DNA from: an uncultured Flavobacteriia bacterium
GTDB lineage: Bacteria > Bacteroidota > Bacteroidia > Flavobacteriales_D > Crocinitomicaceae
Direction: 5' to 3'
Assembly (NCBI GenBank): GCA_903873915.1
Contig: CAIQQH010000046.1
Span: 1 to 64,000 of the forward strand
DNA: 64,000 nt
Below the pieces are notes generated by a model. That model did not search any database. It worked only from the letters and a program-made list of their open reading frames with translations, and was not told the origin of the DNA. The position numbers and the translations under genes were made by a program. Numbering within the stretch: position 1 is the first letter of the stretch; each line of letters starts with the position of its first letter. Below are positions 1 through 64,000 of this stretch, piece after piece.

Positions 1-3000
1 AAAAACCACATTTTTATAAGCCGCACGGGCATCTCCTTCCTGAAGGTTGCAAACATCAAGAACGAGCGATTGCTCATTCATTTGACGTTGGTAGGTTTGA
101 GAAGGGTCAATTTCGCGTTGAATTCCAGGAGGAATTTCATATTTAATGGGGCTACGTTGGTCGTTTTCTTCCACGTTCACAGCTCCGATATTGAATGATG
201 TCAGGTTTGGATCCACTTGGATACTTTCTCCTGGTGTTGTCAAGTCTTCTTTATATCTTCTCCATTCACCTCGAATCAATTCAAGACGTGCGAAGCGAAG
301 CACTACCTCCTCGTCGAAGTCTTTCAAGAACATGCGCATGAAACGAATGGAACGGAAATCGGTGATTCCATTTACTTTGCGCTCGAAGTCGCGAATAGGA
401 ATTTTGAATTGGTACCAGCGTTCTTCTTTCGTACCATTTTGATAGACTTGAACATTCGTTATGTAATTTTTTCCAACAGCCATGTCGTTTTGACGCATAC
501 TGACACGGTATTGGAAATAGCTCTCCGACTCTGCAAGGTTGTTGTCTTGGTTGATGTCCTCCAAGTCGGGCATGTTGGTGCCTTGTGTTGGATAGCCATC
601 CACATTTGCTGTATCAGACATTTCGGTTGTAGGCGAATTGCCCTCCATACCGTTGTATTTTTTATACCTCTTTAAGATATTCAAGGAATCCGCGTCGTAA
701 TTGTCGTCGCGGTAGAAATTGTAGTCATCACCTGATGGGTCATTGATCATGCGTGATTTCGTGGCAGGATCTAAATTGGGATTGTTTTGTACCCATGTGA
801 CATAGTTCTTGAAGGCGACTCTCTCTTGTACGTTATTCCATCCATCCAATCCAATATCTTGATTCAAACGGTTATTAGGGTCGGTATCGAATGCATTTAC
901 TACGACTTGCTGCGTGGATACGCGTGCCCAAGCAGTTGTGTCTATGTTGTCGTTCACAGAAACGCCAGTCGGCGGCAAGCCATTTTCAAAGCTTTTACGT
1001 GAATCTGCCAGGACATCTTCTGATATATTACCTAGGTTAAAATAAAGGTCACCACCGGTATGGTTGTTATCAGGGTCGGCATCTTCATTGTACGGGTCGA
1101 GTACCCAGAATTGAATAAATTCAACATTGGTTAATTCGAAATCGTTTGTCGACAAAGACCGCATGATTCCGCCCCAGCGGTTTTCTGGGTTAGAGAAGGT
1201 ACCATCTGGTAAAATAGCATTGGTTGTGTCGTAGTTGTACATCCCGCGCTCTTTCGGGTAGTAGGCAAGTTCAAGGATTGGGACGTTTGTAATTGAACCG
1301 TACTGTTGCTGAAGGTTCGGGAAGATGTCTTTTTGATTCACAAGGCGCATACGACTATCCGACAACATGGCAGGATTGTCTTTAATGTGTTGTGGTGTCA
1401 ATGAATTGTTTTGGTAGAACAATGGATCGATGAGGTACCACGATGTATGCGCGCGTTTGTACCCGGCAGAAAGGTTTTTGTTTTGTCCTTCCGGGAATAG
1501 ATCGGGTTGACCTTGGGGCGTAGAGGCGAGTCTCCAGGCCGTTGATGCCCGCAAGTCAATGGCACTTTGTGATCCCTCGAAATCATCAATGTAAGAGGTT
1601 CCATCTTTGTTGATGACCCTTGGTTGACCGGGAATGAGGTGTGCAAACTCGCCTGAAAACGAAAGTGTTGATTTCTGCGTTGTTGAGATGACGGGTAAAA
1701 GGTCAATCATTTTGGTTAAAAAAGGCAGTTCTGTTTTCACCGCCAAATCGAGTCCTATGATATTGTTTTTGAAAGGCTCACTACCAAAATCTACTTTTTG
1801 TGTTACCGGACGTTCCGTCATCCGCATCCATGTCGCGCCAATGTTGAAATTTTCATTGAAGCGGTAGTTGTAGTGCATCCCCATCATCGCCCTGGCTTGG
1901 AAGCCAAAGACAGAATTGCTCTCAATGGAAATTTTAATGGGTGTATTGGATTCAAGAATCCCGCTGTTTAGGATTTTTACTCTTCCAAGGTTATAATCCA
2001 CGGTATAATCAACACCCTCTGTCAATTTGATTCCACCTGCTGTTACTGTCACGGCTCCTTGGGGTACATTGAGCGTATTCAGTGGAATATCCGAAGTTAC
2101 TGAAGATTGGTATTCACCCCTAAAGGTGAAACGGTTTTTGCTTGGAATCTGCTGTGCGGCAGTTTTTGTGGAGTCATACAACTCGGTGAATGACACTTTG
2201 TCCACGATAACTTGAGGTATATTCGCAGCTTCAAGTTTTGCTTTTAATGTTGTTCCAAAAGGCTCTACAGTAGAAAAATAGACGCGTCCATTTCGGGTGT
2301 TTATTGTCCCTCCATTATCAGCTTTGTTTCCGGTGAAGTTGATCGGCACATAATCGAAAACACCATCAGAAAAGGGTTGCTGGTTTTGATTCAGCTTATC
2401 CATTTCCAAAAGCGTAACCAACTGCTTGTCATCGACCCCATCCAACGGAAAGAAGGGCACGAGCAAGGAGGTTTCTGGGTTGTTGTAGAGGAGGTCGATT
2501 TTAAAACCTGTTTGATCTACTTGATATGCACCTATGGAGTATACGTTCTTCATCATCAAGTCCCATACTTTGTTGTGTGGATTCGTGATGGTCGGCTTTA
2601 TCAATTTAAGGATGAGCGCTTGTTGTCCAGCGACACCGTCTGTAGAGAATTCTCCCACCTGATAGGTTTCCCCGCGGTAGGTATATTCGTAAGCCACAGC
2701 CAATACCTCATCGTTGTTTAATGGAAGGTTCAAGGAGATATAACCCAACAAGGCGTTGTAAGAGAATTCTTGCTCGGTTAGTTTTCGTGCATTTTCCACT
2801 TTTTCAAAGTGAACAGCTTGTTGGAAAGGACCAGGGGAGGTGACTTGGGAGTTGAGGGCGGGAACCGCATTGGAGAAGCTACGCACCAATGGCTGGTTTG
2901 AAGCCCATGCATAAAGCCCGTTCGCCTCGTTGTCTGGAATGTCATTCGGGCCAAATCCACCTGGACTTCCTTGGCAATTGCTTTGTTTTCCTTCTCCCAA

Positions 3001-4062
3001 ATCGGCAAAGGCAACCACATTACGGGTGTTTTCAATGCTATTTGTGCGATTCGTCAACCATACCTCGATCCGGGTAATGGCCATGGTTGAATTCACAATC
3101 GGCAAGGTGGACATCGCCTCGTCATAGTGATCATGATGGAATAAGTTCACAAAGTAGTGACGATTGGCTTCGTAGTTGTCGGCGCTTAGTTCAAACTTCT
3201 GAACTTGGGACTTCCCAGTAATATTGATTTCCTGACGCTTACCCTTGGATGAAGCTGCAATCAAATCGATGGTCGATCTCCCAAATTTCAATTTTGTCTT
3301 TGCTCCAAAGAGCGTTTGAGACCCTTGAATCAATGATGTGGGTAACTGCATAGCCACATTTCCCAATTCAATTTTTTGCATGATTTGGTCTTCGTCACCC
3401 GTATATTCTAGTTTGGACACATTGTCAAAATCGAATGCTGCTTGTGTATTGTAGCTTGTACCAATCTTTAGTTTTGTTCCAATTTGACCCACTAAATTCA
3501 GCTGAATCTGCTGCTGGAAGTCAAAGCGCGTAATGTGACGCTGCTTCATGGGTAAAATGGGATTGTCGTAGCGCGATGAATTCACACCAAAAGAGAGTTC
3601 AACACTTCCTTGCGGACGAATGGTGATTTGATCTGAACCGAAGAAATTTTCAAAAGCCTTGCTTCCAATTTTAATTGGAAACTCCATGGGCTGACTCTTT
3701 GCTGTTTGCTGGTCGATTTTATCCTTCCAGTTATCGCGAAGAGCCTTTTGACGCTCGTATTCCAGGTATTCCTCCAAGGTCATCATGGATGGATTCCTGT
3801 AATTTAAATCAGTACCAATCGTTTCCTTGAAGATATATGTTCCCGTTATCGGGTCGTAAACAATGGTTTGTTTCACTGAACTTGGATCGCCGAGGTCAAA
3901 ACTTTGAGGTGTTGTTTGGGTTGGATCGATGTTGTTTTGAATAGGAAATGGCAGGGTATCCTGCGCAAACAGCTTACCCGAAACCATAAATGCCGCAAAA
4001 ACTACCATCGAAATCGATGTAGTAGCAAGGTATTTAAACAGTAAGTGAATCCTCTTTTTCAA
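1..4062 (-). CDS. sprA: Type IX secretion translocon / gliding protein SprA, N-terminal part (3' end outside window)
   Basis: Outer-membrane translocation channel of the type IX secretion system, needed to export CTD-tagged proteins and gliding adhesins. The reading frame runs without a stop from the TTG at 4062 to the left edge, giving 1354 residues of a protein that is usually about 2400 aa. The N-terminus is a signal peptide (basic start, hydrophobic core, ending near KLFAQD at about residue 35). Family-like text follows: repeated PxSLIQG/GAKTKLKFG segments, a GDARAAYKN segment at the cut, and many short beta-strand stretches. An in-frame TGA lies just upstream of the TTG; the first ATG (4008) would remove the basic n-region, so TTG is preferred. 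The gene starts 1 bp after ruvA ends, so maeB-ruvA-sprA is probably one transcript. Confidence 0.93.
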   Translation of the reverse strand, partial: MKKRIHLLFKYLATTSISMVVFAAFMVSGKLFAQDTLPFPIQNNIDPTQTTPQSFDLGDPSSVKQTIVYDPITGTYIFKETIGTDLNYRNPSMMTLEEYLEYERQKALRDNWKDKIDQQTAKSQPMEFPIKIGSKAFENFFGSDQITIRPQGSVELSFGVNSSRYDNPILPMKQRHITRFDFQQQIQLNLVGQIGTKLKIGTSYNTQAAFDFDNVSKLEYTGDEDQIMQKIELGNVAMQLPTSLIQGSQTLFGAKTKLKFGRSTIDLIAASSKGKRQEINITGKSQVQKFELSADNYEANRHYFVNLFHHDHYDEAMSTLPIVNSTMAITRIEVWLTNRTNSIENTRNVVAFADLGEGKQSNCQGSPGGFGPNDIPDNEANGLYAWASNQPLVRSFSNAVPALNSQVTSPGPFQQAVHFEKVENARKLTEQEFSYNALLGYISLNLPLNNDEVLAVAYEYTYRGETYQVGEFSTDGVAGQQALILKLIKPTITNPHNKVWDLMMKNVYSIGAYQVDQTGFKIDLLYNNPETSLLVPFFPLDGVDDKQLVTLLEMDKLNQNQQPFSDGVFDYVPINFTGNKADNGGTINTRNGRVYFSTVEPFGTTLKAKLEAANIPQVIVDKVSFTELYDSTKTAAQQIPSKNRFTFRGEYQSSVTSDIPLNTLNVPQGAVTVTAGGIKLTEGVDYTVDYNLGRVKILNSGILESNTPIKISIESNSVFGFQARAMMGMHYNYRFNENFNIGATWMRMTERPVTQKVDFGSEPFKNNIIGLDLAVKTELPFLTKMIDLLPVISTTQKSTLSFSGEFAHLIPGQPRVINKDGTSYIDDFEGSQSAIDLRASTAWRLASTPQGQPDLFPEGQNKNLSAGYKRAHTSWYLIDPLFYQNNSLTPQHIKDNPAMLSDSRMRLVNQKDIFPNLQQQYGSITNVPILELAYYPKERGMYNYDTTNAILPDGTFSNPENRWGGIMRSLSTNDFELTNVEFIQFWVLDPYNEDADPDNNHTGGDLYFNLGNISEDVLADSRKSFENGLPPTGVSVNDNIDTTAWARVSTQQVVVNAFDTDPNNRLNQDIGLDGWNNVQERVAFKNYVTWVQNNPNLDPATKSRMINDPSGDDYNFYRDDNYDADSLNILKRYKKYNGMEGNSPTTEMSDTANVDGYPTQGTNMPDLEDINQDNNLAESESYFQYRVSMRQNDMAVGKNYITNVQVYQNGTKEERWYQFKIPIRDFERKVNGITDFRSIRFMRMFLKDFDEEVVLRFARLELIRGEWRRYKEDLTTPGESIQVDPNLTSFNIGAVNVEENDQRSPIKYEIPPGIQREIDPSQTYQRQMNEQSLVLDVCNLQEGDARAAYKNVVF

Positions 4063-4063
4063 C

Positions 4064-4639
4064 TTATAATAATTTCAGCGCTTCTTTGATTAATTGTTCC
4101 ACAGACTCTTCTCCAGTCGAAAGTTTATCGAGTACCTTGTCTGCTGCTTTTTTGTCAAAACCCAAAGAAACAAGCGCATTTAACGCGTCAAATCGGTTTG
4201 TATTGCTTTGACTGAACATATTTTCAGTCGAAAATGTCATTTTTAACATTTTATCCTTGAGGTCAATAATTACGCGTTGGGCAGTTTTTGCTCCAATTCC
4301 TTTTATGCCTTGAATGGTGCGCACATCTTCCGATTGTATGGCATGTGCAATCTCATCAGGAACCATAGAAGACAGCATAATCATTGCAGTGTTGGGACCA
4401 ATTCCTGAAACAGAAATGAGGTGGTTGAACATCTCACGTTCTTCTTTCGAAGAAAAACCATACAATATGTGGGCATCTTCACGAACGATGAGTTTGGTAA
4501 AGACACGAACGGCTTCGTCCGATCCTAAGGTAGTGAAGGTATTAAGAGAGATTTTCACTTCATACCCAACCCCTCCACAATCGATTACGAGATCGGTAGG
4601 ATTTTTTTCAATGAGGCGTCCGCTTATTTGTCCAATCAT
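4064..4639 (-). CDS. ruvA: Holliday junction branch migration protein RuvA
   Basis: DNA-binding subunit of the RuvAB branch-migration motor, which processes Holliday junctions during recombination repair. The 191 aa match the usual length. Order: N-terminal OB domain (residues 1-62, starting MIGQISGRLIEK), two helix-hairpin-helix motifs (VSGIGPNTA near 80 and IKGIGAKTAQRV near 115), then a flexible linker rich in S and N and the C-terminal RuvB-contact domain (about 145-191). It sits 2 bp after maeB and 1 bp before sprA. No RuvB gene is in the window. Confidence 0.96.
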   Translation of the reverse strand: MIGQISGRLIEKNPTDLVIDCGGVGYEVKISLNTFTTLGSDEAVRVFTKLIVREDAHILYGFSSKEEREMFNHLISVSGIGPNTAMIMLSSMVPDEIAHAIQSEDVRTIQGIKGIGAKTAQRVIIDLKDKMLKMTFSTENMFSQSNTNRFDALNALVSLGFDKKAADKVLDKLSTGEESVEQLIKEALKLL

Positions 4640-4641
4640 AG

Positions 4642-6906
4642 TTATTTATTTTGAGCGTCAACAACAGCAACCTTCACCATATTGATGATTTCCCGAACAC
4701 TTGATCCCAGTTGCAGGATGTGAACCGATTTTTTCAAGCCAACTAGCACTGGACCAATGGCATCCCCTTCAATCATTTCTTGCAAGACTTTGTAGGTAAT
4801 ATTTCCGGCTGAAAGATTAGGGAAAATCAATGTGTTTACCTGCTTATTTGCCAAGTGAGAGAATGCAAATTTCTCCATCAATAGATCATTGTTCAAGGCG
4901 AAATTTGCTTGAATTTCACCGTCAACAACTAAGCTTGGGTATTTTTCGTGCAAGATCTCTACTGCCTTTGACATTTTTTCCGCGTCAGGTCCAATGGAAG
5001 AGCCAAAATTGCTATAGCTCAGCAATGCAATGCGCGGGTTTACCTTAAATTTTCGAATTGTCTTGGCGACATTGGCTGTAATTTCAGCGATTTGTTCGGC
5101 TGTAGGATTGAGGTTTATGGTGGTATCGGCCAAGAATAGGGGACCACGCTTCGTGTTCAGAATGTACAATCCAGCGACTGTATTCACATCTTTTTCAAGC
5201 CCAATTGTTTGCAGTACTGGTCTCACACTATTTCTATAGCTACGTGTTAAACCTGAAATCATGGCATCTGCATCGCCCATTTCCACCATCATCGCACCGA
5301 AGTGATTGCGTTCACGCATAATTTGCACAGATTCAAATTCCGTAAATCCTTTGCGTTTACGTTTTTCAAAGAAGGCGTGACCATAGGCCGCGCGACGCTC
5401 GTCCTCCTCCTCGGATTTCGGATCGATGATGATGACATCTGGCATTTCAATCGCATATTCTTCGATGAGCGCTTCAATTTTACTGCGTTTTCCAAGCAGT
5501 ATTGGAAAGGCAACACCCTCTTCCATAGCCGTTTGAGCGGCCTTAAGTATTTTTATATTGTCTGCTTCAGCAAATACCACGCGCTTGGGATTCTCTTGCG
5601 CTTTGGATGTGATGTTGCGAACAAGCTTATTGTCAAGACCTAAGCGGTTTTTGAGCTGCATCTCATAAGCATCCCAATCGGTGATCGGATTTTTCGCGAC
5701 ACCTGAGTCCATGGCCGCTTTCGCTACTGCGGGTGCTACGTAGTAAATCAGTCGTGGGTCCAAAGGTTTAGGGATGATTTGCTCGCGGCCGAACATGATG
5801 TTCTTTTCGCCATACGCTTCGATCACCTCCTCTGGAATGGTTTCCTTTGCAAGTGAGGCAATGGCTTTTACCGCTGCCAATTTCATTTCTTCGTTGATCG
5901 TTGTTGCACGCACATCGAGTGCACCTCGGAAAATGAAGGGGAACCCGAGGACATTGTTCACTTGGTTCGGGTGATCTGAACGCCCAGTGGCCATGATGAT
6001 GTCTTTGCGAACAGATGTCGCGTCTTTATAGGAGATTTCAGGTTCAGGATTCGCCAATGCAAACACAATGGGGTCTTTTGCCATCACCTTGATCATGTCT
6101 TTATTGATTAGGCCACCGCGAGAAAGCCCGAGGAATACATCAGCTTTGTTGAATGCTGAAATGAGGTCAATTGATTTTTTGTGAGAAGAGAATAAAACTT
6201 TCGTTTGATCGAGATCAGTTCGTTCTTGACAAATTAAACCTTTGGAGTCAAACATAAAGATATTCTCAAGTTTTGCGCCAAGGGAATGGTAAAGCTTCGC
6301 ACACGAAAGGGCCGATGCTCCCGCACCTGAGACCACGATTTTAACGTTTTCAATTTTCTTCTTTGCCAATTCAAGGGCATTGAGAAGAGCGGCCGATGTA
6401 ATAATGGCTGTTCCATGCTGGTCGTCATGCATCACTGGAATGTCGAGTTCTTCCTTCAGGCGACGTTCAATTTCAAACGCTTCGGGTGCTTTTATGTCTT
6501 CCAGGTTGATTCCTCCAAAAGTCGGCGCAATGGCTTTCACAGTTTGAATGAACAACTCAGGGTCGCTTGCGTCTACTTCGATATCGAACACATCGATGTC
6601 GGCAAAAATCTTGAACAACAAGCCTTTTCCTTCCATCACGGGTTTTGACGCTTCAGGGCCGATATTGCCCAATCCTAGAACGGCTGTACCGTTTGATATG
6701 ACCGCAACGAGGTTTCCTTTGCTGGTGTATTTATAGACGTCTTCCTTATTCTCAGCAATTTTTAGGCAGGGCTCAGCAACACCTGGAGAATAGGCCAGTG
6801 AAAGGTCTCGTTGAGAAGAATATGGTTTTGTAGGAACTACTTCTATCTTTCCCGGTTTGCCCGATGAGTGATAGTCTAGAGCTTCCTGTTTACGTATTTT
6901 CGACAT
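4642..6906 (-). CDS. maeB: NADP-dependent malic enzyme fused to a phosphotransacetylase-like domain
   Basis: Oxidative decarboxylation of malate to pyruvate with NADP reduction, cytosolic. The 754 aa show the long MaeB architecture: malic enzyme N-domain (about 20-160, with SPGVAEPCLKI and GNIGPEASKPVMEGK), NAD-binding domain (about 165-400, HDDQHGTAII then VVSGAGASALSCA), then a phosphate acetyl/butyryl transferase domain (about 430-754, starting VVFAEADNIKILKAA). In characterised MaeB proteins the PTA-like half is usually not a transacetylase but binds acetyl-CoA for regulation; whether that holds here cannot be seen. First gene of the maeB-ruvA-sprA run. Confidence 0.95.
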   Translation of the reverse strand: MSKIRKQEALDYHSSGKPGKIEVVPTKPYSSQRDLSLAYSPGVAEPCLKIAENKEDVYKYTSKGNLVAVISNGTAVLGLGNIGPEASKPVMEGKGLLFKIFADIDVFDIEVDASDPELFIQTVKAIAPTFGGINLEDIKAPEAFEIERRLKEELDIPVMHDDQHGTAIITSAALLNALELAKKKIENVKIVVSGAGASALSCAKLYHSLGAKLENIFMFDSKGLICQERTDLDQTKVLFSSHKKSIDLISAFNKADVFLGLSRGGLINKDMIKVMAKDPIVFALANPEPEISYKDATSVRKDIIMATGRSDHPNQVNNVLGFPFIFRGALDVRATTINEEMKLAAVKAIASLAKETIPEEVIEAYGEKNIMFGREQIIPKPLDPRLIYYVAPAVAKAAMDSGVAKNPITDWDAYEMQLKNRLGLDNKLVRNITSKAQENPKRVVFAEADNIKILKAAQTAMEEGVAFPILLGKRSKIEALIEEYAIEMPDVIIIDPKSEEEDERRAAYGHAFFEKRKRKGFTEFESVQIMRERNHFGAMMVEMGDADAMISGLTRSYRNSVRPVLQTIGLEKDVNTVAGLYILNTKRGPLFLADTTINLNPTAEQIAEITANVAKTIRKFKVNPRIALLSYSNFGSSIGPDAEKMSKAVEILHEKYPSLVVDGEIQANFALNNDLLMEKFAFSHLANKQVNTLIFPNLSAGNITYKVLQEMIEGDAIGPVLVGLKKSVHILQLGSSVREIINMVKVAVVDAQNK

Positions 6907-6971
6907 GCATGTTTCTTAGGGCTGTAAAGATAAGAAAATGCTGCGAAATAAGGCATCGAACTATAGGGCAT

Positions 6972-6999
6972 AAAAAAACCCGGACCTAAGCCCGGGTTT
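6972..6999 (-). terminator. Rho-independent terminator after the T9SS thioredoxin gene
   Basis: AAACCCGG (6976-6983) pairs perfectly with CCGGGTTT (6992-6999). On the minus strand the stem is followed by a run of seven T, so it ends transcription of the gene at 7019-8551 before maeB. Confidence 0.85.
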
Positions 7000-7018
7000 C
7001 TCGAAATATTGATTTCAA

Positions 7019-8551
7019 TTATTTGATCACCACATTTTTAGTCGTTGTGATGCCGTTAGAAACAACTGTTACGATGTAGCTTCCTTTTGCCATGTCAGCA
7101 ACAGGGAAAGTAACCGTAGAAGTTCCGTTCAATGATTGAAGTGTTTTCGTTGTAATTACACGTCCTTGAAGGTCAAGGATAGAAACTTTGTAATCAGCGT
7201 TTGTTGCTTCGAAAGAAACATTCAACTCGTCAGATGCCGGGTTAGGGTAAACTGACAATGTAGAAGCAAGTTCTTCGTTAAGACCAGCCACAGCATTGAT
7301 TTCGAACGCATCCATCATCAATGTTCCAGCAGGGAAGCTTGTAACACCTGCGATAGCAGTACCGTTCACGAAGATCTCAACAGATCCGTCGCCGTATCCG
7401 CTGTCAAATCCATCACCGTAAGCATCGTATACTTCTAAACGGTAGCAGTCATTCACCAAGTTTGTAACAACATCTGTTTGAACGATTGTACCTGCAGCAG
7501 CAGCATCAGCACCATAAGATGGGCTTGTGTAGGCTACTTGTCCGTTGCTACGGAAGATTTTCCAAGAAGTCTCAGACTTGTATTGGTCAGTGCTAACCTT
7601 CACAGTAACACTGTTGTTCGCACCTGTGTTCGCGCGAGACAATGTTTTAGTGATCGTGTTGTTTGCTGTATTTTGGTCAGCAGACGTGATAGAGATTGTA
7701 ATGTTGTGTGAAGATGTTGGTGTAAACTGACCAATTGTTACATCTTGGTATCCGTATGTTGCCAAGTTTCCAGACCAGTTGTACTGTACGATTTGTGTAG
7801 CACCTTCAGTTGCAGTAATTGTACAAGCTGTCATTGGAGATGTTCCGTTGTTTTGCAAACGAACGATCAAATCAATAGCAGAGCAAGACTTCTCTTTTCC
7901 TTGGTAAGAAAGCATTGCGGGGTCATTTGTTTGAGACGCTGCTGGTGGACAAGAACCTACTGTTGAGTAAAGTGCAGCAGCAGCGAGCTGACCAACTTCA
8001 GTAACTGTTCTGTTTGGACAAATCTTGTAGATTGTTGGGAAGTATCCGATGTTGTAATCATTGTTGATTTGAGTCGCTGAAGCCGAAGCTGGATTTGCCA
8101 TAGGGAAAGGAATCTCGCCTGCACCTCCTGGATTGATCCAGTTTACAGTACCTGCAAGGCTTCCAGAACCAGTCAACATTGTTGCATCCGCAGTTGTTCC
8201 ATCACCTTCTACCCAAATAACCATTACATTATCTGTAGTTGATGCAGAAACGCCTGGGAACCCAGCGGGGCCATGTGCAGTGTACAATGCATCCAAAGCA
8301 CCACCGTTATGGTAGTTCCAACATGGTCCACACCACGTAGCAGAAACATCCATAAATACAGTATAACCCGCATCTAGATAGTCATACAAACGGTATGTAC
8401 CATTGTTGTTCAAACCTTGAGAAGCTAAGGCAGTTTGGTAAGCAGTCACAGTGTAATCTGGAGCGATGCTTCCAGCAGCCAACTGCGCTGTCGACGTGTT
8501 CATTGCCGCAATGCTGGAAATTGCAAGGGCAGAGAGTAATAGTTTTTTCAT
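7019..8551 (-). CDS. Secreted thioredoxin-fold protein with T9SS C-terminal sorting domain
   Basis: Exported protein of 510 aa from the ATG at 8551 (MKKLLLSAL, a normal signal peptide; a longer frame starting at 8578 is unlikely). After cleavage near TSTAQ it has a redoxin-like domain with the dithiol WCGPCW (C74, C77) in the expected context of an extended strand before an active-site helix, and an Ala/Gly-rich insertion before the PTIY cis-proline-like segment. The middle (about 215-420) is beta-rich, resembling CARDB and a secreted beta-sandwich with GDGFDSGYGDGS calcium-loop-like text. The last about 80 residues are a T9SS sorting domain: VYPNPASDELNVSFE, then the SILDLQGRVI block and a terminal KNVVIK. 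Export through SprA is therefore expected. Substrate unknown; an extracellular disulfide or peroxide role is only a guess. Confidence 0.88.
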   Translation of the reverse strand: MKKLLLSALAISSIAAMNTSTAQLAAGSIAPDYTVTAYQTALASQGLNNNGTYRLYDYLDAGYTVFMDVSATWCGPCWNYHNGGALDALYTAHGPAGFPGVSASTTDNVMVIWVEGDGTTADATMLTGSGSLAGTVNWINPGGAGEIPFPMANPASASATQINNDYNIGYFPTIYKICPNRTVTEVGQLAAAALYSTVGSCPPAASQTNDPAMLSYQGKEKSCSAIDLIVRLQNNGTSPMTACTITATEGATQIVQYNWSGNLATYGYQDVTIGQFTPTSSHNITISITSADQNTANNTITKTLSRANTGANNSVTVKVSTDQYKSETSWKIFRSNGQVAYTSPSYGADAAAAGTIVQTDVVTNLVNDCYRLEVYDAYGDGFDSGYGDGSVEIFVNGTAIAGVTSFPAGTLMMDAFEINAVAGLNEELASTLSVYPNPASDELNVSFEATNADYKVSILDLQGRVITTKTLQSLNGTSTVTFPVADMAKGSYIVTVVSNGITTTKNVVIK

Positions 8552-8676
8552 TCTTTGAATTTTTTTTGGTTTAGACAATGTTAACTTTGTTCAGCTAACG
8601 CGTTCGAATTTACAGCAAATTTTTATTCTAATCATTTTTTCATCACAATATTTATCTCAAAAACCAAAATTTCACC

Positions 8677-9363
8677 ATGAAAAAGCTCATTATTTTTAGC
8701 GGTTCGGGCATGAGTGCCGAGAGTGGCATCAGCACATTTCGCGATAGCGGTGGACTTTGGGAACAATATAGAATCGAAGAAGTGGCCACTCCACAGGCAT
8801 GGAAGAGCGACCCTGTTATGGTACAAGAATTTTACAACCTACGCCGCAAGCAAATTCTCGGATGTGAACCCAATAATGCACATGTGTTGATCGCACAACT
8901 CGAAGAAAAGTTCGACGTGACGGTGATCACACAAAATATCGATGACCTTCACGAGCGCGCTGGATCAGCCGATGTGCTGCACTTGCACGGAAATATTCGC
9001 CAGTCTAAAAGTTCAGGTCCAAATCAAGAAAAGGCCTATTTTCCCATTGATGGCTGGGAGCTCAAGAATACCGACCTGTGCCCGGATGGCTTTGTGTTGC
9101 GGCCTCATGTGGTATGGTTCGGGGAGGAGGTGCCAATGTACGATGTGGCCATGCAGCACATTGCAGAAGCAGATATTCTTGTGGTCATTGGAACTTCACT
9201 TCAAGTTTACCCGGCTGCAGGATTGATTCACTATGCGCTCAACGCCGAAACACGTTACCTCATTGATCCAAATGCAGGAGAACTAAATGTGCCAAAATCC
9301 TTCAAGGTCATTCCAATGAATGCCGTGGAGGGGATGAAGAAATTGATGGAAGAATTGAGTTAG
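8677..9363 (+). CDS. cobB: Sirtuin-family NAD-dependent protein deacylase, CobB type
   Basis: Removes acyl groups from lysines using NAD. The 228 aa carry the sirtuin motifs GSGMSAESGISTFRD (8-22), TQNIDDLHERAG (85-96) and the catalytic His in LHLHG (near 104), plus RPHVVWFGE and GTSLQVYPAA. The segment FYNLRR holds Tyr and Arg spaced three residues apart, the pair used by class III (SIRT5/CobB) enzymes to bind succinyl or malonyl lysine. Only two cysteines are present (GCEP and DLCPDG), so the usual four-Cys zinc site is missing. Divergent from the T9SS thioredoxin gene and convergent with hemD, 4 bp away. Confidence 0.92.
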   Translation: MKKLIIFSGSGMSAESGISTFRDSGGLWEQYRIEEVATPQAWKSDPVMVQEFYNLRRKQILGCEPNNAHVLIAQLEEKFDVTVITQNIDDLHERAGSADVLHLHGNIRQSKSSGPNQEKAYFPIDGWELKNTDLCPDGFVLRPHVVWFGEEVPMYDVAMQHIAEADILVVIGTSLQVYPAAGLIHYALNAETRYLIDPNAGELNVPKSFKVIPMNAVEGMKKLMEELS

Positions 9364-9367
9364 AAGC

Positions 9368-10117
9368 TTATTTTTTCTTAAGCTGCTCTTTCACAAAAAG
9401 TTCGAGTGCTGCAGTCATCGAAGGGGCATTGGGCATTGGGGCGTGCACATCCAAACGCAAGTTGTGCTTCGCAACCGCGCTTGCTGTGGTTGGACCAAAT
9501 GCTGCGATGTTCGTATCGTTTTGCTTGAAATCCGGAAAATTCTTGAAGAGAGATTCGATTCCACCAGGGCTAAAAAAAACGAGCATGTCGTAATACACAT
9601 TTTCCAAGTCAGACAAATCAGAAGCCACTGTCCGGTATAAAATAGCCTTGGAGAAATTCATTTTGTGCGCCTCTAAAGTAAGCGGAATGGTGTCGCGCAA
9701 AATGTCGGTACACGGCAAGAGAAAACGTTCTCCCTTGTGCTTTTTCATGACATCTACGAGTTCTTCTATGGTTTGTTTTCCAAAGAAAATTTTCCGTTTT
9801 CGGTAGGTCACATATTTTTGAAGGTACAGGGCAACGGCTTCTGAAATGCAAAAATACTTCATGGTGTCGGGTACCTCAAAACGGACCTCTTCGGCGATTC
9901 GAAAGAAATGATCAATCGCGTTTTTAGAGGTGAGAATAATGGCAGAATGCTCAGCAATCGTTACCTTCTGCTGGCGAAATTCCTGCGCTCCGATTCCTTC
10001 GACACGAATGAACGGTCGGAAGTCTATTTTTAACTTATATTTCTCTGCCAAGTCGAAATAAGGTGACTTATCTCCTTCTGGTTTGGGCTGAGAAACTAGT
10101 ATCGTCTTAATCGCCAA
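9368..10117 (-). CDS. hemD: Uroporphyrinogen-III synthase
   Basis: Cyclises hydroxymethylbilane to uroporphyrinogen III in heme synthesis. The 249 aa fit the family: two alternating Rossmann-like halves, with AIILTSKNAIDHFF (about 58-71) and MLVFFSPGGIESLF (about 183-196) as the paired family motifs, and AAFGPTTASAVAK near 212. Sequence conservation in this family is low, so the call rests on these motifs and on length. It is 22 bp downstream of the DUF4271 gene on the same strand, a pairing common in Bacteroidota. hemW lies about 8 kb away. Confidence 0.88.
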   Translation of the reverse strand: MAIKTILVSQPKPEGDKSPYFDLAEKYKLKIDFRPFIRVEGIGAQEFRQQKVTIAEHSAIILTSKNAIDHFFRIAEEVRFEVPDTMKYFCISEAVALYLQKYVTYRKRKIFFGKQTIEELVDVMKKHKGERFLLPCTDILRDTIPLTLEAHKMNFSKAILYRTVASDLSDLENVYYDMLVFFSPGGIESLFKNFPDFKQNDTNIAAFGPTTASAVAKHNLRLDVHAPMPNAPSMTAALELFVKEQLKKK

Positions 10118-10139
10118 TGTTCAACAACTTAAGTTAGAC

Positions 10140-10850
10140 TCAAATCAATGGTAGAAAATTCAATTGAACGCAGTAGTAAGCTACAATCAAAGGAAGAATT
10201 TCAAGCGTGCAAATATATAAAAATATATAATACCACGCGACACCTCGATTCAATACGAGAATGCTGCTTTTGGTGATTCGTTGAAGTACTCGGGCACCGA
10301 TGAGGGCACAAAAAATCACCAAGCAAATGAAATTTAGCGTAGGATTCATGATCCATATTAATGCAAGGACAGACAAGGGCAATCCAATGAACTCAAACCC
10401 GACCCATGAGGTTTGAAATGCAGGCTCTATGGTTTTTCCCTCTCCTGTAATGAAACTTGTCGTGGCCAAGCCAACTATTTCAAATAGGGTGAATCCAAGA
10501 GGAAGAATACTGGCGAAAAGAAAGGAAGTGTTTGAGTCTAGACCAACAGTTCGATTCAGCCCTAAAAAGACGCAAATGAAGCAGGCAATCAAATAGTTGA
10601 GTAGCAAAAGAATGGAGCTTAGTGAGATGATGCGCATATTCTCTTTTAAAAGCTGGTGTACTGATCCAACAGAGAAAAAGGCATTGATCACCGTGCCAAT
10701 GGCCTTGTAGTTTGAAATCCGTGCGATAGCAATGAGGATGAGTGAAACTGCAAATAAGCCACTTAAAAACAAGGTGCGGTTTTCTGCCCGGGGCACCAAT
10801 GTGTCGGGAATCGCTCTAGTGTCGTTCAAAAGGATCAGTAGGTTCATCAT
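10140..10850 (-). CDS. DUF4271 family integral membrane protein
   Basis: Multi-pass inner-membrane protein of unknown function found in Bacteroidota, often beside hemD. From the ATG at 10850 (MMNLLILLND) it has 236 aa and about six hydrophobic segments: LFLSGLFAVSLILIA, ISLSSILLLLNYLI, TSFLFASILPLGFTLF, the GFEFIGLPLSVLALI segment, FICLVIFCALIGA and YYIFLYICTLEILPLIV. A TTG at 10871 is an alternative start but lies inside the apparent promoter. No catalytic residues can be named. Confidence 0.82.
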   Translation of the reverse strand: MMNLLILLNDTRAIPDTLVPRAENRTLFLSGLFAVSLILIAIARISNYKAIGTVINAFFSVGSVHQLLKENMRIISLSSILLLLNYLIACFICVFLGLNRTVGLDSNTSFLFASILPLGFTLFEIVGLATTSFITGEGKTIEPAFQTSWVGFEFIGLPLSVLALIWIMNPTLNFICLVIFCALIGARVLQRITKSSILVLNRGVAWYYIFLYICTLEILPLIVAYYCVQLNFLPLI

Positions 10851-10868
10851 CTTATCGAGTGAATGGCA

Positions 10869-10926
10869 CAAAGTTAAGAAGAGGACGATAGTTTCTGCAC
10901 CTTAATCTGAATTATAATTAAATTTG
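10869..10926. promoter_or_regulatory. Divergent promoter pair with Bacteroidota -7 boxes
   Basis: On the minus strand TAACTTTG (plus coordinates 10869-10876) lies 19 bp before the DUF4271 ATG; on the plus strand TAAATTTG (10919-10926) lies 24 bp before the acyl-CoA dehydrogenase ATG. Both match TAnnTTTG exactly. The -33 elements are not clear. Confidence 0.6.
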
Positions 10927-10949
10927 TACCCAAACGAAAAAATAGCCAA

Positions 10950-12149
10950 ATGAGAACAGACCTGTATGTCCACCCGGACTACTACAACATGGATGACCTG
11001 TTAACAGATGAACACAAACTTGTGCGCGATGCGGCAAGAGCTTGGGTAAAGAAGGAGGTTTCGCCCATCATCGATGAGCATTACGAGAACGCGACATTCC
11101 CGAATCACCTCTTGAAAGGACTTGGAGAAATTGGTGCGTTTGGGCCTTATATTCCTGAAGAGTATGGAGGAGCAGGATTGGATCATATATCTTACGGTTT
11201 GATCATGCAAGAGCTTGAGCGTAGCGATTCTGGACTTCGTTCTACGGCTTCTGTGCAATCGTCTCTCGTGATGTATCCGATTTGGAAGTACGGTTCTGAG
11301 GAACAACGACAAAAATATTTACCAAAATTGGCAACTGGTGAAATGATGGGTTGCTTCGGTTTGTCCGAGCCAGATCATGGATCAAATCCAGGTGGAATGA
11401 CAACCCATTTCAAAGATGCGGGTGACCATGTCATCTTGAATGGTGCTAAAATGTGGATTTCGAACTCTCCTTTCGCAGATATCGCGGTGGTTTGGGCGAA
11501 GGACGAGACAGGACGCATTCACGGTTTGTTGGTTGAACGTGGAATGGAAGGATTTTCTACACCAGAGATACATGGGAAGTTGTCCTTGCGTGCCTCCGCT
11601 ACTGGTGAATTAATTTTTGTAGATGTGAAAGTACCGAAGGCAAACATCTTGCCCGGTCGTTCGGGTCTTGGCGCTCCACTGAGCTGTTTGGATTCAGCTC
11701 GTTTTGGGATTGCGTGGGGTGCAATTGGTGCAGCGATGGATTGCTACGATCAAGCATTGCGCTACTCAAAAGAACGCACACAATTTGGAGTTCCAATCGG
11801 TTCATTCCAGTTGATCCAGAAGAAATTGGCGGAAATGATCACAGAAATCACGAAAGCTCAGTTGTTGACGCTGCGTCTTGGACAATTGAGAAATGAAGGG
11901 CGTGCAACATCGGCTCAAATTTCCATGGCAAAGCGAAACAATGTTGAAATTGCATTGAACATTGCGCGCGAAGCACGCCAAATTCATGGCGGAATGGGGA
12001 TTACGAGTGAGTATTCTATCATGCGCCACATGGCGAACTTAGAATCAGTGGTTACTTATGAAGGCACACATGATATTCACCTCTTGATTACAGGGATGGA
12101 TGTGACGGGAATTCCAGCATTTACGCGTGAAATGCCAGACTTCATATAA
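10950..12149 (+). CDS. Acyl-CoA dehydrogenase, glutaryl-CoA dehydrogenase type
   Basis: FAD flavoenzyme that oxidises and, in the glutaryl-CoA type, decarboxylates an acyl-CoA in lysine/tryptophan breakdown. The 399 aa contain the N-terminal helical domain, the FAD-binding CFGLSEPDHGSNPGGM segment (about 132-147), WISNSPFADIAVVWAK and the C-terminal helical domain with ERTQFGVPIGSFQLIQ and RQIHGGMGI. The catalytic base is the Glu in VTYEGTHDIH (about 371); this segment and the following ITGIPAF-like end closely resemble human GCDH, which is why this subtype is proposed. Single gene with its own promoter and terminator. Confidence 0.9.
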   Translation: MRTDLYVHPDYYNMDDLLTDEHKLVRDAARAWVKKEVSPIIDEHYENATFPNHLLKGLGEIGAFGPYIPEEYGGAGLDHISYGLIMQELERSDSGLRSTASVQSSLVMYPIWKYGSEEQRQKYLPKLATGEMMGCFGLSEPDHGSNPGGMTTHFKDAGDHVILNGAKMWISNSPFADIAVVWAKDETGRIHGLLVERGMEGFSTPEIHGKLSLRASATGELIFVDVKVPKANILPGRSGLGAPLSCLDSARFGIAWGAIGAAMDCYDQALRYSKERTQFGVPIGSFQLIQKKLAEMITEITKAQLLTLRLGQLRNEGRATSAQISMAKRNNVEIALNIAREARQIHGGMGITSEYSIMRHMANLESVVTYEGTHDIHLLITGMDVTGIPAFTREMPDFI

Positions 12150-12168
12150 TATTCTAGTGAATATAGAA

Positions 12169-12193
12169 AACCACCTTTCGGGGTGGTTTTTTT
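12169..12193 (+). terminator. Rho-independent terminator after the acyl-CoA dehydrogenase
   Basis: AAACCACC (12169-12176) pairs with GGTGGTTT (12182-12189), loop TTTCG, followed by a T run to 12193. Confidence 0.85.
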
Positions 12194-12295
12194 ATGCAAT
12201 ACACCTTCGGAAAGTACGTTTGGTGTTCAGTTTAAAAATCAAATTCAAGGAAACATGGCCGATTTCCAATGTGTTGCAGGGACCTATTCCAGCCA

Positions 12296-12506
12296 TTCAA
12301 TGCTTATCCGAACCCTTGTGCTGAGATCTTGACTATAAAATACAAACGATGGAGATTCAATCACAATGATTGACCTTTTCGGCAGAATCGTTTATTCAAC
12401 AATAGCGGAAAATCCAGAAACGAACATTGATGCAACAGTCATTTTCAATGGCACTTACATACTCAAGACCGAAGATCGATATCAAACCATCCAAATACAA
12501 CATTAG
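12296..12506 (+). pseudogene. Relic of a T9SS C-terminal sorting domain, frameshifted
   Basis: No intact gene lies between 12194 and 12502, but two frames carry the two halves of a T9SS sorting domain. One frame from 12296 reads FNAYPNPCAEILTIKY; the other, from 12339, reads NDGDSITMIDLFGRIVYST and goes on to FNGTYILKTEDRYQTIQIQH before TAG at 12504-12506. Together these reproduce the usual YPNP, then IxxxDLxGRIVY, then NGTYxxK order and spacing, with a shift near 12340. No start codon and no upstream domain can be recognised in 12195-12295. The stop overlaps the recJ stop tail to tail. Most likely the leftover end of a deleted cargo gene. Confidence 0.65.
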
Positions 12507-14218
12507 GCGTGTTGCGCTTCACGAATATCTTTAATGTTCAACTGCAGTGTTTCCTTGCCATTCCACGCATTGATTTCCAAAGTAAAGGCGATATCATAAG
12601 GCATGCCGTGCGTGATGAGTGCAACTTTATCGGCCATGTTGAAGGCAATGGCATCGATGGCAATGTCGTATTGTGGCTGAGTTACTAAGAGCTTGAGGTG
12701 AGCATCTTTCAGTATGCGAAAATCTCGGGAGTAAACATTGCGCGCCATAAAAATTGGGGTCATATTTCCCGGTCCATGGGGTTCAAATCCCGCCAAATCG
12801 CGTTTGAGTTGTGGCACCATCGTTCTGTTTTCTGTTTTGGAGAAAATTTGATTGAATTCCACCTCCAGGTCGATCTTGACCGTGGGAAATTCATCTTCAG
12901 CTGAAATGGTATCTTTAACTACGGACTCAAATTTTTCCATAAATGGTTTGACATTCTCCAAGGGCATGGTCATCCCTGCTGCATGTCGGTGACCACCAAA
13001 TTGTTCGAGGTGTTCAGCACATTGGCACAAGGCGCCATATAGGTCAAAGTCATTTACTGTGCGCGCTGAACCTGTGGCCTTTCCATTTGATTCCGTCAAA
13101 ACGATGGTCGGTCGGAATCGTTTTTCAATGAGGCGAGAGGCAACGATCCCAACAACGCCTTTGTGCCAATCAGGCCGAAAAACAACAGTAGATTTTTTCA
13201 CTTCGTAGGCTGGATGCTTTTCCATGACATCAATGGCTTCTGCGGTGATGCTCTTGTCGAGTGCCTTGCGGTTTTGATTGTCTTGGTCAATTTCCCTTGC
13301 CAAGGATTGGATCGCGGCCAAATTTTCAGAGATCATCAATTCAACCGCGATGCGTCCGCTTCGAAGTCGACCTGCGGCGTTAATGCGCGGAGCTATAATA
13401 AACACCACATCGGTGAGCGTCAGTGGAAATTCCTTTTTCGCTACGATCAGCAATTCGCGAAAGGCCAAGCGTGGACGAGTATTGAGTTGTTTTAGTCCGT
13501 GTGCACATAAAATGCGATTCTCCCCTGTAATCGCCACAATGTCGGCGCCAATGCTGATGGCCAATAGATCAAGGTTTTCCAATAAATCGCTCATCGGCCA
13601 CTCGTTTCGAATTGACAGACCTTGAAGCAATTTAAAGCCAACCCCACAGCCGGAAAGTTCTTTGTAAGGATAGGGACAATCTGCGCGTTTGGGATCGAGA
13701 ACCAAGCAATTTGGTAGTTCATCGCCTGGCTGGTGGTGGTCGCACACAATGAAATCAACGCTTTTTTCTTTGGCATAAGCGACATGAGCAACAGAACGGA
13801 TTCCACAGTCCAAAGAAATAATGAGTGAAAAGTCATTCTCAGCAGCAAAGTCAATTCCGATGAAACTCACCCCATATCCTTCGGCATAGCGGTCGGGGAT
13901 ATAAAAATCGACCTTGTCATAGTGTTTTTTCAGCTGCGTGTACATCAATGCTACGGCTGTTGTACCGTCTACATCGTAATCCCCAAAGAGTAGAATTTTC
14001 TCTCCATTCTCCATCGCTTGATTCACCCGATTAACTGCTTCACCGAGGTCCTTCATCAGAAACGGATCGTGCAAGCCCTTCAAATCGGGATTAAAGAAGG
14101 CATTGGCTTCCATTGGACTCTCAATCCCACGCTGCATCAAGAGTTTTGACACCACACAATCTGGTTTGAATGCAGGATTTGGTGCAGGGAGAGGTTTTGT
14201 GAGCCATCTTTTTTCCAT
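12503..14218 (-). CDS. recJ: Single-stranded-DNA-specific 5'-3' exonuclease RecJ
   Basis: Degrades 5' single strands during recombination and mismatch repair. The 571 aa match the family. The DHH phosphoesterase domain has DYDVDGTTAVAL (about 80-91), SLDCGIRS (about 134) and VCDHHQPGDELPN (about 157-169); the DHHA1 domain shows GVVGIVASRLIEKRF and the GGHRHAAGMTM motif (about 403); a C-terminal OB-like domain follows from about 455. The metal-binding Asp and His residues of the DHH motif are present. Starts at 14218 just before a repeat-rich gap. Confidence 0.95.
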   Translation of the reverse strand: MEKRWLTKPLPAPNPAFKPDCVVSKLLMQRGIESPMEANAFFNPDLKGLHDPFLMKDLGEAVNRVNQAMENGEKILLFGDYDVDGTTAVALMYTQLKKHYDKVDFYIPDRYAEGYGVSFIGIDFAAENDFSLIISLDCGIRSVAHVAYAKEKSVDFIVCDHHQPGDELPNCLVLDPKRADCPYPYKELSGCGVGFKLLQGLSIRNEWPMSDLLENLDLLAISIGADIVAITGENRILCAHGLKQLNTRPRLAFRELLIVAKKEFPLTLTDVVFIIAPRINAAGRLRSGRIAVELMISENLAAIQSLAREIDQDNQNRKALDKSITAEAIDVMEKHPAYEVKKSTVVFRPDWHKGVVGIVASRLIEKRFRPTIVLTESNGKATGSARTVNDFDLYGALCQCAEHLEQFGGHRHAAGMTMPLENVKPFMEKFESVVKDTISAEDEFPTVKIDLEVEFNQIFSKTENRTMVPQLKRDLAGFEPHGPGNMTPIFMARNVYSRDFRILKDAHLKLLVTQPQYDIAIDAIAFNMADKVALITHGMPYDIAFTLEINAWNGKETLQLNIKDIREAQHA

Positions 14219-14231
14219 GAGATATTTGTAA

Positions 14232-14273
14232 AGAATTAAGAATTAAGAATTAAGAATTAAGAATTAAGAATTA
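14232..14273. repeat. Tandem array, six copies of a 7-bp unit AGAATTA
   Basis: Six perfect head-to-tail copies directly upstream of the recJ start. A related degenerate 7-mer (TARTTAC) forms the array at 26565-26613, so short heptamer arrays seem to mark the edges of the repeat islands in this chromosome. Confidence 0.9.
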
Positions 14274-14274
14274 C

Positions 14275-14525
14275 TGTTGTCCGATAAAAATTTTCTGCTC
14301 TTCTTGAAACCATTGAAATCATTGGTTTTAAGAAGTGATTTTGAAGTAAGGGGGTGGTTTTTATTTTATGTGATTTTATCATTTTGGATTTAAGTTGTTT
14401 GACCCCTATGGGGTCATGGGATTTTCGGGAAGGCTTGTGGTTACAAAGGTTCGACCCCGATGGGGTCCATAAACCAGAGTAATAGCGATTAGAAAAAACA
14501 TGAAGGTGGATTTAGTCGGACAACA
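14275..14525. mobile_element. Candidate MITE-like element with 15-bp imperfect inverted ends
   Basis: The left end TGTTGTCCGATAAA (14275-14288) is matched in reverse complement by the right end at 14511-14525 (TGTTGTCCGACTAAA when flipped). Inside the 250 bp there is no coding frame, but there is a near-perfect hairpin (CTTCTTGAAACCA near 14300 against TGGTTTTAAGAAG near 14336) and two 15-bp palindromes, GACCCCTATGGGGTC (14401-14415) and GACCCCGATGGGGTC (14453-14467). Both flanks contain TAAGAATTAC. The shape is that of a non-autonomous transposable element placed in the heptamer array; no transposase is in the window to support it. Confidence 0.45.
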
Positions 14526-14581
14526 ATGATTAAGAATTACGAATTTTGTGATTTAAGTATTTGCAAACGAAGTATGATCAA

Positions 14582-14603
14582 GTCTTATAGCGCAGCGGGT
14601 CTT
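14582..14603. repeat. Interspersed repeat, copy 1 (core TTATAGCGCAGCGGGTC)
   Basis: 22-bp unit that recurs at 26787-26808, 26945-26966 and 27035-27056 with one C/T difference. Read in one frame it gives SYSAAGL, which creates artificial open frames. It lies 42 bp beyond the stop of the AIM24-family gene. Unrecognised family; confined to the two gene-free gaps here. Confidence 0.85.
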
Positions 14604-14645
14604 ATGTCTTTAATTCCGCATTTGCGGAAGGGTCTTCCGTCTACA

Positions 14646-15443
14646 TTACCGTCCATCGCCATCAAGCAAGTTCCCCAATCCTCCAAGTATGCTGCCTTCT
14701 TCTTTTCGAGAGCCGGTGCCGTAAGACAAGATCCGTGAAGCCAAGCGTGAAATCGGCAAGGTTTGCAACCACACTTCACCTGGTCCGCGCAAGGTGGCGA
14801 AGAACAATCCTTCACCGCCAAAGATGGTGTTTTTGATGCCGCCGACAAACTGAATGTCGTAGTCAATTTCTTGGGTATAGGCGACAATACATCCGGTGTC
14901 GACACGCAAAACTTCGCCAGGCTTCAAGGTGCGTTTCATGATATGTCCTCCAGCATGACAAAAGGCCATTCCGTCGCCTTCCAATTTTTGCATGATGAAT
15001 CCTTCACCTCCGAATAAACCTGTGCCTAGTTTGCGTTGAAACTCGATTCCAATCGCAACGCCTTTTGCTGCACACAAGAATGAATCTTTCTGGCAGATCA
15101 GTTTTCCATTGTATTGAGATAGGTCAATTGGAATAATTTTTCCAGGATAAGGCGATGCGAAAGCCACGCGCGCCTTGCCCGTTCCGTTGTGCGTAAACGC
15201 GGTCATGAACAAGCTTTCACCCGTGAGCAATCGTTTACCTGCCCCCCACAATTTACCCATGAATCCAGCACTTTGCTGTTGTTGTGATCCATCGCCAAAG
15301 ATGGTTTCCATAGCAATGCCATCATCCATATACATAAATGATCCCGACTCAGCAATGGCTGTTTCTTGCGGATCGAGCTCGATTTCAACCATTTGCATTT
15401 CTTCACCATGAATGAAGTAATCGATTTCGTGATTTGTTCTCAT
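14646..15443 (-). CDS. AIM24 / TIGR00266 family protein
   Basis: Conserved protein of unclear role (members are named after a yeast mitochondrial protein, but the bacterial function is not settled). The 265 aa have the glycine-rich beta-repeat pattern of the family: [17 protein letters not shown] (about 27-43), [19 protein letters not shown] (about 85-103), [14 protein letters not shown], and [17 protein letters not shown]. No signal peptide. A run of Gln interrupts about 53-57 and a Gly-rich tail ends the protein. Single gene between two repeats and the PIF1-like helicase. Confidence 0.88.
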
Positions 15444-15472
15444 ATTTCTTTGTTTTAAACAGTTATTTCATA

Positions 15473-15480
15473 CAAAATTA
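15473..15480 (-). promoter_or_regulatory. -7 box TAATTTTG for the AIM24-family gene
   Basis: Exact TAnnTTTG match on the minus strand, 29 bp before the ATG at 15443. It sits just beyond the stop of the helicase gene, so the two genes may be transcribed separately. Confidence 0.5.
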
Positions 15481-15485
15481 GCGAT

Positions 15486-17780
15486 TCAATCCCTCATTTT
15501 TGCGGCTTGCCACAAGCGAAGTTCTTCGTAGCTCACGTCATCACCTAGGCGCTCTTTCAATGGGGTAAGGGATGTGCCTGAATATTCACCGATGAGGTCG
15601 TCCAGTTCGTCAATGCGGTCCTGATGCAACACCTCTTCGATGGACAATTTATCCTCTTTGATCAATACCGCACAATGGCCAAGAATTGTTTTAACCGATA
15701 GACTTCGCTCCTTTGCCACCTGATCCGGATCAAGCCCCTCATGCAACAGTTCCAAGGTTTGTTCATAGGTGCTTTTCTTCTCTTTCTTTTCGCTTGTTTT
15801 TTTCGATTTGAGGGGTTTAATAATATCTTCAACAACATCATCGTCCATGTCCAAGAGCGATCGGTTGTTTTGCGCTTCTTGGCGAACAATGGCTAGTTTG
15901 GCGTTCTTATAGTTTCGGATTTCATCGTTCCAAACGACCTCCTTGGTGATGTCTTTTCCGGCATGTAGCGCTTCGGTGAGTAGCCTGATTTTCTTGATTT
16001 TTAACACGGTTGATGTCAACAATTCATCCAATTCGCCCAGTTCTTCAGCGTACGTTTTTGTTTTACGAACACGTCCCAATTCGGCCATCTTTTTCAAATT
16101 GCTGAGCAAAACACCATCTAAAATCTTGAAGAAATATGCGTACGCGGCTTCTGTTCGTTCATGAAGAAAGGCAAGGTCAATGTGTTGAGATGTAAAAATT
16201 CGATCAATTTGACTCTGAAATTTTTTGGCAGCATCATTGGCACTATTTATCGCCTGAAGTTGCGCAGCCAACCACGGTTTGTTTTTCCCTTTTTCTGTTT
16301 TTGATCCGGCATTGCGATAAGTCGCTTCGTGAATGTGCCAAGCAGAGACAAGTCCGTACCAATCGAATGCGGCGTGCATCGTGTCTTGAAGATACTTCTT
16401 TGTAGCGTTTGTCAGATGTGATTCAAGTAAAGATTCATCTGCTCTGTTTTGTGCAAATGACACTACCGATTGATCACTAGAAAGCCCATTCATCCGCATG
16501 GGACTGAGTAGCACCAATCCTTCGAGTGAGCGAAGACGTGAAAGGGCCACATAGGCCTGTCCAGGCGCAAAGACATGTGTAACATCAAGCACGGCTTTGT
16601 CAAATGTGAGTCCTTGACTTTTGTGAACGGTGATTGCCCATGCAAGTTTTAGCGGATAATGCACAAAGGTACCGAGCACTTCTTCTTTGATTTCTCCTGT
16701 GCGCTCGTCCATGGCATACCGAATGTTGTTCCACTCATAATGATCGACGGTGATGGTTTTATTCTCTTCGGGAAAATGAACACAGATCTCTTCCTTCGAT
16801 AAGGACTCAATTTTTCCCATCTTTCCATTGTAGAATTGCTTGTCCATCGCAATGTCATTTTTAATGAACATCACTTGAGCGCCTACTTTAAGTTCCATCT
16901 CTGGATCAATAGGGTACATGTGTGGCGGGAATTCTTTGGTAATTTCAGCTGAATAATGGAAACTTTTTCCTTTCAATGTCGCCAATGCTTTGGCATTCAT
17001 GGTGTCTGCCTTGGCGTTGTGGGTGGTGAGGGTAATGTATCCTTCTGTTTTGAGTGCGTCGAATGTTGGATTGACGTAGCGGTTCAAAAGGGTAATGTCC
17101 GATTCAGTGATTCGGTTGTCGCGCAGATGATTTAGAACATCGATAAAATCCGTGTCCTGCTGACGGAAGATCGTTGAAAGTTCGATGTACAAGGCAGGTT
17201 GTTCTTGGATCACTTTCGAATTGAAGAAGAACATGCCCGCATAATGGTTGCGCAACACATTCCATTCGTCGGGTTTTACGACGGGTGGCAATTGCAGCAA
17301 ATCACCAATGTAGAGCACTTGTACTCCGCCAAAGGGTTGTGAAACTCGTCGAACATTGCGCAAAGTCCAATCCATGGCATCCAATAAATCGGCACGTAAC
17401 ATACTGACTTCATCGATGATCAACAACTCAAGATTTTGCATCATCGCGCGTCGTTGCTTGTTCATGGTGAAATGCCTTGACAAGGTATCTTTGGTCTCGA
17501 ATTTTACCGTGGGTGTTTCTGGCGGTTTCATGAATTCGGGAATAAACGCGCCAAAAGGCAACTGAAAAAACGAGTGGATCGTGACTCCTCCTGCATTTAG
17601 GGCAGCGATGCCTGTTGGGGCAACGATGACGGCATTTTTATGCGTGGATTGTATGATTTTTCGAAGGAGTGTAGTTTTGCCTGTTCCAGCTTTCCCTGTT
17701 AAAAAAACAGCTTGATTGGTCTGGTTGATAAAGCGCTCAGTAAACTCCGCAGGATTGGAAGTGGTGTAGGTTGATTTCAT
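15486..17780 (-). CDS. PIF1-like superfamily 1 helicase with C-terminal helix-turn-helix
   Basis: ATP-dependent DNA helicase, 5'-3' by family. Start taken at 17780 (MKSTYTTSNPAEF), 764 aa; the frame stays open upstream to 17873 but that part looks non-coding and overlaps the promoter side of hemW. Motifs: Walker A LTGKAGTGKTTLLRK (about 26-40), VAPTGIAALNAGG (Ia), IIDEVSMLR (II), GDLLQLPPV (III), then AWAITVHKSQGLTFDKAV and YVALSRLRSLEGL (V/VI, about 415-450). The C-terminal part has a basic linker (KSKKTSEKKEKK) and an HTH-like segment LHEGLDPDQVAKERSLSVKT near 690, as in RQC/HTH_40-type tails. Role in genome maintenance inferred. Confidence 0.88.
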   Translation of the reverse strand: MKSTYTTSNPAEFTERFINQTNQAVFLTGKAGTGKTTLLRKIIQSTHKNAVIVAPTGIAALNAGGVTIHSFFQLPFGAFIPEFMKPPETPTVKFETKDTLSRHFTMNKQRRAMMQNLELLIIDEVSMLRADLLDAMDWTLRNVRRVSQPFGGVQVLYIGDLLQLPPVVKPDEWNVLRNHYAGMFFFNSKVIQEQPALYIELSTIFRQQDTDFIDVLNHLRDNRITESDITLLNRYVNPTFDALKTEGYITLTTHNAKADTMNAKALATLKGKSFHYSAEITKEFPPHMYPIDPEMELKVGAQVMFIKNDIAMDKQFYNGKMGKIESLSKEEICVHFPEENKTITVDHYEWNNIRYAMDERTGEIKEEVLGTFVHYPLKLAWAITVHKSQGLTFDKAVLDVTHVFAPGQAYVALSRLRSLEGLVLLSPMRMNGLSSDQSVVSFAQNRADESLLESHLTNATKKYLQDTMHAAFDWYGLVSAWHIHEATYRNAGSKTEKGKNKPWLAAQLQAINSANDAAKKFQSQIDRIFTSQHIDLAFLHERTEAAYAYFFKILDGVLLSNLKKMAELGRVRKTKTYAEELGELDELLTSTVLKIKKIRLLTEALHAGKDITKEVVWNDEIRNYKNAKLAIVRQEAQNNRSLLDMDDDVVEDIIKPLKSKKTSEKKEKKSTYEQTLELLHEGLDPDQVAKERSLSVKTILGHCAVLIKEDKLSIEEVLHQDRIDELDDLIGEYSGTSLTPLKERLGDDVSYEELRLWQAAKMRD

Positions 17781-17877
17781 TACATTGAAGTTACTAAAAA
17801 AAGCGCTTGGGCAAAATGATTGTTCAAAGAAAATACGCGCGAACTTCAATTTCATCACCTCACGTGGCAACATGACT

Positions 17878-17885
17878 TATCTTTG
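17878..17885 (+). promoter_or_regulatory. -7 box TATCTTTG for hemW
   Basis: Exact TAnnTTTG match ending 4 bp before the hemW ATG at 17890, so the transcript would have almost no leader. It also argues against the longer frame starting at 17785. Confidence 0.55.
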
Positions 17886-17889
17886 CGCC

Positions 17890-19011
17890 ATGGCAGGCAT
17901 TTATATCCACGTTCCTTTCTGCAAAAAAAAGTGCTCCTACTGTGATTTTCACTTTAGTACCACTTTTGCTGCTTACCGCGAACGCATGTTGGATACCATG
18001 CATTCTGAACTGCTCTTGCGAAAGTCAGAGCTCGGAGACAATTCCATTGAAAGCATCTATTTTGGTGGAGGAACTCCAAGCTTACTTTTGTCAAATGAAC
18101 TACACTCTTTTTTGACGCTGATCCACACCAATTTTAATGGGTTGGATACGGCCGAAATCACGCTTGAGGCAAATCCGGATGACATCACCGAAGCGAATTG
18201 TATCGCTTGGAAATCCATAGGAATCAATCGCTTGTCCATTGGTTTGCAGTCTTTTCGGGAAAATGATCTCACATGGATGAATCGGTCTCACTCGGCCTTG
18301 GAGGCGGAGCAATGTGTGTCGATTGCCCAAGCAGCAGGATTTTCAAACATCAGTGTCGATCTTATTTACGGCTTACCTGACTTGTCGCTTGAAGAATGGG
18401 ATGCACACATCGCACGTGTTTTGGGCATGGGTATTCAACACATTTCGGCCTATTGCCTGACGGTAGAGAAAAAAACAGCACTGTATAAATTGGTCAGTTC
18501 AGGTCAGCTTACTCCAGGTGGAGACGACGCACAGAGCGAGCAGTTTTTGCATTTGACCGATCGACTCACAAGCCACGGATTTCACCATTACGAGATTTCC
18601 AATTTTGGACTTCCAGGTTTGGAGGCTATACACAACAGCAATTATTGGAAAGGGGTGAACTACCTTGGTATTGGTCCTTCAGCGCATTCGTACAATGGGA
18701 TTGAACGTCGCTGGAATATGGCCAATAATGCCAAATATATGGCTGATTTTGGGCAGAATGAAACATGGTTCGAACAAGAAATTCTCACTTCCAAGGAGCG
18801 TTGGAATGAATTACTGATGACAGGGTTGCGCACATCTTGGGGGGTGAATTTGCAGGACTTGTTTCAAATCGCAGCACCAACAAAGGATTTTGAAGCCAAC
18901 CTGAAGGGCTTCGAAGAAAAGAAGTGGTTGGTTAAGACCGACACTCATGTGATTCTAACTCGTGAAGGACGTTTGATGGCGGATTACATTGCATCCGAAC
19001 TCTTCATGTAG
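17890..19011 (+). CDS. hemW: Radical SAM protein HemW (coproporphyrinogen III oxidase-like, heme chaperone)
   Basis: Radical SAM protein related to HemN; characterised HemW proteins bind and deliver heme rather than oxidise coproporphyrinogen. 373 aa from the ATG at 17890 (MAGIYIHVPFC). The 4Fe-4S motif is CKKKCSYC (about 11-18), followed by YFGGGTPSLL (about 57), TLEANPDDI (about 85) and RLSIGLQSF (about 105), and the C-terminal HemN domain with YWKGVNYLGIGPSAHS. The extra N-terminal cysteine typical of true HemN is not seen, which favours HemW. Divergent from the PIF1-like gene. Confidence 0.9.
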   Translation: MAGIYIHVPFCKKKCSYCDFHFSTTFAAYRERMLDTMHSELLLRKSELGDNSIESIYFGGGTPSLLLSNELHSFLTLIHTNFNGLDTAEITLEANPDDITEANCIAWKSIGINRLSIGLQSFRENDLTWMNRSHSALEAEQCVSIAQAAGFSNISVDLIYGLPDLSLEEWDAHIARVLGMGIQHISAYCLTVEKKTALYKLVSSGQLTPGGDDAQSEQFLHLTDRLTSHGFHHYEISNFGLPGLEAIHNSNYWKGVNYLGIGPSAHSYNGIERRWNMANNAKYMADFGQNETWFEQEILTSKERWNELLMTGLRTSWGVNLQDLFQIAAPTKDFEANLKGFEEKKWLVKTDTHVILTREGRLMADYIASELFM

Positions 19012-19059
19012 TCTGCTTTCCTTCGTTTTCGTATTTTTATCCCCTCAAATCAACTGCGC

Positions 19060-21852
19060 ATGCGTTATTCTCTTCTTCTATTGTCTCTTCTTTTTACGGG
19101 ACTGCTTTTCGGACAAAAAAAAATCATCGATCACACCGCTTACAACGGCTGGAAAAAGAATGAAAATCAATTGGTTTCGTCCAACGGAAAGTTCGTGTCT
19201 TTCGAAATCAATCCGCATCGTGGCGATGGCTATCTCTACATTTACAGCGTCGATTCTGGAAAAACGGATTCCATTCCGAGAGGCAAGGGGGCTCAGTTTT
19301 CCATGAACAGTGACTACATCGCGTTTCGCATTCTTCCGGGATTTGATACCCTTCGCAATTGTGAGTTGAATAAGGTCGATAAGAAAAAATGGCCGAAAGA
19401 TAGTCTTGGAATTTACCTCTTGGCAAGCGATTCACTCATTAAAATTCCCTTGCTAAAGTCGTTTTCTGTGGGAATAGACCACAATCTTCTTTCCTACATT
19501 CTTGATGAAAATGTGATCAAAAATGAGGAAAAAACAGCAAAAAAGTCCAATAAGAAGTGTTTTTTAGCCAAAAAAGAGAAAAAATCCCCAAAGATCAAAT
19601 CGGATGGAAAGGTATTAACAGTGCTCGATCCCATTTCTGGAAAAAAGGAACAATTCAAAAATGTGGTGGATTATACCTTAGCGGAATCAGGTACTGACCT
19701 CTGTTTTATCGAACATCAAAAGGTAAAACAAGATTCCAATCAATTGTTTTTGAGACAATTCCCGTCGATGGATTTGAATCCGATTTCGAAGAAATTCAGC
19801 TCCATTACCTCCTTGACCTTTGACCATTCCGGAAAAAACATTGCCTACTTGGCGAGTAATGATACCACGGATGCCAAGTCTTATGGGCTATACATCTATT
19901 CGCTTGAAACGAAAACGACACGATTTGTTGACACTTCAGATGTGCGCATTGGTAGTGGTAATTCAGTGACTGAAAATTTCGATTTGCTCTTTACGAAAGA
20001 TGGAAATTACCTTTTCTTCGGGGTGGATGAACGTCCAGAGGTAGAGAAGAAAGATACGCTCATAGAAAAGGAGAAAGTAGAAGTTGACATTTGGCATTAT
20101 GCCGACAAGCGTTTACAGTCGCAACAGTTGGTTGAGCTGAAAAGGGATGAAAAACGTTCTACCTTATACCGGTATGGGTTGTTGGACAGTATGGTGCTTC
20201 AGCTTGCAACGGACACCATGAATGTGCGTGTAACGGAAGACATCAAAGGTGACTATCTCTTTGCTGCGGCCGATGAACGCTATGCCATTGAAAAACAATG
20301 GGAGGTGCCAGGTCGTGAAGATCATTACCGCATTTCACTCGTTGATGGTTCAGCAGAATTGATCAAGGAAGGCGTCGAATTCAATGGTTCACTTTCGCCG
20401 TCAGGAAATTTGTATTCGTGGTTCGATGGCACAGATGGGCAGTTTTACAGCAAGAACTTGAGTAGCAATAAGGTGAATTGCATGACCTGTTCCGTGAAAA
20501 ATGTTAATTGGCAAACGGATGCGAATGGAATGCCTTTAACACCAGAACCTTATGGGGTGGTGGGGTATTCTTCGGATGAACAATTTCTTTTCGTCCATTC
20601 GGCCTATGACCTTTGGATGTACAATACCCGTTTCGGTGCAATGTTTTGTGTGACGGAAGGAATTGGGCAAGCGTCGAAAATTAAAATGGAATTGAATCTG
20701 TGGGATATGGATAGTGTGTATATCGATGCTCCAAATGCCTATATCTCTGGGTTTGATGAAAAAACGAAGGGTGCCCATCTCTATGCCTTGATCGATCACC
20801 AAGATCATTTTGATGTGAAGGAATCTTATTATACGGACCACAAAATCAATTTCCTTTCGCGCTCGAAAAATGGTGAATCCATCCTCTTCCGAAAAATGTC
20901 GATCCGTATGTATCCAGATGTGCGATTGACAACAGATAACTTTAGCAATGAGCGTCAAGTTTCAGTAACGAATGCACAGCAAGCGGAATACAATTGGGCT
21001 GCGGTTGAATTGGTGAATTGGAAAAGCTATAGCGGGATTCCACTCGAAGGCTTGCTTTACAAACCAGAGAATTTCGATCCAAGTAAAAAATACCCCCTCA
21101 TGATTTATTATTATGAGTTGAATTCCGATGAATTGTTCAACCATTCGGTCCCTAAACCTACAGCGTCGATTATTTATCCAACCGAATACGCTTCAGCGGG
21201 ATACCTTGTGTTTATTCCAGACATTCGCTACAAAGTTGGACATCCAGCACAATCGGCGTACGATTGCATCATGAGTGGAACTGATCACGTGCTCAAATTG
21301 GTTCCAGCCATCGATTCAACGCGCATGGGCTTGCAGGGACAAAGTTGGGGAGGATACCAAACGGCGCAGTTGATCACGATGACAACACGTTACCGCGCAG
21401 CAATGGCAGGAGCACCGGTGTCGAATATGTTCTCTGCCTACGGGGGGATCCGCTGGGGAAGTGGTGTCAATCGCCAGTTTCAGTACGAACGCACCCAAAG
21501 CCGAATTGGTAAAACCATTTGGGAAGCCCCAGAATTGTACCGTGAGAATTCGCCCTTGTTCCACTTGCCAAATGTGCATACGCCCTTGTTAATCATGGCC
21601 AACGACAAAGATGGCGCGGTGCCATGGTACCAAGGGATCGAATTGTTTACAGGCATGCGCCGCTTAGGCAAACCGTGCTGGCTTCTCAACTACAATGGCG
21701 ATGATCACAACCTCATGGAAAATGCCAATCGCATTGATTTGAGTATCCGCATGCGCCAGTTTTTTGACCATTATTTACAAGGAGCACCTGCACCGCTTTG
21801 GCTGACGGATGGAATCCCTGCGGTGGATAAAGGTAAAGTCATGGGGTATTGA
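19060..21852 (+). CDS. Secreted S9-family prolyl oligopeptidase-like serine peptidase
   Basis: Exported peptidase of 930 aa. The signal peptide MRYSLLLLSLLFTGLLFGQ is followed by a long beta-propeller region (about 40-640) with repeated WD/PD40-like strands, then an alpha/beta hydrolase domain. The catalytic triad is visible: Ser in GLQGQSWGGY (about 762), Asp in MANDKDGAVPW (about 849) and His in GDDHNLMEN (about 882), with spacing typical of S9 enzymes. A Lys-rich insertion (about 160-185) breaks the propeller. No T9SS sorting domain, so it is probably periplasmic. Cleavage preference cannot be read. Confidence 0.9.
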   Translation: MRYSLLLLSLLFTGLLFGQKKIIDHTAYNGWKKNENQLVSSNGKFVSFEINPHRGDGYLYIYSVDSGKTDSIPRGKGAQFSMNSDYIAFRILPGFDTLRNCELNKVDKKKWPKDSLGIYLLASDSLIKIPLLKSFSVGIDHNLLSYILDENVIKNEEKTAKKSNKKCFLAKKEKKSPKIKSDGKVLTVLDPISGKKEQFKNVVDYTLAESGTDLCFIEHQKVKQDSNQLFLRQFPSMDLNPISKKFSSITSLTFDHSGKNIAYLASNDTTDAKSYGLYIYSLETKTTRFVDTSDVRIGSGNSVTENFDLLFTKDGNYLFFGVDERPEVEKKDTLIEKEKVEVDIWHYADKRLQSQQLVELKRDEKRSTLYRYGLLDSMVLQLATDTMNVRVTEDIKGDYLFAAADERYAIEKQWEVPGREDHYRISLVDGSAELIKEGVEFNGSLSPSGNLYSWFDGTDGQFYSKNLSSNKVNCMTCSVKNVNWQTDANGMPLTPEPYGVVGYSSDEQFLFVHSAYDLWMYNTRFGAMFCVTEGIGQASKIKMELNLWDMDSVYIDAPNAYISGFDEKTKGAHLYALIDHQDHFDVKESYYTDHKINFLSRSKNGESILFRKMSIRMYPDVRLTTDNFSNERQVSVTNAQQAEYNWAAVELVNWKSYSGIPLEGLLYKPENFDPSKKYPLMIYYYELNSDELFNHSVPKPTASIIYPTEYASAGYLVFIPDIRYKVGHPAQSAYDCIMSGTDHVLKLVPAIDSTRMGLQGQSWGGYQTAQLITMTTRYRAAMAGAPVSNMFSAYGGIRWGSGVNRQFQYERTQSRIGKTIWEAPELYRENSPLFHLPNVHTPLLIMANDKDGAVPWYQGIELFTGMRRLGKPCWLLNYNGDDHNLMENANRIDLSIRMRQFFDHYLQGAPAPLWLTDGIPAVDKGKVMGY

Positions 21853-21914
21853 TCCATAAATACCAAGAACTAAACATCAAATTTTCAATGTAAATTCGCC
21901 ATAGATTTTACCAC

Positions 21915-23357
21915 ATGGAAAAGATACAGAACTTCATCAATGGGGCGTATTGCCCTCCAACAAACGGCCAATACATCGATAATGTCGAGCCGGCAACGGG
22001 TCAAGTGTATTGCATGATTCCCAATTCGGATGAGAAGGATGTGGAGCTGGCTGTTCAAGCAGCAGAGGCAGCATTTCCAGTTTGGTCAGCCATGTCGATT
22101 GAAGAACGTGGAGCTGTGATGATGCGTGTTTCAAAAGGAATTGAAGCGCGAATGGATGAGTTTGTGGCGGCTGAATCGCGTGACAATGGAAAACCTGTTT
22201 CCTTGGCGGCTCATGTGGATATCCCACGTGCGGTTTCCAATTTTCACTTTTTTGCCACGGCCATAGAGCATTTTGCCTCTGAATCGCACAACATGGTGGG
22301 TGAGGGAATCAATTATACCATACGCAAACCAATCGGAATAGTGGGGTGTATTTCACCTTGGAACTTGCCTTTGTACTTGTTCTCCTGGAAAATCGCACCG
22401 GCATTGGCAGCGGGAAATTGCGTGGTGGCTAAACCTTCGGAAGTAACTCCTTACACCGCCTATTTACTTGGTCAAGTCTGTAAAGATGCAGGCATGCCGG
22501 ATGGGGTATTGAATATCCTTCACGGCTTGGGTGGTTCGGTAGGTGATGCCATGGTGAAACATCCTAAAATCAAAGCCATTTCCTTTACGGGGGGCACGAA
22601 AACAGGGGAATACATTGCACGAACAGCTGCTCCAATGTTCAAGAAATTATCGCTTGAATTGGGGGGTAAAAACCCGAATATCATCTTTGCAGATTGCGAT
22701 TTTGATGACATGTTGAGTACAACAATGCGCTCCTCTTTTGCGAACCAAGGGCAAATCTGTTTGTGTGGATCACGCATCTTTGTGGAGCGACCGATTTATG
22801 AAAAATTCAAGGCCGCATTTGTGGAGAAGGTAAGTAAAACAGTTGTCTCTTTCCCGCAAGACCCAGCAGCACGCATGGGGGCATTAGTATCGAAGCCACA
22901 CATGGAAAAAGTGCTTTCCTATGTCGAATTGGCAAAGCAAGAAGGCGGAACAGTGCTGACAGGTGGAGAACGTGTGATCTTGGATGCACCTTATCATGAA
23001 GGGTATTATGTTCGTCCAACGGTGATCGAAGGATTAACCTATGACTGCCGCACCAATCAAGAAGAGATTTTCGGGCCAGTGGTGACGATTATGCCGTTCG
23101 ATACAGAGGATGAGGTGCTGATGATGGCCAATTCAACAGAATACGGTTTGGCAGCAACACTCTGGACATCTGACTTGAAACGTGCCCACCGCATGGCCGA
23201 TCAGATTGAGGCTGGAATTGTGTGGGTGAATGCATGGTTGGTGCGCGACCTAAGAACGCCTTTTGGGGGAGTAAAATCCTCAGGTGTTGGTCGTGAAGGT
23301 GGATGGGAAGCGCTTCGCTTCTTCACTGAACCAAAGAATGTGTTTATAAAATACTGA
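21915..23357 (+). CDS. Aldehyde dehydrogenase, muconic-semialdehyde dehydrogenase-like (ALDH8 type)
   Basis: NAD(P)-dependent oxidation of an aldehyde to an acid. 480 aa, full length. CISPWNLPLYLFSWKIAPAL (about 140-159) forms the NAD and oxyanion region; the general base is the Glu in LELGGKNP (about 247) and the nucleophile the Cys in NQGQICLCGSR (about 282). The FWNL/PWNLPLYL text and the LRDLRTPFGGVKSSG end resemble ALDH8A1 and bacterial 2-aminomuconic or hydroxymuconic semialdehyde dehydrogenases, suggesting tryptophan (kynurenine) breakdown, but no neighbour supports a specific pathway. Confidence 0.88.
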   Translation: MEKIQNFINGAYCPPTNGQYIDNVEPATGQVYCMIPNSDEKDVELAVQAAEAAFPVWSAMSIEERGAVMMRVSKGIEARMDEFVAAESRDNGKPVSLAAHVDIPRAVSNFHFFATAIEHFASESHNMVGEGINYTIRKPIGIVGCISPWNLPLYLFSWKIAPALAAGNCVVAKPSEVTPYTAYLLGQVCKDAGMPDGVLNILHGLGGSVGDAMVKHPKIKAISFTGGTKTGEYIARTAAPMFKKLSLELGGKNPNIIFADCDFDDMLSTTMRSSFANQGQICLCGSRIFVERPIYEKFKAAFVEKVSKTVVSFPQDPAARMGALVSKPHMEKVLSYVELAKQEGGTVLTGGERVILDAPYHEGYYVRPTVIEGLTYDCRTNQEEIFGPVVTIMPFDTEDEVLMMANSTEYGLAATLWTSDLKRAHRMADQIEAGIVWVNAWLVRDLRTPFGGVKSSGVGREGGWEALRFFTEPKNVFIKY

Positions 23358-23361
23358 GCAT

Positions 23362-23389
23362 AAAAAAAGCCCACCGAAGTGGACTTTTT
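23362..23389. terminator. Bidirectional terminator between convergent genes
   Basis: AAAGCCCACC (from 23366) pairs with TGGACTTT, tetraloop-like GAAG, one mismatch. Seven A on the left and five T on the right allow use by both the aldehyde dehydrogenase gene (+) and the protease gene (-). Confidence 0.8.
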
Positions 23390-23407
23390 CATTTTCTAAA
23401 GTTTCGA

Positions 23408-25744
23408 TTATTTCACCATCACTTGCTTCACAACAATTCCTGATTCAGCATAGATTTTCACGAAGTACATGCCTGAAGAAATTCCAGCCAAATGTATGTT
23501 CGTTGTGTTGTTGTTTACGTTTTGAGTGAAAATCGTTTGACCTGTTACAGTAACAAATTCGATGCGGTTCATTTTCATTCCGGCGGCAATCGTCAATTGA
23601 TCTTTCGCAGGATTTGGATAGACGATCACGTTTGAGTTGTCCAAAGTTTCCAATCCTGAAGAAGGGTTTACCGTCTTAATGACCGTCGTTGCAGACCCAC
23701 CGAAGTCAGCTGCAGCAATGGCAAAAATTTGCACATTGGCATTGTCTGCAATAGTCAAATCACCATCTGTTCCACCCCATTGCGAAGCACCAACCCCGTC
23801 ACCGTAGTAATCATAGATCCCAAAGGTGTAGCAATCAACAGCCGTGAGTGGCACGTTCCAGTTGTATTGTGTGTTGTTTGTCAACGGATTTGTGGCATCT
23901 GTAGGTGCCGGTGTGTTGTTCGTTGCAAAGTTACCTGCAACGTTTTCATTTCCTTCAAACCAAACTAAAGTACCACTTGAGTTGCGTACTTCGAGGTAAG
24001 ACTCATCTGCATAATCATCCGTAAGGAAGTTGATGGTAATGAATCCAACTGTTTGCGCGATGGGATTGATGGTGAAGCTGTAGGCTGTCGCATTGTTTAC
24101 TGTATTTTCATCCACACCAGCATTTGGATTGCTTAATGTAGCATTGAAGGTGTGTGCACCAGGTGCAAGGGCCACTGAAGGCAAGGTAATGGTTTGCGTT
24201 TGGTATTGTGCGAGTGAACCAGACCAGTTGTAGGTTTGTGCTGCACCACCATCGATGGTGTACGTAATTGTTGCAGATGTCAATGTAGTTGTACCCGCAT
24301 TCGAAATGGTCATTGTTGGGTCGAACACACCTCCGCACAACTGTGTTTCGGTAACTGTGAGGTTTGAAAGCCCACCATCAAGTGCTACAGCAACCGTTCC
24401 AGCTGGGTCGTAACCATTTACAAATCCAGCTCCTGAATTGCTTGGGTCAAGCCAGAATTTCAACTGCGCACTGTTTGCGCTTCCTGCCGGATTCCAAGAC
24501 ACAGAAACTTTTCCGTATTCATCCGACAGAGATGCTCCACCACAGGCCGAAGCTCCACCATGCAGCTGTCCAATGATGCGGTGATTTTGATCAAACAAAG
24601 GAGAGCCAGAGGAGCCTCCTTCTGTTACCCCTAAGTCCCAGTTGGTGACACCCCAGTGGCTATTTGCTGGACATGAACCGAATGTCGTAGAGATCAGTGG
24701 TTGATTCTCGAAAGAGATTTTCTTGATATCCCCTGAAGGGTGGTGAATACCAACGGCAGACTGTGGAGTTGCACCTGTGTTGTCCCAACCAGAAAAATAA
24801 GGTGTATAGGCAGGTGGCACTGTATTGGCGACCAAACCACCGGTAATTTCAACAAGACAGAAGTCAGATGCTGTAGCGCGCGCTCTCAAGACACCACCAG
24901 AAAGCGATTGAAATGTCGGTGATGTAGCTGGGTTTGTACACCCTGCACCTTGCCATTGAAAGCGGAAAATCCAAGTCGCTGGGTTGCTGTAGCAATGGTC
25001 AGCAGTTAAAACATAAGGCTTTCCATCGTTCAAGGTATTGTTGATTAAAGCTCCTGAACAAAAGCCGCTGCTTCCGGAAACGAGCATTACTGCAGAGTTG
25101 CGCTCATTGGTCCAAGCGGCCCCTTCTGGACAGTTGACATTCAAGTTACACGAACCGGAACTTCCAAATGCCTTTTGAAGGTATTCTCCCGATGTACGGT
25201 ATCCGTGAGTTACCGTGTTGATGTTCATTGTTGAAACCTCTGCTGCGTTGCGTGCGGGTATATAATACTCCACAATGGCCGTGTTTCCTGGTACCAATTC
25301 CGTTCCCAATTGTCCTTCGTAGAGATGATATGCCGTAAATTTTCCCAGGATAAAATCTTTCTCGGGGTTGTACACATAAAGCTCATTTCCTTCAGGAAGG
25401 GTCACATTGTCAAAGGTCAAGTTTACCGTCAATGCTTCCTCACACGTCAACACGATGCGCCAGATTTTATCGCCATTGGCGAAGTTGGTCCAAGTCCCAG
25501 AATTTGTCAAGTTAAGATTTGTTGTATTGTTGTAGCCAAAGCGCCAAGGTCCTGTTGCTTCTGCATCGTTCACGAGGTCTTCTGCCCGGAGTGACTCAAT
25601 GTCTGGCGTGGCAAAAGTGCGGTGCTCGATTGTTTTTAAATCAGTTGTCGCCTTGTATCCTTTTGGACGGCCACCATCACCTTGTTGGGCGTAGGAGAGA
25701 CTGCCCAATAGGATCATTGATAAGAGAAGTAGTTGTTTTTTCAT
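23408..25744 (-). CDS. Secreted lysyl-endopeptidase-like trypsin-fold protease with T9SS sorting domain
   Basis: Exported serine protease of 778 aa. Signal peptide to about residue 19 (LSYAQ), then a propeptide-like region (20-195). The S1-type catalytic domain resembles Achromobacter lysyl endopeptidase: His250 in VLTADHCYSN, Asp294 in TASDFCLVEI, Ser379 in EGGSSGSPLF, and several paired cysteines (about 199, 205, 229, 251, 269, 296, 358). A CARDB-like beta domain (about 455-565) with conserved TYNWSGSLAQYQTQTI text and another beta domain with YDYYGDGVGAS follow. The end (about 700-778, VIVYPNPAKDQLTI through VVKQVMVK) is a T9SS sorting domain. Extracellular protein digestion is inferred. 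Confidence 0.92.
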   Translation of the reverse strand: MKKQLLLLSMILLGSLSYAQQGDGGRPKGYKATTDLKTIEHRTFATPDIESLRAEDLVNDAEATGPWRFGYNNTTNLNLTNSGTWTNFANGDKIWRIVLTCEEALTVNLTFDNVTLPEGNELYVYNPEKDFILGKFTAYHLYEGQLGTELVPGNTAIVEYYIPARNAAEVSTMNINTVTHGYRTSGEYLQKAFGSSGSCNLNVNCPEGAAWTNERNSAVMLVSGSSGFCSGALINNTLNDGKPYVLTADHCYSNPATWIFRFQWQGAGCTNPATSPTFQSLSGGVLRARATASDFCLVEITGGLVANTVPPAYTPYFSGWDNTGATPQSAVGIHHPSGDIKKISFENQPLISTTFGSCPANSHWGVTNWDLGVTEGGSSGSPLFDQNHRIIGQLHGGASACGGASLSDEYGKVSVSWNPAGSANSAQLKFWLDPSNSGAGFVNGYDPAGTVAVALDGGLSNLTVTETQLCGGVFDPTMTISNAGTTTLTSATITYTIDGGAAQTYNWSGSLAQYQTQTITLPSVALAPGAHTFNATLSNPNAGVDENTVNNATAYSFTINPIAQTVGFITINFLTDDYADESYLEVRNSSGTLVWFEGNENVAGNFATNNTPAPTDATNPLTNNTQYNWNVPLTAVDCYTFGIYDYYGDGVGASQWGGTDGDLTIADNANVQIFAIAAADFGGSATTVIKTVNPSSGLETLDNSNVIVYPNPAKDQLTIAAGMKMNRIEFVTVTGQTIFTQNVNNNTTNIHLAGISSGMYFVKIYAESGIVVKQVMVK

Positions 25745-25762
25745 GGTTTGGAGTTTAATCTT

Positions 25763-26416
25763 TTAATGTGTTTCTTGGATTTTAACGCGTTTAATGCCGC
25801 ACCCGCGAGGAGGTGTTTCGTTCATAGAAATTTTCGTGTCGGCTGATAACTCGGTCATTGCTTTCATCAAGTAAGGAATATCTTCCGTGCGTTTTGAATC
25901 CCATGTGTTGTCAATGCTTCCGACGTAAACCAATTTCATTTCCGCATTGAATAAAAACACATGAGGCGTTGTTTTCGCACCAAAGGCATCGGCCAATTTC
26001 GAGTTGCGGTCAAGTAGGTAAGGCATGGTATACCCCAATTTCTTGGAGTGATCGACCATCGCATCGAACGCATCATCCTTGTCGCGTTTTAATTCGTTTG
26101 AGTTGACTAGGACCATACCGATTTTGCTTTCTTTGGCAAGGGTGTGAATGGAGTTGTATTGTTTTTCCCAACCCGCAAAGTGTTCATTACCCACCACAAA
26201 AGGACATGTATTGCATGAAAAAATAACCAAAAGCCCTTTTTCAAGCTTGCTGTCTGATAGGCTAAGTTCAGCTCCATCCACATTGCGCATCTTTTCAGAT
26301 TGCAAGGGAGCCGTTTTCCCAATTTTCAATGGTTTCGGGTCATTCGATAAATAGGCTGATGTGAATAAAACTAGGCCAACAATGAGAGCTAAAGCGGGGT
26401 AAATTCGGTTTTTCAT
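25763..26416 (-). CDS. Thioredoxin-like redoxin, membrane-anchored or exported
   Basis: AhpC/TSA-type redoxin, 217 aa from the ATG at 26416 (MKNRIYPALALIVGLVLF, a signal or anchor helix); upstream ATG at 26443 is also possible. The active site is SCNTCPFVVGN (about 76-86), a CxxC followed by Pro, with the cis-Pro TTPHVFLF near 160. This form is common in Bacteroidota and the substrate is unknown. The end has an unusual PPRGCGIKRVK segment with a further cysteine. Upstream of it lies a repeat island. Confidence 0.85.
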   Translation of the reverse strand: MKNRIYPALALIVGLVLFTSAYLSNDPKPLKIGKTAPLQSEKMRNVDGAELSLSDSKLEKGLLVIFSCNTCPFVVGNEHFAGWEKQYNSIHTLAKESKIGMVLVNSNELKRDKDDAFDAMVDHSKKLGYTMPYLLDRNSKLADAFGAKTTPHVFLFNAEMKLVYVGSIDNTWDSKRTEDIPYLMKAMTELSADTKISMNETPPRGCGIKRVKIQETH

Positions 26417-26542
26417 GGATTTCTTTGAAATGATAAACAGCATTGTTTTGGTCTTGTTCAGTTTCGGCGTGACTAAAATACAAAAGAAATCAATGACCAT
26501 ACGCGCTAAAAAGTGAAAAGCACAAGATTCATCTATTTGCGT

Positions 26543-26550
26543 TATCTTTG
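26543..26550 (+). promoter_or_regulatory. -7 box TATCTTTG pointing toward the mazG-like gene
   Basis: Exact TAnnTTTG match on the plus strand with no gene until 27096. Everything between (about 540 bp) is repeat-rich. Either a long leader is made, or repeats were inserted between promoter and gene. Confidence 0.4.
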
Positions 26551-26564
26551 ACTTACCAAACGGA

Positions 26565-26613
26565 TAGTTACTAATGACTAGTTACTAGTTACTAATTACT
26601 AATTACTAGTTAC
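26565..26613. repeat. Degenerate 7-bp tandem array (TARTTAC) with an inverted partner
   Basis: Seven heptamers in a row (TAGTTAC, TAATGAC, TAGTTAC, TAGTTAC, TAATTAC, TAATTAC, TAGTTAC). The first 21 bp recur in reverse complement at 26711-26731 with two differences, so 26565-26731 can fold into a long stem with a loop of about 100 bp. Similar TTACGAGTTACGAATTACG text stands at 26820-26844. Confidence 0.85.
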
Positions 26614-26753
26614 GAATTATGTTTTTTACTTACATGACGTCCAATGGAATTTGATCTCTTTGGGAATTTATAATTTTTGAAGTCTAGCCCGAAGCTAAAA
26701 TTTCTCAACTCGTAACTCGTCATTGGTAACTAGTAACTTTGAAGTCCATTGTC

Positions 26754-26808
26754 CTTCGAAGCTCAAAGAGCGAAGAAGTGTCTTTTGTCTTATAGCGCAG
26801 CGGGTCTT
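26754..26808. repeat. Composite repeat: hairpin unit plus SYSAAGL-type unit, copy 1 of the island
   Basis: A 25-bp unit (26754-26778, core GAAGCTCAAAGAGCGAAG; GCTC/GAGC and CTTC/GAAG can pair) is followed 8 bp later by the 22-bp unit 26787-26808 seen also at 14582. The same order occurs at 27002-27056. Confidence 0.85.
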
Positions 26809-26944
26809 ATGTCTTTTTAGTTACGAGTTACGAATTACGAGTTAGGTGGCTCCGCCGCAGCGGACACGTGAGGTGCGACAGCAGTCTCGAAGCCACGAGT
26901 TACGAAGTTTGTGTTAGAAACAAAACATTACGAAGATTGAATAA

Positions 26945-27056
26945 GTCTTACAGCGCAGCGGGTCTTTCAAACTTCGAAGCTCAAAGAGCGAAGAAGTTGT
27001 CCTTCGAAGCTCAAAGAGCGAAGAAGTGTCTTTTGTCTTACAGCGCAGCGGGTCTT
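26945..27056. repeat. Composite repeat cluster directly upstream of the mazG-like gene
   Basis: Order: 22-bp unit (26945-26966), 25-bp hairpin unit (26972-26996), 25-bp hairpin unit (27002-27026), 22-bp unit (27035-27056). The units are nearly identical between copies. Translation of this DNA gives repeated SYSAAGL and FEAQRAKK peptides, which makes a false N-terminal extension of the downstream gene. Confidence 0.88.
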
Positions 27057-27095
27057 TTGTCTCTATTAGTTACGAATTTATTAGCACTATATAAA

Positions 27096-27422
27096 ATGAC
27101 AATACAAGAAGCACAAGCGAAAATAGACCAATGGATTCAAGAGTATGGTGTGAGGTATTTCGATGAAATGACCAACATGGCGATTCTCGTGGAAGAAGTG
27201 GGTGAGGTGGCACGCATCATGTCGAGAAGATACGGCGAGCAAAGTGAGAAGGAATCGGATAAAAATAAGGACCTTGGCGACGAGATGGCTGATGTACTAT
27301 TTGTATTGATGTGCATGGCAAATCAAACAGGTGTGGACCTCGAAAAAGCCCTGGAAAAGAACCTTGAAAAGAAAACAAATCGCGACCATTCGCGGCACAA
27401 AGAAAACGATAAACTGAACTAA
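27096..27422 (+). CDS. MazG-like nucleotide pyrophosphohydrolase
   Basis: Small all-alpha NTP pyrophosphatase, 108 aa from the ATG at 27096 (MTIQEAQAKIDQWI). The metal-binding pattern is clear: LVEEVGEVARIM (about 29-40) with paired Glu residues and LGDEMADVLFVL (about 60-71) with the Glu/Asp pair. A longer frame reaching back to 26868 only translates the repeats and is rejected. The stop shares one base with the next ATG (TAATG), so the two genes are probably translated together. Nucleotide preference cannot be read; housecleaning of non-canonical NTPs is usual. Confidence 0.88.
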   Translation: MTIQEAQAKIDQWIQEYGVRYFDEMTNMAILVEEVGEVARIMSRRYGEQSEKESDKNKDLGDEMADVLFVLMCMANQTGVDLEKALEKNLEKKTNRDHSRHKENDKLN

Positions 27423-28033
27423 TGGCATTCGAAAATTTACGTCCTGAATTGGCAGAATTACTGGTTGAAAAGAATTTTACTGCACTCAATGAATTTCAAA
27501 ATGCAGTGATTAATGGCATTCGATCGGGAAAAAACACCCTGGCGGAAGGTCCAGAAGGAAGTGGAAAAACTACGGCTGCACTTGTTTCTATTCTTGAAAA
27601 AGTGAACGAGGCAGCAGAGGGATCTCCTCGAGCAATCATTGTTTGTGCAAGCGATCAAAAGGCACATGACTTGCACGCTGAACTGTCAAAATATACCCGA
27701 TGGTTAGATCTAACAGTCGACCTTGCACATGACAGAGGGAATATCCTCCAACAACGCAATGATATTTTTGATGGGACAGAAATCATCGTGGCGAATCCTA
27801 AACGCCTGTATGAATTGTATATTCAAAATGGGTTTAATGTTGGAAAATTGAAATTGCTCATTCTCGATGACATGGTGGAGCTGTTTCGCACAGGCCACAA
27901 GATGCAATTGATTCGCTTGTTTGAAAGTCTTCCAAAATGCCAACACCTGTATTTTTCGACAACATTTACTGAGCGAAGAACGGCTGAATTCATTGAAGAG
28001 TATCTTCCGGTTTACCAAACCATCCAGGCATAA
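27422..28033 (+). CDS. Single-RecA-domain DEAD-box helicase-like protein with degenerate motifs
   Basis: 203 aa covering only the first RecA-like domain of a DEAD-box helicase. Walker A is intact (GPEGSGKTTAAL, about 41-52), the Q-motif-like FTALNEFQNAVI precedes it, and IVANPKRLYEL matches the TPGR region. Motif II reads LILDDMVELF, so DEAD has become DDMV and the catalytic Glu is gone; motif III SAT reads STT. The second RecA domain is absent and the next frame does not encode one. It may bind ATP or RNA without unwinding, or act as a partner. Starts inside the mazG-like stop codon. Confidence 0.8.
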   Translation: MAFENLRPELAELLVEKNFTALNEFQNAVINGIRSGKNTLAEGPEGSGKTTAALVSILEKVNEAAEGSPRAIIVCASDQKAHDLHAELSKYTRWLDLTVDLAHDRGNILQQRNDIFDGTEIIVANPKRLYELYIQNGFNVGKLKLLILDDMVELFRTGHKMQLIRLFESLPKCQHLYFSTTFTERRTAEFIEEYLPVYQTIQA

Positions 28034-28081
28034 AGGTCGCCTTGCGATTGAACATGTCACCCGCTTGATTGTTGTACGTTC

Positions 28082-28453
28082 ATGCGAGAAGAACTTGTAG
28101 CTTTGCGACCAATCATTTACAGTGTTCGAAATTCTGATGTTTCAGCTCTTGAACAGTTTCAAAATGAATCTTTGCGTCCAATCATAAAAATGCAGCACGA
28201 TGTGCTGGTGGGTTTAGTGAAGAGCCAAGCTAATTTCGATGAGTTGCTCCAAAGAAAAGGTTCTGCCCATCAGTTTCATGACAGGGTGCGCACGTTTATT
28301 GTGAAACAACCGGGCCTCAAGCATCAATTGATTGGAATGATTGTAGGGATGTTTACACTGGAAGAATTGGCGATTTATGCAAAACATGCTACAGATTTTA
28401 ATAAGCGTATTTCCGGGATGATTTGTCAACGCATTGCGGATACCTACTATTGA
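28082..28453 (+). CDS. Conserved-looking small protein of unknown function
   Basis: 123 aa, not recognised. It is soluble and largely helical, without signal peptide or membrane segment. Visible features: LRPIIYSVRNSDVSALEQFQN and a near-repeat of its own start in LRPIIKMQHDVLVGLV (about 32-47), a His/Arg-rich middle, and LEELAIYAKHATDFNKRI near the end. It follows the DEAD-like gene by 48 bp on the same strand and may share its transcript. Codon use looks like that of its neighbours. Confidence 0.65.
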   Translation: MREELVALRPIIYSVRNSDVSALEQFQNESLRPIIKMQHDVLVGLVKSQANFDELLQRKGSAHQFHDRVRTFIVKQPGLKHQLIGMIVGMFTLEELAIYAKHATDFNKRISGMICQRIADTYY

Positions 28454-28468
28454 TGGTAATGGATAAAT

Positions 28469-28497
28469 AAAAAAAGGCCCCATCGATGGAGGCCTTT
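28469..28497 (-). terminator. Terminator after the SprB-repeat T9SS gene
   Basis: AAAGGCC (28473-28479) pairs with GGCCTTT (28491-28497) and the inner CATCGATG is self-complementary. On the minus strand seven T follow, so it serves the gene at 28523-29362; the plus side has only three T. Confidence 0.8.
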
Positions 28498-28522
28498 CAT
28501 GTGTCGTATTTTTATCTAATTC

Positions 28523-29362
28523 TTATTCACTGATCACGATACGTTCGCTGCTTTGTTCTCCATTTTCTGATGTGAAGTACACGGTGTAAACCCCATGCTT
28601 CAAAAGAACATTGATCTCTTCTTTGCTCCTCAACTTACCATTCAATTCATACACCTTAACACCGTATTCATTGTACACTGCAAAGCCAGCTAAGTTTTCT
28701 TCTGCTCGAACATTGATGTTCTGAACGGCTGGGTTTGGATAAACGGATCCAAGTTGTACGACGCTACCTCCTGTGAAGCTAATCGTCTGTCCTGTAACTG
28801 GTTTTGGTTTTTTCGCAAAGACATTGAAATCTTTTGCTGCTGTACAACCGTTTTGATCTGTCACAGTCAAGAAGTAGTGACCAACACCAATTTGCGTTAA
28901 ATCTTGCGTTGATGCTAGCGCTGTTCCATTTGCAAAAGTCCAGTTGTAGGATGGTGATCCCACAGCATTGAGTACTTCAACATCTACGGTTCCATCGCTT
29001 GCATTTTTGTTTGATGGAGGGATAATCGATCCGTTAATGATCACGGGAGATGGGTTGGTAATTTCATAAGTCAATGATACGACTTGTCCCCATGCATCTT
29101 TCACCGTAATTGTATACAGACCTGGTGTAAGATTGGAGATGTTGTTCACATCTTCCGGTGCATTGTTCGACCAATAATAGGTGTAGGGTGCATTTCCTCC
29201 AATTGGGTGTACAATGATTTGACCTGTTCCGTTTCCGTAACACAATGGCTGATTGATAATTGTTTCCACAGTCATAGGTGTCTCTTGCGCAAATGCAGAT
29301 AATGATACGAGGAACATTCCTGTTGTTGCGATTTTCTTGATTGAGTTCATTTTTGTTTTCAT
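28523..29362 (-). CDS. T9SS cargo with two SprB-like repeats
   Basis: Exported surface protein, 279 aa from the ATG at 29362 (MKTKMNSIKKIATTGMF; signal peptide to about SAFAQ). Two SprB-type repeats are visible: QPLCYGNGTGQIIVHPIGG ... YTITVKDAWGQ (about 35-90) and a second ending HYFLTVTDQNGCTA (about 165). The last about 75 residues form a T9SS sorting domain (VYPNPAVQNINVRA, then FAVYNEYGVKVYELNGK and a terminal SERIVISE). SprB repeats are adhesin modules of gliding Bacteroidota; this protein has only two, so a small surface or moonlighting adhesin is likely. Role inferred. Confidence 0.85.
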   Translation of the reverse strand: MKTKMNSIKKIATTGMFLVSLSAFAQETPMTVETIINQPLCYGNGTGQIIVHPIGGNAPYTYYWSNNAPEDVNNISNLTPGLYTITVKDAWGQVVSLTYEITNPSPVIINGSIIPPSNKNASDGTVDVEVLNAVGSPSYNWTFANGTALASTQDLTQIGVGHYFLTVTDQNGCTAAKDFNVFAKKPKPVTGQTISFTGGSVVQLGSVYPNPAVQNINVRAEENLAGFAVYNEYGVKVYELNGKLRSKEEINVLLKHGVYTVYFTSENGEQSSERIVISE

Positions 29363-29521
29363 GGTTAAATGTGTTTTGCGTTTCATGAGACAAAGATGTA
29401 GCTGTTCTCTGGGCATTCTATACAATAGTTGTTCGAAGCCAGTCAAATTCAGTAGCTGAACCTAACTGGACATACGTGTTTCTACTTAATGTGTGGGTTT
29501 TTTTGGCTAATAAAGGCAGAT

Positions 29522-29959
29522 TCAGCGATTGCGGAGGAGCATCGCCACGTGACGGTCTATGGGAAAGGTGAGGTCACTGTCAGTTAATTCGTTCAAGGCA
29601 ATCCACCGTTGACATTCTCCATCTACGACTAAAGGTAGGGTATGTTGATTTACAACAATCTTATTTAGCTCATCGCTGTACACCAAATAATAACAGGCAA
29701 TAATTTGATCATTGGGATTGAATGCTGAGGCCTGAAAGAATTCATTGATGTAGAAAAATTCACCCACGCGCACGGTGATGCCCAATTCTTCCGCGAACTC
29801 ACGTTTCAATGCGTCTGCTATTCCTTCGCCAAACTCGACACCTCCACCTGGAAATTTCGTGAAGGAATACCCATTGCGGCATTCGTCAGAAATCAAAACT
29901 TCTCCATGCGCATTGAAGAGCAGTCCGTAGACGCGAACATTAAAGCGTTGATTCTGCAT
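29522..29959 (-). CDS. Nudix hydrolase
   Basis: Hydrolyses a nucleoside diphosphate-linked compound with Mg. 145 aa with a complete Nudix box GGGVEFGEGIADALKREF followed by AEELGI (about 39-62), matching GX5EX7REUXEEXGU. No further specificity motif is seen. It ends 14 bp before the next gene on the same strand, itself a pyrophosphohydrolase, so the two may form a nucleotide-cleanup pair. Confidence 0.9.
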   Translation of the reverse strand: MQNQRFNVRVYGLLFNAHGEVLISDECRNGYSFTKFPGGGVEFGEGIADALKREFAEELGITVRVGEFFYINEFFQASAFNPNDQIIACYYLVYSDELNKIVVNQHTLPLVVDGECQRWIALNELTDSDLTFPIDRHVAMLLRNR

Positions 29960-29973
29960 GAATTCAGCGGGAA

Positions 29974-30366
29974 TTATTTATCAAGAATCGACTTGATGTT
30001 TGGGCGGAAGTACAATTCTGACTTCAGTACTTTGCCATCTTCACGGTAGATTGCTTTTCCGTCGGCATCCAATTTACTCATGTTGGAACGCTGTATTTCT
30101 TGAAATACTTCAGCCATCTTGTCTTGCAAGCCGTGACGGAGAATTGTCCCACAAAGGATATAGAGCTGGTCACCCAATGCATCGGCAATTTCTACTAAAT
30201 CTCCTTTTTGCGCGGCCTCAAGGTATTCTTCGTTTTCTTCCCGCATCAGTTCGAAGCGCAATAGCACATCGGCTTCACTCAAGTTACTGGTCGGATGATA
30301 ATTGTTTTGAATCCCAAATGCATTGTGAAATTCTTCTACAGCTCCAATGGTTTCTTTGAGTGTCAT
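29974..30366 (-). CDS. All-alpha NTP pyrophosphohydrolase (phosphoribosyl-ATP pyrophosphatase-like)
   Basis: 130 aa with the MazG/HisE-type metal motif MREENEEYLEAAQKGDLVE and ADALGDQLYI (about 37-70). Family members hydrolyse NTPs, and annotation as phosphoribosyl-ATP pyrophosphohydrolase is common but there is no histidine gene nearby, so that name is not adopted. The C-terminal half (SKLDADGKAIYREDGKVLKS) is typical of the longer subfamily. The second NTP-PPase of this fold in the window, after the gene at 27096. Confidence 0.82.
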   Translation of the reverse strand: MTLKETIGAVEEFHNAFGIQNNYHPTSNLSEADVLLRFELMREENEEYLEAAQKGDLVEIADALGDQLYILCGTILRHGLQDKMAEVFQEIQRSNMSKLDADGKAIYREDGKVLKSELYFRPNIKSILDK

Positions 30367-30469
30367 CGTGTTTGATTTAGTTTAAGGTCAAAAGTACTTC
30401 ACTCAAGGCATTGTCATCGAAGGAAAAAATTGACAATTTGAGGTTTTTATCAACGAGAAGACTTTTGAT

Positions 30470-31720
30470 TTAAACAGTTAATGCATCCATTTCTACCCAA
30501 AAGCTTGGATAACTTTTACCAACTGATTCACTTCCATTGATGACAATAGGTTCTTGAGAAAACAGCCCACAAATCCCTAGTGCCATGGCGATGCGATGGT
30601 CGTTGTGCGCATGAACTTCACCACCTAGCAAGGATGACTTGCCATGAATGTGCAGAGCATCGTCGATGTGTTCAATGGCAATTCCCAGCTTTAAAAACTC
30701 GGAACACAAGGAGGCTGCTCGATTGCTTTCCTTATGAATAAGTCGATTCGCTCCATGAATAATGCTCGTTCCTGGAATGTGAGCAGCCAGTGTTACCAAT
30801 GCGGGAAAAAGATCTGGACAATCGTGTGCGTCGAATTCAAATGGATGTTTTTTGTCGCCATTGATTCGAATTCCGTGTGTGGAAAAATGAACACTGCAAC
30901 CCGCAGAAATGAGTGCTGCAAGCATCTGCTTGTCGGCCTGGGAACTTGAGGAACTCAAACCATTTATGGCAAGATCAGCACCAAGTGCTGCAGCAGTCAA
31001 CCAACAGGATGCTGCACTCCAATCTCCTTCTATGGTGTAATCTGATGCTTGGTATTGTTGGTCTCCAACTATTGAATAGGTGTCCTGATCTATTTTTTCT
31101 ATGTCAATTCCAAAGGCAAGTAGCGTTTTCAATGTCATGTCGACATATAGTCTGCTAGCAAGGTTTACGATCTTCAGCACAGATGTACCTTGTGCCAAGG
31201 GCAAGGCTATGAGTAAACCCGAAATGAACTGCGAACTGATTGATCCATCGATTTCAATTTCTTTGCCCAGCATCGGTCCTTGAACAGTCATGGGCAAATG
31301 ACCATTGAAATCGGAAAGCTCCACCCCAAATTGAGGAAGGACATCCCCATAAAAGGCCATTGTTCGAGAAACAAGACTGCCTGATCCAGTAATCGTAATT
31401 TTCTCATCTCCCGCAGCACATGCAGCAGTGAGCAAACGAGCAGCTAAACCACTTTCGTGGGCATTGATGTGTATGTTTTTTGGAAATGAAGACATTCCCT
31501 CAATGGCGTATTTTCCTTCTTCAAGAACGGTGACTGTAGCCCCCAAATCAGAAATTGCGCGAAGCATGGCTTCTTCATCTGCGCTATTCCCAACATGACC
31601 AATGATTGATTTTCCTTTGGCCAAGGCCGCACAAAGCAAAGCCCTTTGGGAATCGCTTTTCGATGGCGGAACATGAATGATTCCTTTTCTAATCCCAGGT
31701 TTTACAGTTATTGAAGCCAC
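30470..31720 (-). CDS. aroA: 3-phosphoshikimate 1-carboxyvinyltransferase (EPSP synthase)
   Basis: Joins shikimate-3-phosphate and PEP in the chorismate pathway. 416 aa. Early motif PPSKSDSQRALLCAAL (about 18-33), then HESGLAARLLTAACAAG (about 88-104) in the place of the usual NSGTxxR region, and the late segment RIAMALGICGL (about 378). The NSGTAMR-type motif is altered to ESGLAAR, which is seen in some Bacteroidota enzymes. It starts 2 bp after the stop of the DAHP synthase gene, so the two are an operon. Confidence 0.9.
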   Translation of the reverse strand: MASITVKPGIRKGIIHVPPSKSDSQRALLCAALAKGKSIIGHVGNSADEEAMLRAISDLGATVTVLEEGKYAIEGMSSFPKNIHINAHESGLAARLLTAACAAGDEKITITGSGSLVSRTMAFYGDVLPQFGVELSDFNGHLPMTVQGPMLGKEIEIDGSISSQFISGLLIALPLAQGTSVLKIVNLASRLYVDMTLKTLLAFGIDIEKIDQDTYSIVGDQQYQASDYTIEGDWSAASCWLTAAALGADLAINGLSSSSSQADKQMLAALISAGCSVHFSTHGIRINGDKKHPFEFDAHDCPDLFPALVTLAAHIPGTSIIHGANRLIHKESNRAASLCSEFLKLGIAIEHIDDALHIHGKSSLLGGEVHAHNDHRIAMALGICGLFSQEPIVINGSESVGKSYPSFWVEMDALTV

Positions 31721-31722
31721 AC

Positions 31723-32811
31723 CTACTTGGTTTTATTGACAACATCCAATTGCTGCCGAATACTCTCTTGATGTATGGCGTCCATAATTTGGCGGATAAA
31801 TGCCGGAGACAGGTCCAATTTTTCAGCGCATTCCAATTTTTGACGGATAATTTTCCACCAGTGCTCTTGCTGAAGAATCATGATGTGGTTTTCTTTTTTA
31901 AATTGTCCTACCTCACGACTCACGACCATTCGCTCAGCAATGATTTCCAATAATGATGCATCTAGTGAAGAAATTCTAGTCCGGATTTCTTCGAGTTGCA
32001 AGACAATGTGTGGTAAAATTATTTTTGAACGCAAGACCAATTCTGAAAGAATCATTTGAAGGTCTTTTGGGGTAATTTGTTGTGCTGCATCTGAGCAAGC
32101 ACTGTCTGGATCAAAATGTGATTCGATCATTAATCCATCAAAATTCAAGTCCATAGCTTGCTGGGAAACTTCGGCGATGAGTGAGCGTTTTCCAGTAATG
32201 TGGCTTGGATCACAAATCATAGCGAGGTCAGGTCTCCGTTCGCGCAAAGCAATGGGTATTTCCCAATTCGGAACATTGCGGTAAACGGGATGTTTGTAAA
32301 AAGAAAAACCGCGATGAATGGCACTGACATCCTTTATTCCAGCATTCTCGATACGTTCAATAGCGCCTAACCACAACTCTAAATCGGGATTCACCGGATT
32401 CTTCACCATAACAGAAACGGATGAACCCTCAAGGGCATCAGCAATTTCTTGCACGGCAAAGGGGTTGACTGTTGTCCGCGCACCAATCCAAAGTACATCT
32501 ATGCCAGCGAGAATCGCATCTTCAACATGCCGACGATTTGCCACTTCTGTAGCGACTGGAATCCCTACGGCTCTTCCTGCTTCTACAAGCCATTCCAATC
32601 CTTGTGTGCCAATTCCTTCAAATGAATCAGGCCGTGTGCGTGGTTTCCAAATTCCTCCGCGTATTAATTTGATTCCAAGTGAGGGAAAAGTCCCCACTGT
32701 TTTTCGCAGTTGCTCGGGCGACTCTACTGAGCAGGGTCCGGCAATGAGAAAGGGGCGATGTTGAAGGATGGATTCGCGTAAGTTCACTGTGGTGGTTTTA
32801 AATGATAACAA
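31723..32811 (-). CDS. Bifunctional DAHP synthase / type II chorismate mutase
   Basis: First step of aromatic amino-acid synthesis (PEP plus erythrose-4-phosphate) joined to chorismate to prephenate. 362 aa. The DAHP synthase part is of the KDPS-like AroA(Q) class: LIAGPCSVESPEQL (about 23-36), GGIWKPRTRPDSFEG (about 52-66), VMVKNPVNPDLELW and MICDPSHITGKRS (about 193-205). The chorismate mutase helix pattern is at about 270-360 (IRTRISSLDASLLEIIAERM ... REVGQFKKEN). No ATG lies in frame upstream before a stop; TTG at 32811 is used, GTG at 32787 is the alternative. Operon with aroA. Confidence 0.9.
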   Translation of the reverse strand: MLSFKTTTVNLRESILQHRPFLIAGPCSVESPEQLRKTVGTFPSLGIKLIRGGIWKPRTRPDSFEGIGTQGLEWLVEAGRAVGIPVATEVANRRHVEDAILAGIDVLWIGARTTVNPFAVQEIADALEGSSVSVMVKNPVNPDLELWLGAIERIENAGIKDVSAIHRGFSFYKHPVYRNVPNWEIPIALRERRPDLAMICDPSHITGKRSLIAEVSQQAMDLNFDGLMIESHFDPDSACSDAAQQITPKDLQMILSELVLRSKIILPHIVLQLEEIRTRISSLDASLLEIIAERMVVSREVGQFKKENHIMILQQEHWWKIIRQKLECAEKLDLSPAFIRQIMDAIHQESIRQQLDVVNKTK

Positions 32812-32841
32812 GAATGGATATCCTATAGTTCGTTATTCATT

Positions 32842-33516
32842 TTATTTATTTTTCTTTGGTTGAGTAGTGACAAAATCTTTCAGATAGAAGGGTTCAAAAT
32901 AGGCCACATCTTCAAATTCACCAACCTGATATTTGCGTGTTGCCTCAGCAACCTGTCCGGCGGCTGAGCAATGAATGGAATCGTCAAAGTATATGTTCCG
33001 ATTCGCCCAAACTGTTTTCAACTTTTCATTGGAATCTCCAGCGACAAGAAAAGGCTCATATTCTTGATAGGTATTTTCGTCCACAATGTCTGCGGAAATG
33101 GCTTTTAATAGGGAGATTTCACCGTCGTAAATGGCGCTAAAGATCTCCATTCTTCGCGCATCAATGGCCATACACAAGCGAGTGTTTGGATGTTTTTCTT
33201 GAGCTATTTGAGCAAGGGAACGCAATGAATCAATAGCAATAAGCGGAATCCCTAGCGCATAACACAGCCCCTTGGCCGTAGAAACACCGATTCTTAATCC
33301 CGTGTAGGAACCAGGACCTGAAGCAACAGAAATGGCAGATAGATCAGCCGGTGTCAAGTCTTGGCCAATTAAAACTTCCTGAATGAAATTGGTTAAACTC
33401 TCACTGTGGCTATAATCGTCTGTAAGGGTCTCTTTCAACGCTATCACGATGCCATTTTCAGACAATGCAACTGAACATGCTTTGGTCGAAGTTTCCAGAT
33501 GAAGCAATCGCATCAT
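32842..33516 (-). CDS. tsaB: tRNA threonylcarbamoyladenosine modification protein TsaB
   Basis: Partner of TsaD in making t6A at position 37 of tRNAs that read ANN codons. 224 aa from the ATG at 33516 (MMRLLHLETSTKACSVALS), with the ASKHA signature ASGPGSYTGLRIGVSTAKGL (about 69-88) and LCMAIDARRMEIFSAIYDG. A longer frame back to 33651 overlaps the regulator gene and is rejected. The start overlaps the regulator stop as ATGA, pointing to coupled translation. Confidence 0.9.
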   Translation of the reverse strand: MMRLLHLETSTKACSVALSENGIVIALKETLTDDYSHSESLTNFIQEVLIGQDLTPADLSAISVASGPGSYTGLRIGVSTAKGLCYALGIPLIAIDSLRSLAQIAQEKHPNTRLCMAIDARRMEIFSAIYDGEISLLKAISADIVDENTYQEYEPFLVAGDSNEKLKTVWANRNIYFDDSIHCSAAGQVAEATRKYQVGEFEDVAYFEPFYLKDFVTTQPKKNK

Positions 33517-34202
33517 GCAAGATATTCTAGTTTGAAACCAATCCCGTGTGCATTGGAGATGTGAATGCGGGAATCTTCTTTCAGGTACTTTCTGAGCTTG
33601 GTAATAAATACATCTAAACTTCGTCCGACAAAATAGTCGTCTTGTCCCCAAACGGCATTTAAGATCACATCACGAGAAACCACTTGGTTGATGAATTTAT
33701 ATAAAATCTTCAGAATTTGAGCTTCCTTCTTGGTGAGTGTTTTTTCAAATTTGGGATGCGTCAAGGTGAAGTTAATCGTATCAAAAATGTAATCTCCAAT
33801 TTTAAGCAAGGGACTTTCAGTTGGGACAAGTGAAATGTCGACACGCCTCAGCAATGCTGCAATTCGCAAGGATAATTCTTCTGAATGGAAAGGTTTGGTG
33901 AGGTAGTCATCACCACCAGATTTAAATCCTTCTACTTTATCCTCCGCCATTGATTTGGCTGTGAGAAAAAGTATCGGTATCGTGTTGTTTACTTTTCGAA
34001 CATCTCTAGCCAATGAAAAGCCGTCTTTTTTAGGCATCATCACATCAAAAATGCACATGTGATAGGTGTCATCATTGAAGTGCTTAAATCCTTCTGAACC
34101 ATCGCTGCACAGAGTCACAGAATATCCTTCTGAGCGCAATTGATCAGAGATTACAAAACCAAGGTTTGTATCGTCTTCTACAAGCAAGATTTTTATTTTC
34201 AT
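33513..34202 (-). CDS. OmpR-family response regulator, orphan
   Basis: DNA-binding regulator of 229 aa: receiver domain (about 1-120, acidic pair EDD near 10, phospho-acceptor Asp in IFDVMMPKKDG near 53, Lys in LTKPFHSEEL near 105) and a C-terminal winged helix (about 130-229, LTKKEAQILKILYKFINQVVSRD and RSLDVFITKLRKYLKED). No kinase gene is adjacent. The short phrase FITKLRKYLKEDSRIHISNAHGIGFKLE differs from the two PhoB-like regulators nearby, so it belongs to another branch. It is translationally coupled to tsaB. A leader with a hairpin lies upstream. Confidence 0.9.
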   Translation of the reverse strand: MKIKILLVEDDTNLGFVISDQLRSEGYSVTLCSDGSEGFKHFNDDTYHMCIFDVMMPKKDGFSLARDVRKVNNTIPILFLTAKSMAEDKVEGFKSGGDDYLTKPFHSEELSLRIAALLRRVDISLVPTESPLLKIGDYIFDTINFTLTHPKFEKTLTKKEAQILKILYKFINQVVSRDVILNAVWGQDDYFVGRSLDVFITKLRKYLKEDSRIHISNAHGIGFKLEYLA

Positions 34203-34258
34203 AGCTGCATTTTAAAAGAGCGAATTTATAAAATAGTTAGATGCTACTGCCGGAAAAG

Positions 34259-34329
34259 ATAAACGCCCCGAAAGAATACGGAGCGTTTATACACTAATCA
34301 ACCTAACCTACTACTACACAACAAAGATA
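34259..34329 (-). ncRNA. Candidate small RNA or attenuating leader
   Basis: On the minus strand a perfect -7 box TATCTTTG (plus coordinates 34322-34329) is followed by about 30 nt of T/G-rich leader (GTAGTAGTAGGTTAGGTTG) and then a strong hairpin (ATAAACGCTCCG against CGGGGCGTTTAT, 34259-34290 region) ending in TTTATCTTTT. That is the layout of a short transcript with its own terminator. The regulator ATG lies 57 nt beyond, so it could also be a 5' leader that attenuates the regulator gene. I could not identify a family. Confidence 0.45.
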
Positions 34330-34371
34330 ACTACATATGTCGTCTTGTTTTTACAGTGACTTACTTTTTTT

Positions 34372-34433
34372 TTAATGAATTCTTAACAACATATAGTTCA
34401 TTGTTCATATCCTCTGTTTCTTTCGTATCTTTG
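34372..34433 (+). promoter_or_regulatory. Promoter of the orphan PhoB-like regulator with TTAA direct repeats
   Basis: TATCTTTG (34426-34433) with TTG at 34401 gives a full Bacteroidota promoter. Just upstream TTAATGAATTC and TTAACAACATA start at 34372 and 34383, 11 bp apart, the spacing of PhoB-type half sites. See the matching repeats before the next two genes. Confidence 0.5.
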
Positions 34434-34469
34434 AGTTGAAAAATTTGCATTCTAAAAAAGCGCAGCTAA

Positions 34470-35147
34470 ATGGTTTCAGTACTGGTCATTGACGATGAGG
34501 AAGATATCCGAGATATCCTTACTTATAATTTAAAAAAAGAAGGGTTTAATGCCTTTTCTGCAGAAAATGGTGAAAAGGGCTTAGCGCTGATAAAGACTGT
34601 TCACCCAGATTTAGTGCTATTGGATGTAATGATGCCAGGAATGGATGGTATTGAAGTATGCGAAGCCATACGGAATTTAGCCGGTCATGAACGAACATTG
34701 ATTTGTTTTTTGACGGCCAGAAGCGAGGATTACAGTCAAATTGCGGGTTTGGACGCTGGTGCTGACGATTATGTATCAAAACCGATTAAACCAAAAGTAC
34801 TCATCAGCAGAATTAAAGCCATGCTGCGCCGAAAAGGAATGGTTGAGCCTGACGAGAAAAGTACAGATGGTCGATTGGTGATTAATCGCGATAAATACCT
34901 CGTTGAAAAGAATGGGGAGGTCCTGCATTTGCCGCGCAAAGAGTTTGAATTGCTGGCACTTCTTGTTTCCCGACCGGGTCATGTGTTCGAACGAGATACG
35001 ATTCTTGAAAAAGTATGGGGTACGGATATCGTTGTGGGTGACCGAACGATTGATGTTCACATTCGAAAACTTCGTGAAAAAATCGGTGATAGCATGATCA
35101 AAACAATCAAAGGCATCGGGTATAAATTCGTCGATCAATCAGCATAA
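34470..35147 (+). CDS. PhoB-like response regulator (OmpR family)
   Basis: 225 aa. Receiver: DDEEDIRDILTYNLKKEGF (7-25), Asp in VLLDVMMPGMDG (about 52), Lys in VSKPIKPKVL (about 103). Winged helix: LPRKEFELLALLVSRPG (about 150) and the recognition segment GDRTIDVHIRKLREKIGD (about 188-205), followed by TIKGIGYKF. It is a close paralogue of the regulator at 40998, with the same acidic and recognition-helix text, but has no kinase beside it. It precedes the TonB-dependent receptor by 129 bp. Phosphate control is inferred from the family, not shown. Confidence 0.9.
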   Translation: MVSVLVIDDEEDIRDILTYNLKKEGFNAFSAENGEKGLALIKTVHPDLVLLDVMMPGMDGIEVCEAIRNLAGHERTLICFLTARSEDYSQIAGLDAGADDYVSKPIKPKVLISRIKAMLRRKGMVEPDEKSTDGRLVINRDKYLVEKNGEVLHLPRKEFELLALLVSRPGHVFERDTILEKVWGTDIVVGDRTIDVHIRKLREKIGDSMIKTIKGIGYKFVDQSA

Positions 35148-35178
35148 ATCCTTTTGTTAATTTCTGGTGTCTTCAAGG

Positions 35179-35255
35179 TTAATTCAATGTTAAATAGAAT
35201 TAATTATACTTTAACCTTCTAATAATTCGGGGATAAACCTGTAAGAGTTCCTTTG
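35179..35255 (+). promoter_or_regulatory. Putative activator-dependent promoter of the TonB-dependent receptor
   Basis: Four TTAA half sites begin at 35179, 35190, 35200 and 35211 (steps 11, 10, 11). The likely -7 box TTCCTTTG (35248-35255) deviates by one base from TAnnTTTG and there is no -33 TTG, as in promoters where an OmpR/PhoB regulator replaces the upstream contact. Confidence 0.5.
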
Positions 35256-35276
35256 TGCCACTAACACAAGGAGAAG

Positions 35277-38219
35277 ATGTCATTTCAAAATTTTTTAACT
35301 GCTATATTTATAATCACCTCATTTTTAGGGCTTTCTCAGACTGTTTCTATTCAAGGCAAGGTCACGGACGCAAAATCAGGGGAGACCATTCCAGGTGTAA
35401 AAATCATGGTAGAGGGTCAGGGCAAAGGCGCCTACACGGATTTCGATGGAAATTACAAAGTGCTCGATCTTCCAAATGGCACTTATATGCTCACCTTCAA
35501 ATACGATACCTACAAGGTGGATACGATTCGTGGCATTAAAGTAACGAATGCAGAACCAACCACTGTGAATGTGCTCTTGAAGTCGGAATTTCTCGAGCTC
35601 GGACCCATGCAAGTGACGCATACCATTGTGAAAGAGTCAACAGGTGGATTGCTTCAACTTCAACGAAACAGCTTGGTGGCTATCGATGGGATATCCTCAG
35701 AAACAATTAAACGTTCTCCAGACAGATCAGCATCTGATGCTTTAAAGCGCGTAAGTGGTGCAAGTATTCAAGACAACAAGTTTGCAATCATCCGTGGATT
35801 GAACGATCGATACAATGCGGCATATCTCAATGGCGCTCCGCTTCCAAGTTCTGAGTCGGACCGTAAGGCTTTTGCCTTTGACATCTTTCCTGTAAATATG
35901 CTCGACAACCTTACGATAGTGAAAACAGCATCTCCAGATTTACCGGCAGAGTTTGCAGGTGGAATCATTCAGATCAAAACAAAGGACATCCCAACAAAAA
36001 CATTTCATTCATTCAGCTTAGGAGGTGGTTACAATACCATTACAACATTTAAAGATCAACTGACGTATGAAGGTGGAAAGACAGATTGGTTAGGTGTCGA
36101 CGACGGGACAAGAAACATTCCAACGTCAATTCCGTCTCAAGCAGATTACCCCAATCTTATTGCGGATCAAGGAGCATTGGCAAAAACATTTGGATACGAT
36201 TGGTCACTTCAAAACAAGTCGTTTATGCCGAACATGAGTTTTCAATACTCAGGAGGATTTGCAAAAAAAATCAAAACAGCTGATTTTGGATTGATTGGGT
36301 CACTTTCCTACAACCGAACAAACAATTACAACGAAACGGAGCGTCGTTCATACACTGACAACCAAGCAGGTGGAACAGGTGCTTCGCAAATTGAGAATGA
36401 TTTATTTGATAAGGCGTACTCGACGCAAACATTGATGGGTTCAATGTTGAACATGAGTTTGAAGTTCAATGACAAGAACAAGATATCATTCAAGAATTTA
36501 TACAGCATCAATGCAGACGACCGAACCATTCTTCGTACGGGTGAAATCAATCCGCTCGAATCAAATCCCAACTTGCTACGTTCAAATGCACGTTGGTTTA
36601 CAGGCAACAACATTTATTCTGGCCAATTGATTGGTGAGCATACTTCTACAAATGAACGCTTGAAATTGGAGTGGGTTGGGGCGTATAGCAACATCGTGCG
36701 CACAATTCCGAATCTACGTCGATCTATTTATACGCGTTTAAAATATGTGAACGACCCAACCGATCCAAACCCATACGATACCGTTTACACAGCAAATATT
36801 GCTGGTTCGAACGTCGGTCCTGACTATGGAGGTGGAATGTTCTTCTCGCAAAACCGTGAAAACATAGCAAGTTTGAATGCCAATTTAAATTGGAAACTAG
36901 ATACAATCGCCAACATGGCCACAGAAATAAAATTTGGTGGTTTGTTCCAATACCGTAACCGTGATTTTCAAGCACGTCAATTGGGGTATACAACCTACGG
37001 GATTCCTGGAGGGTCTATTCAATTCAACCAACAGTTGCTTTACCTGCCAGAAGATTCAATTTTTCAGCAACAAAACATGGGCTTAATTAGTCCAGGTGTT
37101 GGAGGATTTAAATTGACAGATGGCACAAAACCTTCGGATGCCTACAACGCAAATTCACGAATTATTGCCGGTTATGTTGCCATGGATAACAAATTCGGAA
37201 AAATGGTGCGACTAAACTGGGGTGCACGCGTTGAACACTTTACGCAAAACCTTACTGCGCGTCGTTCGGATCAATCAGAACTTGTGATTGCAACAAAAAA
37301 GTTGGATGTACTTCCGTCTTTTAACCTCATCATTAGCCCAACGAAAAAGCAAAACATTCGATTGAGCGGTTCGCAGACATTGAATCGTCCAGAATACCGT
37401 GAGCTTGCTCCTTTTGCCTTCTATGACTTCAATACTCAGTTTGTATTGGCTGGAAATGATTCCTTGAAGCGTGCGCGCATTACCAACATCGATTTGCGCT
37501 ACGAATGGTTCCCAGGGAAGAGCCAAATCTTGTCGGGTACCTTCTTCTACAAGTTTTTCGAAAATCCAATAGAGCAAATCGCACGTCCTGATGTATCGAA
37601 TGAAATCTCTTATAAAAATGTACCTACTGCCGTGAATTATGGATTTGAACTTGATATGCGCGCATCGATTGGAAGCTTGTTCAAGTCAGATTCAACTTCT
37701 TTCTTGAACAACCTAAGCATCTACAGTAACCTCGGAATCATCCGATCGATTGTCGACGTATCGCAAAACATTGGAACACCATACCAAACGCGTCCACTTC
37801 AAGGTCAGTCACCTTACCTGTTTAATGGCGGTATCGTGTATCAAGATGAGAAATTGAACATGACGTACACGCTCAACATTAACCGAGTAGGTCCACGAAT
37901 CTACATCCTTGGGAGTATAATTCAACCAGATATTTGGGAAAAGAGCAGAACATTCCTTGATTTCCAAGTCGCAAAAATGTTCTTGGACGATAAGTTGGAA
38001 TTGAAAATCAATGTACAGAACATCCTCGCTCAAAATTTAATTTTCTACCAAAACAATTATGGGAACGAGCCTACAACAAAAGGTTTTAAACGCATGACAA
38101 ACGCATTGTTCCTATCCGATCCAGACAATAAAAATGGCTACGATAAAAATCTTGATGACATGATTTGGAATACGCGTTTTGGCCGTACAATATCTTTCGC
38201 CTTAACATACAAAATTTGA
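35277..38219 (+). CDS. TonB-dependent outer-membrane receptor with carboxypeptidase-regulatory N-domain
   Basis: Outer-membrane uptake receptor of 980 aa. Signal peptide MSFQNFLTAIFIITSFLGLSQ, a CarboxypepD_reg-like domain (about 24-105, SIQGKVTDAKSGETIPGVKI), then a plug domain (about 125-235) with ALKRVSGASIQDNKFAIIRG and VKTASPDLPAEFAGGIIQI, and a beta-barrel to the end (final residue after FALTYKI). The substrate is not visible from the sequence. It lies between two PhoB-like regulators and next to a large T9SS cargo, with a PhoB-like operator, so a phosphate-linked substrate such as organic phosphate is a reasonable but unproven guess. Confidence 0.93.
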   Translation: MSFQNFLTAIFIITSFLGLSQTVSIQGKVTDAKSGETIPGVKIMVEGQGKGAYTDFDGNYKVLDLPNGTYMLTFKYDTYKVDTIRGIKVTNAEPTTVNVLLKSEFLELGPMQVTHTIVKESTGGLLQLQRNSLVAIDGISSETIKRSPDRSASDALKRVSGASIQDNKFAIIRGLNDRYNAAYLNGAPLPSSESDRKAFAFDIFPVNMLDNLTIVKTASPDLPAEFAGGIIQIKTKDIPTKTFHSFSLGGGYNTITTFKDQLTYEGGKTDWLGVDDGTRNIPTSIPSQADYPNLIADQGALAKTFGYDWSLQNKSFMPNMSFQYSGGFAKKIKTADFGLIGSLSYNRTNNYNETERRSYTDNQAGGTGASQIENDLFDKAYSTQTLMGSMLNMSLKFNDKNKISFKNLYSINADDRTILRTGEINPLESNPNLLRSNARWFTGNNIYSGQLIGEHTSTNERLKLEWVGAYSNIVRTIPNLRRSIYTRLKYVNDPTDPNPYDTVYTANIAGSNVGPDYGGGMFFSQNRENIASLNANLNWKLDTIANMATEIKFGGLFQYRNRDFQARQLGYTTYGIPGGSIQFNQQLLYLPEDSIFQQQNMGLISPGVGGFKLTDGTKPSDAYNANSRIIAGYVAMDNKFGKMVRLNWGARVEHFTQNLTARRSDQSELVIATKKLDVLPSFNLIISPTKKQNIRLSGSQTLNRPEYRELAPFAFYDFNTQFVLAGNDSLKRARITNIDLRYEWFPGKSQILSGTFFYKFFENPIEQIARPDVSNEISYKNVPTAVNYGFELDMRASIGSLFKSDSTSFLNNLSIYSNLGIIRSIVDVSQNIGTPYQTRPLQGQSPYLFNGGIVYQDEKLNMTYTLNINRVGPRIYILGSIIQPDIWEKSRTFLDFQVAKMFLDDKLELKINVQNILAQNLIFYQNNYGNEPTTKGFKRMTNALFLSDPDNKNGYDKNLDDMIWNTRFGRTISFALTYKI

Positions 38220-38244
38220 CAGAAATTAAATCACTCTACAAAAG

Positions 38245-38277
38245 AGACCGCAACCCCTAGGTCTGCGGTCTTTTTTT
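38245..38277 (+). terminator. Terminator after the TonB-dependent receptor
   Basis: AGACCGCA (38245-38252) pairs with TGCGGTCT (38264-38271), followed by a run of seven T. Confidence 0.85.
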
Positions 38278-38298
38278 GTTAAAAATGTTTCCATTCAC

Positions 38299-38352
38299 TT
38301 AACATTGAGATAACTATTTCTTCTTTATAAGATAGGGTGACCTTAACCTTTG
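38299..38352 (+). promoter_or_regulatory. Putative PhoB-type operator and promoter of the T9SS cargo gene
   Basis: TTAACATTGAG (38299) and ATAACTATTTC (38310) are 11 bp apart. The -7 box is AACCTTTG (38345-38352), one base off TAnnTTTG, and no -33 TTG is seen. The distance between last half site and -7 (35 bp) is like that before the receptor (37 bp). Confidence 0.45.
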
Positions 38353-38402
38353 TTTGCCGTGAACAAGTGAAATTTGTCAAGAAATTAATCTAAACGAAAA
38401 AA

Positions 38403-40952
38403 ATGAAAAAAATCTATTCAATTGCTTTGGCTGCGTTTATTAGCAGTTGGAGTTTCGGACAAAGTTTTTTTGTCCCTACTACGTATCGCGGAGCATTTGC
38501 TCCAGCACCTACAGCACAATGGACCGACGGTTGGACAAACTGGGACCCACAAAACACGGCGTATGGAACATCTACAGTGAATGTAACTACGTCAATTACA
38601 AACAACACCACTTGGACGTCTAACAACGTTTACCTTCTTCAAGGACAAATCTATGTGAAGAATGGTGCAGTTCTAACAATTCAGCCTGGAACAATTATTA
38701 TGGGTGACAAAAATACTGCTGGTTCGGGATTGTTCGTTACTCAAGGTTCAAAATTGATTGCTGACGGAACTGTATCCAGTCCAATTGTCTTTACATCGAA
38801 TCAGCCTGCAGGTTCTCGCGCTTTGGGTGACTGGGGTGGTATCATCTTGATGGGTCGCGCAAGCAACAACAATCCTGGTGGTATTGCGAATGTTGAAGGA
38901 TTGGCTGTTTCACCTGATACACAATTTGGTGGTGGAACTAACCCTGATGACAATGACAACTCAGGAATTCTTCGCTATGTGCGTATCGAGTTTGGTGGAT
39001 ATGTATACTTGCCAAACAAGGAAATCAACGGTTTGACAATGGGATCTGTAGGTCGTGCTACCACTATCGACAATGTTCAGGTGTCTTTCTCAAATGATGA
39101 CGCATACGAATGGTTCGGTGGATCAGTGAACTGCCGTCACCTTGTATCTTATCGTAACCTAGATGACGATTTCGATACTGACAATGGTTTCTCAGGAAGC
39201 GTTCAATTCTGTGTAGCCGTGCGTGACCCATTGATCGCAGATAATCCATCAGTTTCTACATCAGAAGGATTTGAATCGGACAACGATGCAGCTGGATCGA
39301 CAAATTCTCCACAGACATCTGCAATTTTCTCGAACGTAACGCACATCGGACCCCTTCGTGGAAATACTGCAGCAACAGTTGCAACGGGGTACAGAAGAAG
39401 TGCTCGCCTTCGTCGTAATACTGGGTTGAAAATTTACAACTCTATCTTTATGGATAACCTTCGTGGTTTGCATATCGATGGTACAGCTTGTGAAGGTAAT
39501 GCAAACACAGGTGCCTTGAAATTTAAAAACAATGTTATTGCAGGACATTTAACAAACTATTCTGTTGAACGCAATGCAGGAAGTACATTCAACATCAGTA
39601 CGTGGTTTGGTCTAAACAGCAATGATTCAATTGTTTCTTCTGCAAACATTTTGATCGCGCCTTATGGAGCAACGCTAAACAACTACTTGTCACCAGATTA
39701 CCGTCCAACTGGTACTTCAGTAGCATTGAACAATATTTCATTTGCTGACAATACAATTGCACCTAAAGTAATCGTTGCGCCAACAACTACAGCAACTTAC
39801 ACGTACTGCCAAGGCGCAACTGCTACAGCATTGACTGCAACAGGAAACGCTGATTGTACAATCAAATGGTATACAACAGCGACAGGTGGAACTGCTATTA
39901 CAGCACCAACACCTTCAACAACAACAGCTGGTGTTACGAACTACTATGTGGCACAACAAAGTGCAGACGGAACAGAAGGTCCACGTGCCATGGTAACAAT
40001 TACTGTGAACGCAACGCCAGCGACGCCTACAATTTCTGCAAGCGGTGCAACATCTTTCTGTACGGGTGGATCTGTGGTATTGACTTCTAGCGAAGCTGCC
40101 GGAAATGTTTGGTCAAACACGGCAACAACAGCTGCGATCACAGTTTCAGCTACGGGAACATTCTCAGTAACGTATACAGACAACAATGGTTGTTCGGCAT
40201 CGTCTTCTGAAACAACTGTAAACGTAAGTAACGCACCAGTACCAACAATCAATGCATCTGCAACAGCTGCATGTAGCGGTGATTCAATCGTTCTTACGTC
40301 ATCTACAGCAGATTCTTACCTTTGGAGTAACAATGCGACATCACCGTCGATTACTGTTACAACTACTGGAAACTACACAGTAACTACGACAAATGCTGAT
40401 GCATGTGCTGGTGTTGGAACTTCTGCTCCAACTGTGATCACATTCGGCACTACACCAACTGCAAATGCAACGTTTACAGTGAATGGAAATGTGGTTACTT
40501 TCACAAACACTTCTACAGATGCAACATCATACTCTTGGGATTTCGCTGATTTCTCTGGATCATCTGCTGCTTCTCCAGTGCACGCTTTCGCTGCGAATGG
40601 TTCGTATGATGTAGTATTGACAGCCATCAACGGAAACTGTACATCTACATTTACAATCACTGTTGCCATCTCTGTAGGTTTGGAAGAATTTACAGGTCTT
40701 ACAGAAGTGGTTTTGTTCCCTAACCCAACAAGCGGTGAAATGTTCTTGACATTCTCTTCTGAAACAAATGAGACTGCTCAAACAATGATTATCGATCAAC
40801 TTGGTAAGGTTGTTTCTACATCTAGCATTGAAGTGAATGCTGGTGCAAACACAGTTGCCATCAATGCAGAACAACTTGGAAACGGTATGTACACACTCTT
40901 GTTAAACACAGGTCGTGGAAGCATCGTTCGCAAAATGATTGTTCAAAAATAA
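38403..40952 (+). CDS. Large secreted T9SS cargo with Ig-like and PKD domains, receptor-linked
   Basis: 849 aa. Signal peptide to WSFGQ. The first about 440 residues are a beta-rich region (INGLTMGSVGRATTIDNVQV, YEWFGGSVNCRHLVSYRNLD and DFDTDNGFSGSVQF) of a family widespread in Bacteroidota next to TonB-dependent receptors; a parallel beta-helix is likely. Then several Ig-like beta domains (about 465-680), each with a Cys pair, and a PKD domain (about 695-765, TSYSWDFADFSGSSAASPVHAF). The tail (LFPNPTSGEMFLTF ... RKMIVQK) is a T9SS sorting domain. No catalytic residues can be named. It probably acts with the upstream receptor at the cell surface. Confidence 0.88.
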   Translation: MKKIYSIALAAFISSWSFGQSFFVPTTYRGAFAPAPTAQWTDGWTNWDPQNTAYGTSTVNVTTSITNNTTWTSNNVYLLQGQIYVKNGAVLTIQPGTIIMGDKNTAGSGLFVTQGSKLIADGTVSSPIVFTSNQPAGSRALGDWGGIILMGRASNNNPGGIANVEGLAVSPDTQFGGGTNPDDNDNSGILRYVRIEFGGYVYLPNKEINGLTMGSVGRATTIDNVQVSFSNDDAYEWFGGSVNCRHLVSYRNLDDDFDTDNGFSGSVQFCVAVRDPLIADNPSVSTSEGFESDNDAAGSTNSPQTSAIFSNVTHIGPLRGNTAATVATGYRRSARLRRNTGLKIYNSIFMDNLRGLHIDGTACEGNANTGALKFKNNVIAGHLTNYSVERNAGSTFNISTWFGLNSNDSIVSSANILIAPYGATLNNYLSPDYRPTGTSVALNNISFADNTIAPKVIVAPTTTATYTYCQGATATALTATGNADCTIKWYTTATGGTAITAPTPSTTTAGVTNYYVAQQSADGTEGPRAMVTITVNATPATPTISASGATSFCTGGSVVLTSSEAAGNVWSNTATTAAITVSATGTFSVTYTDNNGCSASSSETTVNVSNAPVPTINASATAACSGDSIVLTSSTADSYLWSNNATSPSITVTTTGNYTVTTTNADACAGVGTSAPTVITFGTTPTANATFTVNGNVVTFTNTSTDATSYSWDFADFSGSSAASPVHAFAANGSYDVVLTAINGNCTSTFTITVAISVGLEEFTGLTEVVLFPNPTSGEMFLTFSSETNETAQTMIIDQLGKVVSTSSIEVNAGANTVAINAEQLGNGMYTLLLNTGRGSIVRKMIVQK

Positions 40953-40961
40953 TACTCAATA

Positions 40962-40992
40962 GGGCTGTCCTTCGGGACGGCCCTTTTTTTTT
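40962..40992 (+). terminator. Terminator after the T9SS cargo gene
   Basis: GGGCTGTCC (40962-40970) pairs with GGACGGCCC (40975-40983) with one G-T wobble, loop TTCG, then nine T. The phoB-like ATG lies only 6 bp further, so that gene is probably transcribed by read-through or from a promoter within the cargo end. Confidence 0.88.
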
Positions 40993-40997
40993 ATCCC

Positions 40998-41684
40998 ATG
41001 GAAAATTTAAAAGGACATACCATTCTTCTTGTTGACGACGAGGCAGATATTCTCGAATTTCTAACGTACAATTTGAAGAAGGAAGGGTATAAGGTTTTTA
41101 CAGCATCCAATGGAGAAGATGGCGTGAAAATGGTGCAGCAATATTCACCATCACTCATTCTAATGGATGTAATGATGCCTGTAATGGATGGGATCGAAGC
41201 GTGTCAGTTTATACGCAAAGACCTAAACATTACTCAACCGATCATTGCATTCTTAACATCGCGCGCTGAGGATTATGCTCAAATTGCAGGATTCGAGGCA
41301 GGTGCAGATGATTATATTTCAAAACCAATTCGTCCAAGATTGCTAATCAGCAAAGTTGAATCACTCTTGCGGCGTTTAACTCGTCCCATTGCGGCGGAAG
41401 AAGTGGTGAGTAATGCACGTGTCAAAATTGACCGTGAAAAGTTCATCGTTGAAGTAGAAGGAAAGAAAATCCTTCTTCCTAAAAAAGAATTTGAATTACT
41501 TGAATTGCTTGCAAGCAGACCAGGTAAAGTATATACAAGAGAACAAATTTTAACCATCGTTTGGGGAAATGAAACGATTGTTGGTGAACGAACTATCGAT
41601 GTTCACATCCGTAAATTGCGTGAAAAGCTAGGAGATGATTATATTCGCACTATAAAAGGAGTCGGATATACATTCAGCGAATAG
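40998..41684 (+). CDS. PhoB-like response regulator, paired with a kinase
   Basis: 228 aa OmpR-family regulator. Receiver with LLVDDEADILEFLTYNLKKE (10-29), Asp in LILMDVMMPVMDG (about 56), and Lys in ISKPIRPRLL (about 107); winged helix with LLPKKEFELLELLASRPG and GERTIDVHIRKLREKLGDD (recognition helix). It is followed by its sensor kinase with a 1-bp overlap (TAGTG), as in phoBR operons. High similarity to the orphan regulator at 34470 indicates a duplication. Phosphate specificity is inferred from the architecture and operator-like repeats. Confidence 0.9.
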   Translation: MENLKGHTILLVDDEADILEFLTYNLKKEGYKVFTASNGEDGVKMVQQYSPSLILMDVMMPVMDGIEACQFIRKDLNITQPIIAFLTSRAEDYAQIAGFEAGADDYISKPIRPRLLISKVESLLRRLTRPIAAEEVVSNARVKIDREKFIVEVEGKKILLPKKEFELLELLASRPGKVYTREQILTIVWGNETIVGERTIDVHIRKLREKLGDDYIRTIKGVGYTFSE

Positions 41685-42769
41685 TGAAAAACCTCAAACC
41701 GATACACTTACTCATTGGCGGAAGCGCCATCACCTTCATTTTAACCTTCATTGTAACGGTTATCATTGATTATCAAGTGCTCAATTTTCCGTTTTGGGTA
41801 TTGGTGGGGCTCCCGTTTCTATCTGGATTGATTTCCTTTGGTGTATTCTATTTCTTCATTACATATTTCATCAATGATCGATTAAAGCTTTTATATCGCT
41901 CCATTCGAAAGGGAAAAATCACTGCAGTGAATGAACCTAGGTTTCGAATAACGGATGATGTAATTGCTGATGCAGAAATTGAAACTAATCGCTGGACGGA
42001 AGAACGAAATGTAGAAATCTCCCGTTTGAAAGAACAAGAGGAATTTCGTCGTGAGTTTCTTGGAAACCTTGCCCACGAATTAAAAACACCCGTTTTCTCC
42101 ATTCAAGGATATGTGGATACCTTACTGGAAGGGGGACTAGAAGATGAATCAGTAAACCGAATGTTTCTTGAGCGCGCCTCTAAAGCTACAGATCGCATGG
42201 CACATATCCTCGAGGATTTGGATCAAATTACTCGCCTTGAAGCAGAATCTTTGCGTTTGGAAATCCGTTCTTTTGACATTGTTGAACTTGCAAAAGAGAT
42301 TATCGAATCGCTCGACATGAGAACAAAAGAAAAGGAAATTTCTGTCATTTTCTTAAAGGACTATAATTCAATTTATGTCGATGCAGATCGTTCAAAAATA
42401 GCCCAGGTGTTAACCAATTTATTGGTCAATTCTATTTTTTACGGAAATCAAAAAGGTGAAACCATAATTCGCTTTCACCAAATGGATGAAATATTGACCA
42501 TTGAGGTTTCTGATAATGGTCTTGGAATCGATGAGGCGCACCTGCCTCGTCTGTTTGAACGTTTTTATCGCGTAGAAAAAAGCCGAAATCGCAATGAAGG
42601 AGGTTCAGGACTAGGATTGGCAATCGTTCGCCATATTGTTGAATCACATGGTCAATCAATTTCTGTGCGCAGCACTGTGGGCATTGGAAGCACATTCTCT
42701 TTTACGCTTGATCGAAGTAAAAGTCAGTCGGGAGGACTATATTCTTCTCGTGGGGTTCAAATCAAATAA
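41684..42769 (+). CDS. PhoR-like sensor histidine kinase
   Basis: Membrane sensor kinase of 361 aa. GTG start at 41684 overlaps the regulator stop. Two transmembrane helices near the N-terminus (about 8-28 and 33-55, LLIGGSAITFILTFIVTVII and LVGLPFLSGLISFGVFYFF) with only a very short loop between them, so no large periplasmic sensor domain. Then the phospho-acceptor His in LGNLAHELKTPVFSIQG (about 130-146), and ATP-binding N box (LTNLLVNSIFYG), G1 (DNGLGIDEAHLP), and GGSGLGLAIVRHIVE. Typical of PhoR-like kinases that sense the state of a transporter rather than an external ligand. Confidence 0.9.
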   Translation: MKNLKPIHLLIGGSAITFILTFIVTVIIDYQVLNFPFWVLVGLPFLSGLISFGVFYFFITYFINDRLKLLYRSIRKGKITAVNEPRFRITDDVIADAEIETNRWTEERNVEISRLKEQEEFRREFLGNLAHELKTPVFSIQGYVDTLLEGGLEDESVNRMFLERASKATDRMAHILEDLDQITRLEAESLRLEIRSFDIVELAKEIIESLDMRTKEKEISVIFLKDYNSIYVDADRSKIAQVLTNLLVNSIFYGNQKGETIIRFHQMDEILTIEVSDNGLGIDEAHLPRLFERFYRVEKSRNRNEGGSGLGLAIVRHIVESHGQSISVRSTVGIGSTFSFTLDRSKSQSGGLYSSRGVQIK

Positions 42770-42772
42770 GGT

Positions 42773-43786
42773 TTAAATTTTACGCAATTTCTCCGCAATA
42801 GCAGCATAGTCTATGTTACTGCAATCAATGGTATGGATGTTTTCAAAGTTGCGTTTGCTCAGCAAATAGGCATAGGCACGGTCATAATAGCCGAGTGCAA
42901 TTTCAAAAGCAGCGTTTATATCGTGATTGTCCAAGTGAAGCAATGCTTTCTTGACATGTTGCGGCCCAAGTCGCTTTCCAATACGTTCCATTGCGGTTCT
43001 CAAATCAGCAATTGGGAAATGGCCGTAGTCATGCAGTATTTGATTCAGTCGTTCGGTATCTGTGCGTTGAACTTCAGTCACTGGCGCTTGTTTCATTTGA
43101 TGCCAAAAGTCCTCAGGAATAACCTTGTCACCAATCACTCTACTTTCGTCTTCGACCCAAATGGTTCGTGTGACATCCATTGTAGTGAGTGCTTCAAACA
43201 AAGAGTTTTCGAACGATTCTTGATTGGGTTGTGGCCCCATTCCAATTGCGCCAAACGATGACCCTCTGTGTTGAGCCAATCCTTCGAGATCGATGATTTG
43301 TTCTCCTAAAGTTTTGAGTGCGGCCAAAATTTCTGTTTTTCCAGAACCTGTTTTTCCACTTAGGAGTTTAATGTTGTACTTTTCTTGAAAGGATTCATGT
43401 ACTGCCCCACGATAAGCTTTGTACCCACCGTCAAGAACGATGGCTTCGTATCCATAGTAATGGAGTAAAAATGAGAAAAATTCACTGCGCATACCCCCAC
43501 GCCAGCAATGCACCAATGCACGTCCGTCAGGAGATACTTTTATCCCTTTGCGCAGCAAGGTGCTCAGATGCGGCCCCGTGAGTTCGAGCCCTTTTAAAAC
43601 AGCGGTTTGTCTACCATGCTGCTTGTACACCGTGCCCACAATTTTACGTGCCTCATTGTCCAAAATAGGAATGTTTAAAGCGCCGGAAATATGACCAACC
43701 ATATATTCTCCTTGGCTGCGAACGTCAATAATGGGAAGCACTTTTCGCAATAAAAGAAATTGATCGATGGGAATCTTTTTCACCAT
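42773..43786 (-). CDS. mnmH: tRNA 2-selenouridine synthase
   Basis: Replaces the sulfur of 2-thiouridine at the tRNA wobble position by selenium from selenophosphate. 337 aa: rhodanese domain (about 1-130) with catalytic Cys94 in LVHCWRGGMRS, followed by a P-loop NTPase-like domain with SGKTGSGKTEIL (about 143-154) and IDLEGLAQHRGSSFG. Both are the standard pieces of SelU/MnmH. It requires SelD, encoded at 60163 in the same window. Convergent with the phoR-like gene, 3 bp apart. Confidence 0.93.
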   Translation of the reverse strand: MVKKIPIDQFLLLRKVLPIIDVRSQGEYMVGHISGALNIPILDNEARKIVGTVYKQHGRQTAVLKGLELTGPHLSTLLRKGIKVSPDGRALVHCWRGGMRSEFFSFLLHYYGYEAIVLDGGYKAYRGAVHESFQEKYNIKLLSGKTGSGKTEILAALKTLGEQIIDLEGLAQHRGSSFGAIGMGPQPNQESFENSLFEALTTMDVTRTIWVEDESRVIGDKVIPEDFWHQMKQAPVTEVQRTDTERLNQILHDYGHFPIADLRTAMERIGKRLGPQHVKKALLHLDNHDINAAFEIALGYYDRAYAYLLSKRNFENIHTIDCSNIDYAAIAEKLRKI

Positions 43787-43806
43787 GGGGATTCGGGTTG
43801 AGGGCT

Positions 43807-43830
43807 AAAAAAAGCAGACCTAGGCCTGCT
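43807..43830 (-). terminator. Terminator after the DUF4920 gene
   Basis: AGCAG (43813-43817) pairs with CTGCT (43826-43830) around CC/GG, one mismatch; on the minus strand seven T follow. It separates the DUF4920 gene from mnmH. Confidence 0.75.
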
Positions 43831-43849
43831 CTCATGTTGTGTGTTGTAC

Positions 43850-44329
43850 TTATTTAATGAGTGTAATTCCGTCGGCTTCGAAACTAAGTTCAAACTCAGG
43901 TTTCGTGATTTTCTCGATTTCTTCTTTACTTTTTCCTGCATCTTCGGCAAAATGGCGCAATAAGTCTACGCTGATGGTGTCCATATAGGCTCTGCCATGC
44001 AAATAGGCCTGCGTCCCAATCTTCGTTTTTGGTGGAATGGTGAAATGGTCCTTGAACCGAACCATAAATGTCTCACCATTTCCTTTATCCACATTGATCC
44101 AACAACCCGCTTTTGAACAAACCTCATCGATTGGCGCAATGAATGTAAATACCTGTTCTCCTTTTTTTCCTTCGAAGGCCTCAAGCATTTCTTTCACATC
44201 CATCGCGTTTGAAGTGTCCACTTTCATAGGACCGTAACTTTTCCCAAGTTCAATAGAATTCTCTGATTTGTGCCCACCACAAGAGAAAAGTAGTGTAGCT
44301 ATTAATGAAACGAAAAGGATTTTTTTCAT
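43850..44329 (-). CDS. DUF4920 family lipoprotein
   Basis: 159 aa from the ATG at 44329 (MKKILFVSLIATLLFSCGG). The lipobox LFSC gives a lipidated Cys at about residue 17, followed by GGHKSEN, so the mature protein is a periplasmic or outer-membrane lipoprotein. The domain has DEVCSKAGCWINV (about 77-89), a Cys-containing motif conserved in DUF4920, and FKDHFTIPPKTKIGTQAYLHG. An OB-fold-like, possibly metal-binding protein; the real function is unknown. Confidence 0.83.
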   Translation of the reverse strand: MKKILFVSLIATLLFSCGGHKSENSIELGKSYGPMKVDTSNAMDVKEMLEAFEGKKGEQVFTFIAPIDEVCSKAGCWINVDKGNGETFMVRFKDHFTIPPKTKIGTQAYLHGRAYMDTISVDLLRHFAEDAGKSKEEIEKITKPEFELSFEADGITLIK

Positions 44330-44383
44330 GGGATAATATTTTTGCAAAGATGATACATTTAATAGTATTTCGGGGCATAAAAC

Positions 44384-44410
44384 AAAAAAAGGATGCCATT
44401 GGACATCCTC
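44384..44410 (-). terminator. Terminator after the small secreted protein gene
   Basis: AGGATG (44390-44395) pairs with CATCCT (44404-44409); seven A on the left give the T run of the minus-strand transcript ending at 44432. Confidence 0.75.
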
Positions 44411-44431
44411 TTTAGAAAAATAAAATAGTGC

Positions 44432-44806
44432 TTAGAGCATGAAATTCGTAAAGAAATCTTCGAGAATCATTTCGCGACCATCAACCAATACCGATTGAAC
44501 ACCACAAGAAGTCAAGAAACGAACGATCACATGACGCGATTTGTCAGAATTCTCTATCATTGTAATTGTTGCAATATCAGTTTTTTCATCAAACGAAATG
44601 GTGAAAATACGCGTATAAAATTTTGAGTTTTCAGCAACTTCACTGGCAGTCATACCATCAGGAAGTGTAATCAAGTATTTTCCTGAAGATTTGCTTGCAG
44701 CCAATTCAGTTTTTGATTGCGCCGCAGCGACTGTTGATCGGTCCTGAGCATGTACGGATGTTCCTGCTAAGAATAATGTTGTAAAAATCGCAAAGATTGT
44801 TTTCAT
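44432..44806 (-). CDS. Small exported protein of unknown function
   Basis: 124 aa, not recognised. Signal peptide MKTIFAIFTTLFLAGTSVHAQ, an Ala/Ser/Lys-rich linker (about 22-42), then one compact domain with KYLITLPDGMTASEVAENSKF, a cluster of beta strands (FTISFDEKTDIATITMI) and a single Cys near the end (TSCGVQ). No sorting domain and no lipobox. Preceded by rnhB in the opposite direction; has its own terminator. Confidence 0.7.
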   Translation of the reverse strand: MKTIFAIFTTLFLAGTSVHAQDRSTVAAAQSKTELAASKSSGKYLITLPDGMTASEVAENSKFYTRIFTISFDEKTDIATITMIENSDKSRHVIVRFLTSCGVQSVLVDGREMILEDFFTNFML

Positions 44807-44905
44807 AATATCGGTTTTTCTTCAGACGTAAAAATACGAGTAATCGTTGTTCTACTGCAAATGTTGGTAGCACTAAACTACAATTTTTTTGCCATATTTG
44901 TTGTG

Positions 44906-45514
44906 ATGGCAAAACTTTTACCTTTTTTGAATCAGGGGATCATTGAAGCAGGATGTGATGAGGCCGGTCGAGGCTGCTTGGCAGGTCCTGTTGTTGCAGC
45001 GGCAGTAATTCTTCCGCCAGATTTTGTCAGTAGCATCCTGAACGACTCCAAGCAGGTAAGTGAAAAAATTCGTTTAAAGTTGCGGGACGAAATTGAACGC
45101 GAGGCCTTGGCTTATTCGGTTGCTTTTGTAGATGCACCGACCATTGACCAAATCAATATTCTTCAGTCTAGTTTCTTGGCGATGCACAAGGCCTTGGATT
45201 CCCTTTCTATAGTGCCCGAACATTTGTTGATTGACGGAAATCGATTTAAACCCTACAGGGATATTCCAGCAAGCTGTGTCATCAAAGGGGACGGGAAATA
45301 CCTAAACATTGCCGCAGCATCTATTTTAGCAAAAACGTACCGCGACGATTATATGTTAACCTTGCATGAGGAATTTCCCATGTTCGATTGGAGTTCCAAC
45401 AAGGGTTATCCAACGCAAAAACATCGTTTGGCCATTGCAGAGCATGGAACTACACCTTATCACCGCATGAGTTTTACCTTACTGTCTGTGAAGCAACTTG
45501 AGCTCTTCGGGTAA
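44906..45514 (+). CDS. rnhB: Ribonuclease HII
   Basis: Removes RNA from RNA-DNA hybrids and single ribonucleotides from DNA. 202 aa from the ATG at 44906 (MAKLLPFLNQGIIEAGCDEAGRG); the frame extends to 44861 but the extra part is not conserved in the family. Catalytic DEAGRG (about 18-23), LNDSKQVSEKIR, LIDGNRF (Asp of the fourth acidic site) and KGYPTQKHRLAI are present, which distinguishes it from RNase HIII. Confidence 0.93.
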   Translation: MAKLLPFLNQGIIEAGCDEAGRGCLAGPVVAAAVILPPDFVSSILNDSKQVSEKIRLKLRDEIEREALAYSVAFVDAPTIDQINILQSSFLAMHKALDSLSIVPEHLLIDGNRFKPYRDIPASCVIKGDGKYLNIAAASILAKTYRDDYMLTLHEEFPMFDWSSNKGYPTQKHRLAIAEHGTTPYHRMSFTLLSVKQLELFG

Positions 45515-45570
45515 ACATTTTAATGTTCATTTCTATTGATTCGCATTTACAAGGATGCGCATCATTGCCG

Positions 45571-45578
45571 TACTTTTG
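45571..45578 (+). promoter_or_regulatory. -7 box TACTTTTG before the propeller/OmpA gene pair
   Basis: Exact TAnnTTTG match, 17 bp before the ATG at 45596. No clear -33 element. Confidence 0.5.
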
Positions 45579-45595
45579 GATAAATTAGTTTAGCT

Positions 45596-47767
45596 ATGTT
45601 TGCACGGTATCTTCTCATTGTTTTTGGCTTGATCAGCTTGCTGTGGATTGGATATGTAGCACTCGAAATTGTTGAAACAAATGAATCGCTTTCACCAGGT
45701 GCAGTTTTTGGGCAAGAAGATAAACGCGTATTGATTGTCAATCGGGTCAATGAAATAAATCCAGATTTAATTGGCTTCACCCCAACATCTGAGGTGGAAA
45801 AAGTAGTTTATCCCCTAATGCTTCAACTGAATAATGAACACACCATCTATTTAAGCGATAGCCGAAATCATTTCATGATTGAAAAAACACACGGTTGGTC
45901 GTCAGCAGAAGTTAAAAATCTGCTTAAAAAAGCGGGAATGGATGTGACGGAAATTGGCTTAAGATCATTTAAAATCAAGGGGTTCAATCTTCGGTATCTT
46001 CGTGACTACCTTTATTTTTCAAGTGGAGATTTATCCACCACAGATGTTCAAGGATGGACACATTTTGACCGTAAGTCAAGTGCAGCACTGGTGTCATTTG
46101 AGGCTACGGGTGTTGAGGTATCTGATGTCTATGTGCGTTCAGGCGGGATCGTTCAATTTAAAATGAAGAATGAAGACAATTTGGTGGGTAAACAGGTGGA
46201 TGACGCCGAGGTTTTTCTTCCTTCCATTCCGTCAGGAATTAATTCATACCATTTTTATGAAAAGGAATACCGCAAGGCCTTGGATGTTGATTATGCCAAA
46301 GGACCTTTATCTCAATGGTCGTCAACGGGATACATCGAAGTTGCATTCAAAGGAAAAACAGCATTAATTTCTGATTACATCGATGGTCAGGATCCACTGC
46401 AAATTTTATATGAAAAAGCGCATAAAGATGCTGAAAATGTTGAACATGAACAATTTACAGAGATAAAATTGACATCGACTTTTCCTACCTCTACGCGCTT
46501 AGGATTTCATGCATACTTGATGGGTGATTTTGTGGTTTTGGCTGATGATCAAGCCGTCTGCGAAGAAATTGTGGCAGCCTACAAAATGGGTAACACCTTA
46601 CAACGCGAAAGCGAACGCTTCTTGGTTATTTTTGGTGATTTGCCAAGGAAAGTGTCTGAACGAAACTATGGGGCAACCTCACATTTTAGCAAGACCATTT
46701 ACCGGGATAGAATCTTGCAGACCATTGTCAATATGCCTGAAAAATCAGTCAATACTGCCGATGAGTCGGCTCCAGAGTCATTTACGATGCATGTAGATGA
46801 TCAAATTGCTGACTTCCTCGTGGAAGAAGGAAATGGCAACGCATTCGTTCTATCTTCGAGTGGTAAGGTATTGCGCTTTAAAGGAGGGCAGAAGTCATGG
46901 GAACGCCGAGTGAGCGGACGTGTTATTGGTCAGGTGAGTAGTGTTAAAACAGAACGTGACGGACTAATCTTCTTTGTAACTACCTCAACAAAGATTGTTG
47001 CATTTAAGGACAATGGCGATATTGTTAATGGATTTCCGGTTGTTTTGCAAGGGAAAACAGCCGCGACGGGTGCATGCGCTTTTTTATACGGAGGAAGAGC
47101 ATATGGCGTTTTGATGACGACAGGAGGAGAGCTGTTGACCATTGGATCGTCGGGAAAGGTGGTGGCAGCAATCTCAACAGGTCTTACTTCAGTGAAACAA
47201 CTTCCCGATGTTTGGCTCAGCCAAGGGAAAATAATGTACGGGGTGCGCAGTGTCGACCGATACAGTATTTTTGAGGCTGACCGTAGAAGGGAATTGCGCA
47301 CGATTGCATTTTCAGGAAATGCAGCGTCATCAATCAAAGGGAATGAACTAATTTTGATGGCTGCTGAAGGAAACAGACTCGTGAGATTTGATCAAAAAGG
47401 GAATCCAACGGATTTGGCAAGTTCATCGTCTAAAGTGTTCGCTGCGTATGATGGCGCTCGAGAAATTTTCGCTGCAGTAAGCGCTGGACGAATCGATGTG
47501 TTTGATCGCTCATTGAGCTCGATTGGTGGATTTACAATTGAATGCAATGAAGTTGAATCTATTAGCGCATGCCGGTCGAGTACAGGTACAGTGGTTGCCG
47601 TAATTGATGGACTTGAAAACAATGTTTATCTCTACCGACTTGTGGGTGATAAATATACTGAAAGAAGAATCGAAGGAAGCACAAAGTGCCTACTTCATAA
47701 TGTTGGTGTGAATCTCCGTTTGACAACAATCGTAGATGATTACCTAATACAATATACACTTGATTAA
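45596..47767 (+). CDS. Membrane-anchored beta-propeller-like protein of unknown function
   Basis: 723 aa, not a recognised named family. One hydrophobic N-terminal segment (YLLIVFGLISLLWIGYVAL) anchors it; no lipobox. Residues about 30-380 form a globular domain without obvious motifs. The C-terminal half (about 395-720) is beta-rich with repeated strands such as NAFVLSSSGKVLRFKGG, TSTKIVAFKDNGDIVNGFPV and NRLVRFDQKGNPTDL, the look of a PQQ/WD-like propeller. It ends 9 bp before the DUF5723-OmpA gene, so the two form one transcript, and it probably acts at the inner face of the envelope together with that porin. Confidence 0.75.
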   Translation: MFARYLLIVFGLISLLWIGYVALEIVETNESLSPGAVFGQEDKRVLIVNRVNEINPDLIGFTPTSEVEKVVYPLMLQLNNEHTIYLSDSRNHFMIEKTHGWSSAEVKNLLKKAGMDVTEIGLRSFKIKGFNLRYLRDYLYFSSGDLSTTDVQGWTHFDRKSSAALVSFEATGVEVSDVYVRSGGIVQFKMKNEDNLVGKQVDDAEVFLPSIPSGINSYHFYEKEYRKALDVDYAKGPLSQWSSTGYIEVAFKGKTALISDYIDGQDPLQILYEKAHKDAENVEHEQFTEIKLTSTFPTSTRLGFHAYLMGDFVVLADDQAVCEEIVAAYKMGNTLQRESERFLVIFGDLPRKVSERNYGATSHFSKTIYRDRILQTIVNMPEKSVNTADESAPESFTMHVDDQIADFLVEEGNGNAFVLSSSGKVLRFKGGQKSWERRVSGRVIGQVSSVKTERDGLIFFVTTSTKIVAFKDNGDIVNGFPVVLQGKTAATGACAFLYGGRAYGVLMTTGGELLTIGSSGKVVAAISTGLTSVKQLPDVWLSQGKIMYGVRSVDRYSIFEADRRRELRTIAFSGNAASSIKGNELILMAAEGNRLVRFDQKGNPTDLASSSSKVFAAYDGAREIFAAVSAGRIDVFDRSLSSIGGFTIECNEVESISACRSSTGTVVAVIDGLENNVYLYRLVGDKYTERRIEGSTKCLLHNVGVNLRLTTIVDDYLIQYTLD

Positions 47768-47776
47768 TACTAACTT

Positions 47777-50290
47777 ATGAACCTAATTAAACGTATTTTA
47801 TTTTCTGCAGCGGTGTTTACTGCTACAGCATCGTATGCTCAAAATTACCTGGGAGTTATTACTAGCAATTATTCTGGGGTGATGGGAACCGACTTACAAC
47901 CCGCAAGTTTTGTGGACGGAAGATTTGTGGTAGATGTGAATCTTGGAAGTTCGAGCTTTAATTTCTACACGAACGCATTGTCTTTCGATACCAAAGGAAT
48001 GCCTGCATGGTGGACAAAGTCATTTTTAGACACAACGGTATACAATTCTTGGGCACCAAAGGATGGTCAGGCCTTCATGGATCAGTTCATCATTAAAAAC
48101 TATTCAGAAAATTCAACAAAAACATTGGGTGCATACAACAATGTACAACTCGACATCTTGAATTTTGCCTTTCACATTAATCCGAAAATTGCCATCGGAT
48201 TTTCAACGAAATTGCGTTCTATCACGAACATTGACAATGTCGACCCACAACTTGTTGTTCTCGCGGAAAATTCATTGAACTTTCCTTCACTTTGGAATAC
48301 AAAATTTAACGAAGAACTATTTTCTGTTCAACACATGACCTGGGGTGAATATGGTTTTAACTATGGGCAGGTAATCAAGGATGACGGTGAGCATTTTATG
48401 AAAGTTGGTGGTCGCCTGAAATATTTGACGGGCATTGCATCCATGTACATTCAGACCAACAACTTCAATTATGACCTTAAAAATGACGATTACTCAAACT
48501 CCCTGAGTGGAGATTTTAGTTACGGCTATTCGGCAAATCTGAACGGGGTATCTACATCATCAAATCCAGGTTTTGTTACCTCAAGCTTTGGTATGGGTGG
48601 AGATTTAGGCTTCGTATACGAATGGCGTCCTGAATGGAAAGAACATAAATATGACATGGATGGTGAGACAAACATCTGGAGAAGAAATACCAATAAATAT
48701 AAATTGCGTGCTGGTATTTCCTTGCTAGACATGGGTGGCATGAAGTTTCAAAAAAGCGACAATAGCCGAAACTTCTCTGTGAACTCAGCTAATTTATTCG
48801 ACTTGCACACCTTTGATGCAGATACTTCATTGGCTGATTTTAACGGTACTGTGGATAGCTTAATTCAAGCCTCACCGGATTGGACGGCAGGAGAAAATGT
48901 TGGCTCAACGTATTTTATGAAAACACCAACTGCTTTGAGCTTGCAACTTGATTATCACCTTGGAAGCTGGTTCTATGTAAATGCTACGGGCATGTTGAAT
49001 GTGTTGTCTAAACGCAATGGAAATCATGTGCACGTTGCCAATCAATTCTCAATTACTCCGTCGTTTGACCACCCATGGGTAGGGGTTTATTTGCCAATGT
49101 CGTACAACCAATATTCAGGTTTCAAAGCCGGTTTGGCAACGCGTTTGGGTCCTTTGACCATCGGTATGACTGATTTCAGAACTTTGTTTGCCGCAGGTAA
49201 AGTGCGAGGAACAGAATTCTATATGGGTTTGCGTGTGCCAATTTTGTATGGTCATCCAAAAGACCAAGATGGGGATAAGGTTTCTGATAAAGTGGATGAG
49301 TGCGACATCGTGCCGGGTGTTTGGGCCTTCAAAGGTTGTCCTGATACGGACGGGGACGGAATTAAAGACACAGAGGACAACTGTCCAGAAGTAGCTGGAC
49401 CTGCAGAATTTAAAGGTTGTCCAGATGCTGACGGGGATAAAATCATTGACAAAGAGGATGCATGTCCTGAATTACCGGGTCTTGCTCAGTTTAAAGGATG
49501 TCCAGACCGCGACAATGACAGCATCATTGATCCAGAAGACGATTGTCCAGATGTTGCTGGATTGAAGCGTTTTAGAGGATGTCCGGATACGGATGGTGAT
49601 GGCATCAAAGACGATGAAGATGCCTGTCCAGACGTCAATGGCCCACTTGAAAATCAAGGATGTCCGGATACAGATAAAGACGGCTTGTTTGATTTCTTGG
49701 ACGATTGTCCGGAAATAGCCGGCCCGAAAGAAAACAAAGGGTGCCCTTGGCCAGATACAGATAAAGATGGATTGTTGGATAAAGACGATGATTGTCCAAC
49801 TCTCGCTGGCCCAATTCCAAACAAAGGATGTCCTTACCAAGATACGGACAAGGATGGCGTATTGGATAAGGATGATGATTGTCCGGCAACGGCAGGACCT
49901 GCTTCCAACAAAGGATGTCCTGTAATCGAGAAAGAAGTGGAAGAAATTCTGAAAACAGCATTCTCAGCCTTGGAGTTCGAAAATGGAAAAGACATCATTA
50001 AGACAATATCATTTGCCTCTTTGGATGAATTGGCGGAGGTGTTGAAAAAGAAAACAACATGGGGACTTCAATTGACGGGCCATACGGATAACGTCGGTGA
50101 TGATCAGAAAAACTTGGTGTTGTCTAAAAAACGTGCTGAAGCGGTGAAGGTATATTTGGCATCGAAAGGCCTAGATGAGTCAAGATTCTATGTCTTGTAC
50201 TTCGGAGAATCTCAGCCGATTGCGCCGAATGATACGCCTGAAGGACGACAAAAGAATCGTCGTGTAGATATGGTGATCATCTTTAAATAA
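47777..50290 (+). CDS. DUF5723 outer-membrane protein with TSP type 3 repeats and OmpA domain
   Basis: 837 aa. Signal peptide to ATASYAQ; a beta-barrel-like DUF5723 region (about 22-490, starting NYLGVITSNYSGVMGTDLQ); an Asp-rich stretch of thrombospondin type 3 calcium-binding repeats (about 495-715), each built on DxDxDGxxD and CPDxxG with Cys pairs; and a C-terminal OmpA peptidoglycan-binding domain (about 725-837, LTGHTDNVGDDQKNLVLSKKRAEAV). At least ten repeats are visible. It spans the outer membrane to the peptidoglycan with a calcium-stiffened arm. Partner gene at 45596 directly upstream. Confidence 0.9.
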   Translation: MNLIKRILFSAAVFTATASYAQNYLGVITSNYSGVMGTDLQPASFVDGRFVVDVNLGSSSFNFYTNALSFDTKGMPAWWTKSFLDTTVYNSWAPKDGQAFMDQFIIKNYSENSTKTLGAYNNVQLDILNFAFHINPKIAIGFSTKLRSITNIDNVDPQLVVLAENSLNFPSLWNTKFNEELFSVQHMTWGEYGFNYGQVIKDDGEHFMKVGGRLKYLTGIASMYIQTNNFNYDLKNDDYSNSLSGDFSYGYSANLNGVSTSSNPGFVTSSFGMGGDLGFVYEWRPEWKEHKYDMDGETNIWRRNTNKYKLRAGISLLDMGGMKFQKSDNSRNFSVNSANLFDLHTFDADTSLADFNGTVDSLIQASPDWTAGENVGSTYFMKTPTALSLQLDYHLGSWFYVNATGMLNVLSKRNGNHVHVANQFSITPSFDHPWVGVYLPMSYNQYSGFKAGLATRLGPLTIGMTDFRTLFAAGKVRGTEFYMGLRVPILYGHPKDQDGDKVSDKVDECDIVPGVWAFKGCPDTDGDGIKDTEDNCPEVAGPAEFKGCPDADGDKIIDKEDACPELPGLAQFKGCPDRDNDSIIDPEDDCPDVAGLKRFRGCPDTDGDGIKDDEDACPDVNGPLENQGCPDTDKDGLFDFLDDCPEIAGPKENKGCPWPDTDKDGLLDKDDDCPTLAGPIPNKGCPYQDTDKDGVLDKDDDCPATAGPASNKGCPVIEKEVEEILKTAFSALEFENGKDIIKTISFASLDELAEVLKKKTTWGLQLTGHTDNVGDDQKNLVLSKKRAEAVKVYLASKGLDESRFYVLYFGESQPIAPNDTPEGRQKNRRVDMVIIFK

Positions 50291-50311
50291 TTGAGATCAA
50301 TATAGCTTGAT

Positions 50312-50340
50312 AGGGGGGAGTTTGACTTCCCCCTTTTTTT
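50312..50340 (+). terminator. Terminator after the DUF5723-OmpA gene
   Basis: AGGGGGGAG (50312-50320) pairs with CTTCCCCCT (50326-50334), one G-T wobble, then seven T. Confidence 0.85.
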
Positions 50341-50355
50341 GCGTGAAAAAATCGG

Positions 50356-50363
50356 TATTTTTG
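50356..50363 (+). promoter_or_regulatory. -7 box TATTTTTG for lnt
   Basis: Exact TAnnTTTG match that ends 4 bp before the lnt ATG at 50368, giving a leaderless or nearly leaderless transcript. A TTG at 50339 may be the -33 element (short spacing). Confidence 0.5.
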
Positions 50364-50367
50364 AGTA

Positions 50368-51972
50368 ATGTTTGAATTGTTAAGATCACAGCGCTATCTA
50401 CTCAGTATCCTTTCGGGATTACTGATGATCGTATCTTTCCCCTTTACAGGAAGTTTAACTCCTCTTGTATTTGTTGCCTGGGTTCCTTTATTCCTTGTTG
50501 CACAGAATATTTCTGAAAAAAGGTACCGCAGCGGAAAAGTGTTTGTTCATGCATACCTCACTTTTTTCATTTACAATATTGGAACGACGTGGTGGGTTTG
50601 GAATGCGTCGGAAGGAGGAGCTGCAATGGCGATTTTGCTCAATTCACTACTTATGGCGCTTACCTTTCAACTTTTCCATTTTTCAAAAAGGAAATTGAAT
50701 TTAAAATTTGCCATTTATACGCTCCCTTTGTTTTGGGTAACTTTTGAATACCTGCATTTGCGATGGGAAATGTCTTGGCCTTGGCTAATGTTTGGAAATG
50801 TTTTTTCAATCATGCCTTCTTGGGTGCAGTGGTATTCCATCACGGGTGCGCTCGGCGGTACTTTATGGGTGCTTTATGTCAATATTCTCTTGTTCGAGAT
50901 GTTTCGATCTTGGAAAAATTCAAATCGCTTGAAACTTAGAAAATACGCCTTGATGTCAGTCGTGGTAATTTTCGTGCCATTGGTATGTTCTCTGATTCAA
51001 TATGCTTCATTCACAGATCAAGGAAGGAAAATTGAAGTCGTTGCTGTACAGCCCAATATCGATCCCTACAATGAAAAGTTCAGCAGCTCTATTGAAGGAC
51101 AACTCAATACCATGTTATTCTTGGCGGATCAGAAGGTTACTCAAAAAACGGAGTTGGTGATCTTTCCAGAAACAGCACTAAGCTGGACCTTCTACGAAAG
51201 CGATTTCCCACGCTTGCCCATCTACCCGATGCTCGTTGATCACATGAAAAAATGGGGGAACGCACAGTTGTTAACTGGTGCATCGACCGCTGAATTTTTT
51301 GAACGCAAACATTCAAGGGCTTCCATGAAAATAAACGGAGGACCAGGATACATTGAAAGCTACAACAGCTCAATGATTTTGCGTGCTGAAGGAGATTTTG
51401 AGTTTTTACATAAATCGAAACTCGTTCCCGGGGTAGAAGTATTGCCTTTTTCTAATTGGTTTCCAATTTTGGAGGAATGGTCCATAGACAATGGCGGAAC
51501 TTCAGGAACTTTGGGTGTGGAAAAGGAGCCAAAGGTGTTGAGAGATGGTGATTTTTGCTTTGCACCGGTCATTTGTTACGAGTCGATTTATGGAGATTTT
51601 GTTCGCCAACAATGCGTCAAAGGTGCCGAAGCAATTTTTATCTTGACCAACGATGGGTGGTGGAAAAACACCCCAGGGTACAAGCAGCACTGCAGCTTTG
51701 CTTCGCTTCGCGCTATTGAAAACAGGAAGTCAATCGTTCGAGCAGCCAATACGGGCACAAGCTGTTTTGTCAACCAACGGGGCGATTTATCACAACAAAC
51801 AGATTGGTGGAAACCAACAGTGATTCGCGCAGATGTTTCATTAAACAAAAAGAAAACAATCTACATGCGCACGGGTGACTTACTGGCCAAGCTTGGTATG
51901 GCCTTGGCTTTCTCGCTGCTATTGTTGAGTGTGTATCGTCTTTTCGTCCCGATAAAACCAATTACTCACTGA
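50368..51972 (+). CDS. lnt: Apolipoprotein N-acyltransferase
   Basis: Adds the third acyl chain to lipoproteins in the inner membrane. 534 aa: six or so transmembrane helices (about 10-215), then a carbon-nitrogen hydrolase domain (about 220-500). The catalytic triad is visible: Glu in FPETALSWT (about 268), Lys in FLHKSKLVPGVEVLPF (about 349), and Cys in APVICYESIYG (about 402). Additional Lnt text GWWKNTPGYKQH and RAIENRKSIVRAANTG is present. Final 11 bp overlap the converging gene at 51962. Confidence 0.93.
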   Translation: MFELLRSQRYLLSILSGLLMIVSFPFTGSLTPLVFVAWVPLFLVAQNISEKRYRSGKVFVHAYLTFFIYNIGTTWWVWNASEGGAAMAILLNSLLMALTFQLFHFSKRKLNLKFAIYTLPLFWVTFEYLHLRWEMSWPWLMFGNVFSIMPSWVQWYSITGALGGTLWVLYVNILLFEMFRSWKNSNRLKLRKYALMSVVVIFVPLVCSLIQYASFTDQGRKIEVVAVQPNIDPYNEKFSSSIEGQLNTMLFLADQKVTQKTELVIFPETALSWTFYESDFPRLPIYPMLVDHMKKWGNAQLLTGASTAEFFERKHSRASMKINGGPGYIESYNSSMILRAEGDFEFLHKSKLVPGVEVLPFSNWFPILEEWSIDNGGTSGTLGVEKEPKVLRDGDFCFAPVICYESIYGDFVRQQCVKGAEAIFILTNDGWWKNTPGYKQHCSFASLRAIENRKSIVRAANTGTSCFVNQRGDLSQQTDWWKPTVIRADVSLNKKKTIYMRTGDLLAKLGMALAFSLLLLSVYRLFVPIKPITH

Positions 51973-53530
51973 TTTTCATCACACCAAATCGTTCTTTTTT
52001 GCCAAACACTGCATACAAAAGAAGTTCGTTGGAAACATAATCAATTTGAAACAATTTCGGCACTGCCAAAGCTGTGATTTCTTTTCGGTCGAAGAAAGTC
52101 TTGCGTTGCATTTCTCCCGATTCTAAGTCCAGTTCAACGAGGGCTACAGCATTCTTGTTTTTCCCAAAATTTGCTGGATAGAACCGTTCATTGGGAATAA
52201 AGTTTCCCTGCTCGTCGTAGTTGCGGATGTTATCGTTGAAAATGAAGCATAGTTTTCCATCATTCACATAGCGTTCATAGGAAGAGAATGGACCTCCATC
52301 GTTGGACGAAACTTGGTATTTATTGATTTTTTTCAGCCATTCAAATCCACCGCTCTGTCCAATTTTGAAAGCGATGATGTCGTTGTAGTAATAGGTGTAT
52401 GTGGTTCTCATCGCCCCAGTTCTCGGATCTGTGTAGGTGTGTACCACAACATAGTATTGTTCCATTGATCCGACTATACTCCCATCTTTCAATACTTCAG
52501 ATTGGCGCACAACATAATTGTAAAGTTGTGGTTCGCCTTTTCCTCGATCCTCTCTTTTCTGCGCTTTCTCCTTGTCCCGATCGCTCCAATCCTGGGTGAT
52601 GAAATCTTTCCCAAATTTCTCAAATCCTTGATCAACAAGTGCCTTTTTATCAAAGTCGGCACGTAGGAAAAACAATCCCGTAACACCACTTTTTCCTTGG
52701 TCGCCATAAATTCCAACGAAGGTAAAAATGTGATCATTATCCGAACTCATTGTCATTGCTTCGACCCGTTTTCCTTCAAGGTCGATGGTGAAATCTTCAA
52801 TTCCTTCATTGGTCAATTGCAGGATGTGCATTGCTTTATAATACAGGTAATTTCGGAAAACTCCCCTACTCTCAGGTTCAGAATATTCCATCACCGAGAT
52901 AAAATAATCCCCTTTGTTTGTGAGGTAATGTTGATAGATTTCAGATAGTTTCCCAGGGTAGGGCAATTTATAATCGCCCTCGGTTATTGTGTTCAAGTCG
53001 TTGTCGAACACCTTAAAACCGTAACGGTCTTGTTCATCTTTTTTTCCTGGAATCTCCCAAACCACTCCGAAAAACTCTTTGTTGCGTGAAGTGAGAATGT
53101 TGAAAAAACCCTTTGAACGGCCTTTTTCCAATTCGTAAGATGCAATTTCTTGAGCGCTACCAGAACGTTGCATTTCACGGTCATACTCCTGCATATACAT
53201 GTGACTTCTGCCTTCTTTTCGGTCAGATAAAAAAACGATGACCTTGCCATTAATAGTAGTGATTCCTTCAAAACTAGCCATGCCTTCGTTGGCTTGCATC
53301 ACTACTTTACCCGTTGCTGTTAGCGCCAAATTTTCATGGCTTGACATGGTGTAATTTCCAAGCAAGATACCTCCAGTCCAACGAAGGGCATAGAAGTTTT
53401 TGCCGGAATTTGGCAGAATCGAAATCATTCTACCCGTTCGGCGCGATAGTTCACTCCACTCTATGTTGTTTTGACTTCTTGCAAAAGTGTTCAGACCTAT
53501 GAACAAAGTAATGAGTAGAAAAATTTTCAT
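51962..53530 (-). CDS. Exported protein of unknown function, likely beta-propeller
   Basis: 522 aa, not recognised. Signal peptide MKIFLLITLFIGLNTFARSQ. The rest is a long series of beta strands with tetrad-like text (ITTINGKVIVFLSDRKEG, YALRWTGGILLGNYTM, MSSDNDHIFTFVGIYGD), as in periplasmic propellers of Bacteroidota. A charged insertion (DRDKEKAQKREDRGKGEP, about 310-330) and a Tyr-rich stretch (RTTYTYYYNDI) interrupt it. No T9SS sorting domain and no lipobox. Ends inside the 3' end of lnt. Confidence 0.78.
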   Translation of the reverse strand: MKIFLLITLFIGLNTFARSQNNIEWSELSRRTGRMISILPNSGKNFYALRWTGGILLGNYTMSSHENLALTATGKVVMQANEGMASFEGITTINGKVIVFLSDRKEGRSHMYMQEYDREMQRSGSAQEIASYELEKGRSKGFFNILTSRNKEFFGVVWEIPGKKDEQDRYGFKVFDNDLNTITEGDYKLPYPGKLSEIYQHYLTNKGDYFISVMEYSEPESRGVFRNYLYYKAMHILQLTNEGIEDFTIDLEGKRVEAMTMSSDNDHIFTFVGIYGDQGKSGVTGLFFLRADFDKKALVDQGFEKFGKDFITQDWSDRDKEKAQKREDRGKGEPQLYNYVVRQSEVLKDGSIVGSMEQYYVVVHTYTDPRTGAMRTTYTYYYNDIIAFKIGQSGGFEWLKKINKYQVSSNDGGPFSSYERYVNDGKLCFIFNDNIRNYDEQGNFIPNERFYPANFGKNKNAVALVELDLESGEMQRKTFFDRKEITALAVPKLFQIDYVSNELLLYAVFGKKERFGVMKISE

Positions 53531-53540
53531 TTGACTAGAA

Positions 53541-54902
53541 TTAGATGAGTTGAATTCCTGTATAATTTTGTGGCGTAATCGCCTTTAATTCTATTTTTAG
53601 TGCTTCTGAAATAGGCAATTCATCTACAAAGAGGTGCACGGATTCTTTGGTCACCGCCTCATTTATTCGAGTCAAACCTTTCAATGCTTCGTAGGGCTTT
53701 GGAAATCCTTCACGACGCAAAACCGTTTGGATTGCTTCGGCAACTACAGCCCAATTGTTCTCAAGGTCTCTTTCAAATGCTCTTTCATTTAACAGCAATT
53801 TGTCCAAGCCGGCGATGGTAGATTTTAAGGCGATGAATGTATGTGCAAACGGCATTCCTATGGTTCTAAGAACTGTCGAGTCTGTGAGGTCGCGCTGCAA
53901 ACGGGATACTGGCAATTTGGAAGAAAGGTGTTCAAACAACGCATTTGCAATACCAATATTCCCCTCGGAATTCTCGAAATCTATTGGGTTTACTTTGTGC
54001 GGCATCGCTGATGATCCAATTTCACCTTCCTTGAGTTTCTGCTTGAAATATTCCATCGAAATGTAGGTCCACATGTCGCGGTCTAAATCGAGGAGGATGT
54101 TGTTGATGCGTTTTAAACAATCAAACAATGCGGCTAAATTGTCGTAATGTTCAATCTGTGTCGTCGTCTGGCTGCGTTTCAGCCCAAGGATGTTGTCGAC
54201 AAATTGATTGGCAAATCCCACCCAGTCTTTTTCTGGAAATGACACAAAATGCGCATTGAAGTTACCGGTTGCTCCTCCAAACTTCGCAGAGAATGGTACG
54301 TTTTTCAACTGATCCAATTGAATGGATAGCCGCTCTGTAAATACTTTTATTTCCTTGCCCAATCGCGTTGGTGTTGCAGGTTGCCCGTGTGTTCTAGCCA
54401 ACATAGGTATGTCCTTCCACTCGTTTTGCAAATGAGACAAACGACCAGTGAGTTGTTCCATCAAGGGGAGATATTGCTCATGGATCGCATCGCGCAAGGA
54501 AAGTGGAACACTTGTATTGTTGATGTCTTGTGACGTCAACCCGAAATGAATGAACTCGAGGTATCTTTCCAAGCCGATTTCTTGCATTTTTTCTTTCAAG
54601 AAATACTCAACAGCTTTTACGTCGTGGTTGGTTACCTTTTCCGTGTTTTTGATCCACAAGGCGTCTTCTTCAGAAAAGCGTGAGTATATTTCACGAAGCT
54701 CACTAAATTTCTCCAGTGGAAAGTCAACCAAGGGCTCGATGCCAAATGAAACCAAGGCAATGAAATATTCAACTTCAACCAATACACGGTAACGTATAAG
54801 CCCAAATTCTGAAAAATAAGGTTGAAGCTCATTTGTTTTACGCTGATAGCGTCCGTCGACAGGGGAAATTGCGGTAAGGCTACTGAAGGAAAGTTCTTCC
54901 AT
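53541..54902 (-). CDS. purB: Adenylosuccinate lyase
   Basis: Two fumarate-releasing steps of purine synthesis. 453 aa with the fumarase-superfamily signature SSAMPHKVNPIDFENSEGN (about 293-311), HFGLTSQDINNTSVPL (about 118-133) and ARTHGQPATPTRLGKE (about 167-182). Start MEELSFSSLTAISPVDGRYQ is typical of PurB. 10 bp downstream of it lies the exported unknown gene on the same strand. Confidence 0.95.
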   Translation of the reverse strand: MEELSFSSLTAISPVDGRYQRKTNELQPYFSEFGLIRYRVLVEVEYFIALVSFGIEPLVDFPLEKFSELREIYSRFSEEDALWIKNTEKVTNHDVKAVEYFLKEKMQEIGLERYLEFIHFGLTSQDINNTSVPLSLRDAIHEQYLPLMEQLTGRLSHLQNEWKDIPMLARTHGQPATPTRLGKEIKVFTERLSIQLDQLKNVPFSAKFGGATGNFNAHFVSFPEKDWVGFANQFVDNILGLKRSQTTTQIEHYDNLAALFDCLKRINNILLDLDRDMWTYISMEYFKQKLKEGEIGSSAMPHKVNPIDFENSEGNIGIANALFEHLSSKLPVSRLQRDLTDSTVLRTIGMPFAHTFIALKSTIAGLDKLLLNERAFERDLENNWAVVAEAIQTVLRREGFPKPYEALKGLTRINEAVTKESVHLFVDELPISEALKIELKAITPQNYTGIQLI

Positions 54903-54992
54903 TTTACGTTGTACTTGGAATTAAACGCCAAAGATACGAAATACAAATCGAGCAAATGATGCCAAATTGGTCCCAATGATTAAATTTGATTC

Positions 54993-55814
54993 ATGACATT
55001 TTTCAACGATTTACTTCTTGGGTTTAAGTCTTTTTGGAAGGCCTTGAAGTTTATTCGTGAACACCAATTGTACTGGTTCATGCTTATACCAGCCGCACTG
55101 ATGCCAGGAATTTATATTCTTGGTGCATATGTGTTGAAGCGTCCTGTTGAGACCGATGTTCACTCGGTCAACGATATTGTTTGGTTTATTCTGGGCCAGC
55201 TTTTTCAAATTTCAGTAGCCTTGCTGTTTATGAAATTCACCAAGTATCTGGTCGTCATCCTGCTCTCACCGCTGCTTACTCATTTAAGTGAACGCACTGA
55301 GCGTATTTTAACAGGGAATGTCTATCCCTTCGATTTCAATCAATTTGTTCGGGATGTGAAACGTGCCTTGCGCATCACATTTCGAAATTTGCTCTGGCAT
55401 TACGCGTTGGTGATGAGCTTTGTACTTCTGGTGCTCCTTGTTTGGCAAGAATACAAAGACCTGCCAATTTCCATCGTGACATTGGTGATTGGATTTTACT
55501 ACTACGGATTTAGCTTTGTCGATTACATCAATGAACGACGAAAATTGACGGTCGAACAGAGCATTCAATTTATGCGCAAACATCGCGGTTTGGCCATTTC
55601 TATTGGCGCAGGATATTCACTTTTAATTCTTCTTCCTTTAAATACGGATATCGTATTTGGTTTGAATATCACTAAAGAAGGGTTTTTAGCAGGACTTGGA
55701 CAGTTCCTATTCCATATTTTACTTTGGATTTGTGCAGCAGCAGCACCCGTAATTGCGATTGTTGCAGCAACTATTGCGATGAATGACTTGGTGAAATTGA
55801 AGCCTAAACAATGA
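54993..55814 (+). CDS. EI24 domain membrane protein (CysZ-like)
   Basis: 273 aa integral membrane protein with the CysZ/EI24 topology: hydrophobic segments at about 27-48, 62-82, 138-158, 195-225 and 235-262, and the motif-like LLLGFKSFWKALKFIREH at the start. The bacterial members with known function (CysZ) carry sulfate; Bacteroidota members are usually annotated only as EI24-domain proteins, and no sulfur gene is near, so substrate is not claimed. Confidence 0.85.
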   Translation: MTFFNDLLLGFKSFWKALKFIREHQLYWFMLIPAALMPGIYILGAYVLKRPVETDVHSVNDIVWFILGQLFQISVALLFMKFTKYLVVILLSPLLTHLSERTERILTGNVYPFDFNQFVRDVKRALRITFRNLLWHYALVMSFVLLVLLVWQEYKDLPISIVTLVIGFYYYGFSFVDYINERRKLTVEQSIQFMRKHRGLAISIGAGYSLLILLPLNTDIVFGLNITKEGFLAGLGQFLFHILLWICAAAAPVIAIVAATIAMNDLVKLKPKQ

Positions 55815-55904
55815 GTTGTCATTAAATTGAAGAGCTTAAATTTTCAGTTACGCGAAAATTTCGTTTCTTTTGTGCTGAGTTAATCCAAACCAACTATTCA
55901 TTCG

Positions 55905-57281
55905 ATGAAATCATTCTATATTTTATTTTTTGCGATGATCGCTTCATTTTCTTCAATCGCGAATATCGAAAATCCAACGACTCCTCCAGATTCCACAAAA
56001 ACAGTTAAAGAAATTGCAGATGTGCTTTTGACTCTTGAGAAAGGAAAAACATTGTTGTCGGAAGGGAAATACCGTGAAGCCTTAATTGTTTTCCGCGATG
56101 CAGGTACAGTCGACCCTAAAAACTGGAGGGTATTGTACTATTCTGCTCAGTGTTATTATGTATTCAATTCGTATGGGATTGCCTTGGAGTATGCAAGCGA
56201 TGCGATTTCTTACGGAAAGGAAAATGTAGACAATGAGGCCTATGAGTTGTTGGCTCGATCGCATCATCGCATGGGAAATATTGATTCTGCGCTGCATTAC
56301 TACCAAATTTCACTAGAGAAAATCAATCCAATGCGTGCAAAAGAATTATTGATTGGTTTGCACATAGAACAATGCCTGTTTGCAAAGGCGGAAATGGCAG
56401 GACCAAAAACCTCGATGCGCTCCAACATGATCGGCGAGGTAAATTCAGCACAGAACGAATATTGTCCTGTACTGACGAACAATGGCACTGTCCTGTACTT
56501 CGCCTCGCGTCGCAGCGACACGAAAGGTGGACTACAAAATCCAGCTGATGAAGAGTATTTTGAGGATGTTTACCGAGCAGTTTGGAGTCCTTCTGCGGGC
56601 ACGTGGGACAGTGTTTCCAATGAGCTAGGGAGAATCAATACCAAAGGTTTTGATTGCATCACGTTTATTTCTTCAAACGGAATGCATGGACTTATGACGG
56701 TGAATACATCAGCAACAGATGAGAAGACGGTAACCAAGGGATCGGATATTTTTGAAATTACGATGTCAGATAAAGGGAAATGGTCAACGCCTAAGCTCAT
56801 AGCGAATAAAACAATCAACACGAGCTTTTTTGAAGGATCCGCCACTATGACTGCCGATGGCAACACCATGTATTTTGTATCGGACCGTAAGGGTGATAAA
56901 AGCTCGACAGATATTTACATGGTTCAAAAAGTCGGTAAAAACTGGGGGGAAGCAAAACCACTTCCTATGACAATCAATACCATTGGACGTGAAACAACAC
57001 CATTTATTTCTCCTGATGGAAGATGGTTGTTCTTCAGTTCAGATGGCTTGCCGGGTATGGGAGGATTGGATGTATACGTTGCAGAGAATCTTGGCTCCAC
57101 TTGGGGTGATCCTGTGAATTTAGGTATTGTTGTAAACAGTGTAAACAACGATACCCATTTCCAATATTATGAAGCCTTGAAAAAAGCCGTTATGGCTGGA
57201 TTTGAGGTCTTCGGAAAGAAATCGAGCATAAACATGTATGAGGTGGACATGAGTACATTTTCATACCCTGGAAAAAAATAA
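55905..57281 (+). CDS. TPR plus PD40-like propeller protein, PorE-related without OmpA domain
   Basis: 458 aa. Signal peptide MKSFYILFFAMIASFSSIAN, TPR helices (about 40-165, GKTLLSEGKYREALIVFRDA and NEAYELLARSHHRMGNIDSA), then a WD40/PD40-type propeller (about 185-450) with repeated CPVLTNNGTVLYFASRR, TADGNTMYFVSDRKG and SPDGRWLFFSSDG blades. Architecture resembles PorE-type proteins, which add an OmpA domain at the end; here the protein stops after the propeller. No lipobox. It may be an envelope scaffold linked to T9SS; not shown. Confidence 0.83.
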   Translation: MKSFYILFFAMIASFSSIANIENPTTPPDSTKTVKEIADVLLTLEKGKTLLSEGKYREALIVFRDAGTVDPKNWRVLYYSAQCYYVFNSYGIALEYASDAISYGKENVDNEAYELLARSHHRMGNIDSALHYYQISLEKINPMRAKELLIGLHIEQCLFAKAEMAGPKTSMRSNMIGEVNSAQNEYCPVLTNNGTVLYFASRRSDTKGGLQNPADEEYFEDVYRAVWSPSAGTWDSVSNELGRINTKGFDCITFISSNGMHGLMTVNTSATDEKTVTKGSDIFEITMSDKGKWSTPKLIANKTINTSFFEGSATMTADGNTMYFVSDRKGDKSSTDIYMVQKVGKNWGEAKPLPMTINTIGRETTPFISPDGRWLFFSSDGLPGMGGLDVYVAENLGSTWGDPVNLGIVVNSVNNDTHFQYYEALKKAVMAGFEVFGKKSSINMYEVDMSTFSYPGKK

Positions 57282-57323
57282 TTTTTGAACCTTATGAAAA
57301 GTGAGATGTAATTGCATCTTCAA

Positions 57324-57346
57324 AGCACCCAAACGGGTGCTTTTTT
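57324..57346 (+). terminator. Terminator after the TPR/PD40 gene
   Basis: AGCACCC (57324-57330) pairs perfectly with GGGTGCT (57335-57341), loop AAAC, then a T run. Confidence 0.85.
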
Positions 57347-57362
57347 CGTCTAAATAACCGTT

Positions 57363-59351
57363 ATGAAGAAATTAATCTATTCCCTAATGCTGGCCTTGCC
57401 AGTTGCGTTGAATGCTCAAAAAGAGATTCCGCTCTCATCAACAATTCAAAAAGTCACGGTGTTCTTTCAGGGTGCACAATTGGACCATTATCGCTCTGTT
57501 GAACTGCAACCTGGCCGCCAAGAATTGGTGTTTCAGAAACTGACCGACTTCGTAGACCCGAATACGGTGCAAGTCAAGGCTAAGGGCGCTTTGACCATCA
57601 TTTCTGTGAAAACACGCAAGAACTTCGAGGACATGAAGATCACCAACGAGGAAGTAAATGCCTTGAATGATCAAAAAAAGAAACTGGAAAAACGCGACCT
57701 CAATCTGCGCGATGAATACGAAATCTTACTGTATGACAAGGATTTAATCCTAAAGAACCGCGAATTGAAAGGCACTGATCTCGGATTGAAGGTTTCTGAA
57801 TTGAAAGAGGCCTATGCCTTTATGCACGAAAAATTGAATGCGATTACAATCCGTCAATCGGCCATAAAGGAAGAGTTGGAAACCTTGAATAAGGACATGA
57901 ACCGGATTGAACAAGAAATTGTTAGCCGCAGAAACAAGCCCGTTACGAACTATACTGAGGTCATCGTGGAAATTGATGTCGACAAAGCGACCAAAGGTGA
58001 GTTTTTCTTTTCCTACATCTCGCCACGTGCATCTTGGAAGCCTTATTACGACATGCGTTCCAATGGAATAGGTGAACCGGTGCGCTTGGAAGCAAAAGCT
58101 CTAGTGATGCAATCTACTGGAATTGCCTGGGACAATGTGGACTTGGTACTTTCTACCAATGATCCGTATGAAAATTCAGCCGAACCCATCCTCAATCCAT
58201 GGTACCTCAATTACAACAATTATCCGCAGCAACGTACTGTGGCGACACGCCAATTGCCGACAGTGGATTATTCCGGACAATTGTTGAAGGGGATTGTGAT
58301 TGATGCCACTACAGGTGAACCGATGCCTTTTGCTCAAATTCGTTTTCCATCGAATCTAAATGTGGGTACAGTATCGGATAGTGACGGTAAATTTGAGGTC
58401 AATGTGCCTCGAGGTGAATACTATGCGACAGCAAGTTATGTCGGGTATCAGCCGATGCAGTTGCAAATCACAGCACCTTATTTGAAGTTTTTCTTGCAAG
58501 CAGATCAATTGGATTTGGACGAAGTAATGGTGACCGACAAAAATCAAGTGTACACCGCATCTGCGAGTTATAAATTGTCGGCAGAATCAATCGATGGGGT
58601 AATTATTAATAAACGCGGTAAAAATCGAAAGGAAAAATACAGAAATGATATGTCGGCAAACGGAAATTCCGTTGAATTATCAGTCGGACAGTCAAGCACT
58701 TATTCATGGTCTCAACAGGCGCAATCAACAGTGGTACAAAAAGACTTGCGTGTGGAATATTCGATTCAGTCAAAAATGAGTATCCCTTCAGATGGAAATG
58801 ACCACCGCGTGCACATCGACGATTTTGAATTGCCGGCAAACTACGAATACCACACCGCACCAAAATTGGATCCTGCTGTTTTCTTAACTGCACAGGTGAC
58901 GGGTTGGGAAAAACTGAACCTACTCAGCGGCGAATCGAATTTGTACTTTGATGGAACCTACATCGGTAAATCGTACATCGACGTGAATTCAACAAAAGAC
59001 ACCTTGTCATTCTCTTTGGGTAAAGACAAGAAAATTCAGATTGAGCGCATACGCATCGATGAGAAGAGCACAAAGAAGACCATCGGTGGTCGTCAGAAGT
59101 TTGAAGTGGCGTACGAGATTAAAGTGAAAAACAATGGAGGTGCAGCAATACCGATCATCATCAAAGACCAAATGCCACTTTCGGTGAATACCGACATCAA
59201 AGTGAAAAACGGCGAATACGAAGGAGCTGTGCTCGATGAGAAAACAGGAATCTTGACTTGGCGAATAACCTTAGCGCCATCTCAAAACAAATCCATGAAA
59301 TTCAATTATTCGGTGGATTCAAATCCGGGGTATGTGTTGTATGTGGAATAG
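57363..59351 (+). CDS. MuiA-family protein (DUF4140/DUF4139) with inserted carboxypeptidase-regulatory domain
   Basis: 662 aa. Signal peptide to about ALNAQ, DUF4140 N-domain (about 25-120, TIQKVTVFFQGAQLDHYRSVEL), coiled-coil (about 95-200, NALNDQKKKLEKRDLNLRDE), then the DUF4139 domain (about 210-662, ISPRASWKPYYDMR near 225 and the YEIKVKNNGGAAIPIII end). Between the halves of DUF4139 there is an extra CarboxypepD_reg-like segment (about 315-395, GIVIDATTGEPMPFAQIRF and TASYVGYQPM), the module also found at the start of TonB receptors. The family is linked to mucoidy control by name only; function here unknown. Confidence 0.85.
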   Translation: MKKLIYSLMLALPVALNAQKEIPLSSTIQKVTVFFQGAQLDHYRSVELQPGRQELVFQKLTDFVDPNTVQVKAKGALTIISVKTRKNFEDMKITNEEVNALNDQKKKLEKRDLNLRDEYEILLYDKDLILKNRELKGTDLGLKVSELKEAYAFMHEKLNAITIRQSAIKEELETLNKDMNRIEQEIVSRRNKPVTNYTEVIVEIDVDKATKGEFFFSYISPRASWKPYYDMRSNGIGEPVRLEAKALVMQSTGIAWDNVDLVLSTNDPYENSAEPILNPWYLNYNNYPQQRTVATRQLPTVDYSGQLLKGIVIDATTGEPMPFAQIRFPSNLNVGTVSDSDGKFEVNVPRGEYYATASYVGYQPMQLQITAPYLKFFLQADQLDLDEVMVTDKNQVYTASASYKLSAESIDGVIINKRGKNRKEKYRNDMSANGNSVELSVGQSSTYSWSQQAQSTVVQKDLRVEYSIQSKMSIPSDGNDHRVHIDDFELPANYEYHTAPKLDPAVFLTAQVTGWEKLNLLSGESNLYFDGTYIGKSYIDVNSTKDTLSFSLGKDKKIQIERIRIDEKSTKKTIGGRQKFEVAYEIKVKNNGGAAIPIIIKDQMPLSVNTDIKVKNGEYEGAVLDEKTGILTWRITLAPSQNKSMKFNYSVDSNPGYVLYVE

Positions 59352-59371
59352 AAATTTCAATAAATAGAATC

Positions 59372-59400
59372 AAGGCCGTTCCCAACAGATCGGCCTTTTT
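59372..59400 (+). terminator. Terminator after the MuiA-family gene
   Basis: AAGGCCG (59372-59378) pairs with CGGCCTT (59391-59397), then a T run. truA has its own promoter right after it. Confidence 0.8.
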
Positions 59401-59404
59401 CATT

Positions 59405-59412
59405 TACCTTTG
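59405..59412 (+). promoter_or_regulatory. -7 box TACCTTTG for truA
   Basis: Exact TAnnTTTG match 6 bp before the truA ATG at 59419, between the terminator and the gene. Confidence 0.55.
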
Positions 59413-59418
59413 TACCCC

Positions 59419-60150
59419 ATGAAAAGGTACTTCATAGAAATTGCTTACGACGGCTCCACTTACTTTGGTTGGCAGCGTCAGCCTAAGCAGAATTCTGTGC
59501 AGCAAGAAATGGAAGATAACCTGAGTAAGCTGTTTTCCAATGAACCGATTCAAGTTGTGGGTTGTGGGCGAACAGATGCTGGTGTGCATGCCAAACAGTA
59601 TTTTCTTCATGTCGACCTTCCTGAAATTGACGACACGAATCAGTTTTGCTTTAAGCTGAATCGCATGCTTCCAGCGTCTATTGCGGTGTATTCGATGAAA
59701 GAAGTTGACGCTGAAATGCATGCCCGATTTCATGCTACAGCACGGACGTACAGGTATTACATTCATCAGAAGAAAGATCCTTTTCGCGTAGGATTGAGTT
59801 GGTATGTACCTCAAGAGCTTGATTTTGACGCGATGAACATTGCTGCAAAACACCTGCTTGGCACACAGGATTTCACCTCCTTGTCGAAGTTACATACCGA
59901 TGTGAAAACCAATATCTGCACTGTAAGTCATGCGGAATGGAAAAATGAGCAGAACGAGTGGTACTTTGAAATTACGGCAGATCGTTTTTTGAGAAATATG
60001 GTGCGTGCGACGGTTGGAACTTTAATGGATGTGGGTACAGGAAAACGTATACCTAATGAACTATCAGAGATTCTTTCAGCCTTGGACCGCGGAGCAGCAT
60101 CGACTTCGGTTCCCGCACATGGCTTGTACTTATGGAAAATTACCTATTGA
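59419..60150 (+). CDS. truA: tRNA pseudouridine(38-40) synthase TruA
   Basis: Makes pseudouridine in the tRNA anticodon stem. 243 aa from the ATG at 59419 (MKRYFIEIAYDGSTYFGWQ); a TTG at 59410 would only add three residues inside the promoter. Catalytic Asp in VGCGRTDAGVHAK (about 50-62), and FHATARTYRYYIH plus the late DRFLRNMVRATVGTLMDVG segment are typical. Followed by selD after 12 bp, so they may be cotranscribed. Confidence 0.95.
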   Translation: MKRYFIEIAYDGSTYFGWQRQPKQNSVQQEMEDNLSKLFSNEPIQVVGCGRTDAGVHAKQYFLHVDLPEIDDTNQFCFKLNRMLPASIAVYSMKEVDAEMHARFHATARTYRYYIHQKKDPFRVGLSWYVPQELDFDAMNIAAKHLLGTQDFTSLSKLHTDVKTNICTVSHAEWKNEQNEWYFEITADRFLRNMVRATVGTLMDVGTGKRIPNELSEILSALDRGAASTSVPAHGLYLWKITY

Positions 60151-60162
60151 TAAAATCGACGA

Positions 60163-61185
60163 ATGATTAAACTAACGGAATATACGAAGGGTGGTGGATG
60201 TGGCTGCAAAATAGCACCAGAAGCCTTGAGCGAAATATTAAACGGTCACCTGACGAACGATGAATTTCGCTTAATCGTTGGAAACAGCACAGGAGATGAT
60301 GCGGCTGTACTCGATTTGTTGAATGGCTCTTGTCTGCTGTCCACCACGGATTTTTTTACACCGATTGTCGATTCTCCCTATGATTTTGGTCGGATCGCTG
60401 CCGCCAATTCAATCAGCGATGTCTATTCGATGGGCGGACGTCCTGTCATGGCCTTGAGTATCTTGGGTTGGCCAACGGAAAAGTTGGGAACGGAAATCGC
60501 ATCAGAAGTTATTCGTGGTGCAGTAGAGGTTTGTAAACAAGCGGGAATAGCTATCGGTGGAGGTCATTCCATCGAAACCCCGGAACCAATCTTCGGACTG
60601 TCGGTCAATGGGGTGCTGAATTATCATCAACTCAAACGAAACAACACGTCTAAAATAGGGGATGTGATCTTTCTCACAAAACCAATCGGCACAGGTATTC
60701 TCACCTCGGCCATGAAACGAAATTTACTCAGTGATGACCACCTCATATCCTGCGTTGAGTCGATGGCGACCTTAAATTTTATGGGTGAATTTTTAGGTGA
60801 CGTGGAGGGTGTTCATGCCATGACAGATGTGACAGGTTTTGGATTGATTGGACATTTAACGGAGATGACAGACCAAGGTCGACTCACCGCTGAGCTTCAG
60901 TATGCAAAGATTCCACTGCTTGATGGCACACATCAACATGCCGCGAACATGATCTATCCCGACAATACCATGCGCAATTGGAAGGCCTACGGTGAGAAAG
61001 TGAATGGCATCACAGGCGAATCACTGCTTACACTTTGTGATCCACAGACCAATGGGGGATTGTTATTTTCTGTTGACCCTTGTGCTATCGATGAAGTTCA
61101 AGCACTTTTTCAACGCGAAAACGTAGCCTTGCATCAAATAGGTTGTTTCACAGAAAAAAATGGTTTCTGTGTCGAGGTAAAATAA
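60163..61185 (+). CDS. selD: Selenide, water dikinase (selenophosphate synthetase)
   Basis: Makes selenophosphate from selenide and ATP. 340 aa with the active-site segment GGGCGCK (Cys13, Cys15, Lys16) and DDAAVLDL, STTDFFTPIVDSPYDFGRIA and ATP-cone text GIGGGHS-like AIGGGHSIETPEPIFGLSV. The usual catalytic Sec/Cys position is a Cys here (TGT/TGC), so no selenocysteine insertion is needed. Its only user in the window is mnmH at 42773, which argues for tRNA 2-selenouridine rather than selenoproteins. Confidence 0.95.
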   Translation: MIKLTEYTKGGGCGCKIAPEALSEILNGHLTNDEFRLIVGNSTGDDAAVLDLLNGSCLLSTTDFFTPIVDSPYDFGRIAAANSISDVYSMGGRPVMALSILGWPTEKLGTEIASEVIRGAVEVCKQAGIAIGGGHSIETPEPIFGLSVNGVLNYHQLKRNNTSKIGDVIFLTKPIGTGILTSAMKRNLLSDDHLISCVESMATLNFMGEFLGDVEGVHAMTDVTGFGLIGHLTEMTDQGRLTAELQYAKIPLLDGTHQHAANMIYPDNTMRNWKAYGEKVNGITGESLLTLCDPQTNGGLLFSVDPCAIDEVQALFQRENVALHQIGCFTEKNGFCVEVK

Positions 61186-61220
61186 GTTATTTACCTTTCC
61201 TCAATGAGTATTGTGTATCC

Positions 61221-63011
61221 TTAGAACGGGTACTTATTTGCTGCGATCAATGTCTCTGCGATCAGCTGTCGTGCAGCTTTAGGGTTGAAGTATTCGGTCT
61301 TTGTAAATCGCTTTAAACCCATCAACATCATGCGTGCTTCATCACCTTCAGCAAATGAATTGATGGCATCCTTCGCTGCTTTTTCAATTCTGTCAGCCGA
61401 ATCATACACATAGGTTTTTGCCATCGCAATGTGAACAGCAGCTGCGGCTTCCCCTTGTGCGGCAATGATTTTTTCTACGCGCAGTAAAACGGATTCTGCT
61501 TGGTAGGTCCAAATGGCAATGTCGGCAATGTTCATCAAGATTTCTTGCTCCTTTGCCAAGGTCATCATCAACTTTTGAACAGCACTTCCAGCGACCATCA
61601 AGATGGTTTTCTTAAATCCTTCAAGCGCTTTGTACTCATTGCCAAAAATCCCTTCAGGTAAACTGGACATGTCTGGAATGCTCATCAGTTCACCAGCAAT
61701 TTTCATGGCAGGCCCCATCAAGTCCAATTCTCCTTTCATCGCACGACGCAAGATCATATCGACAGTGAGCATGCGGTTGATTTCATTTGTCCCTTCGAAA
61801 ATTCGGTTGATGCGGGAATCACGGTAAGCACGTTCAACCGGTGATTCTGCTGAGTAACCCATTCCGCCATAGATTTGTACCGCTTCATCCACGACATAAT
61901 CCAAACACTCGGATCCAGCCACTTTCAATGCCGCACATTCAGCGGCAAATTGCTCAATTCCTTTTAATGTGGCTTTGCCTTTGTCCATGCCTGAGGCAAT
62001 CAATGCATCGATGGCATCGTCAATGTTTTGTGCGGCACGATATGTTGCAGACTCTAAAACAAATGTTCTTATGGCTTGCTCTGCCAATTTGTAGCGAATC
62101 GCACCGTATTTTGAGATAGCACGACCAAATTGTTCACGCTGTGTAGCGTAGTGAATACTTTCGGAGATGGTTTCTTTAGCTCCACCAAGCACACCGCCGG
62201 CCAATTTGATGCGGCCAATATTCAAGATATTGAGTGCTATTTTAAAGCCATTACCACGCTCAGAAAGCAAATTTTCTACTGGAACTTTTACATTATTGTA
62301 AAACACCTGACGGGTCGATGACCCCTTGATTCCCATCTTTTTTTCTTCGGGATTCAAGCTAATGCCCTCACTGTCGGCTTCAACCAAAAATGCGGATAGA
62401 TTTTCATCATCGTCAATTTTTGCAAATACAGTCATGAAGTTGGCAAAGCCACCATTCGTGATCCACATTTTTTGACCATTCAAGAGGTAATGTGTTCCAT
62501 CCGCTGAGAGCGTTGCTTTCGTTTTTCCCGAGTTGGCATCTGACCCCGAACCTGGCTCAGTGAGACAATAGGAAGCTTTCCATTCGCCACTCACCAATTT
62601 TGGAATGTATTTTTGTTTCTGTGCTTCGTTTCCGTAGTAGAGTAGAGGTAGAGTTCCAATGCCAGTATGAGCGCCATAAGCAACAGAGAAAGAAAAGCCT
62701 TTTCCTAGTCGTTCGGCGGCAAGTAGAGATGTCTTAAAGTCAAGCCCCATTCCTCCAAGTTCTTCTGGAACAGACAAGCCGAGCAATCCAAGTTCCCCCG
62801 ATTTCTCGAGCAGTTTTTCCATAAGGCCTGGTTCCATGGCATCAATTCGCTCAATGTTCGGTGTGACTTCTTGATGAATGAAATCGTCACACATTTGGGC
62901 AATCATGCGTTGTTCCTCCGACCACTCTTCGGGAGTGAATATTTCATTTGGGCTTGTTTTTCTGATGATGAACTCACCTCCCTTGATTGGATTTTTCGCT
63001 GTGTTTTCCAT
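61221..63011 (-). CDS. Acyl-CoA dehydrogenase, very-long-chain type (extended C-terminus)
   Basis: 596 aa FAD enzyme for the first step of fatty-acid beta-oxidation. N-terminal helical domain, CLTEPGSGSDANSGKTKA (about 150-167), WITNGGFANFMTVFAKI, and the catalytic Glu in RIFEGTNEINR (about 415), with QREQFGRAISKYGAI before it. The extra about 180 residues after a normal length (about 420-596, helix-rich, with KLMMTLAKEQEILMNIADIA and ARQLIAETLIAANKY) are as in VLCAD/ACAD9 proteins. Second acyl-CoA dehydrogenase in the window. Confidence 0.9.
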   Translation of the reverse strand: MENTAKNPIKGGEFIIRKTSPNEIFTPEEWSEEQRMIAQMCDDFIHQEVTPNIERIDAMEPGLMEKLLEKSGELGLLGLSVPEELGGMGLDFKTSLLAAERLGKGFSFSVAYGAHTGIGTLPLLYYGNEAQKQKYIPKLVSGEWKASYCLTEPGSGSDANSGKTKATLSADGTHYLLNGQKMWITNGGFANFMTVFAKIDDDENLSAFLVEADSEGISLNPEEKKMGIKGSSTRQVFYNNVKVPVENLLSERGNGFKIALNILNIGRIKLAGGVLGGAKETISESIHYATQREQFGRAISKYGAIRYKLAEQAIRTFVLESATYRAAQNIDDAIDALIASGMDKGKATLKGIEQFAAECAALKVAGSECLDYVVDEAVQIYGGMGYSAESPVERAYRDSRINRIFEGTNEINRMLTVDMILRRAMKGELDLMGPAMKIAGELMSIPDMSSLPEGIFGNEYKALEGFKKTILMVAGSAVQKLMMTLAKEQEILMNIADIAIWTYQAESVLLRVEKIIAAQGEAAAAVHIAMAKTYVYDSADRIEKAAKDAINSFAEGDEARMMLMGLKRFTKTEYFNPKAARQLIAETLIAANKYPF

Positions 63012-63189
63012 GATGATTTGAGCCTTTAATTTGGACTAATCGAATGTACAAAATCCTTCTTTATGTTATGCGTGCATATTGAAGTTTATTTCGATTTCAA
63101 GCATGTTAGAGCCGTTTATTAAAAATTTACGCAGCAATTAAACTCGCACAGCAGTTTCATGAAACGCAATCAAATTGACAATTTATCCC

Positions 63190-64000
63190 TTATCGTGCGA
63201 TAGCTATGCGGAGTTTTTGTCCTTTCACTTTTTGATCGCAAATGGTCTCTAGTAGTGCTTTCACATTCTTTCTTGGAACAGCGACAAAAGAAGATCGATC
63301 TTGAACGGTGATCAGTCCAATTTCGTGTTTCTGCAAGGACCCTTTTTGACCAAGAAAACCAACCAAGTCAATTTTGTTTATTTTATCTTTTTTGCCTGCA
63401 CTGAAATATAGAGTTACCCACGGACTTTTTACAGGTGTAGCTTTGCCAAATGGCGGTTTAAATTCTGTTTCGGGTAGATCTAAATACTCGGGTATCTCTT
63501 CACTTTTATTGATCATCAAATAGGCACTTCCGTTGGCTTTCATCCGTGCTGTTCGTCCATTGCGATGGGTATAAGCATCGGCGTTTTGAGGGTATTGAAA
63601 ATGCACCACATGCTGTATCTCTGGAATGTCCAAGCCGCGAGAGCCAAGGTCTGTGCACACAAGGGTATGATAACTGCCATTTCTGAATTTAATCAAAGCG
63701 CGCTCACGGTCTTCTTGTTCCATGCCCCCCATGGTAAGCCACGGCCTCGTAGTTCATTGTCTTGAGATAGTCCACCATTGTTTCTGTAGCTTCCCGAAAA
63801 TTGCAGAACACGATAGTCAATTCTCCATTGAATGTGCAGAGTAAATCGAAAAGTCGTTCAAATTTGGTGTCTGCGGTATAGGACACCTTGTAAAAAGTGA
63901 TGTCAGGCGCTTGAAAATTCTCTAGATGATTGATGATTCCGGGATCGTTAAACGATAAATAACTTGGAAACTCTTTCAGTTCTGTAGCCGATACTAAACA
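63190..64000 (-). pseudogene. DbpA-like DEAD-box RNA helicase, frameshifted and cut by the window end
   Basis: ATP-dependent RNA helicase acting on ribosomal RNA by family. Reading minus from 64000 one frame gives LVSATELKEF (motif III SAT), TIVFCNFREATET (motif IV), then AVAYHGGHGTRRP and a stop (at 63704). The other frame resumes at HGGMEQEDRERALIKFRNG, with CTDLGSRGLDIPE, HRNGRTARM (motif VI) and a DbpA RNA-binding domain at the end (about 170 residues later, TLYFSAGKKDKINKIDLVGF ... LRIAIAR, stop at 63190). The switch falls on a run of six G (plus C6 at 63725-63730); with five G the frame would be intact (YHGGMEQEDRER). Either a real frameshift, slippage-prone site or a sequence error. 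The N-terminal DEAD domain is beyond the window. Confidence 0.85.

Follow-up and report, generated by a model that had tools for sequence, protein, structure and literature searches.

The gene cluster analysed here is of a type known from Flavobacterium, as is its response to phosphate. In Flavobacterium johnsoniae, the phoBR cluster PUSIV (Fjoh_0541-0549) combines PhoB/PhoR genes with a TonB-dependent receptor and with FII, a secreted protein of the pectin-lyase type, and upon phosphate depletion the receptor is up by 8.0, FII by 9.9 and PhoB by 3.1 log2 units; the paper describes no promoter elements (PMC8115612). Repeats in 11-nt steps are known elsewhere, from the PHO box of E. coli PhoB and Bacillus PhoP, where proteins of the OmpR/PhoB family bind head to tail along tandem direct repeats of CTGTCAT and replace the upstream promoter element (PMC4415409). 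Among Bacteroidota regulators, PhoP of Riemerella anatipestifer is up in phosphate starvation and binds a motif with a TTTAACA core, for which the text gives no 11-bp repeat or promoter geometry (PMC9603813). In the open-licence PMC literature we found nothing that describes PHO boxes in a phased array for Bacteroidota, the Riemerella motif alone being relevant. In Caulobacter crescentus, ElpS (cc0170), a T2SS-dependent lipoprotein, is a phosphate-starvation-induced secreted surface protein whose gene lies beside that of the TonB receptor cc0171, and its overproduction raises extracellular phosphatase activity (PMC2996285).

The window, by which we mean the whole 64,000-nt stretch of DNA that was analysed, contains a cluster in which two PhoB-like regulators flank a receptor and a surface protein, referred to below as the cargo:

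33513-34202, minus strand: RprY-like regulator gene, adjoining the RR1 region
34470-35147, plus strand: RR1, PhoB-like response regulator with no adjoining kinase gene of its own
35277-38219, plus strand: TonB-dependent receptor with CarbopepD_reg_2, Plug and OMP_b-brl_3 domains
38403-40952, plus strand: cargo, a T9SS-exported surface protein with an FII/ElpS-like N-terminal domain, Ig/PKD domains and a type A sorting tail
40998-41684, plus strand: RR2, PhoB-like response regulator
41684-42769, plus strand: PhoR/PnpS-like histidine kinase

We name RR1, RR2 and the kinase "-like" only, because all of their PhoB/PhoR family scores fall under the curated cut-offs. RR1 and RR2 reach 208.6 and 206.8 bits against TIGR02154 (cut-off 296.2) and 202.7 and 203.6 bits against NF053854 (cut-off 270), which leaves both outside the PhoB equivalogs, and the kinase scores 250.9 bits against NF046044 (PnpS) and 225.2 bits against TIGR02966 (PhoR), both below cut-off. 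The two response regulators are 55% identical and have the same recognition-helix stretch, RTIDVHIRKLREK, in which the RprY-like protein differs.

The receptor has the same three Pfam domains as that of PUSIV (PF07715, PF13715 and PF14905) and, as there, adjoins phoB/phoR-like genes. Both clusters place a secreted protein by the receptor, here putatively of the FII type. The cargo has a predicted strand-rich fold (model pLDDT 91), which together with its position in the cluster would fit the neighbouring FII protein (Fjoh_0546); in a fold search its best PDB matches were pectate-lyase/PL6 helices at E >0.002 and low TM-scores, none of them confident. The clusters differ in the two PhoB paralogs that flank the receptor-cargo pair here, and in the cargo itself, which has a T9SS sorting tail, whereas Fjoh_0546 is described as a lipoprotein (PMC8115612). 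The comparison supports the view that this cluster is the equivalent of PUSIV. The Caulobacter findings suggest in their turn a receptor-cargo partnership similar to that of ElpS and its TonB receptor, with the difference that the cargo here would be sorted by the T9SS.

Receptor orthologs were found in 106 of 149 related genomes. Among the 80 named receptor loci, a cargo homolog lies downstream of the receptor in nearly all, and PhoB/PhoR-like genes often stand beside the pair, downstream of the cargo or in divergent orientation ahead of the receptor. Some of the records carry doubtful names: a genome titled Glaciecola amylolytica (L051, CP034120.1) has a cluster of the Bacteroidota type and probably bears the wrong name, and many MAGs entered as Chitinophaga pinensis or Chryseobacterium gleum seem to be misnamed as well.

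The original prediction had connected TTAA repeats ahead of RR1, the receptor and the cargo into a PhoB-type regulon, and the TTAA and ATAA coordinates that it gave are all right when checked on the sequence. The sites, as we now define them, are as follows:

34372-34386, no strand assigned: TTAA-N7-TTAA pair ahead of RR1 (34372, 34383), 12.5 bits, a weak and doubtful member
35179-35236, plus strand: tandem receptor operator, six 11-bp half-sites (35179, 35190, 35200, 35211, 35222, 35233) on the conserved grid
35248-35255, plus strand: degenerate receptor -7 box, TTCCTTTG, the commonest -7 variant among receptor-ortholog promoters
38299-38346, plus strand: cargo operator, half-sites 38299, 38310 and 38343 (-74, -63 and -30)
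38369-38376, plus strand: proposed cargo -7 box, GAAATTTG, in phase with the grid, replacing the 38345-38352 of the original prediction

Exact 11-bp pairs are scarce in the window, which has 238 TTAA words and only three such pairs, namely the regulator pair and two steps of the receptor array. Bare patterns give no enrichment genome-wide: a TTAA triple occurs at 27 places in this genome and at 66 for the reversed control, and, in hand sums, TTAACAN5TTAACA occurs 53 times in the genus and 76 times in its control, as against 125 and 51 in other genomes. Short patterns are too weak for this purpose, which calls for promoters of orthologous genes aligned by their -7 boxes. Sixty-five non-redundant receptor promoters, from a set thinned by shared words only, contain 77 TTAA pairs in 11-bp spacing, with 4.7 expected from dinucleotide shuffles, and 69 cargo promoters contain 49, with 4.8 expected; further spacing peaks lie at 22 bp and, for the cargo, also at 33 bp. 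Gene neighbours taken as negative controls gave 47 pairs for 12.6 expected, and are unclean as controls because several of them are phosphate genes.

With the last -7-like box of each promoter picked blind to TTAA and its TTTG taken as the reference point, the (T/G)TAA half-sites pile up at -19, -30, -41, -52, -63 and -74, and hardly any lie elsewhere within that span. On this grid fall 137 of the 218 half-sites in about 57 receptor-ortholog promoters (about 20 expected if uniform) and 126 of 173 in about 53 cargo-ortholog promoters (about 16 expected), counts that are not of independent events because the sequences share ancestry. In control promoters the figure is 23 of 179, for 16 expected, a contrast that is slightly favoured by the removal of promoters with a TTAA pair from the controls. 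In most receptor and cargo promoters, three to five half-sites match the grid exactly, and the few anchorable promoters of Chitinophagales (n=3) and Sphingobacteriales (n=8) keep to the same one, with 12 of 14 half-sites in the former and 16 of 20 in the latter.

The promoters themselves are unusual in the same, family-wide manner, which bears out the observation of the original prediction that those of the receptor and cargo have imperfect -7 boxes and no -33 element. The -7 box starts with TT in 28 of 57 receptor promoters and with TA in 13, while 57 of 116 controls have TA. TTG at -27 occurs in none of the 57 receptor and none of the 53 cargo promoters but in 9 of the 116 controls, where TTG is commonest around -27, the place in which the -33 element belongs. 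It is this place that the -30 half-site occupies in the receptor and cargo promoters. Read from sequence, the fixed phase and the absent -33 element are a signature of activator-dependent promoters, at which the regulator would replace the upstream contact.

The receptor promoter of this genome is a full example of the arrangement. The original prediction had stopped at four half-sites (35179-35211); ATAA at 35222 and 35233 extend the array to six, which at -73, -62, -52, -41, -30 and -19 from TTTG 35252 fill all six grid positions, 1 base of slack being permitted at the two farthest. None of 20,000 dinucleotide shuffles equalled the real promoter. At the cargo, the box at 38299/38310 stands, and the -7 box formerly assigned to it (TTTG 38349) is probably wrong, being off the grid with a score of 0. 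With TTTG 38373, which lies in GAAATTTG 30 nt ahead of the cargo ATG, the half-sites are exactly on the consensus grid, at a shuffle p of ~0.0007 that is optimistic because this box was picked after the grid had been seen; the same -7 variant recurs among cargo orthologs.

A weight matrix trained on the receptor promoters of other genomes, with this genome and its near-identical relatives left out, ranks the receptor, cargo and RR1 sites first, third and fourth among the 127,962 positions of the window. Its second-best match, at 8568-8587 on the minus strand (14.7 bits), lies just ahead of the likely start of a gene for a T9SS-tailed protein (7019-8578, minus strand) that is divergent from a Sir2 gene.

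Further phosphate genes are preceded by the operator too, among relatives and, in the case of the PiT operon, in this genome. Among the neighbours found by boxes alone are PstS, a phosphate-selective porin (Porin_O_P), DUF47 (PhoU_div), a PlcP-like metallophosphoesterase and a glycerophosphodiester phosphodiesterase (GDPD/GlpQ). The pstSCAB genes could be considered only in relatives, because our genome shows no pst. A TTAA pair lies upstream of the true pstS in 9 of 15 cases and upstream of orphan PstS-like genes in 0 of 15, the latter being an easy control because many of them have coding sequence upstream. Among DUF47-PiT operons, 17 of 22 reach 12 bits, including that of this genome, which has a 16.7-bit site at -75/-64 from the nearest suitable TTTG. 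In some members of the genus (e.g. L226) the DUF47-PiT pairs stand at about -57/-46, and a second geometry is therefore possible. Upstream of the PlcP-like gene of our own genome no box was found. Of the 54 genomes that have both the receptor and a PhoU-domain gene, 21 (L238 and L239 among them) carry the two less than 10 kb apart, and in the two loci examined the PhoU-domain genes are Na/Pi-cotransporter-PhoU fusions. Elsewhere, TTAACACATCATTAACA lies about 68 nt ahead of a DUF1573 gene without obvious phosphate role (G000:C45:9410, L202), and the 17-mer of this site, TTAACACATC(A/G)TTAACA, is found in many genomes of the genus with either A or G in the middle.

We consider it likely, with a probability of about 0.82, that the receptor and cargo promoters belong to a Bacteroidota PHO regulon and depend on an activator. 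The phased half-sites, the boxes at phosphate genes and the likeness to PUSIV support the original prediction in its view that a PhoB-type regulon governs a surface uptake unit, and the half-site at -30 with the missing -33 element supports its suggestion that the regulator replaces the upstream promoter contact. Comparative evidence for membership is strong for the receptor and the cargo, and the regulator's own promoter is doubtful.

The operator could be real and yet serve another OmpR-family regulator, such as the RprY-like protein (33513-34202), in response to a stress other than phosphate. Direct repeats of 11 bp are common among OmpR/PhoB-family regulators, an RprY-like gene lies next door, and the genus-conserved 17-mer precedes a DUF1573 gene with no obvious role in phosphate. 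We nevertheless regard such a regulator as improbable, in that the boxes recur ahead of phosphate genes, the receptor-cargo pair is accompanied in distant loci by PhoB/PhoR-like genes rather than the RprY-like one, and PUSIV answers to phosphate (PMC8115612). Much less credible still is that the regulator represses these promoters, or is one input among several, instead of being a class II activator. The differing geometry of the genus DUF47-PiT boxes exemplified by L226 would suit it, as would a pair that overlaps the -7 box at some divergent PhoB-like genes (L085, L114 and L115; TTAACTTTG), but the receptor and cargo promoters have a degenerate -7 box, no -33 element and a half-site on -30, and the PUSIV genes rise upon phosphate depletion. 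Finally, chance pairs in AT-rich intergenic DNA, or a general helical phasing of A/T tracts, are a very improbable source of the receptor and cargo arrays: intergenic DNA is indeed 65% A+T and the bare-pattern genome counts do not exceed their control, but shuffles yield only about 5 pairs in either promoter set, the phase to the -7 box is held to a single base, and the grid is missing from control promoters.

The caution of the original prediction that chance is possible, refuted by pair counts and grid for the receptor and cargo, still holds for the RR1 promoter, where chance may well explain 34372/34383. The pair is present and is the fourth-best matrix match, but it is off the grid relative to the perfect -7 box TATCTTTG (TTTG 34430) and on it only with respect to a poor box (TTTG 34445, p 0.023). 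A relative with a 97% identical regulator has lost one of the two half-sites, and in the more distant members of the genus that were examined the pair was not found. We have accordingly downgraded RR1 autoregulation through this pair, on account of its register with the good -7 box and its poor conservation; judged by sequence, the pair may be either a weak operator or a product of chance. The pair over the -7 box in L085, L114 and L115 may represent autoregulation of those PhoB-like genes.

In the PHO-regulon reading that we prefer, phosphate limitation would lead the PhoR-like kinase (41684-42769) to phosphorylate RR2, RR1 or both, and the regulator would bind head to tail along up to six direct-repeat half-sites, (T/G)TAA(C/T), in steps of 11 bp. 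Regulator bound at -30 would recruit RNA polymerase to the degenerate -7 box, a role we propose because this half-site sits in the place of the sigma factor's -33 element. The receptor and the FII/ElpS-type T9SS surface protein could then jointly help to capture phosphate or phosphorus compounds. The predicted binding resembles that at the E. coli and Bacillus PHO box, from which the operator differs in its half-site, in its number of units (up to six) and in its register, which is fixed to the Bacteroidota -7 box. Riemerella PhoP has a similar core motif and broader targets (PMC9603813).

How phosphate would be sensed is a separate matter. In our genome, which is 87.5% complete, PhoU and PstS were not found and no PstB match exceeded the cut-off, and thus it shows no canonical Pho system of pstSCAB and phoU; PhoU is absent from most genomes of the genus as well. 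PiT is the probable route of phosphate into the cell, and PhoR lacks the usual Pst-PhoU signal, unless the missing part of the genome encodes it. The DUF47 protein is a candidate substitute for PhoU. One could imagine that PiT and the PhoU-divergent DUF47 protein, preceded by a box, replace the Pst-PhoU signal to PhoR, and that both PhoB paralogs act on a single phased operator array and so grade the response, a speculative scheme that we think rather unlikely as a whole.

The analysis gives the Bacteroidota PHO box a concrete definition, with 11-bp half-sites in fixed register to the -7 box and in replacement of the -33 element, from which phosphate regulons become predictable across this abundant phylum. 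It also connects a widespread TonB receptor and its FII/ElpS-like surface protein with phosphate scavenging, and it raises the testable question of how phosphate is sensed by PhoR where neither Pst nor PhoU can be detected in the genome.
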